Assembly: GCA_002868945.1 (NCBI GenBank)
Contig: PKTX01000069.1
Coordinates: 1 to 37,082, forward strand
Direction of reading: 5' to 3'
Origin: Desulfobulbaceae bacterium
Lineage (GTDB): Bacteria > Desulfobacterota > Desulfobulbia > Desulfobulbales > SURF-16
DNA length: 37,082 bases
The notes under the pieces: model-generated
Databases searched by the model: none
Seen by the model: only the letters and a program-made list of their open reading frames with translations
Told to the model about the DNA's origin: nothing
Shown here: one piece after another, positions 1 to 37,082 of the stretch
Position numbering within the stretch: position 1 is the stretch's first letter
Layout: the number at the start of each line of letters is the position of its first letter
Program-made: the position numbers and the translations under genes

Positions 1-1
1 G

Positions 2-127
2 ATCGGCATTGTCCTGACCTGGCACACCACCCGCATCAGCTACACCCATGTCCTCCGCACCCGCGAATACAAGAGCCAGGAGAGCAACGACGACTTCGGG
101 GCCATCACCCTGACCATCCCTTTTTAG
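2..127 (+). CDS. C-terminal end of an LpxR-like (DUF2219) outer-membrane protein, partial
   Basis: Only the last 41 codons lie in the window; the frame is open from base 2 to the TAG at 125-127. The peptide contains YTHVLRTREY, then a Gln-Glu/Asn-Asp-Asp-Phe-Gly turn, and ends in a hydrophobic strand with a terminal Phe, the usual C-terminal signature of a BAM-assembled outer-membrane beta barrel. This ending resembles that of the lipid A deacylase LpxR family, which removes the 3'-acyloxyacyl chain of lipid A at the outer membrane. The family call is recognition from a short tail, so another barrel of similar ending cannot be excluded. It converges on the cupin gene at 170-550. Confidence 0.5.
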   Translation: MGIVLTWHTTRISYTHVLRTREYKSQESNDDFGAITLTIPF

Positions 128-169
128 AAGGCAAAAAGACTTTAGGCTCGGGCTGTTAGGGGCCAGCCG

Positions 170-550
170 CTATTTGACAAGCAGCATCTTGAAGTCCTGC
201 GGCGCGCTCAAGGCGTGCGACAGCCCCTTGGGCAGGATGATCATCTCACCGGCCGTCACCTGCTGCTTGCCACCGTCAATGACCACTGTTGCCGTGCCCT
301 CAAGGATATGGACAAAGGCATCCACATCAATGGTATGCGGCTTGAGCTGCTGGCCCTGCTGAAAGGCAAAGAGCAAAACAGTGTAGCCCGGGCCCTGGAA
401 GATGACCTTTTTACTGAAAGCGCTGTCACTGTAGTTGATGAGGCCCTGCACCCGGGCGGCCCCGGGCTCCATGCTGGCGCGGGCCTGTGCCACCGGCGTG
501 ACCAATGCCATGGCCATGAGTATTACCAGAATAAGCAGTTCTTTTTTCAT
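170..550 (-). CDS. Secreted single-domain cupin protein
   Basis: The 126-residue product begins with a Sec signal peptide (KK, then a hydrophobic core to about residue 22, ending near AQA-RA). Residues ~50-125 form one cupin barrel: a His in LKPHTIDVD, the strand HILEGTATVVIDGG, and the second motif with GEMIILPKGLSHAL, where His and Glu residues could bind one metal ion. Start ATG at 550 is supported by AGGAGA six bases upstream. Substrate cannot be read from the sequence; small periplasmic cupins of this sort are usually annotated only by fold. It follows the outer-membrane factor gene by 93 bases on the same strand, so it may be the last gene of the efflux operon. Confidence 0.8.
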   Translation of the reverse strand: MKKELLILVILMAMALVTPVAQARASMEPGAARVQGLINYSDSAFSKKVIFQGPGYTVLLFAFQQGQQLKPHTIDVDAFVHILEGTATVVIDGGKQQVTAGEMIILPKGLSHALSAPQDFKMLLVK

Positions 551-643
551 GATCGTCTCCTGTTGTTGTTTTCTTTCTCAACCTTGCCAGTTGTTTCATC
601 ATACCGTAATGGCGTCATAACCTTGACCAGACACCACAGCGCT

Positions 644-2074
644 CTACGGAGCGGAGCGGATTGACCAGCCGCCGCCCAGCGCCTTGTAAAGGCGGATGAG
701 GTGGGCCGTGACCGCGGCATGGCTTTCGGCCAGCTGATCCTCCTGCAGAAAGAGATTGCGCTGGCTGTCCAGCACATGGCTGAAATCACGCAGCCCATCC
801 ATATACATGGTCCGGGCCAGACGGACACTCTGCCGGGAGGCGGCCACGGCCCGCTGCAGCTCGCGGCGACGGTCAAGCTCCCGGGCATAGGAGACCATGG
901 CGTTTTCCACCTCCTCCAGGGCCTGGAGGACGCTCTTTTCATAGGCGAGGAGCGCCTGCCGCTGCCTCTCGTTTTGCACGGTTATGTTGCTGCGCACGCT
1001 GCCGGCATTAAAGATATTCCACTGAAAGGCCGGACCAAAGGAGCCGGCGCGCGACATGGAGGTGAAGAGGTCGGCCGTGTCAGTGGCCTGGAACGACAAC
1101 GTACCGTTCAAGGTGAAGCGGGGATAGAGATCGGCCTTGGCCACCCCGACCCGTGCCGTCTGGGCGGCCAGCTGCCGCTCTGCCTGGCGGATGTCGGGTC
1201 GGCGGCGCAGCAGGTCCGCCGGGATGCCGACGACAATGTCAAGGCGGGCCACGGGAATGTTACCGTCCTCTTCCAGCAACGGGTCTAGGGCGCCGGGTTG
1301 TTTGCCCGCCAGCACGGCCAGTCGGTGCATGGTGCGGCGCAGACCGGTCTCAATGGGCGGAATCAGGGCGCGCGTGTTGGCCAGGTTGCTCTCCCCCTCG
1401 CGCAGTTCCAGCTCACTGGCCAGGCCCAGCTCCAGCCGCTTTTGTATGAGGTCATAGGTCTGCTGCTGACGGTGGACATTGGCGACCGCCAGCCTGAGCC
1501 TGGTCTGAAAGGCGCGCAGATCCACATAGTTCAGGGCAACCTCGGCCAGCAGGCTCACCCGGAGGGCGCGGCCACTTTCAAGGGCGGCCATGGCATCCGC
1601 CTGGGCCGCCTTCCTGGAACGTTGCACCCTGCCGAAGATATCAAGCTCCCAGCTCGCATCCAGGCCCGAGATATAGAGAGACTCACTGTCCGCCTCGCCC
1701 TGTTTGCGGCGAACGGCCGATCCGGACAGATCCAGAGACGGCCAGGCCGCGGCCCCGACCTGGCGGCGCTGGGCCCGCGCCTCTCTGACCCGGGAGGCCG
1801 CCTGGGCCAGGTCATGATTGGCGGCCAGGGTCTGCAGAACAAGCTCCTCCAGGGTCTCATCATCAAAGGATGTCCACCAGCGGCCAAGAGCCGTTGGATC
1901 CGTCGCCACCGCAGCCGGTGACTCCTGCTGCCAGGTGGAGAGATCATACTCCAGCGCGGGCGGCCCGCTATAATCAGGCCCCACCGCACAGGCGGCCAAC
2001 AGACAACTGACCGGCAGCAAAAGCAGCCGGCCCAGCCAGGCCGGACAACAAGACGGGACCACAGGCGGCTTCAT
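644..2074 (-). CDS. NodT-family outer-membrane factor lipoprotein of an RND pump
   Basis: The 476-residue product is the TolC/OprM-type exit duct of the tripartite pump encoded just upstream. A lipoprotein signal peptide ends in LLAAC (lipid-modified Cys29), followed by VGPDY, the characteristic start of mature NodT/OprM lipoproteins. Two long helical repeats of the OEP family follow, with the typical segments RWWTSFDDETLEELV, AANHDLAQAASRVREARAQ, VGIPADLLRRRPDIRQAERQLAA and a C-terminal ALGGGW. The start codon overlaps the stop of the RND permease gene (ATGA), so the two are translationally coupled. Length is normal for the family. Export substrate unknown. Confidence 0.93.
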   Translation of the reverse strand: MKPPVVPSCCPAWLGRLLLLPVSCLLAACAVGPDYSGPPALEYDLSTWQQESPAAVATDPTALGRWWTSFDDETLEELVLQTLAANHDLAQAASRVREARAQRRQVGAAAWPSLDLSGSAVRRKQGEADSESLYISGLDASWELDIFGRVQRSRKAAQADAMAALESGRALRVSLLAEVALNYVDLRAFQTRLRLAVANVHRQQQTYDLIQKRLELGLASELELREGESNLANTRALIPPIETGLRRTMHRLAVLAGKQPGALDPLLEEDGNIPVARLDIVVGIPADLLRRRPDIRQAERQLAAQTARVGVAKADLYPRFTLNGTLSFQATDTADLFTSMSRAGSFGPAFQWNIFNAGSVRSNITVQNERQRQALLAYEKSVLQALEEVENAMVSYARELDRRRELQRAVAASRQSVRLARTMYMDGLRDFSHVLDSQRNLFLQEDQLAESHAAVTAHLIRLYKALGGGWSIRSAP

Positions 2075-5000
2075 GGGGAGACCTCCGGCGCCTGACCACG
2101 TCTGGCGGCCGCTTTCTCTTCAGACACGGCCATTTCTTCATGCAGACCAAAATCGCTCAGGATTTGATAGAGACAGGGAATAACCATGAGAACCAGCAGG
2201 GTAGAGGCCGCCAGGCCAAAGGCCACACTGGTGACCAGGGGGATGAGGATCTGGGCCTGCAGGCTTTTTTCAAACATCAACGGCAAGAGGCCGGCAATGG
2301 TGGTTGCCGAGGTCAACAACACGGCCCGGAAACGGTCCCGACTGGCCTGGCCGGCCGCCTCGGCCACTGAAAAGCCCTGGGCCCGGCTGCCCTTCAAAAA
2401 GAGGACCAGCAGAATGGAATCGTTGACCACAATACCGGCCAGGGAACTGAACCCGAGCAGACTGGGCATGCTGATCGGTACCCCCATGAGAAAATGGCCC
2501 CAGACAACACCAATGAGGGCCAGGGGAATGGCCACCATGACAATGAGCGGCTCGGCATAGCTGCGGAATTGAAAACTGAGCAGGATAAAGATGCCGATCA
2601 GGCCGATCAACAGACCCCGCAGCATGGAAAACTGGGTCTGACTCGACTCCTCCGCCTCACCGGCAATGGTCACCTGCACGGCCGGATACCTCTCTGAAAA
2701 GTCCGGCAAAAAATCATCGCGAAAAAGGGCAAAAATCTCCTTGGCATTGCCGAGACGGGTGTCGAGATCACCGCGCAGGGTCACGGCCCGCATGCCGTTA
2801 TGACGGGCTATGCGTGCCATGCCACGGCCATCCTCCCAGGTCGCTACTGCCGCCAAGGGGATCTGCCGACCATCGGCAGCAGTGACATGAAAGTTTTGCA
2901 GGTCACTGATACTGTTGCGGTCCTCTGCGGCAAAACGCACCTCAATCTCGTAACTGCGATCGCCGATCTGTATCTCATCGGCGGTCACCCCGAAAAAACC
3001 GGCCCGCACCTGGTTGGCCACCAGGGCCGCATCAATACCCAGGCTGGTGGCCCCCTCCCTGAGCCGGAGGCGCACCTCCGGCTTGCCGGGCCGCAGGTCG
3101 TCGGCCAGATTCATCACCCCGGTAAAGCGGCCGAACCACCTCTCCATCTCCTGCACTGCCGATTTAAGCTCTGCAAGGTCATGGCCCCGCAAGCGTACCT
3201 CAATGGGACGACCGGCCGGGCCAAAGCCGGGCTCGCTGAAGGTCAGACTGATAACACCGGGCAAGGGGCCAGTCTGCCGGCGCCAGACCGCCAGATAGTC
3301 ATCGATGCGGCCGCTGCGTTTTTCCGCGGCCAGCAGATCAACGGTGACCGTGGCCACATGGGGACCCTGCTCAAAGGCCTCGTCATTTTTATTAAACTGG
3401 ACACTGGCCGTCTTCACCAGATCGCTGCCGTCCGGCTGGCTCTCCTTAAAGCGATCATTCATGGCCCACAGACCGGCGAGGATGCGCGTCACCGTCTCTT
3501 CGGTGGTGGCCAGGGGCGTGCCCTGGGGCAGGAGAAGACGGGCAACCACCACATCCCCCTCAATCTCGGGAAAGCCCATGACCTTGATCTTGCCTGATGC
3601 AACCAGGCCGAGCGAGATGATAAAAAGGCCGATGACCGCCCCCAGAAAGAGGTAGCGCCAGGTAAGCAGAAAATCGACGCTGCGCCCCACCAGCCGCTCC
3701 CGCGTCCAGGCAAAGAAGCGATCGAATTTTCGGCGCCAGCCCCTGGCCCCGGCCGGATCATAGCCGGGCATGGCATGGCTCAGATGGGCCGGCAGGATGA
3801 AAAAGGCCTCGATCAGGCTGACGGCCAGCACCAGGATAAGGATCATGGGCACCACCTTGAGCACCTTGCCTATCTGGCCGTCAATAAAGGCCAGGGGCCC
3901 CAGAACGCAGAGGGTGGTGATAAAGGAGGAAAAGACACCGGCCGCCACCTCGCTGGTACCGTCCACGGCCGCGGCCAGGGCCTTTTTCCCGCGCTGGCGA
4001 TGGGCGGCAATGTTTTCGGCAATGACAATGGCGTCATCCATGAGCAGACCCAGGGCGAGCAGCAGCCCCACCATGGTCATCATGTTGATGGTCAAGCCCA
4101 GGAGGGGCAGAAAAAAGAAGGCCCCGAAAAAGGAGACCGGCAGGCCGACCACCACCCAGAAGGCAATGGGCAGGTTAAAAAAGAGCCAGAGCACCAGAAA
4201 GACCAGGATGAGGCCCTGCCAGCCATTGGTGATCAGCATCTGCAGACGGTCGATCAAAATCACCGAATTGTCCTGGGTAATGGTCAGGCTGACCTGGGGG
4301 CGGCGCTGCTGCTCCGCCTCGACAAAGGCCTTGACCTGTCCGGCAATGCGGATGGTGTCCTGCTCCTTGGTCTTCTTGACATGGAGGGTGGCGCTGCGGC
4401 GGCCATCCAGCATATTCTTTGCTTCATCCAGCTCAAAGGTGTCATAAATCCGGGCCACATCAGCCAACCTGACCACCGCCCCCTGGCCGGCCGCCTTGAT
4501 CACCAGCCTTTGCAGATCAGGAATGGCGATGCGCTGATCAACAAAGCGCAGCAGGATATGACGATCAGCCGTTTCCACGCTGCCGGCCGGCAGATCGACA
4601 TTCTGGGCCGCGATTATCTCGGCCAGGCCGGCCACACTCAGGCCCAGGCGGCGCAGGGCCGCTTCGCGCACCTCAACCCGGAAGCGATGTTCGGAGAATC
4701 CTTCAATATCAATGAGCGCCAGGCCCGCCTCCTGCATGCGATCCTTCAGATCCTGACAGTATGCCTTGAGGTCCGGCGGCGACATGGGGCCGGTGACAAT
4801 GATGGAAATAACCGGATCGGTCTTGCCCACCTCAACGATCACCGGTTCCTCCACCCGGGCCGGGAAATCGTCAATGGCGTTGATCTCTTTGTCAATGTCG
4901 TCCATAAAGACCTGCAGATCACCGTCGTCTTCCATCTCAACGGTGATCAGGGCCCGGCCTTCACGGGCCTCGGAGCGGATTTCCCTGACAAAGGTAACGC

Positions 5001-5211
5001 CGTCCAGGGCATCCTCCACCCGCCGGCAGATGACCTCCTCGACATCCTCGGCAGTGGCGCCCGGATAGACGATAGTCACCTGCACCTCACTGGGGGCATA
5101 ATCGGGAAAGGTTTCCCGCCGAATTTCCGACAGGGTCAGCAGTCCCATGGCGAAAAAGACCAGCATGAGGAGATTGGCGGCAGTGGGATGTCTGGCAAAG
5201 CGACTGATCAT
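2071..5211 (-). CDS. RND efflux permease, AcrB/AcrF family
   Basis: The 1046-residue protein is a full-length inner-membrane proton/drug antiporter of the HAE-type RND family. It has the N-terminal membrane helix (residues ~10-30), the RRETFPDY and VTIVYPGATAEDVEE porter-domain motifs, and the proton-relay pair Asp392-Asp393 in the helix GLLMDDAIVIAENI. The C-terminal half repeats the fold, including SSLAGIVVNDSILLVLF and the last helices. It overlaps both neighbours by four bases (ATGA at each end), which fixes its start and shows tight operon organisation with the fusion protein upstream and the outer-membrane factor downstream. Substrate is not deducible; divergence from classical AcrB is considerable, so a metabolite or envelope stress role is as likely as drug export. 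Confidence 0.95.
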   Translation of the reverse strand: MISRFARHPTAANLLMLVFFAMGLLTLSEIRRETFPDYAPSEVQVTIVYPGATAEDVEEVICRRVEDALDGVTFVREIRSEAREGRALITVEMEDDGDLQVFMDDIDKEINAIDDFPARVEEPVIVEVGKTDPVISIIVTGPMSPPDLKAYCQDLKDRMQEAGLALIDIEGFSEHRFRVEVREAALRRLGLSVAGLAEIIAAQNVDLPAGSVETADRHILLRFVDQRIAIPDLQRLVIKAAGQGAVVRLADVARIYDTFELDEAKNMLDGRRSATLHVKKTKEQDTIRIAGQVKAFVEAEQQRRPQVSLTITQDNSVILIDRLQMLITNGWQGLILVFLVLWLFFNLPIAFWVVVGLPVSFFGAFFFLPLLGLTINMMTMVGLLLALGLLMDDAIVIAENIAAHRQRGKKALAAAVDGTSEVAAGVFSSFITTLCVLGPLAFIDGQIGKVLKVVPMILILVLAVSLIEAFFILPAHLSHAMPGYDPAGARGWRRKFDRFFAWTRERLVGRSVDFLLTWRYLFLGAVIGLFIISLGLVASGKIKVMGFPEIEGDVVVARLLLPQGTPLATTEETVTRILAGLWAMNDRFKESQPDGSDLVKTASVQFNKNDEAFEQGPHVATVTVDLLAAEKRSGRIDDYLAVWRRQTGPLPGVISLTFSEPGFGPAGRPIEVRLRGHDLAELKSAVQEMERWFGRFTGVMNLADDLRPGKPEVRLRLREGATSLGIDAALVANQVRAGFFGVTADEIQIGDRSYEIEVRFAAEDRNSISDLQNFHVTAADGRQIPLAAVATWEDGRGMARIARHNGMRAVTLRGDLDTRLGNAKEIFALFRDDFLPDFSERYPAVQVTIAGEAEESSQTQFSMLRGLLIGLIGIFILLSFQFRSYAEPLIVMVAIPLALIGVVWGHFLMGVPISMPSLLGFSSLAGIVVNDSILLVLFLKGSRAQGFSVAEAAGQASRDRFRAVLLTSATTIAGLLPLMFEKSLQAQILIPLVTSVAFGLAASTLLVLMVIPCLYQILSDFGLHEEMAVSEEKAAARRGQAPEVSP

Positions 5212-6593
5212 GGCTGGACCGTCCCACCTGCCGCCTCGGCAATGAGCCGGTCGGCCACGGCTTCGGCAAAGACAGGTTCAACCAGCATGCCGGTGATGGC
5301 CGGCGTCGGGTCAGAGACAACCAGGGTCTCGCCGCCATGGAGACCCGCCGCCACCACGGCCAGATTCCCCTGCTCATAGATGGTCTTGACAGCCACGGCC
5401 CGGAGACGCTGCTGGTCGTCGACAATAAAGACCCGGCCGGCATGTACGGCGCTGCGGGGGATGACAATGCTCCCCGGCCATGGTCGGCCCTGCAGCTCCA
5501 CCTGGCAAAAGATGCCACGGCTCAGGGGGGGGCGCCGGCCGGCAATGACCTGGTCATAGGGGCCGTCAACCGCGACAATGACATTAAAGGCGCGGGTGGC
5601 GGGATCAACCTCCTCGCGCAGCCGGTCCACCCGGGCCGGCCAGCTACTCTGCCAGTCACCGCTTTGCAGGCGGACTGTGGCCTTGATGCCGGCAAGCCTG
5701 CGCATCACCTCCCTGTAGTCGGAGTGCGGCGCCTCAGCCTCCTGCCGCAAGCCGACGAGATGGCGCAGCCGCTCGGGCTGCACCTGGGCCTCGATCTCGG
5801 CCACGGCCGTGCCATGCGCCTCAAAGAGCAGCTGCCCCACGGCAAGGAATTGGCCCGGCTGAATACGCACCGCACCGATCCGGCAATCAAAGGGCGCCCG
5901 GATAACGGTCTTGGCCAGATCAAGACGGGCCTGTTGCAGACCGGCCTCATTGGCGGCAAGCCGTGCCTCCAGGGCCTGACGCTGCGCCGGCAGCAGCTCC
6001 AGGCTGTTTTCCAGATCCTGCACGCGCTGGCGCTGATTAAGGACAGTGCGCTCCTCCAGATCCACCTCGGTGGCGGAAATACTTTTCTGGGCCAGGGCGC
6101 TTTGCTTTCTCTGCAAGGTGGTTGATGCCAGCTGCAGGGAACGCTTCTCAATCTCCAGGGAATGGCGGATATTTTCGCTGCGATGGGCCACTTCCCGCAG
6201 GTTGGCCTTGATCTCGGCAATGGTTGCCTGGTGCGAGGCAATGGCCAGCTCATATTCGGCCGTATCAATGGCCAGGAGCCTGTCGCCCCGGCGGAGCATG
6301 GCCCCGGACTTGAGCTGCGGATGGATTTCCGTGACGCGGCCCCGCACCTCGGCCACCGCCTGCCAGACCCGGGCCGGCTCGACAATGCCGTAGCCGATCA
6401 CCCGGGGCACCACCTCGGTCTGCGGGACGCTGATCACCTGCATGACCCGCGCCGCCTCCGGGGTCTCGCTGGTGGCCGGGCCCGACCTGGTCTTGACCAG
6501 AATCACCACCAGCAGCAGGGCGATGAGGATGGGCACCAGCACGAGCCATTTTTGCCGCAGAAAGGACGACTGGGCACGCTGTGCATTCTTCAT
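5208..6593 (-). CDS. HlyD/AcrA-type membrane fusion protein of the RND pump
   Basis: The 461-residue protein bridges the inner-membrane pump and the outer-membrane duct in the periplasm. It has a cytoplasmic basic N-terminus, one membrane helix (~14-33), a split lipoyl domain (GRVTEIHPQLKSGAMLRRGDRLLAID in the first half, with the second half around residues 205-240, TVIRAPFDCRIGAVRIQPGQFLAVGQ), and a long coiled-coil hairpin of Gln/Arg/Leu-rich heptads between them. A beta-barrel and a membrane-proximal domain follow. Start at 6593 is supported by GAGG eight bases upstream. The gene starts 45 bases after the HPP gene ends and overlaps the RND gene by four bases. Confidence 0.92.
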   Translation of the reverse strand: MKNAQRAQSSFLRQKWLVLVPILIALLLVVILVKTRSGPATSETPEAARVMQVISVPQTEVVPRVIGYGIVEPARVWQAVAEVRGRVTEIHPQLKSGAMLRRGDRLLAIDTAEYELAIASHQATIAEIKANLREVAHRSENIRHSLEIEKRSLQLASTTLQRKQSALAQKSISATEVDLEERTVLNQRQRVQDLENSLELLPAQRQALEARLAANEAGLQQARLDLAKTVIRAPFDCRIGAVRIQPGQFLAVGQLLFEAHGTAVAEIEAQVQPERLRHLVGLRQEAEAPHSDYREVMRRLAGIKATVRLQSGDWQSSWPARVDRLREEVDPATRAFNVIVAVDGPYDQVIAGRRPPLSRGIFCQVELQGRPWPGSIVIPRSAVHAGRVFIVDDQQRLRAVAVKTIYEQGNLAVVAAGLHGGETLVVSDPTPAITGMLVEPVFAEAVADRLIAEAAGGTVQP

Positions 6594-6638
6594 GACATTG
6601 GCCTCGCGAATTGCATGAAATTCTTGCTCAAAAGCGGC

Positions 6639-7184
6639 TCACCGCCAAAAATGGGGGTATTGGCGATTGGCGGCAAGATTATTGACCAGCAGGGCGACCA
6701 CCAGCATGATCAGGGCACCCGAGGCAGCAGGCACCAAGGCATAGAGATAGCCGAGGGCATGGACATCCTCGCTGCCGATCACGGCAATAAGGGCGGTGGC
6801 ACCGCCCGGCGGATGCAGGGTGCGGGTCAGCTGCATAACGGCAATGGCCGTGGCCACGGCCACGGCCGCCGCCAGCCACATCTGGCCCTGCAGGGCCTGA
6901 TAACAGAAAACACCGATAATAGCCGACAGGATATGGCCGCCCATGAGATTACGGGGCTGGGCCAGGGGGCTGTTGATCGCCCCGTACAGCAGGACAGCCG
7001 AGGCCCCGAAGCTGCCGATGACCATGACCAGATCACTCTCGGCCAGCAGGTTGTAATGACAAAAGGAGACCGCCGCGATACCAAGAAAGGCCCCCAGCCA
7101 GGACCAGAGGACATTCGGGATATCGGGCCGGGGCGGCCCCACTGTAACACCTTTCATTTTCCTGAAATAATTGCCAAAACCCAT
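6639..7184 (-). CDS. HPP-family integral membrane protein
   Basis: This 181-residue protein has four to five hydrophobic helices and the family signature LHPPGGATAL (residues ~118-127). HPP proteins are small membrane proteins; plant and cyanobacterial members have been linked to nitrite transport, while the role of most bacterial members is unknown. I chose the ATG at 7184 because GGAGGAG lies six bases upstream; an in-frame upstream start at 7217 would bury this ribosome site inside the gene. It is the first gene after tetR, 45 bases ahead of the fusion-protein gene, and a candidate TetR operator lies about 70 bases upstream, so it appears to lead the efflux operon. Confidence 0.88.
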   Translation of the reverse strand: MGFGNYFRKMKGVTVGPPRPDIPNVLWSWLGAFLGIAAVSFCHYNLLAESDLVMVIGSFGASAVLLYGAINSPLAQPRNLMGGHILSAIIGVFCYQALQGQMWLAAAVAVATAIAVMQLTRTLHPPGGATALIAVIGSEDVHALGYLYALVPAASGALIMLVVALLVNNLAANRQYPHFWR

Positions 7185-7251
7185 AACATGCTCCTCCTGC
7201 ACTATAAAAATGACCATTGTACCGCCGATCGGCGCAAATCCTCGGCGAGCC

Positions 7252-7271
7252 AGGTGAACTACTCTTCACAT
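7252..7271 (-). promoter_or_regulatory. Candidate TetR operator in front of the HPP-RND operon
   Basis: Inverted repeat GTGAA-N6-TTCAC (7254-7258 and 7265-7269), extended on one side to TTCACAT. It has the same arms and the same six-base spacing as the operator at the tetR promoter (7910-7929), and lies 68 bases upstream of the HPP start codon. No convincing -35/-10 pair is visible around it. Binding by the adjacent TetR protein is inference from the shared sequence. Confidence 0.55.
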
Positions 7272-7297
7272 AAGGGCATCTTGAATAAGAGAGATGG

Positions 7298-7897
7298 TCA
7301 GCGACGAACAACCATCTCCAGCAACAAGGTCCAGGCGTCGTTTATGTGACCCTCCAGATCAAAGTCGCCTTCGCTCATATGCCAGAGCAGGGCCGCCGGC
7401 TGGACAATACCGAAAAAGATCTTGGCCACCACCCGGGCCTCCACATCCATGCGGATCTCACCCTTGGCCTGGCCCTCGACAACAATGGCCTCGATCTCCG
7501 CCAGGTAACCGGTGACTATCCGGTACATGCGCTGACGTCGCTCCTTTTTCTGGCCCCAGATCTCGTCGGAGAAGACGATGCGGGGGATGGCCTGCTGCTC
7601 TCTGATCAGCCGGCCATGGCGCACCAGCATGGCATGGAGGCGCTCCACCGCGTTGTCCGTCTGCTGCCGCACCTTTTCCAGATTGGTATGGAGCATGGTG
7701 CGAATATGCTCCAGAATGGCGCTCAACATGGCGTCCCGATTCTTGAAATGGCGATAGAGGGCAGATGGCGCCAGGCCCAGTTGTCGGGCCACATCGGTCA
7801 TCTTCAGCTTTGGGGCGGCATTGTCGCTCAATATGGCGAGGGCGGCTTCGACAATCTGCTCCTTACGAATATCAGTGGGCATTTTTTCAGTACGCAT
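7298..7897 (-). CDS. TetR/AcrR-family repressor
   Basis: The 199-residue protein has the TetR fold: an N-terminal DNA-binding domain with helix-turn-helix at residues ~33-52 (MTDVARQLGLAPSALYRHF, then KNRDAML), and an all-helical ligand and dimer domain. The ATG at 7897 is chosen because AAGGAG lies six bases upstream; the longer reading frame back to 7954 would run through the -35/-10 promoter seen at 7926-7954, so it is excluded. Standing first in the leftward unit with the RND pump genes and sharing an operator with the HPP promoter region, it is likely an autoregulated repressor of the pump. The inducer is unknown. Confidence 0.9.
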   Translation of the reverse strand: MRTEKMPTDIRKEQIVEAALAILSDNAAPKLKMTDVARQLGLAPSALYRHFKNRDAMLSAILEHIRTMLHTNLEKVRQQTDNAVERLHAMLVRHGRLIREQQAIPRIVFSDEIWGQKKERRQRMYRIVTGYLAEIEAIVVEGQAKGEIRMDVEARVVAKIFFGIVQPAALLWHMSEGDFDLEGHINDAWTLLLEMVVRR

Positions 7898-7909
7898 GTC
7901 CTGCTCCTT

Positions 7910-7929
7910 ATGTGAATCTGATTTCACAT
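7910..7929 (-). promoter_or_regulatory. TetR autoregulatory operator
   Basis: A 20-base inverted repeat with perfect seven-base arms, ATGTGAA-N6-TTCACAT. It overlaps the -10 element of the tetR promoter and ends twelve bases before the start codon, the classic position for repression. The core arms recur at 7254-7269. Confidence 0.7.
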
Positions 7930-7954
7930 TAGCTGCCGTCACTCCTTCTGTCAA
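7926..7954 (-). promoter_or_regulatory. Sigma-70 type promoter of tetR
   Basis: On the minus strand, TTGACA (7949-7954) is a perfect -35 box, separated by 17 bases from TAATGT (7926-7931), a moderate -10 box. The operator at 7910-7929 overlaps the -10 box. Confidence 0.65.
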
Positions 7955-8462
7955 GTCAGGCCGCCTCTCTTTTTTTCAACTCATCTTCTCCACCGCTGAC
8001 TCAAACGGAAAAAATGCAAACAAAGGGGAAACTTCACGATAGTAACCAGGCTGAAAGTTGAGGCTTGAGAATCGACCGGCATCTGCGGCCCGATTGTCAT
8101 AGATACACGGAGGCCGACCGCCGCTCCGCAAAAGGATGAAGTGCCACCAGACAATATGTTATCATGGATGAACTATTGAGATTGCCGCAAGGCAGCCAGT
8201 AGAATAAAGACCTTCTTGAAGAAGTGCTGTTTCGGAGTATCGCTTCGCTCGCGTACCTGCCCGTTTATTTTCGTGGCTACGAAATAAAAATGCGCACATA
8301 TGCTCCGCTGTTTATTTTTTTAGGGTATCTTGATGGTCTGCTAAAAAATCCATTCAGGTAATGGCTGAGCACAAATCGTCAGCAGTGAAGCAGTTGACGT
8401 CTTTCTGCGACGCCACCAATTTTTCGAACACAATACCTGCAAAGAGTACAAAGGAGTTCAAC
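7955..8462. other. Intergenic region between tetR and the AsnC-type gene
   Basis: Divergent spacer. It holds a repeat copy (8208-8339). Bases 7955-8207 show no frame with a recognisable product and no RNA fold I can support. A TTGACG box near 8395 could be the -35 of the downstream gene, but no good -10 box follows it. Confidence 0.5.
8208..8339 (+). repeat. MITE-like repeat, family 1, copy A (degenerate)
   Basis: A 132-base element bounded by AGACC and GGTCT. It shares the block TGCTGTTTCGGAGTATCGC, a CGTGGCTACGAAATAAAAAT segment, CACATATGCTCCG and a GGTATCTTGA end with the better-preserved copies at 24525-24690 and 30590-30735. No coding capacity; presumably a non-autonomous element mobilised in trans. 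Confidence 0.6.
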
Positions 8463-8738
8463 ATGGTGACATCTATTATCCTTCTCAACATCAAGCGATC
8501 AAAAGTCAATGAGGTGGCGGAACAACTGGCGGACATGGAAGGCATTTCCGAGGTCTATTCGGTAAGCGGCAACTATGACCTGGTGGCCATTGCCCGGGTA
8601 CCGGCCAACGACGACCTGGCCACCCTGGTTACCAACAAGCTGCACAGCATTGACGCCATCGTCAAATCGGAAACCATGCTTGCCTTCAAGGCCTTTTCCC
8701 GCCATAACCTGGAAGCCATGTTCAACCTCGGCATGTAG
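8463..8738 (+). CDS. Stand-alone Lrp/AsnC ligand-binding (RAM) domain protein
   Basis: A 91-residue protein made of a single alpha-beta RAM domain as found in the C-terminal half of Lrp/AsnC regulators: VTSIILLNIKRSKVNEVAEQL, the EVYSVSGNYDLVAIARV strand pair, and a final helix and strand with KSETMLAFKAFSR. No DNA-binding helix-turn-helix is present. The ATG at 8463 has AAGGAG five bases upstream; an upstream in-frame ATG at 8361 lacks a ribosome site. Such single-domain proteins assemble into rings and bind amino acids or partner regulators. A strong hairpin follows the stop, so it is probably monocistronic. Confidence 0.85.
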   Translation: MVTSIILLNIKRSKVNEVAEQLADMEGISEVYSVSGNYDLVAIARVPANDDLATLVTNKLHSIDAIVKSETMLAFKAFSRHNLEAMFNLGM

Positions 8739-8770
8739 AGCAGGCCGCCGCCTCTCCTCTTTACTCACCC

Positions 8771-8810
8771 CCTCTGCCTGACGGAACGCGGCCGCTCCGC
8801 CAGGCAGAGG
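8771..8810 (+). terminator. Hairpin terminator of the AsnC-type gene
   Basis: Stem CCTCTGCCTG-A-CGGA paired with TCCG-C-CAGGCAGAGG around a 10-base GC-rich loop, 32 bases after the stop codon. The downstream run is only weakly T-rich (GCTTTCCCC), so termination efficiency is uncertain, but the stem is very stable. Confidence 0.6.
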
Positions 8811-9213
8811 AGCTTTCCCCGCCTTGCCTCTCCCGTTTTTTTGCCCACACAACCTCCCGACTTGACCTATCATTCCGTCATGGCGTGACAATTTCGTCCT
8901 GCAATACACTGTTGCCCTTCCGGATAGGTGTGCACAGCAGAAGAGGGATCCACCCGGCGGAATTGTGATTCAGCTGACGCCTTACACCTCCCACCTCACC
9001 CACTTGGACGCTTTCACAAACTCAAAAAACTTTCCCGGCTAAGCATGGCAAATAACGGCGGAAAATCTCCCGCCTGCCGCCATGCCCGGCCATGCGTGCA
9101 TGATCCGTTTGATATGACACCGTAAAACCGCCATACTGAGACAAGAGCCCCGCTCCTGGCTGCTCTTCCGCACCGCCATTTTTTTCCCAAACCTTCTCAA
9201 AAGGAGAAGCGCC
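8811..9213. other. Leader region of the ORP-like operon
   Basis: About 400 bases with no recognisable gene between the terminator at 8771-8810 and the zinc-ribbon gene. Several short GC hairpins occur, such as GGCGG/CCGCC near 9056-9075. The only sigma-54-like spacing (GG at 9158-9159 and GC at 9170-9171, ten bases between) matches the consensus poorly. No sigma-70 promoter stands out. Confidence 0.4.
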
Positions 9214-9399
9214 ATGTCAACGCAGAGGAAATTCAAGTGCAGTGACTGTCAATTTGAATGGGAGGCCCCCCATGGCTCCGGCCAGACCGGCCGAGAGATG
9301 GTCTGCCCGAAATGCGGCAGCAAAAACATCCACCGGACAGACAGCGGCGGCGCCGGACGCGGCAGAGGTTGTGGGCCGGGCGGCTGTCGCAGGCCATAG
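9214..9399 (+). CDS. Small zinc-ribbon protein with Gly/Arg/Cys tail
   Basis: A 61-residue protein with two CxxC knuckles, Cys9-Cys12 (CSDC) and Cys31-Cys34 (CPKC), forming a rubredoxin/zinc-ribbon type metal site, and a C-terminal tail rich in Gly and Arg with two more Cys (GRGCGPGGCRRP). AAGGAG lies seven bases before the ATG. It starts the operon of NifX-like and MinD-like genes, 14 bases before the next gene. The glycine-rich tail resembles that of the following NifX-like protein. Function is unknown; a metal-binding or redox accessory role to the complex is inferred from position only. Confidence 0.8.
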   Translation: MSTQRKFKCSDCQFEWEAPHGSGQTGREMVCPKCGSKNIHRTDSGGAGRGRGCGPGGCRRP

Positions 9400-9413
9400 A
9401 GAGGGAGAAGCTT

Positions 9414-9842
9414 ATGAAACTTTGTATTACATGCGCCGGCAAAGACAAGGAGGCCGCCATTGACACCGCCTTTGGCAGGGCCCCTTACTTTTTCATTATC
9501 GACACCAACACCAATTCCGAGGAGATTGTTGCCAACAGCGCTGTCGACCAAGACCATGGCGCCGGCATTGCTGCCGCCCAACTCCTGGCCGACCGTGGCG
9601 TGGACGCAGTGCTCACCGGCCAGGTGGGCCCCAACACCTTTGCCGCCCTCCAGGCTGCCGGCATAAAGCTCTTTGTCGGAGCCTCCTCCGGGGACACGGT
9701 GAACCAGGCCCTGGCCAAATTCAAGACCGATCACTACCAGGAGGCCAACAACCCATCAACAGCCCCGCATTGCGGACCCGGCCCGGGCAGAGGCCAGGGA
9801 CACGGCAGGGGGCAAGGCAGAGGGCGATGCCGACAGAAATAA
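9414..9842 (+). CDS. NifX/NifB-C-like (orange-protein family) metal-cluster-binding protein
   Basis: The 142-residue protein belongs to the dinitrogenase iron-molybdenum cofactor family: an RNase H-like fold with a start strand KLCITCAGKD, AAIDTAFGRAPYFFIID, the HGAGIAAAQLLADRGVDAVLTGQ region and ALQAAGIKLFVGA. Members bind Mo/Fe or Mo-Cu clusters; the Desulfovibrio orange protein ORP is one. The C-terminal ~25 residues are a Gly/Arg/His/Cys-rich tail common in anaerobe paralogs. GAGGGAG upstream supports the ATG at 9414 rather than the longer frame from 9258, which overlaps the zinc-ribbon gene. It overlaps the next ATPase gene by 16 bases. No nitrogenase genes are nearby, so a nitrogenase role is unlikely. 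Confidence 0.88.
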   Translation: MKLCITCAGKDKEAAIDTAFGRAPYFFIIDTNTNSEEIVANSAVDQDHGAGIAAAQLLADRGVDAVLTGQVGPNTFAALQAAGIKLFVGASSGDTVNQALAKFKTDHYQEANNPSTAPHCGPGPGRGQGHGRGQGRGRCRQK

Positions 9843-10771
9843 ACCGGCAGCTGCCCCCTGAGATACTGGCAGCCTATCATGCCAAGCCATTTGCCGTGCC
9901 GCTCATCGGCGTGACCGGCGGCAAGGGCGGCGTCGGCAAAACCACGGTGGCCGTCAATCTGGCCTGCGCCCTGGCGGACATGGGGCTCCGCGTCGCCTTG
10001 GCCGATGCGGATGTGGATGGCCCCAATGCCGCCCTGCTCCTGGGCCTGCCCCTGGAGAATCCTCGCGATGTCTGCATGTCCATCCCCCTGGTTGAGGCGG
10101 CCAAATGCACCTCATGCGGAGCCTGCGTCAAGGCCTGTCGACTCAACGCCCTCTTTCTCCCCAAAGGGAAGGCGCCCATCCTGCTCGGAGCCTGCAACGG
10201 CTGCCAGGCCTGTTTCCTGGTCTGTGAACCCCAAGCCCTGCACCGCGGCCACAAGACCATAGGCACAACCTCTATCACCCGCCGCCCGCAACTGTCCCTC
10301 TACTCCGGGGAACTCATGCCCTCCCAGGAAGAAAGCGCCCTGGTGGTGCAGGAGGTCAAGCATCTCCTCTTTCAGGAGGCGGAGAAGTATGACATCCTCG
10401 TGGTCGACACCTCGCCCGGCGCCCATTGTGACGTGATCAAGGCCCTGCAGGGTGCTGATCTGGTCATCACGGTCACCGAGCCCACGCCGCTGGCCAGCCA
10501 TGACTTTGAGCTGATTCTCCAGCTCCTCGATATCTTTGCCCTGAAGGGCGTTGCCTTTCTCAACCGCAGCAATCTGCCCTCTTCCCAGAAGAAGATCCGG
10601 CAGATTGCCCGGCAACACCACATTCCCTTTGCCGCGGAAATGAAAATGGACGACCACCTTGTCGCCAGCTATGTGGCAGGCAGGCCGCTGGTCACCATGT
10701 TCCCGGAAGAGACCGCCGCCAAGACATTTGTGCGGCTGGCCCGGGACCTGACTCGGGAGTATCTGTCATGA
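9827..10771 (+). CDS. MinD-superfamily ATPase with inserted 2[4Fe-4S] ferredoxin domain (first)
   Basis: A 314-residue P-loop ATPase. The deviant Walker A GGKGGVGKTT is at residues 31-40. A ferredoxin-like insert follows, with Cys94-97-100-104 (CTSCGACVKAC) and Cys123-126-129-133 (CNGCQACFLVC), enough for two [4Fe-4S] clusters. The Walker B and switch region DILVVDTSPGAHCDV and the TVTEPTPLASHD motif follow. The ATG at 9827 is preferred over one at 9770 because the latter lies deep within the NifX-like gene. Gene pairs of this type form part of the Desulfovibrio ORP complex and are restricted to anaerobes. It overlaps the second ATPase by four bases. Confidence 0.9.
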   Translation: MPTEINRQLPPEILAAYHAKPFAVPLIGVTGGKGGVGKTTVAVNLACALADMGLRVALADADVDGPNAALLLGLPLENPRDVCMSIPLVEAAKCTSCGACVKACRLNALFLPKGKAPILLGACNGCQACFLVCEPQALHRGHKTIGTTSITRRPQLSLYSGELMPSQEESALVVQEVKHLLFQEAEKYDILVVDTSPGAHCDVIKALQGADLVITVTEPTPLASHDFELILQLLDIFALKGVAFLNRSNLPSSQKKIRQIARQHHIPFAAEMKMDDHLVASYVAGRPLVTMFPEETAAKTFVRLARDLTREYLS

Positions 10772-11658
10772 AAGAGGTGGTCGTCATCAGCGGCAAGGGC
10801 GGTGTCGGCAAATCATCCATCACCGCGGCACTGGCCTCGCTCCTCTTGACCGAGAAACAGCGCATCGTTCTGGCCGACACAGACGTGGATGCCCCCAACC
10901 TCAATCTTGTCCTGGGAGCTCGCCTCGACACCTCTGAAGAGATTGCCGCATCGGCCAAGGCCTTTATCGATCCGGACAAATGCATGGCGTGCATGGCCTG
11001 CATGGATGTCTGCCGCTTTTCAGCCATCATCGGCACCGATCACCCCATTATCGTCAACTATGCCTGTGAGGGCTGCGGGGCGTGCGGCCTGGTCTGCCCC
11101 GAGGAGGCTATCAGTATTCACGAAGTGGTCAATGGCCGGCTCAACACCATGCGTGCCGGCAACATGCTTCTGGTGGCCGGCGCACTCATGGTGGGGGCGA
11201 GCAGCTCCGGCCGACTGGTGGACATGGTAAAGAAAAGAGCCCGCCGAGAGGCGGAACAATGCCGGGCCGACCTGATCCTCACCGACGGCCCGCCCGGCAT
11301 CGGCTGCCCGGTCATTGCCGCGATCAAGGGAGCTGATTATGTGGTCCTGATAACAGAGCCTACTCCGGCCGCCCTCCATGATCTACGGCGCGTCATCGAC
11401 GTGGTTCGCCACTTCATGACGCCTTTAGGCCTTGTCATCAACCGGGCGGATCTGCATGCCCCATCCCAACGCACTATCCGCGACTTTGCCCTGGCCAACG
11501 ATTACGCCCTGCTGGGCACCATCCCCTCTGACCAGAACATGACCCGGGCCCTGGAGCAGGGCCGATCCGTGGTGGTCGCCTATCCGGAAACTCCGGCCGC
11601 GCTGGCCCTGCGGGCGGTGGCCGGAGCACTGGCGGCCCACCTTACCGCCCTGCCATGA
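10768..11658 (+). CDS. MinD-superfamily ATPase with inserted 2[4Fe-4S] ferredoxin domain (second)
   Basis: A 296-residue paralog of the preceding gene, coupled to it by an ATGA overlap. Walker A is SGKGGVGKSS at residues 8-17; the ferredoxin insert has Cys72-75-78-82 (CMACMACMDVC) and Cys100-103-106-110 (CEGCGACGLVC); LILTDGPPGIGCPV is the Walker B and switch region. Both cluster motifs are complete. Tandem, non-identical copies suggest a heterodimeric ATPase, as MinD-type enzymes act as dimers sandwiching ATP. In Desulfovibrio the equivalent pair was reported to interact with the orange protein; the same partnership here is inference from gene order. Confidence 0.9.
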   Translation: MKEVVVISGKGGVGKSSITAALASLLLTEKQRIVLADTDVDAPNLNLVLGARLDTSEEIAASAKAFIDPDKCMACMACMDVCRFSAIIGTDHPIIVNYACEGCGACGLVCPEEAISIHEVVNGRLNTMRAGNMLLVAGALMVGASSSGRLVDMVKKRARREAEQCRADLILTDGPPGIGCPVIAAIKGADYVVLITEPTPAALHDLRRVIDVVRHFMTPLGLVINRADLHAPSQRTIRDFALANDYALLGTIPSDQNMTRALEQGRSVVVAYPETPAALALRAVAGALAAHLTALP

Positions 11659-11683
11659 CAAAACAACGCCGATTAAAGACGCT

Positions 11684-12874
11684 ATGGACCCTTCCCAAAA
11701 AACAGCCTGGCTGTCCATTGCCACCAATATGCTGCTGGTGGCCATCAAAACCAGTATTGCCCTTATCTCCGGCAGCCTGGCCGTGGCAGCGGACGCCATC
11801 CACTCCCTCTCCGACGTGGTCTCCTCGGCCATTATCCTGCTCGGCATCAAGATCGCCGACCGGCCGGCCCGCGGCTTCCCCTACGGCCTCTACAAGGTGG
11901 AAAACCTGGTGGCCATGGGCACCTCAATCCTCATCCTCTTTGCCGGTTATGAGATCATCAAGACCGTCTTTGGCGGGGGCGGGCCGGCCATTCCCCGGCA
12001 GCTGCCTCTGGCCATCACCGGCGTCTCGCTGACCATTGTCATCACCTGGCTCTTTTCCAGGTATGAACTGAAAAAAGGCCATGAAACCGGCTCCCCCAGC
12101 CTGATTGCCGATGCCCGCCATATCTGGTCCGACATGCTCTCCTCCCTGGTGATCCTGACGGCGCTGCTCGGCAGCGCCCTGGGTCTGGCCATTGACAAGT
12201 ATGCCGCCGTCATCGTGGTCTTTTTCATTGCTCGCTCCGCTATCATCATTCTGCTTGACTCTGTCCGGGTCCTGCTGGACGCCTCCCTCAACTACCAGAG
12301 CCTCACCCGCATCAGGGAAATCGTCCTGGCCGACACGCGGGTGGCGGCGATCAACAATATCTGGGCCCGGAATGCCGGCCGCTATAAATTTGTCGAGCTT
12401 GATCTGATCCTGCGGGTCAAGGAGCTGGAAAAGGGCCACCAGGTCGCCAAGGAGATTGAAAATCGGGTAAAGAGGGAGCTCGGCCAGGTGGATCGCGTCC
12501 TCATCCATGCCCAACCCCGGCAGGGGGAACTGCTCACCATGGCCATTCCCCTCAACCCGGATCAGGAGACCATCTCAGACCATTTCGGTGAGGCGCCTTT
12601 TTTCCGCCTCGTGCGGCTGCAGCGCCGCAGCGGCCATATTGTCGAGGAAGAGCTGCTGGCCAATCCATACCTTGAGGAAGAAAAGGCCAAGGGCATCAAG
12701 GTGGCCAAGTGGCTCCTGGAAAAAGGCCTTGAGGTGCTGATCTCCCGCCATGATCAGGCGGACAAGGGCCCTGGTTTTGTCCTTGGCAACGGCGGCGCCG
12801 AGATTCTGGTCACCGAAGAAAAGAGCGCCTCTAGGGCGCTGAATCAAGCAGGCAAAGTCAACAGCAGCACATAG
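11684..12874 (+). CDS. Cation diffusion facilitator fused to a NifX-type domain
   Basis: The 396-residue protein is a CDF metal/proton antiporter with six helices over residues ~8-210. Its transport site reads as His40-x3-Asp44 (IHSLSD, helix 2) and His146-x3-Asp150 (RHIWSD, helix 5), the HD-HD set typical of Zn-type members. A ZT-dimer cytoplasmic domain follows (~213-280). From residue ~283 a second cytoplasmic domain of the NifX/ORP family follows (MAIPLNP, SDHFGEAPFFRLV, GIKVAKWLLEKGLEVLI, KGPGFVLGNGGAEIL). The start ATG at 11684 has only a weak ribosome site (TAAAGA). It lies between the MinD-type pair and mrp in one operon. The NifX part may sense or receive the transported metal. Confidence 0.9.
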   Translation: MDPSQKTAWLSIATNMLLVAIKTSIALISGSLAVAADAIHSLSDVVSSAIILLGIKIADRPARGFPYGLYKVENLVAMGTSILILFAGYEIIKTVFGGGGPAIPRQLPLAITGVSLTIVITWLFSRYELKKGHETGSPSLIADARHIWSDMLSSLVILTALLGSALGLAIDKYAAVIVVFFIARSAIIILLDSVRVLLDASLNYQSLTRIREIVLADTRVAAINNIWARNAGRYKFVELDLILRVKELEKGHQVAKEIENRVKRELGQVDRVLIHAQPRQGELLTMAIPLNPDQETISDHFGEAPFFRLVRLQRRSGHIVEEELLANPYLEEEKAKGIKVAKWLLEKGLEVLISRHDQADKGPGFVLGNGGAEILVTEEKSASRALNQAGKVNSST

Positions 12875-12884
12875 AGAGGAGGAG

Positions 12885-13922
12885 ATGATGGAGAAGCAAG
12901 AGATCCGCCAGGCCCTGCAGGGTGTTCTGCATCCCAAGCTGCACAAAAGTCTGATTGAGCTGGGCTTGATCCGTGATATTGCCGTCAGTGATGGAGTGGT
13001 TTCCCTGACCCTGGCCTTAAAGAGCAGGCGCGCCCCTCTGCAGAAAGAGCTGACTGCGGCCATTACCGAGGCGCTGACGCCTCTGGCCGGGGTCACCGCC
13101 GTCCAGGTAGAGATCGCCGCCCTGGAGCCGGCCGAGGCGGAGCGCTTATTTCCCAGCCCCCCCTTGAAAGGTATTGAAAAGGTAAAACATTTTCTGGCGG
13201 TGGCCAGCGGCAAGGGTGGCGTGGGCAAGACCACCATTGCCGTTAATGTGGCCCTGGCCCTGGCCAGGCAGGGCTGCAAGGTCGGCCTTCTCGATGCCGA
13301 CATCTATGGCCCCAGCGTGCCGTTGATGCTGGGCCTCACCAAGGCGGTGGAGCAGGAGGATGAGATGATCATCCCCGCAGAGAAGTATGGCCTGCGCATC
13401 ATGTCCCTGGGCATGACGGCCGGCCAGGATGCCGCCTTTATCTGGCGCGGGCCCCTGGTCGCCAAGATGATCAACCAACTACTGGACCGAGTGCGCTGGG
13501 GGGAGCTCGACTATCTGGTCATCGATCTGCCGCCCGGCACCGGTGATCCCTCCATCACCATTGCCAAGGCCCTGCCCCACTGCCGCATCCTCATGGTGAC
13601 CACTACCCAGGAGATCGCCTTGGCCGATGTGCGCCGCGCCATCAACCTCTTTAACAAGAGCGGCCGGACCATTTGCGGCCTGGTGGAAAACATGTCCTAT
13701 TTCCTCTGTGAGCACTCGGACAAACCCATTGAAATCTTCGGCCACGGCGGCGGCGAACAGCTCAGCAAGGAGACCAACCTGCCGCTGCTTGCTGCCATTC
13801 CGCTGGACCTGACCATCCGCCAGGGCGGCGATAGCGGCGTACCGATCATGGAGTCGGCGCCCGACTCGGCCACGGCCGCTGTTTTTGCGGCCATTGCCGA
13901 AAAAATAACAGCCCGTGCCTGA
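12885..13922 (+). CDS. mrp: Mrp/ApbC-family Fe-S cluster carrier ATPase
   Basis: A 345-residue protein with an N-terminal MIP18/DUF59 domain (residues ~5-85) and a NBP35/Mrp ATPase: Walker A SGKGGVGKTT at 108-117, DADIYGPSVPLMLGL, FIWRGPLVAKMINQLL, LVIDLPPGTGDPS. Family members bind and transfer [4Fe-4S] clusters via a CxxC near the C-terminus. Here that motif reads Cys275-Glu-His-Ser278, so the second cysteine is absent. GAGAGGAGG precedes two adjacent ATGs (12885 and 12888); either may be used. It is the last gene of the ORP-like operon, and the adjacent ABC-F gene is convergent, 17 bases away. Cytoplasmic. Confidence 0.92.
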   Translation: MMEKQEIRQALQGVLHPKLHKSLIELGLIRDIAVSDGVVSLTLALKSRRAPLQKELTAAITEALTPLAGVTAVQVEIAALEPAEAERLFPSPPLKGIEKVKHFLAVASGKGGVGKTTIAVNVALALARQGCKVGLLDADIYGPSVPLMLGLTKAVEQEDEMIIPAEKYGLRIMSLGMTAGQDAAFIWRGPLVAKMINQLLDRVRWGELDYLVIDLPPGTGDPSITIAKALPHCRILMVTTTQEIALADVRRAINLFNKSGRTICGLVENMSYFLCEHSDKPIEIFGHGGGEQLSKETNLPLLAAIPLDLTIRQGGDSGVPIMESAPDSATAAVFAAIAEKITARA

Positions 13923-13939
13923 AGGGGCGGCCGGCTCGC

Positions 13940-15556
13940 TCAGGAAAGTTCCCGGCGCAGCTTGATGACCCGCTCATCCGTCAGATATTCGTCAAAGGGC
14001 ATCATGCGATCGATAATGCCGCCGGGCAGGATCTCGACAATACGATTGGCAATGGTGGCGACGAACTGATGATCGTGGGAGGCGAAGAGGATCACCTCGG
14101 GAAAGGCGATCAGGGCATTATTGAGGGCGGTGATCGATTCCAGATCAAGGTGGTTGGTGGGCTCATCCAGGATAAGGGCATTGGCCTCGGAGAGCATCAT
14201 GCGGGCGAGCATGCAGCGCACCCGCTCACCACCGGAGAGCACCGAGGTCTTCTTCAGGGCCTCATCACCTGAAAAGAGCATCTTGCCGAGAAAACCACGG
14301 GCAAAGCTCTCGCCCTCGCTGGCCGGGGTAAAGCGGCCCAACCACTCCACCAGGGTGGCATCATCCTGAAAAAAGGCGCTGTTCTCCTTGGGAAAATAGG
14401 AGGTGGACATGGTCACCCCCCAGCGGTAACTGCCGCTGTCCGGCGCCACTTCACCGGCCAGGATGGCAAAGAGGGTGGACTTGGCCAGAGTGTTGGTGCT
14501 GCCGACAAAGGCGATCTTGTCCCCCTTGTTCACCGTCAGACTCATATCGGCAAGAAGCGGCACACCGTCAACCTCCTTGGCGAGCCCGTCAATCTCCAGG
14601 ATATTATCGCCGCAGGAGCGGCCGGCCTTGAACTGAATAAAGGGGTATTTCCGGGAGGAGGTCGGCATCTCCTCAATGGTCAGCTTTTCCAGCAGCTTTT
14701 TCCGGGAGGTGGCCTGCTTGGCCTTGGAGGCGTTGGAGGAAAAACGGCGGATAAAGTCTTGCAGCTCCTTGGCCTTGGCAGCGCTCTTCTTGTTGTCGTT
14801 CTGCTTCTGCTGCAGGGCAAGCTGGCTGGCCTCGTACCAGAAGTCGTAATTGCCGACATAGACGGTGACCCGGCCGAAATCGATATCCGCCATATGGGTA
14901 CAGACCTGGTTGAGAAAATGGCGATCATGGGAGACAATGATCACCGTGTTGCTGAAGCGCTCCAGAAAATGCTCCAGCCAGGTGATGGAGTCGAAATCCA
15001 GGTTGTTGGTGGGCTCATCCAGGAGCAGGACATCCGGATTGCCGAACAGGGCCTGTGCCAGCAGGACCCGCACCTTGTCGCCGCCCTCCAGCTCCTTCAT
15101 CTTTTTATGGTGTAATGCCTCGCCGATGCCGAGGCCGGCCAGCAGGGTGCCGGCCTCAGACTCGGCCTCATAGCCGTTCATTTCGCCGAACTCGGCCTCC
15201 AGCTCGCCGCTGCGGATGCCGTCCTCATCGGTGAAGTCGCTCTTGGCATAGATGGCCTCGCGCTCCACCATGATCTCATAGAGACGGGGATGGCCCATGA
15301 TCACGGTGTGCAGGACGCTTTTCTCGTCAAAGGCGAAATGGTCCTGGCGCAGCATGGCCAAGCGCTGCCGCGCCCCCAGGGAGACCTCGCCGCGATCCGG
15401 ATCGATCTCGCCGGCCAGAATCTTCAAAAAGGTGGATTTACCGGCGCCGTTGGCGCCGATCAGGCCATAGCAATTACCAGGGGTAAACTTGATGGTAACG
15501 TCTTGGAAAATTACCCTCTTGCCATAGGAGAGGGCGACATTGGCGGTAGATATCAT
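13940..15556 (-). CDS. ABC-F family ATPase (YbiT-like)
   Basis: The 538-residue soluble protein has two ATP-binding domains without membrane segments, joined by the Lys/Gln-rich ABC-F linker (QLALQQKQNDNKKSAAKAKE, RRFSSNASKAKQATSR). Domain 1: Walker A GANGAGKST (34-42), signature ELEGGDKVRVLLAQALFG, Walker B VLLLDEPTNNLD. Domain 2: signature SVLSGGERVRCMLARMML and Walker B ALILDEPTNHLD are canonical, but the Walker A reads GSTNTLAKST (352-361), which lacks the last glycine and has one extra residue. ABC-F proteins of the YbiT group bind ribosomes and modulate translation. No good ribosome site precedes the ATG at 15556. Confidence 0.92.
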   Translation of the reverse strand: MISTANVALSYGKRVIFQDVTIKFTPGNCYGLIGANGAGKSTFLKILAGEIDPDRGEVSLGARQRLAMLRQDHFAFDEKSVLHTVIMGHPRLYEIMVEREAIYAKSDFTDEDGIRSGELEAEFGEMNGYEAESEAGTLLAGLGIGEALHHKKMKELEGGDKVRVLLAQALFGNPDVLLLDEPTNNLDFDSITWLEHFLERFSNTVIIVSHDRHFLNQVCTHMADIDFGRVTVYVGNYDFWYEASQLALQQKQNDNKKSAAKAKELQDFIRRFSSNASKAKQATSRKKLLEKLTIEEMPTSSRKYPFIQFKAGRSCGDNILEIDGLAKEVDGVPLLADMSLTVNKGDKIAFVGSTNTLAKSTLFAILAGEVAPDSGSYRWGVTMSTSYFPKENSAFFQDDATLVEWLGRFTPASEGESFARGFLGKMLFSGDEALKKTSVLSGGERVRCMLARMMLSEANALILDEPTNHLDLESITALNNALIAFPEVILFASHDHQFVATIANRIVEILPGGIIDRMMPFDEYLTDERVIKLRRELS

Positions 15557-15731
15557 AAGAGATTCACGACAGGTCTCGCTGAGTCGGCCACCGGGGCCGC
15601 TGCAGTTGTTTATTTTTCGAGGAAAGCGGGCCGCCAGACGTCATGCTCGAGCAAAGCCGGCCGCCTGGTGGACAGAGCAGTCACATATACAATGCCTGCC
15701 TCAACACGGAAAGGGGAAAGTAGAACAAGAT
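15557..15731. other. Upstream region of the ABC-F gene
   Basis: No gene recognised. The stretch must contain the leftward ABC-F promoter, but I see no clear -35/-10 pair. It is bounded by the hairpin at 15732-15756 and the palindromic repeat at 15780-15861. Confidence 0.4.
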
Positions 15732-15756
15732 GGTCCTGGCGTCAGGCGCCAGGACC
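15732..15756 (-). terminator. Hairpin downstream of the HD-GYP gene
   Basis: Perfect ten-base arms GGTCCTGGCG / CGCCAGGACC around TCAGG. Read on the minus strand it lies about 100 bases after the HD-GYP stop and is followed by a pyrimidine-rich run (CTTGTTCTACTTTCCCC). A terminator is plausible, but the U-tract is not ideal. Confidence 0.45.
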
Positions 15757-15779
15757 GCCGATTTGCCTGGCCTGGCGGC

Positions 15780-15861
15780 CTAGGAGCCTGTCGGACTTAG
15801 ACATAAATCTACTGCAAATTCGAATTTTCGCTACGATTCTCTAAGTCCGACAGGTTCCTAG
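15780..15861. repeat. 82-base palindromic repeat with CTAG ends
   Basis: Arms of 22 bases (15780-15801 and 15840-15861) match with one mismatch: CTAGGAGCCTGTCGGACTTA inverted as TAAGTCCGACAGGTTCCTAG, plus TA/CT at the inner edges. The 38-base AT-rich centre has no coding potential. It has the form of a minimal transposable element. The TAG stop of the HD-GYP gene is its terminal CTAG. Confidence 0.65.
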
Positions 15862-17324
15862 ACCACACGAGGCCGGGCCCGAAATTTTTCGTCCGAGAAT
15901 TCCCGGGCCGTCCGGATGAAGGCCTCTTCCTTGGCGACAAAGGCCTGAATCACGGCCGGATCGAAATGGCTGCCCGCCCCTCGGCAAATAATCTCCCTGG
16001 CCTCGGCGTGGGGATAGGCCTCCTTGTAGACCCGTTTGGAAATCAAGGCGTCATAGACATCGGCCAGGGCCATGATGCGCCCCGCCAGGGGAATATCTTC
16101 CCCCCGGAGCCCCTTGGGATAACCGGAACCATCCCATTTTTCATGATGGCAGTAGGCAATCTGGCGGGCCACCCGGAGAAAGGAGTTGGAGCCGAGAGTG
16201 GCCTCGGCCACCTTGAGGGCATCACCGCCCAGGGTGGCATGGGTCTTCATGATCTCGAATTCCTCCGGGCTCAGACGCCCCGGCTTCAGGAGGATCCGAT
16301 CAGGGATGCCCACCTTGCCGATATCGTGCAGCGGCGCCGACTTAAAGAGCATGTCGATGGCATCGTCATCAAGCCGGGAGGCGTACGTGGCATCCGTGCG
16401 CAGGTGTTCAGCCAGATGCCGCACATAACGCTGGGTGCGCAGGAGGTGCGCCCCTGTCTCATTATCCCTGGTCTCCGCCAGGGAGGCGAGGCTCATGATC
16501 GTCACATCCCTGGTCATATGGAGCTCTTCGGTCTTGTCCTTCAGACCGCCGATCATCAGATTGGTATGTTTGGCCATCACCCCGAACTCGTCATTGGTGC
16601 TCACCGGAACCGAGCCGTCAAAATTGCCGGCCGTGACCTCTTTGAGCACCGAATTTTCATTGTGGAAAAAGGTGTTCAGATTGCGGGTGGCGGAGACGAT
16701 CAGATTCATCGCCAAACCGAGGATAACCACAAAGACAAAGGCCAGCTCACCAAGAATAATGCGGCGGGCCTCCGCCAGGGGGATCTCTTCTCCCACGGTA
16801 AGCAGCCAGTCCAGATCCTTATTCATGACCAGAAAGAGGATGGCCATGGTGAAAAAGACGGTGGCTGTCGCAAAGATGGCCAGTTTGGCAGGCAGGGGGA
16901 AATAGCGATTCTCAGGGTCCAGGTCGATGCGCTTGGCCCTGAACAGAAGGGTGAGCCGCTGCTCATGGGCCAGGGCCATGTCAATGGCCAGAAAGAAACC
17001 CAGGGTGATCATGGCCAGGACAAGCTTCACTCCGCTGCCAAGGGGAAAATCATAAAGCTGCCGATTGAACAGCATGAGAAAAAAGCCAACCAGAACCATG
17101 AGCAGGAAGTCGAGCTGGAAAACGCGAAAGGTCTGCTGCTGATAGGCGGCCCGATCAACAAAAACAGACCACAGCAGCTGCCGGAGCAGCCAGGCCCCAA
17201 CCAGACTGCCGACCAGGGGGGCAAGGAGTTGCGTCATGGACAGGGTTTCCAGAAACGGACAGACCTGGCCGCCATACAGACCGATGACAACAAGCGTGAC
17301 AAGATAGTGCACAACAAGACGCAT
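15858..17324 (-). CDS. Membrane HD-GYP domain protein, probable c-di-GMP phosphodiesterase
   Basis: The 488-residue protein has about six hydrophobic helices within residues 1-200, a HAMP-like linker (~200-250, ending FGVMAKHTNLMIGGL), and a C-terminal HD-GYP domain. The catalytic residues are visible: His333-Asp334 (PLHDIGKVGIPD), His393-His394 and the GYP loop WDGSGYPKGL (397-406), and ADVYDALISKRVYK. HD-GYP enzymes hydrolyse c-di-GMP. The ATG at 17324 is chosen for GGGAGG five bases upstream; the frame stays open to 17426, but that would overlap the upstream AhpD-like gene. The C-terminus ends at a TAG supplied by the palindromic repeat at 15780-15861, so a longer native tail may have been lost. 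Confidence 0.9.
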   Translation of the reverse strand: MRLVVHYLVTLVVIGLYGGQVCPFLETLSMTQLLAPLVGSLVGAWLLRQLLWSVFVDRAAYQQQTFRVFQLDFLLMVLVGFFLMLFNRQLYDFPLGSGVKLVLAMITLGFFLAIDMALAHEQRLTLLFRAKRIDLDPENRYFPLPAKLAIFATATVFFTMAILFLVMNKDLDWLLTVGEEIPLAEARRIILGELAFVFVVILGLAMNLIVSATRNLNTFFHNENSVLKEVTAGNFDGSVPVSTNDEFGVMAKHTNLMIGGLKDKTEELHMTRDVTIMSLASLAETRDNETGAHLLRTQRYVRHLAEHLRTDATYASRLDDDAIDMLFKSAPLHDIGKVGIPDRILLKPGRLSPEEFEIMKTHATLGGDALKVAEATLGSNSFLRVARQIAYCHHEKWDGSGYPKGLRGEDIPLAGRIMALADVYDALISKRVYKEAYPHAEAREIICRGAGSHFDPAVIQAFVAKEEAFIRTAREFSDEKFRARPRVV

Positions 17325-17400
17325 GGATCCCTCCCCCGGATTACAATCAGCTTTTCCCGGCCGCCCCTGCGACCGGCAAGCACACGGCCGTGGCACCATA

Positions 17401-17871
17401 CTATACCATGCCGCCACCCATAACAAAGGCGGACCCCAAAAAATCCCGGCCGCCCGCCATCTTCATCCCGGTGGGAAAGGGAAGGAGAGGCGGCATGATA
17501 TCGCACGGCACCTTGAGCGAATCGGCAATGGCGTTGAAACTGCAAAAGAGATCCACCACTTTTTTGACGTCGTTTATTTCATCCTTGCTGGCGCCGACCA
17601 TTCTGGCCATGCTCTCATGGGCAAGGGAACAATATTCACAGCCATTAACCATGGAGACCACCAGGGCGATAATCTCTTTTGTCTTGCGATCCAGCGCCCC
17701 GTCGGCGAGCATGATCTCTTTTTCCCGCTGCCAGTTCAGGGCCAGCCAGTCCGGGTCAACAGCGGCCTGGGCCTTGAAAAAATTGGGCACCATGCCAAAT
17801 TTTTCCTGGATATCGGCGTAGATCTCCTTTGTCTTGCCGGTGGCGTCCTGTTCATCAATCAAACTACTCAT
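17401..17871 (-). CDS. AhpD-like carboxymuconolactone decarboxylase family protein
   Basis: The 156-residue all-helical protein carries the AhpD/CMD core with the redox motif CEYC-SLAH (Cys78, Cys81, His85), as in alkyl hydroperoxide reductase partners, preceded by GALDRKTKEIIALVVSMVNG. A role in peroxide or thiol chemistry is typical of this subfamily; the decarboxylase function needs other residues and is less likely. The ATG at 17871 has AAGGAG eight bases upstream. It lies 76 bases upstream of the HD-GYP gene on the same strand, so they may be co-transcribed. A family-2 repeat lies immediately upstream (17943-18157). Confidence 0.85.
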   Translation of the reverse strand: MSSLIDEQDATGKTKEIYADIQEKFGMVPNFFKAQAAVDPDWLALNWQREKEIMLADGALDRKTKEIIALVVSMVNGCEYCSLAHESMARMVGASKDEINDVKKVVDLFCSFNAIADSLKVPCDIMPPLLPFPTGMKMAGGRDFLGSAFVMGGGMV

Positions 17872-17942
17872 ATCTGCTTCTCCTTGTGTGGTTATGCATC
17901 CCGGCAAGCCGCCGCAAAAAAAGGTCAGACGGCTTCCCTAAC

Positions 17943-18157
17943 AGCCCGTTGAAAAAGGTAGCGAGCGCAGCTGAGGCAAGGAAAAATGAGGCGAAAAATG
18001 CGCGCCCGGAGGAGGTAAGGGAGCCTGCGACACTCCGAGTACCCTTGGGGTGCAGTTTACATGGGGTTTAGGAGCATTTCGGAGTCTCGCTCCGCTCGCT
18101 TAGCTCAAGCCGAATTTTGACGCCGCATCAGCAAGCGCAGTAGTTTTTCAACGGGCT
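17943..18157 (+). repeat. MITE-like repeat, family 2, complete copy
   Basis: A 215-base element with perfect 14-base terminal inverted repeats AGCCCGTTGAAAAA (17943-17956) and TTTTTCAACGGGCT (18144-18157); similarity of the flanks extends a few bases to C/TTAA/GC. A central run of about 83 bases, starting GGAAAAATGAGGCG, is identical to the copy at 23361-23555. No transposase gene inside; the apparent peptides in both copies are by-products of the shared DNA. Confidence 0.8.
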
Positions 18158-18871
18158 GCTAAAGTAGGGGCTGCTTTTGAGCCGACCCTGATAGGCGGTG
18201 AGGCTGTGGGTCTCAATTGCCATCAGGGCGGCAGAGGCCTTGAACTGTTCCAGGTCATACTGGCAGAGAAAGAGCCTGTTTGGCTGGGTCAAAGAACTAT
18301 TTGTGCAGTTTTCGAGGACGGTTACGTCAGCCAGACTCCACTGCCTTGCCAAGGCCCAGGCCATATCGCCAAGAAGCCGGCAGCCGTTTGCCCTCTCATC
18401 GTGATGAAGGACGTCCGCCATGAAGCGGATCTGCTCGGCAGGAGTGTCCTGGCCGGTGTCCGTGACAATAAGGCCGTCTCTGACAAGCCGGTTGACCGGA
18501 AAGCCTGAATCCTCAAGGCCGCCAAGCAGGCGCGCCAACCTGGTGCCGGTGGACACCACCACTATTTTTTCACCTCGGACCAGGCCCTGACCCAGATAGG
18601 AGATACCATCAGTCAGGCATTCATCCCTGGATTGGTAAAAATGGGCAATATGGGCCGAGGCCGCCACCCGGTGCGCGCCAATACCCAGCGGCTTCATGTC
18701 AGGGTCGGCCTGATGCAGAAAATGGCTGAGATCCTGCTGCGTGAAGCGTCTCTCCTTGTTGCCGCCCACCCGGAAACAGGGCAGTTTCCCGGCATTGGTC
18801 CAACGCCGGAGCGACATTTCCGAGACATTCAGGAAGGCAGCCGCCTCTTTGATCGTTAATAGTTTTTCCAC
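18128..18871 (-). CDS. MerR-type helix-turn-helix regulator with MEDS (DcmR-like) sensor domain
   Basis: The 247-residue protein begins with an excisionase/MerR-like DNA-binding domain (LLTIKEAAAFLNVSEMSLRRW, then GKLPCFRVGGNKERRFTQQDL). Residues ~80-235 form a MEDS domain (HIAHFYQSRDECLTDG, LGQGLVRGEKIVVVST, FLCQYDLEQF, THSLTAYQGR), named from methanogen and methylotroph DcmR-type sensors that respond to small molecules. The GTG at 18871 is chosen because AGGAGG lies four bases upstream. The last ~10 residues (SPLKNYCAC) and the TGA stop are encoded by the end of the family-2 repeat, so the native C-terminus, expected right after SPYF, has been replaced. An operator-promoter dyad lies at 18899-18927. 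Confidence 0.85.
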   Translation of the reverse strand: MEKLLTIKEAAAFLNVSEMSLRRWTNAGKLPCFRVGGNKERRFTQQDLSHFLHQADPDMKPLGIGAHRVAASAHIAHFYQSRDECLTDGISYLGQGLVRGEKIVVVSTGTRLARLLGGLEDSGFPVNRLVRDGLIVTDTGQDTPAEQIRFMADVLHHDERANGCRLLGDMAWALARQWSLADVTVLENCTNSSLTQPNRLFLCQYDLEQFKASAALMAIETHSLTAYQGRLKSSPYFSSPLKNYCAC

Positions 18872-18898
18872 ATCTCCTCCTGCCGCACGCGGCACAAT

Positions 18899-18927
18899 CT
18901 TATACAACCTTGAACAAGGTTATACAA
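18899..18927 (-). promoter_or_regulatory. Promoter with operator dyad of the MEDS regulator gene
   Basis: On the minus strand TTGTAT (18922-18927) and TATAAG (18899-18904) are separated by 17 bases, and the spacer holds the dyad AACCTTG-N2-CAAGGTT. The same stretch shows a direct TTATACAA repeat at both ends. A dyad centred between the -35 and -10 boxes is the typical layout for MerR-family control, although MerR spacers are usually 19-20 bases. Autoregulation is inferred. Confidence 0.6.
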
Positions 18928-19257
18928 TGCTACACAGGAAGTCAACGAAAGAGACGCCCTCACCAGGGAGAAATCGTCCTTGAAGGGAAGAAGGGAGGCT
19001 GACAAGAGGGCCTAAAGAGAAATTGGCCAGAGCCGGGAAGGGGTGGCCGCACGCAGGTCATCGCTGCACATGGCAAAGGGGGCAGCGATGACCTTTACCG
19101 TGGAGCTGCGCTCGACAAGCAACGGTACATTTTCAGTCTCCCCAGGGCAGACGAGCCGAAGGAGGGGCCTGGCCGGAGCCACCGACCAATGCCGCCCACC
19201 ACCATGCCGTGGTGCAGAACAACAGTATAAAAACTAGAGATCCTCGTACTTCAAAGA
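18928..19257. other. Intergenic region with one strong hairpin
   Basis: About 330 bases between the stress-protein gene end and the regulator promoter, both leftward. It holds perfect 13-base arms AGGTCATCGCTGC (19055-19067) and GCAGCGATGACCT (19082-19094) around a 14-base loop, with no U-tract on either strand. Nothing else recognisable. Confidence 0.45.
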
Positions 19258-20121
19258 TCAAGGCACAAGCCACAGCGCCGCTTTGTCGATTTCGTTGAAG
19301 ACATTCTTGCATTTGGAGCCTACGATCTTTTCATACATGCCCTTATCTGCGCTACGGCCGATGGAACCCATGGCAATGGCGGCGTAGCGCCCCTTGTCTG
19401 ACTCAGCGAGAATGGCGGAGGCCACCCCCAGCAGAGGCTTGACCACCACTTGCCTGATTCGCCCGGCACCGATGCCATAGGAGGCGAAAATTTCCCCCAC
19501 CCGAGCGAACATTTTCTGCTTATCTACCCCTTGTCCCTTGTCGGCATGAAACAGGGTGACACCATGCTGCTCCTCACCCTGCAAGATATAACCGACATGA
19601 TCAGCCACCTTTTCGCCCACCTCCGAACCATCCAAACAGACCAGCACATCCTTGCGGCCCTCTTCAGGGTCACGGCAAAACCAGACAGGGCTGGCCAGCT
19701 CCTTTTCCAGAAGCTCGTGCCCCTTATTCCCGCAGATAATATCCTCCACAAAGGATGTGCTGCGTTTACCTAATATTACCGCATCATAGAGGCTGTTTTG
19801 GGCTTCATGGATGATATCCTGTATTGTGCCGGCCTGCATCCTGCGCGTCACCTGCTTGATCTGTTTTTCGGCAAAGCCCTTCTTTATCAAGTTGCTCCGG
19901 CAAAGCGCCAGGGCCTTTGCCGCCCCGGATGGAAGAGCGATATTATCGCCCCTGGCATTATCCCATAACTCACTTACCTGCTGCTCGGCAGCCACTCTGC
20001 CGACAAGGTAAAAAAGGGTAAGCTCAACATATTGCCGATTATGAAAAAAAGAGCTGACAAACCGCACTCCCTGGCTGCAGCTCGTGATATCGCGAAGGGT
20101 TACAAGTAAGCTTTTTTGCAT
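19258..20121 (-). CDS. Universal stress protein (tandem UspA-like domains)
   Basis: The 287-residue cytoplasmic protein has two UspA-type alpha/beta domains. The second is clearest: KDVLVCLDGSEVGEKVADHV, a VTLFHADKG strand, an ILAESDKGRYAAIAMGSIGR segment resembling the nucleotide-binding loop, and SKCKNVFNEIDKAALWLV. The first domain (residues ~1-140) is more diverged, with YDAVILGKRSTSFVEDII. The ATG at 20121 has GGAG nine bases upstream; another ATG five codons earlier lacks a ribosome site. It is the last gene after the MscS channel and the CASTOR-like channel on the same strand, fitting a shared stress or turgor theme. The partner or ligand is unknown. Confidence 0.8.
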   Translation of the reverse strand: MQKSLLVTLRDITSCSQGVRFVSSFFHNRQYVELTLFYLVGRVAAEQQVSELWDNARGDNIALPSGAAKALALCRSNLIKKGFAEKQIKQVTRRMQAGTIQDIIHEAQNSLYDAVILGKRSTSFVEDIICGNKGHELLEKELASPVWFCRDPEEGRKDVLVCLDGSEVGEKVADHVGYILQGEEQHGVTLFHADKGQGVDKQKMFARVGEIFASYGIGAGRIRQVVVKPLLGVASAILAESDKGRYAAIAMGSIGRSADKGMYEKIVGSKCKNVFNEIDKAALWLVP

Positions 20122-20211
20122 GGTACGACACTCCATTGCTATGACGGTCTACCCTTTCATTGCTACTGGAAGGAGCAAACCTGTAAATCTTGTTATGGAC
20201 AACTCTGCCGG

Positions 20212-21051
20212 CTAATTGTCCGCAATTTCTCCCTGTTTCGCCATGTTCACCATATGCACATCACGCTGGGGGAAAGGAATTGTAAGTCCTACCCCTTCTA
20301 CCTCTTCCTTTATCCGTCTCGTGAGATCCCAACAGGTAGGCCAGTAGTCATCCAGACTGCTCCAAGCTCTGATCTGCAGGTTGACGGAGCTTTCCCCCAT
20401 GGCCACCACCATGGTTTGCGGAGCAGGGTCTTGCAACAGCCGCGGCTCTGATCGGCAGATTTCCTGCAAGACTTTCAGTCCGGCGTCAATGGAATCGCTG
20501 TAAGCAATACCGACAACGACATCCATACGCCTCTTGCCGTTACGGGTATAGTTCTTTATGGCGTTGTTCCAGACCAGACCGTTTGGCGCTGAAACGTATA
20601 GGCCGTCAGCTGTTTCCAGGATAGTGGTAAACAAATTAATCTCCCTGACCTTGCCCGCCACGGCGCCAAATTCTATATAATCCCCAAGCTGAAAAGGCCT
20701 TAAAGTAAGGAGCATGACACCTGCGGCGATATTACTCAATGTCCCCTTAAGGGCCAGGCCTACTGCCAGCCCGGCTGCACCGAGAAGGGCGATGATGCTG
20801 GTGGTATTGACTCCGAAAATATCAAGGATGATGATGATGCCGACGGCATAGACAAGGTAGCTGGCCGTGGAGGAAAGGACAGAAACAACGGTGGCATCAA
20901 GACGCTTACCACCGTGTCTCATGATGCGGCGGATAATGCCGGCCGCCAGGAGGCTGGCAAAGAGTACAGCTATAACCAGCGTACATTTATAACCTAAACT
21001 CAAAATCAATTCGGAGTGATTACCCCAAAACCCAGAGACTTGCTCTTGCAT
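20212..21051 (-). CDS. Small-conductance mechanosensitive channel, MscS family
   Basis: The 279-residue inner-membrane protein has three helices (residues ~17-40, ~62-82, ~84-116) and the pore helix signature TTSIIALLGAAGLAVGLALK followed by TLSNIAAGVMLLTLRPFQLGDYIEF, then the beta domain (GKVREINLFTTILETADGLYVSAPN) and the C-terminal alpha/beta domain. MscS channels open under membrane tension and release solutes during osmotic downshift. GAGAGGAA precedes the ATG. It lies 109 bases downstream of the CASTOR-like channel gene and about 90 bases upstream of the stress-protein gene, all leftward. Length and core are normal for a minimal MscS. Confidence 0.95.
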   Translation of the reverse strand: MQEQVSGFWGNHSELILSLGYKCTLVIAVLFASLLAAGIIRRIMRHGGKRLDATVVSVLSSTASYLVYAVGIIIILDIFGVNTTSIIALLGAAGLAVGLALKGTLSNIAAGVMLLTLRPFQLGDYIEFGAVAGKVREINLFTTILETADGLYVSAPNGLVWNNAIKNYTRNGKRRMDVVVGIAYSDSIDAGLKVLQEICRSEPRLLQDPAPQTMVVAMGESSVNLQIRAWSSLDDYWPTCWDLTRRIKEEVEGVGLTIPFPQRDVHMVNMAKQGEIADN

Positions 21052-21160
21052 TTCATTTCCTCTCAGAAAGGTAAAAGCCCAAACAGCCCCACCCTCGGAA
21101 TTGTTGACAACATCTGTGAACTAAATAGTTCCTGTCCAGCTCTCTCGTTGAGCCTGCCGT

Positions 21161-23101
21161 CTATACATAGGTCGTCAGCACCACCACTTCATCGTCCTTG
21201 GTCAGGGACCAGCTCGCTGTCTTATCCGGATTAAGCTCTATTTCAGCTCCCAGGGCCTTTTCTCGGGCCGTGACCTTGACGCCCAAGGCAATCTCGCCGC
21301 GGGCCGATACACTGTCCTGGATATCGGCAAAGCTCATGGTTTTACCGGCCAGGCCATACTCATGCATGGGCCGGAAGTAGATCTCAGCCCCACCTGAGCT
21401 GAACAACTCCTGGAAGACGGTGTTCAGTTCAGGCCGCATGGCGATATGGGCCAGCATGTGACTTAAAATCATGGGACTGACAATCACCTCCTCACTCACC
21501 CGACTGAATAACGAGTGGTTGCCCGGATCGACGAGTTCCACAAGAATGTCGGGCTTGTAGGTAACTCCTTTCAGCAACTCCCTGACCAGCATGAGGCCGA
21601 GAATGGTGCGGGCATCGACCTCCTCTTTGGTGAGGAAATAATCACTGCCCAGAATGAGAATATTATCATACATATCCGGGCTGACCTCTTCCAGGTCGGA
21701 AGGAGCGCCATAATCACCAATAAGATGCCGTAACTTGACGCGCTGCCCGGCCGTGCTATATTTCTGGAGCTTGTCCTCCCTCTCTTCCTCTGGCACCCGG
21801 GAGAGGATATCCACCTCAAACTTCTCATCCTGATACGAGGCAAGCTCATGGACAAGGGCAGGGATCATACCCGACCAACCCAAGATGAGCAGGCGCCGGT
21901 GCTTTTTCTCATGCTTGAATTGGACAAAGTGACCTCTCTTCTGCGCTACCCTGTCATACCTCTTCGAGGGAGCGGTATCATTATGACTGCGCGCCAGCAG
22001 CACCAGAAAGTCTCCCTCTCTTATCACAAAGCCGACCGGCGGATTAAGGTGCGGGTCTAGGCCTCGGTTTGAGGGCCTCAGGACCCCGAGAGGAACGGCC
22101 TTGGGGAAGGCTGCAAAGGTTTCTTCAAAGGTCATGCCGGCAAACTGGGAAAGGTGACGGATCCGCAACTCATTGCCGTCACCATAAGTTAAAAGTTCAT
22201 TAAAAACATGGGAGAGAGACTGATGCCGGATATTCTGGGCCAACAACAGACTAATGGTGGAGTCGCTGGGAATCACTTCGATCCTGCCTGAATAAGCGGA
22301 CCTGGCCACCACCACCTTGCGGGCGTCAAAGATCTCCGTGACCAGAAAAGGCAGATTGTGGCCTTTTTCAGCGAAAGCCTGCATGGAGAGTAAGGCCTTC
22401 ACCGTCCGCATGTCTCCGGCATCGGCACCTCCCTCAAGAAAATTCATGCCCGGAAAAATAATGGCCGCGGCGTTGAGAAACGCTACCCGCAACAGATCCT
22501 CATTTTTCAATGGATTTCCGGAACGAAGAATGATCTGTCGCTCATCCCATTCCTCGGCCAGGGTTTCCTGTAAGTCCTGGCGCAGCTGGACATTGACCTC
22601 TTCGGCCAAAATAACAATACGCAGTTTCCTGGCCCCCTGCTTGACCAGAAAACGCTTGAGGCGTTCTTCGGATCGCACCAGTTCTCGCACAATGATGGGG
22701 GTACGATTGGTCCAACCCAGGATGACGACATGACCCTTCTGGACAATAGGTGTGGTGCCCAGCTCCAGGACGCGGATGGTATTGTTGAGCCACTGGGTCA
22801 TGATGGCGATGAGGGAGCCCATGAAAATAACATAGCCCAGTACCGTGATTATGGTTGAGAGGACGCGCAGGCCGGTGCCCTTGTCATCCCCGAGATAGCC
22901 GGGATCGGTAAGACGGAGAAATGCCCACCACATGGATTCGCTGTAAGAACCGAATTCTGCCGTGGCCTGGAGGGCCAGATAACCGCCAACAATGGAGACC
23001 AGACCCACCATGGCGGCAATAAAGAGCAGCCGGTAATGGGCCCCCCTGAGGATAAAACGCTCCAGATAAAAACGAAACTTGTTTGAAGCTCCTGCTATCA
23101 C
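21161..23101 (-). CDS. CASTOR/POLLUX-related cation channel with tandem RCK-like domains
   Basis: The 646-residue protein has helices at ~24-46 and ~80-104 with a pore loop between (SMWWAFLRLTDPGYLGDD, 57-73), the arrangement of CASTOR/POLLUX channels (Pfam PF06241), whose plant members conduct cations in the nuclear envelope. From residue 122 two Rossmann-type regulatory regions follow: GHVVILGWTNRTPIIVREL and HRRLLILGWSGMIPALVHEL, and a C-terminal TrkA-C-like part. The start is GTG with GAGGAG six bases upstream. Ion selectivity of the bacterial members is not well established. It stands upstream of MscS and USP genes on the same strand. Confidence 0.88.
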   Translation of the reverse strand: MIAGASNKFRFYLERFILRGAHYRLLFIAAMVGLVSIVGGYLALQATAEFGSYSESMWWAFLRLTDPGYLGDDKGTGLRVLSTIITVLGYVIFMGSLIAIMTQWLNNTIRVLELGTTPIVQKGHVVILGWTNRTPIIVRELVRSEERLKRFLVKQGARKLRIVILAEEVNVQLRQDLQETLAEEWDERQIILRSGNPLKNEDLLRVAFLNAAAIIFPGMNFLEGGADAGDMRTVKALLSMQAFAEKGHNLPFLVTEIFDARKVVVARSAYSGRIEVIPSDSTISLLLAQNIRHQSLSHVFNELLTYGDGNELRIRHLSQFAGMTFEETFAAFPKAVPLGVLRPSNRGLDPHLNPPVGFVIREGDFLVLLARSHNDTAPSKRYDRVAQKRGHFVQFKHEKKHRRLLILGWSGMIPALVHELASYQDEKFEVDILSRVPEEEREDKLQKYSTAGQRVKLRHLIGDYGAPSDLEEVSPDMYDNILILGSDYFLTKEEVDARTILGLMLVRELLKGVTYKPDILVELVDPGNHSLFSRVSEEVIVSPMILSHMLAHIAMRPELNTVFQELFSSGGAEIYFRPMHEYGLAGKTMSFADIQDSVSARGEIALGVKVTAREKALGAEIELNPDKTASWSLTKDDEVVVLTTYV

Positions 23102-23185
23102 CCTGTTCTCCTCTGCACTGTTCTCAGCCTGTGATTGTCAGAAGCTGAAAAATCATCGCCGCTGCCTTGAAAATCTTTATGAAGG

Positions 23186-23215
23186 GTCTCTTGAATAATT
23201 AGCTGTTTCGGAGGC
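23186..23215 (-). repeat. Terminal fragment of a family-1 repeat
   Basis: Read on the minus strand, CTCCGAAACAGCTAATTATT followed by CAAGAG matches one end of the family-1 elements at 24525 and 30735 (CTCCGAAATAGCAATTATTC in the former). It directly abuts the last recognisable codons of the broken YeeE gene, so it probably removed that gene's 3' end. Confidence 0.5.
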
Positions 23216-23724
23216 CCGCCCCTCGCCAACAGCACCACGCGACGTCCCCGGACAATAGCCGAGCACTGCCCAGCCCAGGCCAAAGAGCACGCCTCTAATA
23301 ATATTACCACCAAGTGTGGTTATTTTAATAGACAGTTTGGCAAGACCAAAATCCTTCAAGAGGAAAAATGAGGCGAAAAATGCGCGCCCGGAGGAGGTAA
23401 GGGAGCCTGCGACACTCCGAGTACCCTTGGGGTGCAGTTTACATAGGGTATTCGGAGTGTCGCTCCGCTCGCTTAGCTCAAGCCGAATTTTGACGACGCA
23501 TCTGCAGATGGCAAACGAAGAGAGACCTTCGAGTGCAGTAGTTTTTCAACGGGCTGGTAAAGCCAACCATTCCTGTCAGCACGTTGGAGAGCATAAACTT
23601 GACGATGGTCATATCAAGCAAGCGTAAGGCGCCAAGCTTGCCTATCATATCGTACAACCTGCCCACCATGCAGGAAAAAACCAAAGAATATCCCTGCCAA
23701 AAGCCCATGGATCAAAATGTTCAT
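23216..23724 (-). pseudogene. Broken YeeE/YedE-family (DUF6691) membrane protein gene
   Basis: Three pieces in order match one small membrane protein family. Piece 1 (from ATG 23724) reads MNILIHGLLAGIFFGFF, HGGQVVRYDRQ. Piece 2, in another frame, reads GALRLLDMTIVKFMLSNVL, TGMVGF. Piece 3, beyond a family-2 repeat (23361-23555), reads FGLAKLSIKITTLGGNIIRG, VLFGLGWAVLGYCPGT, GAVGEGR. A one-base insertion near 23634-23638 explains the frame change. The family's last ~30 residues are missing, replaced by a family-1 repeat end. YeeE/YedE proteins import thiosulfate or related sulfur compounds. Frameshift, insertion and truncation together make a functional product very unlikely. GGAG-type signals before the ATG are absent or weak. 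Confidence 0.75.
23361..23555 (+). repeat. MITE-like repeat, family 2, left-truncated copy
   Basis: Begins within the shared internal segment (GGAAAAATGAGGCG) and runs to the terminal TTTTTCAACGGGCT at 23542-23555. The left terminal repeat and about 30 bases beside it are missing. About 83 bases are identical to the copy at 17943-18157. It interrupts the YeeE-like pseudogene. Confidence 0.8.
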
Positions 23725-23860
23725 TCCCGGCAGTGGTCGAGGCCAGCCATGACCAAGGCGCTCGACTCGCTGTTTGTCGTTGCCAAACAAGGCAACTATC
23801 CGATATCTTAAGATGAAAAAAACGGGGGAATATGCCGTTAAGCAAGGAGCACTATAGAGC

Positions 23861-24496
23861 ATGGAAAACTGGAGCGAGTACGTCAAATTCTTTGCCGCCC
23901 TGCTGGCCATTGTCAACCCCATGGGGGCGGTACCTATTTACATCAACCTTACCGCTTCCCAAAGCCGTTCGCAACGAAACAAGACCAGTAATATCGCAGC
24001 CTTGGCCACCGCTGCAATTCTCCTTACCGTCCTTTTCACAGGCGAATTACTGCTGAAGTTCTTCGGGATTTCCATAGCCTCTTTCCGGGTGGGAGGAGGT
24101 ATCCTCATCCTGCTCATGGCGATTTCCATGCTGCACGCCAAGATGAGCGACGTCAAGCAAACCGAGGAGGAGGCCGAGGATCTGGAGGACAAGGACAACA
24201 TCGCCGTGGTGCCCATGGCCACGCCTCTCTTGGCCGGGCCCGGCGCCATCAGCACCGTCATCCTTTACGCCCAGCGCCAGTCCTCGCCGCAGCACTATCT
24301 ACTGCTCCTTGGCCTCATTCTTTTGCTGGCCTTCGTCACCCTGCTCGTGCTGCGCACGGCGCCGACCATCTCTAGCCTGCTCGGCAAAACCGGAATAAAC
24401 GTGGTAACCCGCCTCATGGGTCTGGTCATGGCGGCAGTGGGAGTGGAATTCATGGCCAATGGCCTGCGCCAACTTTTCCCCCTGCTGGCCGGTTGA
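23861..24496 (+). CDS. MarC-family integral membrane protein
   Basis: The 211-residue protein has six helices in the MarC/NAAT pattern: FFAALLAIVNPMGAVPIY at the N-terminus, FRVGGGILILLMAISMLHA, a charged acidic loop (QTEEEAEDLEDKDN), then the second conserved box VVPMATPLLAGPGAISTVI, and a C-terminal pair VVTRLMGLVMAAVGVEFMANG. The family was named for multiple antibiotic resistance but has no proven transport function, although neutral amino acid transport was proposed for one member. GGAG lies 11 bases before the ATG, longer than usual. It is the only rightward gene between 13.9 and 28.3 kb, and a family-1 repeat follows it. Confidence 0.9.
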   Translation: MENWSEYVKFFAALLAIVNPMGAVPIYINLTASQSRSQRNKTSNIAALATAAILLTVLFTGELLLKFFGISIASFRVGGGILILLMAISMLHAKMSDVKQTEEEAEDLEDKDNIAVVPMATPLLAGPGAISTVILYAQRQSSPQHYLLLLGLILLLAFVTLLVLRTAPTISSLLGKTGINVVTRLMGLVMAAVGVEFMANGLRQLFPLLAG

Positions 24497-24524
24497 TCAG
24501 GTGTCAGCTGCCAACAATCCTTCT

Positions 24525-24690
24525 GGCCATCTTGAATAATTGCTATTTCGGAGTCTCGCAGGCTCGCTTACCTGTCCGATTTTTTCGTCGCTACGAAAAT
24601 AAAAATCCTCACATATGCCCGATATGCTCCGGTTTTTATTTTCTATGCTTCTCAAACTCGAAAAAAATATCTGATTATTCAAGATAGCCT
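24525..24690 (+). repeat. MITE-like repeat, family 1, copy B
   Basis: Ends CTGGCCATCTTGAATAATTG and GATTATTCAAGATAG; between them TTTCGGAGTCTCGC, TTTTTTCGTCGCTACGAAAA, CACATATGCCCGATATGCTC and TTCTCAAACTCGAAAAA. Copy C at 30590-30735 is the same element inverted and shorter by the TTTCGGAG segment. Its right end donates the TGA stop of the DUF21 gene (24679-24681). Confidence 0.75.
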
Positions 24691-25698
24691 TCTTATTGAA
24701 ATGCCTCGCAGCAAGCGGCCAAGGATATCGGCGCCGGTAATCACCCTTCGGTCCTCAGCCCAGATCAACACCAGATCATAATCGATGACGTCATCCTCAC
24801 CATGGCTGCTACCCACTTGCAACATGGAAAGAACTTTACCCAATGGTTTTTGGAGATCCCTTACCACAATGGGTTTATGACAGTAAGGCAGAGGCGTAGG
24901 ATAGGTCTTTCTGGCAAAGGCGTCGCGCAAAAAACGATCGGCATCCAGGGCGTAAACCGGCTCCTGCTGTTCATTGACAATGATCACCCATTTGCGCTGT
25001 GAGCTGGCCACCGCCATTAAAAAGGGGTCGGTATCGGAATAAATGTAGCGGGGAAAGACGGGCAGGCCATCGGGGCCGCTAGGTAACTCTATAATACTTT
25101 TGGGGTCCACCTTTTCGCCTTCCTCGGCCACTGCCAGGTCGTCGATGGCCAGGAAATTGAGGGCCCCCACCCCCTCCACCTTGTCGATCTCGGCATCCTC
25201 GGAAACAATATGCTTTTTGATCAGACTGCGCATTTCCTGCTCCTTGAAAAACTGAACCTGCTCGTGCCCCAGCATCCAGTCGAGCATCAAGGCTGAGGGC
25301 TTGGCCAGGGGGTAGAGCAGCAGTTGATAAAAACGCAGCAGGGGATAGAGGGTGGAGGCCATGCGCAGGGCATTTCTGGAAAAATAGGCCTGAGGAAAAA
25401 TCTCCCCCAGAAAGGTAATGACAAAGGTGGAGAAGATAAAGGCGCTTAGTCCTGCCATCACCGAATTAGAGATCAGGGTGAGTAGAACATTAATGGCCAC
25501 ATTACCCCAGAGGATGGTGGTAAGCAGGAAGTTAGCGTCCTTCCGCAGATTGATCACCCTTTGGGCATGCCTGTTGCCGGAGAGCTTCTCCACCTCCAGA
25601 CGTAAGCGGCTGACACTGAAAGCCGCCAAATTCATGCCGGAAAAAAAGGCTGATTGCGACACACAGACGACAATTCCTATCCAGAGGATGATCTCCAT
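24679..25698 (-). CDS. DUF21/CNNM-type membrane protein with CBS-like domain
   Basis: The 339-residue protein has the CNNM transmembrane domain (residues ~1-165: FFSGMNLAAFSVSRLRLEVE, RKDANFLLTTILWGNVAINV, FSTFVITFLGEIFPQAYFSR), then a pair of CBS-like repeats (~205-330) containing IYSDTDPFLMAVASSQRKWV and KVLSMLQ. Relatives (CorB/CorC, CNNM) handle Mg2+ or Co2+ and respond to ATP-Mg. The ATG at 25698 has only a weak AGAGAA signal; a longer frame would run into the psiE-like gene, 13 bases upstream, so translation coupling is likely. The last codons run into the family-1 repeat, whose TATCTTGA end supplies the stop; no CorC_HlyC domain is present, which the native gene may once have had. Confidence 0.85.
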   Translation of the reverse strand: MEIILWIGIVVCVSQSAFFSGMNLAAFSVSRLRLEVEKLSGNRHAQRVINLRKDANFLLTTILWGNVAINVLLTLISNSVMAGLSAFIFSTFVITFLGEIFPQAYFSRNALRMASTLYPLLRFYQLLLYPLAKPSALMLDWMLGHEQVQFFKEQEMRSLIKKHIVSEDAEIDKVEGVGALNFLAIDDLAVAEEGEKVDPKSIIELPSGPDGLPVFPRYIYSDTDPFLMAVASSQRKWVIIVNEQQEPVYALDADRFLRDAFARKTYPTPLPYCHKPIVVRDLQKPLGKVLSMLQVGSSHGEDDVIDYDLVLIWAEDRRVITGADILGRLLRGISIRRLS

Positions 25699-25711
25699 GT
25701 CGATTTCTCTG

Positions 25712-26197
25712 TTATTTCGGAGCTTCTTGCTGGGAGTCGACCGTTTCGAGGTCGACCTTCTCGCACATGAGTATTTCCTGCTTAAAGGAAAAGATCGCTG
25801 CGGTGCGCAGGCCTGCCAGGACGACGAGCAAAACTGCCTTGGCATAGAGCAGTTTGATGTCGCCCTCCTTCATGTAAAGGAACATCATGATATCGCGCAA
25901 CACGAAGACAATCACCGCATCCACCACATAGGAGATCTTCAAACGGTGGGTGTGGAAAAACTCCACCAGGGTACGGGCGATCTCTACCAGGATGTAGAGG
26001 GTAAAGATATCGAGAATCACCGTTTTGTAAGAACCGGTCACCGCCTTACTCTGAAACAGAGCTCCCAATCCCCAAAAAAGCTTAAGTGTCGCGGTAATCA
26101 GAACAATGATAAAAAATATGAGAATGATCCGAAACACCACACCAACAACAGCATCAAAAAGATGGTAGGGATCCAGATATTTTTTCAGACTATGCAT
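25712..26197 (-). CDS. PsiE-family (phosphate-starvation-inducible E) membrane protein
   Basis: The 161-residue protein has four helices (~15-45, ~60-82, ~92-112, ~118-137) and matches the PsiE pattern: FRIILIFFIIVLITATLKLF, LDIFTLYILVEIARTLVEFF, SYVVDAVIVFVLRDIMMFLY. PsiE proteins are of unknown biochemical role; in E. coli expression follows phosphate starvation. AAGGGGG stands a few bases before the ATG. It sits between the potassium channel and the DUF21 gene on the same strand, with a short 13-base gap to the latter. Confidence 0.85.
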   Translation of the reverse strand: MHSLKKYLDPYHLFDAVVGVVFRIILIFFIIVLITATLKLFWGLGALFQSKAVTGSYKTVILDIFTLYILVEIARTLVEFFHTHRLKISYVVDAVIVFVLRDIMMFLYMKEGDIKLLYAKAVLLVVLAGLRTAAIFSFKQEILMCEKVDLETVDSQQEAPK

Positions 26198-26308
26198 ATG
26201 TCTTGCCCCCCTTCAGGTTGTTATGATACGCCTTGGCCGCCAGTCTTTTGTCCCTTCTGGTGTCCCTTGTCTTTCAGTGTTCCTTTGCCCAGCCTTTCTG
26301 TCGCCACC

Positions 26309-28000
26309 TCAATATTTCTCGCGAAAACTGCGTTCCCCTTCAACCGTGCCGATCAGCACCAATTCGTCCTCTTTCTGGAAAAGGACGTCGGGGGGTGGGC
26401 TGTGGATCATGGTGCCGTGGCTTGTAATGGCCACAACACTGCACCCTGTCTCCCTGCGGATACTGGTGTCAGCCAGGGTCTTGCCTATCAACGACTCGGG
26501 GATCGGCAGCCTGAAGACGCTCAGACCCTCCAGTGCCATGAGCACCTCTTCTGGTTTGAGGTGGTTGAGGATGGTGTTGGCCCCCAGGGAGGCATAGGAC
26601 ATGACCAGGTCTGCGCCGGCCCGGTGCAGTTTGGGCACCGTATTTTCATTGGTGGCCCTGGCAATGATCTGGATATCGGGACGCAGCTGCCGACAGTAGA
26701 TGGTGAGATAGATGTTGATGGCGTCGTTATGGGTGGTGACAATAACGGAACTGGCCTTGGCAATGCCCGCCTTCTGCAGGGTATCCAGATCGGCGGCATT
26801 CCCTTCAACGGCGCACTCATTGGCCTTCACCACCGTGGGGCTTTTTTCAACCGTTCGGTAGGTGATGCCACGTTCTTTCAAGGCGGTGGCCGCTGCCTGG
26901 CCGACCCGGCCGCCGCCCAGGATAAGAACCGGGGCATCCTCACTCTGCCGACTGCAGACAATGCCGAAATGGCTCTCATATTTTTTCAGCTGCTCGGCGG
27001 AGCCGGCCAGCATGAGAACCATGGTGGCGTTAATGGCCATGTCCGGGGTGGGAGGAACAAATTCCCCCCTTTCCCAGCCGCCCACCACGGTGACACCGGT
27101 TTTTTCCCTGATCTGCGTATCCAGTAGAACCTTGCCCACCAGAGCGGTGTTCATGGCCGGCGCCTCGGCAATGAGCAGCTCCCTGTAACGCCAGATGATA
27201 TTGGTGCTGATGGTGCCGCCGATAGCGCGCCGGCCCAGGGATTGGCCCAGCATGTCCATGAACTGAAAGACATGGCTGTTGCCGGCAAACTGCAGGATGT
27301 CCACGGAATGGGCATGGTCGGTGTTGGTGACAATGGGGACGGTCTCCGAGACTTCCCGCAGGGTGAAGGAAATATTGGTGTTGGTCATGTCGTCGTTGGT
27401 GACAACCACCAGGGCGGCATTGTCAATCTGCAGCCGTCTATAGGTCTCGGGATCACCGTAGTCACCCAGCATGACATTATAGCCTTGGTTTCGGATTTCA
27501 AGGGCCTGCTGAAGGTCAGGGGCCAGAATAACGTACTGATATTTATGCTGGACAAGTTTCTTGATCAAATTTTCCGTGATGGCGTCCAGGTTGGTCAACA
27601 CCACATGACAGTTTGTTCCCGCCGCAATCGTGCGAGGTGCCCGGGCATTCTCCTGGGCGGTGAGCCAAGGGGCGTAAAAAAACTGAATAAAGGTAAAGGG
27701 CAGCATGACCAGCAGAAAGACAATGCCTGAGAGCAGGACAATGGTGGAGAAAAAAAGGCCCAGGTCAGAGGAAAAGGTAATGTCGCCGAAGCCAAGGGTG
27801 GACATGACGGTCAGAGTCCAGTAGACGCCGGTGAACCAGCTGTAGCTGCGGCCCTCCCAGAGCATAATAATGTGAAAGAAAACGCTGTAGACAGCAACAA
27901 GAACAGCCAGGAACAGGAAGAACTTAAGCAAAAGCAGGCTGTTGCGCCTGGTTGTTTTGTTGCGGAGAAAATAGACAAGTTGGGAAGGAAGGTATTTCAT
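26309..28000 (-). CDS. Potassium channel with two RCK (TrkA-N/TrkA-C) units
   Basis: The 563-residue protein carries two membrane helices (~22-48 and ~82-110) around a pore loop with the K+ filter TLGFGD (residues 68-73), then two cytosolic RCK units: the first from ~131 (NCHVVLTNLDAITENLIKKL, GDYGDPETYRRLQIDNAALV) and the second from ~350 (APVLILGGGRVGQAAATALK, EGNAADLDTLQKAGI). Each is followed by a TrkA-C-like subdomain. This is the layout of MthK/TrkA-gated ligand-controlled channels, but with both RCK units in one chain. No Shine-Dalgarno sequence precedes the ATG at 28000. It heads the leftward channel and stress gene block. The regulatory ligand (NAD(H), Ca2+ or c-di-AMP) cannot be read off. 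Confidence 0.93.
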   Translation of the reverse strand: MKYLPSQLVYFLRNKTTRRNSLLLLKFFLFLAVLVAVYSVFFHIIMLWEGRSYSWFTGVYWTLTVMSTLGFGDITFSSDLGLFFSTIVLLSGIVFLLVMLPFTFIQFFYAPWLTAQENARAPRTIAAGTNCHVVLTNLDAITENLIKKLVQHKYQYVILAPDLQQALEIRNQGYNVMLGDYGDPETYRRLQIDNAALVVVTNDDMTNTNISFTLREVSETVPIVTNTDHAHSVDILQFAGNSHVFQFMDMLGQSLGRRAIGGTISTNIIWRYRELLIAEAPAMNTALVGKVLLDTQIREKTGVTVVGGWERGEFVPPTPDMAINATMVLMLAGSAEQLKKYESHFGIVCSRQSEDAPVLILGGGRVGQAAATALKERGITYRTVEKSPTVVKANECAVEGNAADLDTLQKAGIAKASSVIVTTHNDAINIYLTIYCRQLRPDIQIIARATNENTVPKLHRAGADLVMSYASLGANTILNHLKPEEVLMALEGLSVFRLPIPESLIGKTLADTSIRRETGCSVVAITSHGTMIHSPPPDVLFQKEDELVLIGTVEGERSFREKY

Positions 28001-28393
28001 GGACAGGAGGCTTTAAGGGGGAGGAATGTGATGATGCCTAGGCGAACACCCCCATCATACCCATGATCCAGCGCCAGCACAATCTGTCCCGGTGTTCCCC
28101 GGCAGTTTTGCCTCCCTTTTCCGGATTTACCTCCGCCGGCAGGGGAGAAAGAGGAGATTGCAGCTTACGGGTATCTTGAATAATTAGATACCCGTAAGCT
28201 GTCCCCCGAAATTGGTCCCCAGAACCCTCCAAGGCTATAGCCCCCCTTAGAGGTCGCCAGCAGAGACCACTAATTATTTGGACCCTTGGTTCCTCCATGT
28301 TATTCTGCTCAGAAATCGGGTGATTCCCCTGCCCACCTATTCTCTCCGTACCGTAATCAAGAGTAATCCGGAACACCGGGAAAGAGGCTTTCC
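28001..28393. other. Divergent intergenic region with a perfect hairpin
   Basis: Lies between the leftward potassium-channel gene and the rightward diguanylate cyclase gene, so it must contain both promoters; none is obvious. The only structure is the 41-base hairpin at 28161-28201. An open frame on the minus strand from 28376 to 28038 has no recognisable domain and is not considered a gene. Confidence 0.45.
28161..28201. repeat. Perfect 16-base inverted repeat built from a family-1 repeat end
   Basis: Arms CAGCTTACGGGTATCT and AGATACCCGTAAGCTG with loop TGAATAATT. The motif GGGTATCTTGAATAATTAG in its centre equals the end motif of the family-1 repeats. It may be a remnant left by excision or a self-paired solo end. 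Confidence 0.65.
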
Positions 28394-29839
28394 GTGCATA
28401 ATCGAAAACTGCGTTTCGTGGCCATCCTGACCATTCTGCTGGGGACAGGCTTTATCACCACCTGTTTTATCAGCTACTATGTGGCCCACGACTCGATTTC
28501 CAGCCAGATTGCCGAAACGACCCTGCCCTTAACCAGTGACAACATCTATTCGGAGATCCAACGCGACCTTCTGCGGCCTATCTTCATTTCCTCCCTTATG
28601 GCCCAGGACACCTTTGTCCGCGACTGGACCCTGGCCGGAGAACAGGACGAAAGGGCGATCATCCGCTACCTGAAGGAGATTCAGAAACGCTACGGCACGG
28701 TGACCAGCTTCTTTGTCTCGGACAAGACCAGGAAATACTATCACTCCACCGGCGTGCTTAAGAAGGTCAGCGAAAGCGATCCGCAGGACGCCTGGTATTT
28801 CCGGGTGCAGAAGATGCACGATGATTACGAGGTCAATGTCGACACCGATACGGCGGACAGGAACTCCCTGACTATCTTCATCAACTACCGCGTTTATGAC
28901 TACAGCGGCAACTATATCGGCACAACCGGCGTGGGCCTGGCTGTTGAGGCGGTGAGCGACCTGATCAACACCTACCAGAACCGTTATGGCCGCAGGGTCT
29001 TTTTTACGGACAGAGAAGGGGGTATCACCCTGCGCGGCGCCGAGCACCAAGGACCGGAGAATATCCGCCAGATACCGGGTCTGGCCCAACATGCCACCCA
29101 GATTCTGACCTCGCCGAGCAATTCGCTCACCTATGAAAAGGACGGCAAAACCATATACCTGAACAGCCGCCTGGTTGCCGAATTCGATTGGCTGCTGCTG
29201 GTGGAGCAGATGGAAGATCCGGCCGAGGCCCGTATTGCCAAGACCCTGATCGGCAATCTCGCCTTGAGCCTGGTAATCACCGTGATCGTCCTTGTTCTGG
29301 TGAATCTGACCATCGGTCGCTACCAGCGCAAGCTGGAGGAGATGGCAACCACGGACAAGCTGACCGGCGTGGCCAACCGCCAGGTCTTTGACATACTCTT
29401 CAACCAGGCCTTTAAGTATGCCAAGCGGCGGGGCGGGCCGTTGTCGGCGATCATGCTCGACCTCGATCATTTCAAACGGGTGAACGACACCTTCGGTCAT
29501 CAGGCTGGTGACCTGGTGCTCACGACCACGGCCCACACAGTGAAACGGTTGATCCGTGATTCCGATCTCCTCTGCCGCTGGGGCGGAGAGGAATTTTTTG
29601 TCCTGCTGCCGGACTGCGACCAGGTGCAGGCCGTGGCCGTGGCCGAGAAGATCCGCCATACACTGGAGACGCAAAAAGGCGTGAGTTTCGGCGCGCAGAC
29701 CATTTCCATTACCGCCAGCTTCGGGGTGGCCGAACTGCTGCCCGGCGACTCCAAGACCGATCTGATCCGGCGGGTGGACAATGCCATGTATATTGCAAAG
29801 GAGAAAGGCCGCAATTTCGTCGAACTGGCAGGAAGATAG
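28394..29839 (+). CDS. Diguanylate cyclase with periplasmic dCache sensor
   Basis: The 481-residue protein has a membrane helix at ~8-30, a periplasmic dCache-type sensor (~35-285: RDLLRPIFISSLMAQDTFVR, YFRVQKMHDDYEVNVDTD, the GNYIGTTGVGLAVE strand), a second helix at ~289-310, and a GGDEF domain. The active motif is GGEEF (397-401), with the DLDHFKRVNDTFGH segment intact and a product-inhibition site RDSD (388-391) exactly five residues ahead. It should make c-di-GMP under control of an extracellular small ligand. The start is GTG at 28394 with GAGG six bases upstream. It opposes the HD-GYP enzyme at 15858-17324 biochemically but is not linked to it. Confidence 0.93.
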   Translation: MHNRKLRFVAILTILLGTGFITTCFISYYVAHDSISSQIAETTLPLTSDNIYSEIQRDLLRPIFISSLMAQDTFVRDWTLAGEQDERAIIRYLKEIQKRYGTVTSFFVSDKTRKYYHSTGVLKKVSESDPQDAWYFRVQKMHDDYEVNVDTDTADRNSLTIFINYRVYDYSGNYIGTTGVGLAVEAVSDLINTYQNRYGRRVFFTDREGGITLRGAEHQGPENIRQIPGLAQHATQILTSPSNSLTYEKDGKTIYLNSRLVAEFDWLLLVEQMEDPAEARIAKTLIGNLALSLVITVIVLVLVNLTIGRYQRKLEEMATTDKLTGVANRQVFDILFNQAFKYAKRRGGPLSAIMLDLDHFKRVNDTFGHQAGDLVLTTTAHTVKRLIRDSDLLCRWGGEEFFVLLPDCDQVQAVAVAEKIRHTLETQKGVSFGAQTISITASFGVAELLPGDSKTDLIRRVDNAMYIAKEKGRNFVELAGR

Positions 29840-30017
29840 AGACATGGGCCCTCCCGCTTAAAACATCAAGCTCGGAATCCCAATGGGACAGAAGTCTCCC
29901 TTCACCGCAGGGCCCGCGCCCTGTGCGACACCAGGTTGATATGGCGACAAAAAGATCGGCGTCTAGCCCTTACGATCCATGGAATGGAGCGGCAGGATTG
30001 CCGAGGAATTGGCAAAC

Positions 30018-30572
30018 TCAGTTTTGCAAAATGATTTTCAGGCCAATACCGATCAAAACAAGGCCGCCTAAGATTTCAAACCTGCCTCCCCACATAGTGC
30101 CGATTCTTCGACCAAGCAGCATACCGGCGACAGTCAATATGGCAGTAATGATGCCGATAATTATTGCCGGAGTCCAGATCGTAATCCCAATCATGGACAA
30201 GGAAAAACCAACAGCTAAGGCGTCTATGCTCGTGGCAATGGAGAGCAGGACCATGGTCATCCCTTTCGTTGGATCTCGCCTCTCCCTCGTTTCTTCATGG
30301 TCTGCAACTGCTTCATAAATCATCTTGCCGCCCACAAAGGTAAGCAGCATGAAAGCTATCCATGGGGCAAAGAGCGTAACAAATTGCCGAAGACCGATTC
30401 CGCTAAGCCAGCCGATAATCGGCATGCCTCCCTGAAACAGACCAAAATGAAATCCGAGTCGAAACAACTGTCTTCTGGTAATCGGATCAAGAAGGACACC
30501 GGCACCCAGGGCCACAGCAAAGGCATCCATGGCAAGGGCTATGGCTATACCGGTTAATGACAGGAAATCCAT
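30018..30572 (-). CDS. mntP: Manganese exporter MntP
   Basis: The 184-residue inner-membrane protein has six helices and the MntP duplicated motif: ALAMDAFAVALGAG with Asp16, and SIATSIDALAVGFSLS in the second half; the aspartates are needed for Mn2+ efflux in the E. coli protein. The ATG at 30572 follows AAGG at eight bases; the frame remains open into the adjacent repeat to 30707, but that stretch is clearly element DNA. A family-1 repeat starts 17 bases upstream of the start codon, so the promoter must lie in or beyond it, and no yybP-ykoY-type riboswitch is evident there. Confidence 0.92.
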   Translation of the reverse strand: MDFLSLTGIAIALAMDAFAVALGAGVLLDPITRRQLFRLGFHFGLFQGGMPIIGWLSGIGLRQFVTLFAPWIAFMLLTFVGGKMIYEAVADHEETRERRDPTKGMTMVLLSIATSIDALAVGFSLSMIGITIWTPAIIIGIITAILTVAGMLLGRRIGTMWGGRFEILGGLVLIGIGLKIILQN

Positions 30573-30589
30573 TTTCTCAACCTTCAGAC

Positions 30590-30735
30590 GGGTATCTTGA
30601 ATTATGAGATTTTTTGTTCGAGTTTGAGAAGCATAGAAAATAAAAACCGCAGCATATCGAGCATATGTGAGGATTTTTATTTTCGTAGCGACGAAAAAAT
30701 CGGACAAAAAAGCAATTATTCAAGATGGCCAGACT
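30590..30735 (-). repeat. MITE-like repeat, family 1, copy C (inverted)
   Basis: Read on the minus strand it runs from CTGGCCATCTTGAATAATTG to ATAATTCAAGATACCCG, matching copy B for most of its length (TTTTTTCGTCGCTACGAAAA, CACATATGCTCGATATGCTG, TTCTCAAACTCGAACAA) but lacking the TTTCGGAGTCTCGC segment. It lies between the divergent genes mntP and tex. Confidence 0.75.
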
Positions 30736-30739
30736 TCAT

Positions 30740-30766
30740 CGACATTGCGAAATGTCGTCTTTTTTT
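30740..30766 (+). terminator. Rho-independent terminator-like hairpin ahead of tex
   Basis: Stem CGACATT-GCGA-AATGTCG followed directly by TCTTTTTTT. It points rightward, 68 bases before the tex start, with no rightward gene upstream. It could stop transcription arising in the repeat, act as an attenuator in the tex leader, or be a relic of a lost gene. Confidence 0.55.
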
Positions 30767-30833
30767 GCAGCGTTTTCATTTCATTTCAAAAAACAATTGG
30801 CATTGCCAGCCAAATACCAATAGGAACATGAGC

Positions 30834-32957
<2,124 letters not shown>

Positions 32958-33279
32958 CGAGTCGGACTTGAAGCCTTCTCGCAAAAAGAGCACCAGGTGG
33001 GGTTGGAAAAGGAAAACAACCGTAATCCTTAAAGCTATCTTTTGAGAGCCAAAAAGGCGGCCCGCAGGCTGAAAGAGGGCCGACTTTCAGAGGTGGACCA
33101 GAGCTTTCCCCAGGCTTCAGTTTTTCTATAATCATTCACCGTGAGTTAACGTGTACAGTGGGAGGTCAACCTGGGGTGAGTTGAAAAAATCCTAAGGTTG
33201 GATGTGGCAATGTTAACGTTGAGCTGAGTGGCGCGCCAATGAGCTTTCCCGTAAGACCGCCAATGTTATTCGCGTCCAC
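32958..33279. other. Convergent intergenic region at the border of the CBASS island
   Basis: GC-rich up to about 33.1 kb, then mixed. It contains a hairpin CTGAAAG/CTTTCAG (33069-33090) after tex and the repeat copy at 33168-33208. Near 33195-33262 the minus strand vaguely resembles an integron attC site, but the consensus boxes do not fit. No gene seen. Confidence 0.45.
33168..33208 (-). repeat. CBASS-flanking repeat, copy 1
   Basis: A 41-base sequence that matches 35105-35145 at 34 positions. On the minus strand both read ACATCCAAC, then AGGA, a T-run, CTCACCC, AGGTTGA, forming an imperfect dyad (CCAACCT with AGGTTGA). It lies about 70 bases beyond the S-4TM effector stop. Confidence 0.6.
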
Positions 33280-34077
33280 TCAAGCGCTTGGTTGGAATTC
33301 CATTTTCAATTCCTTTCTAATTTGGGTCCATTTCTTTGTTAATGAAGAGTTGAGTTCGTTAAAAACTTTCGTTGATAAAAGTAACCCTGCTGAAGATTTG
33401 GCCGACTCATAAGCAACAAAGCTATCAAGAACCGTTGCAATGGCCCGTGGAGATTCCGCACCAATATCGTGCAAAAAATGTGTATGAAGGCGGTCATATG
33501 TTCTTTCATGCCTCAACCGTAGGACTTCTAAGTTCAACCACTGAGCAATAATTTCCCCGGAAAATATAACCTGCGTTATCCAGGTGAGAATTTCTAAATT
33601 ATTATGTCGTAATGAAAATGCCAACAGCCATATAACCGCATAACCTCCCGTAAATGTACGTTTTTTGTGTAGCATTTTTTCCGCAACTTCTTTGCTGAAA
33701 AATGAGTTCTCCATGGTGTTAGCACCAAGGCGTTGTAATGAAGGAGTATAGTCATTGTTGTAATACAAAGAGGTTTTATCATGACACAGAGGAGTGCCAA
33801 AAGCATCTGACAGCATTTGCTTTCTACGCATCCTCTCAGCCTTGGGTACTAAATAGAATCTAGATATTTGTGAAATGGAGAAGTATAAAATGACTGATAC
33901 GATGAAGCTTGATTGCAAAGAGCATTTTACTAACTCACCAAAATTTGAATAGTATGGCATGCATAGGGACAGAATAGAAATTAGCCAGAATAGCCATGCC
34001 GCAAGCTTTTCAAATTTAACAGCTGGTTCGTAGTATTGTGCGACCTCATCAATTCTGTTTTCTATTGTATTGGTCAT
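33280..34077 (-). CDS. S-4TM family membrane effector (CBASS)
   Basis: The 265-residue protein has two pairs of membrane helices, ~26-45 and ~52-73, then ~146-162 and ~167-188, with a cytosolic middle segment (RRKQMLSDAFGTPL, YYNNDYTPSLQRLGANTMEN, SFFSKEVAEKML) that matches the S-4TM family (SMODS-associated 4TM, PF18159). These are predicted pore-forming effectors that respond to a cyclic nucleotide and kill or arrest the infected cell. The gene overlaps the CD-NTase gene by four bases (ATGA), placing it as the partner effector. The DNA is AT-rich compared with tex and its other neighbours, in keeping with recent transfer. The exact ligand is unknown. Confidence 0.85.
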   Translation of the reverse strand: MTNTIENRIDEVAQYYEPAVKFEKLAAWLFWLISILSLCMPYYSNFGELVKCSLQSSFIVSVILYFSISQISRFYLVPKAERMRRKQMLSDAFGTPLCHDKTSLYYNNDYTPSLQRLGANTMENSFFSKEVAEKMLHKKRTFTGGYAVIWLLAFSLRHNNLEILTWITQVIFSGEIIAQWLNLEVLRLRHERTYDRLHTHFLHDIGAESPRAIATVLDSFVAYESAKSSAGLLLSTKVFNELNSSLTKKWTQIRKELKMEFQPSA

Positions 34078-34859
34078 AACGCAGGGACTATTTTCTTGAT
34101 TTCAGCTTCAGCCGTAGCCGGCATTCCATCATTTTCATACTGTTTTGCATTTTCTGCATATTTTTTAGCCCTTACTACTCTATCTTTGGTGTTTTGAGAA
34201 CTCTCATATGAACAGTTAAAGTCATTCCAAAAGGCATAGAAATAGTCTCTTAGAGTAGTGCATGACCAAAAGCATTTTCCGACAATATATTCCTCAATTG
34301 AAAACGATGTAAAAAGATGACCTTGCGTCGCATTCCAATATTTAATAAGACGCACTAAAGGTTTGATCTGATAGTTCTCTGCTTTGTTTTTGTCCTGAAT
34401 TGCTTGGTTTGCGCCTGATGGATTTGTAGCTACCCATTCCTGCCATGACGATGCTGGAGAGGGAATTTGATAACCATAACTATAAATGGCTGGTACTAAT
34501 TCAAACTTGATATGATTTAGGGACAGCACTATCGTCGGGCTTGATTGGGATATTTCAGAAGTCGAATATTTTGCCGCGGCAAACCTTCTCAACCGGTCAA
34601 GATAGGTCTGAGGTTTCTTTTGCCCATCAGAAGTGTCAAAAACAATCATATAGTCAATGTCTGAGTTACTATCAGCCTTTCTCGGTAAGATTGTCCCACG
34701 AGTGTTTGAACCAAATTGAAAATGGCTGGTTATATTATTTCCAAAATATGCATCGAGTCTTGAAGACAATGTTGTGATAGATCTGGAGATATCCGTTTTT
34801 TCAGTTTCAGAAAGAACAAGGCTACTTGCCGTTGTTGTAAGATGAGTACTTACTGTCAT
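34074..34859 (-). CDS. CD-NTase (SMODS nucleotidyltransferase) of CBASS
   Basis: The 261-residue enzyme has the polymerase-beta-like core: the FGSNTRGT motif with Gly50-Ser51, Asp67-x-Asp69 in NSDIDYMIVF, and a third acidic residue Glu120 in IKFELVPAI, so the catalytic triad is complete. A C-terminal helical domain follows (QIKPLVRLIKYWN). Such enzymes make cyclic di- or trinucleotides on phage infection. AAGGAG precedes the ATG by four bases. The sensor and E1/JAB genes lie upstream on the same strand, beyond a 327-base gap with its own promoter candidate, so the enzyme may be expressed apart from them. Product and clade cannot be assigned from sequence by eye. Confidence 0.92.
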   Translation of the reverse strand: MTVSTHLTTTASSLVLSETEKTDISRSITTLSSRLDAYFGNNITSHFQFGSNTRGTILPRKADSNSDIDYMIVFDTSDGQKKPQTYLDRLRRFAAAKYSTSEISQSSPTIVLSLNHIKFELVPAIYSYGYQIPSPASSWQEWVATNPSGANQAIQDKNKAENYQIKPLVRLIKYWNATQGHLFTSFSIEEYIVGKCFWSCTTLRDYFYAFWNDFNCSYESSQNTKDRVVRAKKYAENAKQYENDGMPATAEAEIKKIVPAL

Positions 34860-34908
34860 TTTTTCTCCTTATGCTTTGCAACATGGTGCTATACAACACG
34901 GGCTAATC

Positions 34909-34936
34909 GGTATAGGCTGCGTGCAGCATATCCCAA
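34909..34936 (-). promoter_or_regulatory. Possible promoter of the CD-NTase/S-4TM pair
   Basis: TTGGGA and TATACC, each four of six matches to the sigma-70 consensus, spaced by 16 bases and about 50 bases before the CD-NTase start. Chance matches of this quality are common in AT-rich DNA. Confidence 0.3.
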
Positions 34937-35104
34937 TCGGGCCCGTCTGCGTAATATTTTTATGGATGCTAATATGTTGATAACATTTGAATATCTTTAA
35001 TGGAAGCCCAAAAGTCAATTGGCAATCTTAACCGTTTTGCAGAAAGCGCAGGTTAACATTATTCCTGAAAAGACATGGTCAGATGTGACACTCACAGCAG
35101 GAAC

Positions 35105-35145
35105 CTCAACCTAGGGTGAGGTGAAAAATTCCTGTAGTTGGATGT
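35105..35145 (-). repeat. CBASS-flanking repeat, copy 2
   Basis: Counterpart of 33168-33208 in the same orientation, 34 of 41 positions identical. It lies about 40 bases beyond the JAB gene stop, so each gene pair of the locus is followed by one copy. Confidence 0.6.
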
Positions 35146-35186
35146 AATAATTATGTCCACAATTTTAAGAATTGCAGATTAAAATT

Positions 35187-35675
35187 TTACCCATAAACCT
35201 TTATGCTCATCTCTATATAATTAGGCACTCTACAGAACAAAAAATCCCTATCAGAGTAACGCCAAATTGAGAACTCAGCAGGTTCACTACATGCAAGAAC
35301 AGCCATGATTGGTTGAGCAATTCTTGCCTCTGTATGTCTTGCAATTCGCCGCAAGGTTCTTTTGTCCTTACGACTTAATAAAGTTTTCCCAAGCGGGTGA
35401 GTGTGCCAGTCACCAAGATAGGTATCGAGCTGCCCCGACTCTCTATAGATTTTAGCTATTTGTTGTTCCTGAAAAGTAACGTCCGGAATATATCCGCAAG
35501 GTTTATGTACAGCATTTGGTCCAGGACCTATAACATTGGTCACCACAAGATCTTGACCATCCTTAGCCTGGTAGCCCATAAAAATACCACCAGTTTCATT
35601 TGGAAACTTGTCCTGTGCTTCCATTAACAACTCTTCAAAAGCTACCTCAGCAATCCAACAGTTGTCCTTAATCAT
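35187..35675 (-). CDS. cap3: JAB/MPN-type isopeptidase (Cap3-like) of CBASS
   Basis: The 162-residue protein has the JAMM metalloprotease signature: Glu27 in NETGGIFMGY, then His91-x-His93-Pro and Ser101, Asp104 in HTHPLGKTLLSRKD. Prokaryotic JAB enzymes of type II CBASS (Cap3) cleave the CD-NTase from proteins to which Cap2 has linked it. The start overlaps the E1 gene by eight bases, so the two are coupled. No membrane segments. Related JAB proteins also occur with other ubiquitin-like systems, but the adjacent CD-NTase gene favours CBASS. Confidence 0.88.
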   Translation of the reverse strand: MIKDNCWIAEVAFEELLMEAQDKFPNETGGIFMGYQAKDGQDLVVTNVIGPGPNAVHKPCGYIPDVTFQEQQIAKIYRESGQLDTYLGDWHTHPLGKTLLSRKDKRTLRRIARHTEARIAQPIMAVLACSEPAEFSIWRYSDRDFLFCRVPNYIEMSIKVYG

Positions 35676-37008
35676 TAGCGCATCGACAGTCTGGGTGTGG
35701 GTCTATTTTAAAAGTTGCCCAAGTATGAGGAATTGGAGAACCATCTCCATCTCGAAGATGAAGAACAGACAAATCCCAGGGCAAAGCAGGATAGCCGCCT
35801 TCATTATCTTGGGTCAGGGTCGACACTGCAGCCCTTACTCCTTCAAGAGCTATCTGTTGAGCATCGAACCCTGCACCGACATATGTAACATCGCCGCAAC
35901 CTTTTGGCTGAACAAAGCCACTTTCATCTGCTGGAGGCCTCATTTTTTTATTTTTTGCAAAAAAATGTCTGTAGCACCCCCAACAACCGGCAGTGCTTTG
36001 AGGAGAAATTCTAATTACAATTCCACCCCAAGCGCCTTGAGTCGTCGAAATCCCCACATAGGGGATTTTTTGAGCTGCTGCCAAATCTGAAAGTAAATGT
36101 TGAAGGCCTAGTTCTGTTGTTGCATCGTAAATCATATCAACATCTTTAAGAATATCTCTTAAAACAGCAAGATCCGTATTTTCCTTTTTTGCAGCTAGAC
36201 TTGTTATCCCAAGCCTATGGACAACATCTCTCGCCTTTGTGTAGGGATAGTTTTTACGAATAAATTTTGCAAGATGAACAACTTTAAGTTGCCCGGCCGC
36301 GTCCATACCAAATGGCCATCGAACTGCCGTACCGGGGTCAAAAAAATCGTGATCAAGCATTCGAATTTCTCCAACACCGCACCGGGCAAATTCCAAGATA
36401 CTTGGAGCCCCTAAGCAACCGGCACCAAAAACAGCAATTTTTTTCTGTTGCAGGAGATCAAAAAAAGGTACACGATGAGCCATGTCGACACGACCAGCAT
36501 ACACTGGGCGTACCAAAGCGTTATGTTCTTGATGATTCTTATTGACCTTTTGAAGGTGTCTCATCAGAAATACCCAGCCATCTTGTTTTTTTCGTAAAGA
36601 ATATTCTTCCGGAAAAACGACACCAACCATGGTCATTGACGTTTTGTCGTTCACCTTGGTCTTGCGTGTTTTGTGAAGGAAGGGATTTTCAGATTTAATA
36701 GTTCGCCAAAATAAACTCGGGTCATCAGTATTTACAGGTGAACCTCGCCTTACCCATTTCCCTTCAAGCGTGCAAATAAATTTATTTTGAGAACACTCTT
36801 CATCGTTTTCAGCTAGAGTATTTTTATCACCATCGAGTATACGCAAAAGGGTAAATACATTTTTACCATTATTTCTCATATACCCGACATGGAGATAACC
36901 ACATTCTGCATCAGAAGGAATAGTCATCGCGCTATTGGTTAAAACAATAGCATCAGGTTGATACGTATAATAATCCCCAAAGGGCCAGCTATTCCCGGCG
37001 AACCCCGC
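35668..37008 (-). CDS. cap2: E1-type (ThiF-fold) Cap2-like protein, N-terminally truncated
   Basis: From the first ATG at 36927 the product has 419 residues. Residues ~163-380 form an E1/ThiF adenylation domain: GAGCLG (168-173), LDHDFFDPG, a CWGC pair (Cys315, Cys318), GCGDVTYVGAGFD with Cys344 as candidate catalytic cysteine, and a C-terminal HPDCRC pair for zinc. Upstream lies a MVGVVFPEEYSLR, QDGWVFL linker seen in Cap2 proteins. No E2 domain with its catalytic cysteine is recognisable. The frame stays open without a ribosome site to a TAA at 37009-37011, where base composition shifts, so the ATG is probably not native and the E2 part seems lost or separate. Cap2 normally conjugates the CD-NTase to target molecules. 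Confidence 0.75.
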   Translation of the reverse strand, partial: AGFAGNSWPFGDYYTYQPDAIVLTNSAMTIPSDAECGYLHVGYMRNNGKNVFTLLRILDGDKNTLAENDEECSQNKFICTLEGKWVRRGSPVNTDDPSLFWRTIKSENPFLHKTRKTKVNDKTSMTMVGVVFPEEYSLRKKQDGWVFLMRHLQKVNKNHQEHNALVRPVYAGRVDMAHRVPFFDLLQQKKIAVFGAGCLGAPSILEFARCGVGEIRMLDHDFFDPGTAVRWPFGMDAAGQLKVVHLAKFIRKNYPYTKARDVVHRLGITSLAAKKENTDLAVLRDILKDVDMIYDATTELGLQHLLSDLAAAQKIPYVGISTTQGAWGGIVIRISPQSTAGCWGCYRHFFAKNKKMRPPADESGFVQPKGCGDVTYVGAGFDAQQIALEGVRAAVSTLTQDNEGGYPALPWDLSVLHLRDGDGSPIPHTWATFKIDPHPDCRCAND

Positions 37009-37082
37009 TTAGTGGCTCTTTTTCGCCATGAGCAGATGGTATCGAGTCGATTTTGCCCTGCATGGGCATGCCATGGAGGCAA

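Follow-up and report, generated by a model that had tools for sequence, protein, structure and literature searches.

In the 37,082-nucleotide stretch of Desulfobulbaceae DNA analysed here, hereafter the window, one gene on the + strand (11684 to 12874) encodes a CDF transporter fused to a C-terminal NifX-type domain. The fusion is genuine: the open reading frame was confirmed from the ATG at 11684 to the stop codon ending at 12874, and specifies 396 amino acids, none of which is a cysteine. The CDF transmembrane domain (residues 9-198, 11708 to 12277; Pfam Cation_efflux, E 5e-34) is followed by a cytoplasmic ZT-dimer domain (residues 207-278, 12302 to 12517; ZT_dimer, E 5e-11) and by a C-terminal region, residues 281-396 (12524 to 12871), whose complete NifX fold takes up about residues 283-394, assigned from a Nitro_FeMo-Co match to residues 293-356 (E 1.8e-9) together with a model of the tail. 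All three matches exceed the curated Pfam cut-offs, and, taken as sequence alone, the fusion is a commonplace case of domain shuffling that is already picked up by Pfam. A search of the open-access literature found neither a paper that describes a CDF-NifX fusion nor an experiment with any of its members. We tentatively propose, as a reading that is possible rather than probable, that the protein exports Zn2+ or Fe2+ and that its NifX domain, using His300, would bind a metal-sulfur cluster (or the metal of one) and would read out or dock ORP/Mrp proteins.

The C-terminal domain

NifX, NafY and the C-terminal domain of NifB (IPR003731) share a fold and an HFG motif with a cluster-ligand histidine. 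In NifX, H35 holds NifB-co, and in NafY, H121 of the same motif holds FeMo-co (PMC13128457, PMC8496260). The tail of the window protein scored 38.2 bits against Nitro_FeMo-Co (PF02579; gathering cut-off 26.3) in a match that spans only positions 1-61 of the 94 in the Pfam model, and the predicted structure shows the entire fold. All 35 tails that were scanned (that of the window and those of 34 relatives) matched Nitro_FeMo-Co, at E 0.01 or better, and no second family. The model of the isolated tail (pLDDT 93.2, pTM 0.86) matched the solved structures of TM1816 (1o13, Z 15.8), D. gigas ORP (2wfb, Z 14.6), the NafY core (1p90, Z 13.2) and NifX of the NifEN-NifX complex (9ian_F, Z 11.8) over 104-109 residues, the next, unrelated entries having a Z of about 7. 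The first-pass annotation had placed a NifX/ORP-family domain after the ZT-dimer domain and had asked whether structural prediction would reduce the tail to an extended ZT-dimer. Since the tail-only model matches ORP, NafY-core and NifX structures, it does not; Pfam, the predicted fold and the structure search together rule out the extended ZT-dimer.

Within an alignment of 85 fusions, N327 is invariant (85/85), and P328 (83/85), G337 (83/85) and H300 (82/85) are nearly so; the tails have one strongly conserved histidine, no conserved cysteine and few conserved acidic residues. His300 belongs to the sequence His300-Phe301-Gly302 (12581 to 12589, + strand). Because the NifX of the same genome aligns through its DEHFG both with NifX H35 and with the SDHFG of the tail, His300 can be placed at the position of NifX H35, the counterpart of NafY H121. 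Free NifX proteins encoded beside fusions vary at this position (R in 11, H in 9, V in 4, T in 3, A in 2, S in 2, besides further residues), so that the tails do not keep His300 simply because the fold comes with it. Given this conserved HFG histidine, it is plausible that the tail binds a cluster or a metal, as judged by the likeness to NifX and NafY. The tail differs from the NifX, NafY and NifB domains in being fused to a membrane transporter and in forming its own clade with NP...KG...GKGP motifs, and the window copy is free of cysteine. Another contig of the same genome (C68; L008, L012) encodes two NifB-like proteins, of 429 and 378 amino acids, each with a C-terminal NifX domain.

The transporter

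CDF metal/H+ exporters such as YiiP/FieF, ZnT and MamB/MamM share with the fusion a six-helix transporter, a quartet of residues in TM2 and TM5, and a ZT-dimer domain. The window protein belongs to the CDF family by TIGR01297 (174.3 bits, cut-off 82.35) and PF01545 (118 bits, cut-off 26.6). An AlphaFold2 model of the full-length protein, built on 85 fusion sequences (pLDDT 82.7), resembles YiiP and ZnT transporters, with YiiP 8f6h and 8f6e as the best Foldseek matches (E about 1e-14). None of the NCBIfam CDF equivalog cut-offs was reached (MamB, MamM, MntE, FieF, Cdf31, ZitB, DmeF), the best score being 148.5 bits against the 350 required for MamB. The transporter had been described as complete, and this holds: His40/Asp44 in TM2 and His146/Asp150 in TM5 both align with the A-site quartet. 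The H-D/H-D arrangement is found in 63/85 fusions, H-D/E-H in 10/85, a group drawn mostly from Chloroflexota, and H-D/D-D in 8/85, all from the window's own order. The loci with D/D or E/H in place of H/D in TM5 fall in two groups (L019-L026; and L014, L015, L096, L104, L107, L109, L110, L112, L114 and L117), in which the ion carried or the coupling may differ from that of the H/D fusions.

Eight CDF clades share the HD-HD quartet, which is a poor guide to the metal carried (PMC5703985), and for this reason a metal identity based on the quartet was dropped. As HD-HD is common in zinc exporters yet also occurs elsewhere (PMC5703985), zinc is a first guess only, with iron second. From the CDF family we infer export as the direction of transport and a homodimer as the active form, and metal/H+ antiport is likewise to be expected. 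The fusion differs from YiiP-type CDFs in its additional NifX domain of 115 residues and in having GLYK where YiiP has GHGK. This replacement is seen in nearly all fusions, and the fusion CDFs are therefore a distinct type. Within the ZT-dimer domain His252 is kept in 62/85 fusions and His275 in 74/85, but the rest of the usual site has not been retained; by alignment with the YiiP ligands, we take these two histidines to belong to the YiiP regulatory site.

This partial site bears on whether the NifX domain might be a plain metal sensor, which would bind the transported ion itself via His300 and its neighbours, replace or add to the site in the cytoplasmic domain, and open the exporter at high free metal. 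The loss of the other positions beside the two retained histidines fits such a role, as does the presence of ZnuABC-like uptake genes adjoining the fusion at four loci (L079, L093, L100, L103), and CDF cytoplasmic domains are established as regulatory modules that bind metal (PMC7441159). However, one strongly conserved histidine with no conserved cysteine and few conserved acidic residues makes a poor site for tight binding of a divalent ion, and in this family the HFG motif is the one that provides a cluster ligand. We regard the sensor as unlikely.

Distribution and origin of the fusion

Relatives were collected by scanning one genome per species, which gave 349 candidates, of which the best 80 were kept. 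The tail lies in the same open reading frame in 78 of these best 80 (one of the 78 being partial at a contig end); of the other two, one stops at a contig end ahead of the tail and one is split. In the split case (L084:8734-9960, Parasporobacterium) the CDF and the tail occupy two open reading frames, which may be a split gene, a frameshift or a true two-gene version. The relatives form a widespread family, and with hundreds of relatives among the candidates a one-off fusion or an error of contig assembly is ruled out. Plasmid records yielded no relative that covered the tail. Judged by the titles of the records, which often denote metagenome bins, the fusion occurs in Desulfobacterota, Bacillota, Chloroflexota, Poribacteria, Aminicenantota, Planctomycetota, Caldisericota, Pseudomonadota, ANME-1 and Methanothrix, and within the window's phylum a match was obtained in 56 of the 297 genomes sampled. 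In a quick tree of the CDF part, a branch with a support of 98 sets all 85 fusions apart from the 18 unfused CDFs, which are all from the window's order. By this tree the fusions are one old clade, widespread in anaerobes, that extends across several bacterial phyla and archaea. Their function may nonetheless differ between clades, since His300 has disappeared from some fusions, and some carry D/D or E/H in TM5.

Three genomes of the same genus have the ABC-F gene that lies beside the operon at 86-89% identity, and the contig therefore fits its genome; a foreign contig was set aside on this identity, though the synteny around ABC-F is not kept. The fusion is absent from the three same-genus genomes searched, and their ORP ATPases reach no more than about 31% identity. 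The nearest relatives of the fusion (among the best 80 of 349) are mostly Desulfobulbales, for example Desulforhopalus, at 70-77%, which suggests, though it does not prove, horizontal transfer; the operon may have been acquired here or lost in the other genomes.

The operon and the linkage to ORP-type genes

The ORP complex of Desulfovibrio comprises a similar set of proteins to those encoded around the fusion, and there it is Mrp that bears a second NifX domain (PMC6345978). In the window, the putative operon on the + strand begins with a 61-amino-acid protein with zinc-ribbon-like CxxC pairs (9214 to 9399), which matched no NCBIfam family and has homologues in the same place at L043, L044 and L077. 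It is followed by a free ORP of the NifX fold (9414 to 9842; Nitro_FeMo-Co E 1e-23, D. gigas ORP 2wfb E 5e-19) and by two MinD/Mrp-type ATPases with inserted 4Fe-4S motifs, ORP ATPase 1 (9827 to 10771) and ORP ATPase 2 (10768 to 11658), the start of the latter overlapping the preceding stop. Downstream of the fusion lies an Mrp/ApbC Fe-S carrier (12885 to 13922), in which Pfam finds an N-terminal FeS_assembly_P domain and none of the NifX type, in keeping with the earlier statement that this Mrp has no NifX domain. The genes are tightly spaced and co-directional, several neighbours overlapping or lying no more than about 25 bases apart, as in an operon. The free ORP, the two ferredoxin-type ATPases and Mrp are all present between 9414 and 13922, and by this gene set the operon is of the Desulfovibrio type. 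A scan for a Desulfovibrio-like sigma54 promoter did not rise above the chance level: with up to three mismatches to the consensus it gave 148 matches compared with 197 in shuffled sequences, none of the 148 in 8726-9231 and none on the + strand before 9461.

The free ORP ends in a cationic Gly/Arg-rich tail (GPGPGRGQGHGRGQGRGRCRQK), as do the operon ORPs of L043, L044, L050, L057 and L077. A NifX-fold protein with a Gly-rich cationic tail is also known in IssA, the thioferrate storage protein of Pyrococcus furiosus (PMC5524996), but IssA is without a transporter, and the likeness concerns the ORP neighbour and not the CDF tail. Elsewhere in the window are an Lrp/AsnC ligand-binding domain that stands alone, with no DNA-binding domain recognised (8361-8738), a putative manganese efflux pump of the MntP type (30018-30707) and, on the minus strand, a SMODS nucleotidyltransferase with a ThiF/E1-like protein (34074-36927), resembling a CBASS anti-phage locus.

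Functional linkage between the fusion and the ORP system had been proposed, and the relatives support it across phyla. Genes for ORP-type ATPases, Mrp or NifX proteins were found within 1.5 kb at 34/80 fusion loci and at 0/18 loci of ordinary CDFs, a contrast that is strong but is not a formal probability, since the control set covers fewer taxa and the fusions do not count as independent of one another. Among ORP-type neighbours within 9 kb, 89 of 98 are on the strand of the fusion. On the other hand, 40/80 fusion loci are without an ORP-type gene within 6 kb, some of them owing to short contigs, and the NifX tail thus cannot require an ORP operon everywhere. A radical SAM protein also recurs among the neighbours (15 loci), as do NifU-like proteins (5), DUF134 (5) and Fur-type regulators (4); together with the uptake genes mentioned above, they indicate Fe-S or Zn/Fe homeostasis.

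The gene order also raises the idea of a tether, in which the NifX domain would contact the free ORP or the ATPases and bring the cluster machinery to the membrane, with metal binding secondary. The fusion lies within an ORP-type operon not only in the window but also at the five loci whose ORPs carry the cationic tail, and MrpORP_CT is predominantly dimeric on elution (PMC6345978). A tether would leave unexplained both the near-universal His300 and the many fusions located away from ORP genes, and it seems to us rather improbable.

Relation to MrpORP and other NifX fusions

MrpORP of Desulfovibrio (Orp9, DVU2109) likewise has an HFG-type NifX domain fused to a protein of the ORP cluster, near a His-less free ORP. 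This domain binds a [3Fe-4S] cluster and has the motif CxHFGHCE (PMC6345978). It differs from CDF-NifX in its partner, which is the Mrp ATPase, in the cysteines of its motif, in its separate clade and in that both can occur in one genome. The CxHFGHCE motif is absent from the window tail, which reads SDHFGEAP and has no cysteine, and a single histidine in such a tail may be a weak cluster site by comparison.

The first-pass annotation had interpreted the two fusions as a swap of the domain, attached to Mrp in one case and to the transporter in the other. This did not survive: in a tree of NifX domains, which are short and give moderate support, the CDF tails and the MrpORP domains fall in separate groups, and MrpORP and CDF-NifX occur together in at least 22 of the 56 fusion genomes (297 sampled), where about 14 would be expected by chance (Fisher p 0.009, uncorrected for relatedness). 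As both occur together, the two do not replace each other, and on the strength of tree and co-occurrence the swap was rejected. In three genomes (G138, G204, G309) MrpORP and a distant CDF-NifX are encoded 4-7 kb apart on one strand. What is useful in the idea is the parallel of a His-less free ORP with a fused HFG domain. Free ORPs beside MrpORP genes have RFG in 14/14 cases and MrpORP domains have HFG in 25/25, although the two were separated by the HFGH motif itself, MrpORP being also recognised by its fusion to, or place directly after, Mrp; D. gigas ORP has RFG and the window's free ORP has AFG. From these counts, ORP gene clusters tend to pair a single free ORP that lacks the His with a single HFG domain that is fused, either to Mrp or to a CDF. 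In the magnetosome island of Desulfovibrio magneticus RS-1, FmpB (DMR_41100) has a NifX/NifB domain and a locus tag next to that of the CDF mamB (DMR_41110; PMC4287615), but there the domain sits on a magnetochrome/PDZ protein and not on the CDF.

Proposed function

It was also proposed, in the first-pass annotation, that the tail passes metal to the transport site. NifX and NafY are indeed carriers that hand on their cargo (PMC13128457, PMC8496260). A large cluster cannot cross a CDF, however, so that cargo and substrate would have to differ. CDFs such as YiiP need no chaperone to take up the free divalent ions of the cytosol, and a chaperone-fed exporter is, in our judgement, very improbable. 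Because a cluster is too large for the CDF, any cluster bound by the tail would be a signal or a docking cargo and not the export substrate, and a sensing or docking role is favoured over loading. In a more direct form of gating, the CDF would be opened or closed by a metal-sulfur cluster bound to its NifX domain, and metal export would track the condition of cluster assembly; such an old regulatory device, common to anaerobic bacteria and archaea, appears doubtful.

In the exporter that we tentatively favour, the CDF homodimer would export a divalent metal against protons, with the NifX domain placed in the cytoplasm after the dimerisation domain. His300 of the HFG motif would bind a metal-sulfur cluster, or its metal, by analogy with NifX and NafY, and the loaded domain would read out, or dock with, the cluster-handling ORP/Mrp proteins of the same operon. 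Export of competing or surplus Zn2+ or Fe2+ might thereby be matched to cluster assembly; this gating or docking, like the metal itself, is argued from known relatives.

If the tail does bind clusters, the fusion would couple a metal exporter to cluster biogenesis. It would then offer a handle on the role of the ORP/MrpORP gene clusters in anaerobes, and on how anaerobes protect the assembly of Fe-S and Mo-Cu-S clusters against poisoning by Zn2+ or other ions. Given the breadth of the family, which spans several bacterial phyla as well as ANME-1 and Methanothrix, the biochemistry of one member would bear on many unstudied genes.

Follow-up and report, generated by a model that had tools for sequence, protein, structure and literature searches.

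The window, by which we mean the whole stretch of 37,082 nucleotides that was analysed, corresponds to contig C79, one of the 83 contigs of a draft genome of 3.7 Mb. Three unrelated repeat families, the palindromic F3, F2, and F1, lie at the 3′ ends of three leftward genes, and most called genes in the window are leftward as well. These three genes are an HD-GYP-type gene with MASE10 and HD domains (15858..17324, minus strand), a regulator gene with HTH_17 and MEDS domains (18128..18817, minus strand), and a DUF21/CNNM gene (24679..25698, minus strand). As the preliminary description stated, each of them stops at or just inside a repeat, with stop codons at 15858-15860, 18128-18130, and 24679-24681, respectively. 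The trio was selected out of about eight copies of the same families in the window. The other copies have no gene stop at their boundary; they comprise a second complete F1 copy in an intergenic position with AGAC flanks (30590..30730), F1 half-copies starting near 7274, 23184, and 28169, and a left-truncated second F2 copy (23361..23556, plus strand). Among the 58 genomes searched, none showed a natural empty site for any of the three genes, and no close ortholog was found within the genus. Empty sites were reconstructed by joining the flanks of each element, and the predicted proteins were then set beside more distant orthologs.

F3 is a 74-bp near-perfect palindrome (15784..15857), recognized from its CTAG duplication and its copies elsewhere in the genome. 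It is flanked by one CTAG target copy on the left (15780..15783) and another on the right (15858..15861). The HD-GYP gene had been described as ending at the CTAG tip of an 82-base palindrome; the place of the stop was right, and the 82 bases proved to be the 74-bp element plus the two CTAG copies. The TAG stop lies inside the right-hand CTAG. When F3 was removed and the flanks were joined with one CTAG kept, the 488 residues and the TAG were both unchanged, because the TAG belongs to the CTAG target. Judged from the joined flanks, the HD-GYP stop would have existed before the insertion and served as its target. Beyond F3 lies a terminator-like hairpin (15732..15756, minus strand; a consensus match only), which begins 23 nt past the stop in the joined empty site. 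Two full-length orthologs (64% and 49% identical) end 2 and 3 residues later, both with TGA. A search of the genome contigs with the HD-GYP sequence retrieved mainly HD-domain relatives, and its hits were set aside.

The F2 element at the regulator gene is 217 bp long (17942..18158, plus strand) and carries CTAA flanks at 17938-17941 and 18159-18162. The TGA stop of the MEDS gene lies 31 nt inside F2, and its final ten codons are read from the repeat, as had been noted. Removal of F2 changed the predicted C-terminus from ...PYF-SSPLKNYCAC to ...PYF-REAV; the printed lengths were 229 and 223 residues, and the printed C-termini extended nine and four residues after PYF. F2 is thus inserted about four codons ahead of the reconstructed stop, and a few C-terminal residues are replaced. 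Among the MEDS orthologs, the closest (61% identical) ends in ...PYF-AGTA, four residues past PYF, which matches the empty-site prediction; a second ortholog (39%) ends about four residues earlier.

F1 at the DUF21 gene spans 165 bp (24525..24689) between TTCT flanks at 24521-24524 and 24690-24693. The DUF21 gene does end at this repeat, its TGA lying 11 nt inside, as described; TATCTTGA, which had been taken as the F1 tip, is not the end of the element, since the TTCT duplication begins after AGCC and the true end is therefore 4 bases farther. With F1 removed, the C-terminus changed from ...RR-LS (339 residues) to ...RR-IVGS (341 residues). Here too the insertion is about four codons ahead of the reconstructed stop, with replacement of a few C-terminal residues, and four orthologs (57-64%) have ends ranging from one residue later to six residues earlier than the reconstructed end.

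All three families have inverted terminal repeats. In the stretches read first, perfect 4-bp flanks were found in 29 of 49 paired F1 copies, 29 of 43 paired F2 copies, and 9 of 22 paired F3 copies. Paired copies span 36-406 bp; they are short, multicopy, and without a transposase of their own, for which they are too small. Matches in the genome numbered 55 F3 tips (up to 3 mismatches), 185 F2 tips (up to 1 mismatch), and 85 F1 half-tips (up to 3 mismatches). The duplicated target of F3 was CTAG in 8 of 9 perfect cases and CTAT in the ninth. That of F2, read at 57 sites, was NTAA-like with C favoured before and G after it, roughly CC-NTAR-GG, and that of F1, read at 38 sites, was a mixture of AT-rich words. 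The YTAR specificity of IS5-type elements is therefore seen in F3 and largely in F2, and is not seen in F1. A search with PF01609 gave three loci in the genome, none of which lies between a pair of F1, F2, or F3 tips. Where two tips with matching flanks were separated by 420-3000 bp, they proved to belong to two adjacent elements or to a gene-free 441-bp F2 copy, and in no case to a parent. Given the F3 copies at contig ends, the parent transposon may be absent from the assembly. Judged by their sequence features, F1, F2, and F3 are MITE-like families; because no parent was found, we claim neither membership of the IS5 family nor an IS5-like parentage of F2 and F3.

Elements with comparable targets are known from other bacteria. 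MITEPsy1 of Pseudomonas syringae pv. phaseolicola, about 100 bp long with inverted ends, inserts after and duplicates CTAG or YTAA (PMC3189936). It shares these target words and the inverted ends with F3 and F2; it differs in end sequence and in having few copies, and the accessible portion of that report describes no placement at stop codons. IS5 duplicates Py-T-A-Pu, mostly CTAG and also CTAA and TTAG, according to the section available (PMC5493358); it is a full transposon with a transposase, whereas no transposase bearing the ends of F2 or F3 was found here. In the excerpted part of a study of Streptococcus pneumoniae, 36 genes take the stop at their extreme 3′ end from a BOX repeat; there was no strong evidence that these genes are truncated relative to orthologs, and the repeats are enriched between convergent genes (PMC3049150). 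In BOX the stop lies within the repeat, whereas in F2 and F3 copies at distance 0 it is the duplicated target itself. Fusions of bacterial MITEs with reading frames, in which small repeats are read through in host genes, are also covered in the partial text of a review (PMC2229807). The MEDS and DUF21 genes resemble these fusions in that the repeat is read as part of the gene, although the fusions reviewed there mostly involve elements with TA ends and families other than F1-F3. From these sources, as far as they were available, repeats that encode gene stops (BOX) and targeting of CTAG or YTAA (MITEPsy1, IS5) are already known. A narrow literature search found no description of a stop codon duplicated as an insertion target.

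We then compared the positions of repeats and stop codons across 771,486 bases of genome stretches, in which genes were called by a home-made procedure based on codon usage and long open reading frames. The stretches were picked around repeat copies from BLAST and pattern hits, and the sample is accordingly non-random and centred on repeats, apart from 13 added stretches (L156-L168) that were selected without regard to them. BLAST-scored candidates contributed 40 of 313 for F2, 40 of 379 for F1, and 40 of 52 for F3; the F2 pattern hits came from the first 100 of 185 tip places, so that later contigs were under-sampled. Repeat sides less than 150 bp from a stretch end were left unclassed. Copies classed as crossing a gene (22 F2, 7 F3, 27 F1) were judged to be mostly open reading frames running through the element.

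In this sample, a gene stop adjoined the element tip, as the duplicated target, in 25 of 105 F2 copies and 8 of 36 F3 copies; no stop codon served as the duplicated target in any of 118 F1 copies. These were all at distance 0 from the tip (25 F2 and 8 F3 sides). No stop was found at distances of -4 to -1, and four F2 sides and one F3 side had a stop at distances of 1-10. The F2 stops at the tip were TAA in 17 cases, TAG in 7, and TGA in one, and all 8 F3 stops were TAG; TGA was the commonest stop among called genes overall (291 of 706). It could be argued that the placement is plain coincidence, with random intergenic insertion and three boundary cases singled out for notice. The behaviour of F1 suits such an account, as does the drawing of the trio from about eight copies, yet the spike of F2 and F3 at distance 0, against 7 of 1419 non-crossing random positions, makes it extremely unlikely. 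A single mechanism common to all three families was likewise considered and dropped, as F1 has no association with stops. The proposal that the elements favour gene ends with a particular sequence thus holds for F3 (CTAG) and F2 (NTAA-like words), at the level of target words that themselves contain a stop, and fails for F1.

The genome-wide comparison proposed in the preliminary description gave, within this sample, a different answer for each family. For F3, 8 of 29 non-crossing copies were at stops, compared with 30 of 105 CTAG sites outside genes. The F3 rate equals the CTAG background, and the target word together with avoidance of coding sequence is therefore sufficient for this family. 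Against a motif-weighted background the expectation was 7-12.5%, which counts against equality with chance; the exact CTAG count is preferred for F3, as the motif-weighted background puts weight on many words other than CTAG. For F2, 25 of 83 non-crossing copies were at stops when 10-12% were expected from NTAA or motif-weighted sites, about 2-3 times above chance (p 2e-7 to 9e-6, or 2e-5 to 6e-4 with crossing copies counted as non-stops). The later sample alone gave 7 of 29 (p 0.02-0.05). Given this excess, the target word and avoidance of coding sequence may not be the whole story. F2 might genuinely favour stop codons over and above what its target word accounts for, by the same factor of about 2-3, the stop being a harmless landing pad regenerated by duplication; the state of the DNA at gene ends, coupling to the termination of transcription or translation, or better retention could bring this about. 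When sites 1-30 bp downstream of a stop served as the sole reference, however, the excess was no more than twofold (p 0.08), and selection against insertions near promoters could yield the same pattern. We regard such a preference as rather unlikely; most of the F2 excess may be due to selection near gene ends.

Whether a gene ending at a repeat differs from its uninterrupted orthologs could be followed in ProB, whose TAA stop another F2 copy (L144) has duplicated as its target. Thirty loci were read out of 55 genomes with a match, and 29 of these were relatives. The position of the last residue is the same in 25 of the 29 relatives, and the other four end 1, 3, 9, and 20 residues later; an F2 tip was found within 600 bp of ProB in none of the 29. 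One ortholog from the same genus (84%) ends in GTAA, the very word duplicated here, and the other (87%) in TTAA. In all, 33 proteins have a stop that is the duplicated target. Twenty of them were scanned, and in 11 the match to a family model reaches within 5 positions of the model's end (GyrA, YoaA, YgiQ, MurF, TraB, ProB, CydB, BirA, ferritin, an N-acetyltransferase, and thioredoxin); each of the remaining nine either lacked a match or had one that ended earlier. For ProB, thioredoxin, and ferritin, relatives in the PDB match to near their ends.

These comparisons bear on the suggestion that the repeats serve as ready-made gene ends, bringing both stop codons and RNA structure, and are retained for ending genes. 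The MEDS and DUF21 stops do lie inside repeats, and the RNA of each of the three complete elements would fold strongly (z -8.5 for F3, and -5.2 and -5.2 for the other two). However, the HD-GYP gene ends at a stop of its own with a terminator-like hairpin past F3, the MEDS and DUF21 frames would end 4-5 codons on without the element, near where their orthologs finish, and ProB relatives, in which the repeat is lacking, share the final residue position and have a stop of their own, an outcome that the preliminary description had named as refuting its reading. No terminator-like match in the gene direction was found within the three repeats. A role of the repeats as terminators was accordingly dropped despite their strong folds, and retention as ready-made gene ends is highly improbable.

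On the basis of the duplications, the target words, the reconstructed empty-site proteins, the C-termini of orthologs, and the sample statistics, we consider it very probable that F1-F3 are MITE-like elements making 4-bp duplications, whose placement reflects target word and purifying selection and which have no function in ending genes. The three families would move by cut-and-paste through DDE transposases acting in trans. The words targeted by F3 (CTAG) and F2 (NTAA-like) include TAG or TAA, and in a gene-dense genome stop codons would be among the few matching sites where insertion is harmless, because target duplication keeps the gene's own stop in place. In the HD-GYP gene and ProB, a copy probably landed exactly on the gene's own stop and duplicated it, leaving the protein unchanged. 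In the MEDS (F2) and DUF21 (F1) genes, near misses before the native stop would have led translation into the repeat as far as the first in-frame stop, swapping a few presumably dispensable C-terminal residues. Transposases, selection as a filter, and absence of a terminator role are the parts of this scheme that we infer. Preservation of the stop codon follows from the choice of target. If the target word includes a stop and duplication leaves it intact, mobile repeats would have a simple route to spread without gene damage. For annotation, genes that appear to end in a repeat may be unchanged, as in HD-GYP and ProB, or altered in only a few residues, as in MEDS and DUF21. An F2 excess of insertional origin, if shown, would give a measurable example of an element aiming at gene ends, and a true preference would offer a general way of filling a genome without breaking genes.

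Several further arrangements were observed. An F3 tip lies within about 150 bp of the end in many contigs of the source genome (L036-L042, L009, L011, L020, L035), as if a longer multi-copy element with F3 ends had broken the assembly. In relatives of the same family (L283, L284, L296, L300, L301, L304), F3-like copies measure about 160 bp, have CTAG-like flanks, and mostly show GAGTCTG in place of GAGCCTG at their ends. Composites of 406 bp, with F3 inside or against F2, are present in contigs C15 and C48 (L013 ~2025-2431 and L021 ~1839-2245). In contig C80, two complete F1 copies in the same orientation lie about 85 bp apart (L065 ~2031-2400), each with its own flanking duplication. In the window itself, the segment 32957-37082 contains four long leftward open reading frames (33280-36927) that were missed by codon usage trained on the remaining sample, and these are possibly acquired DNA.
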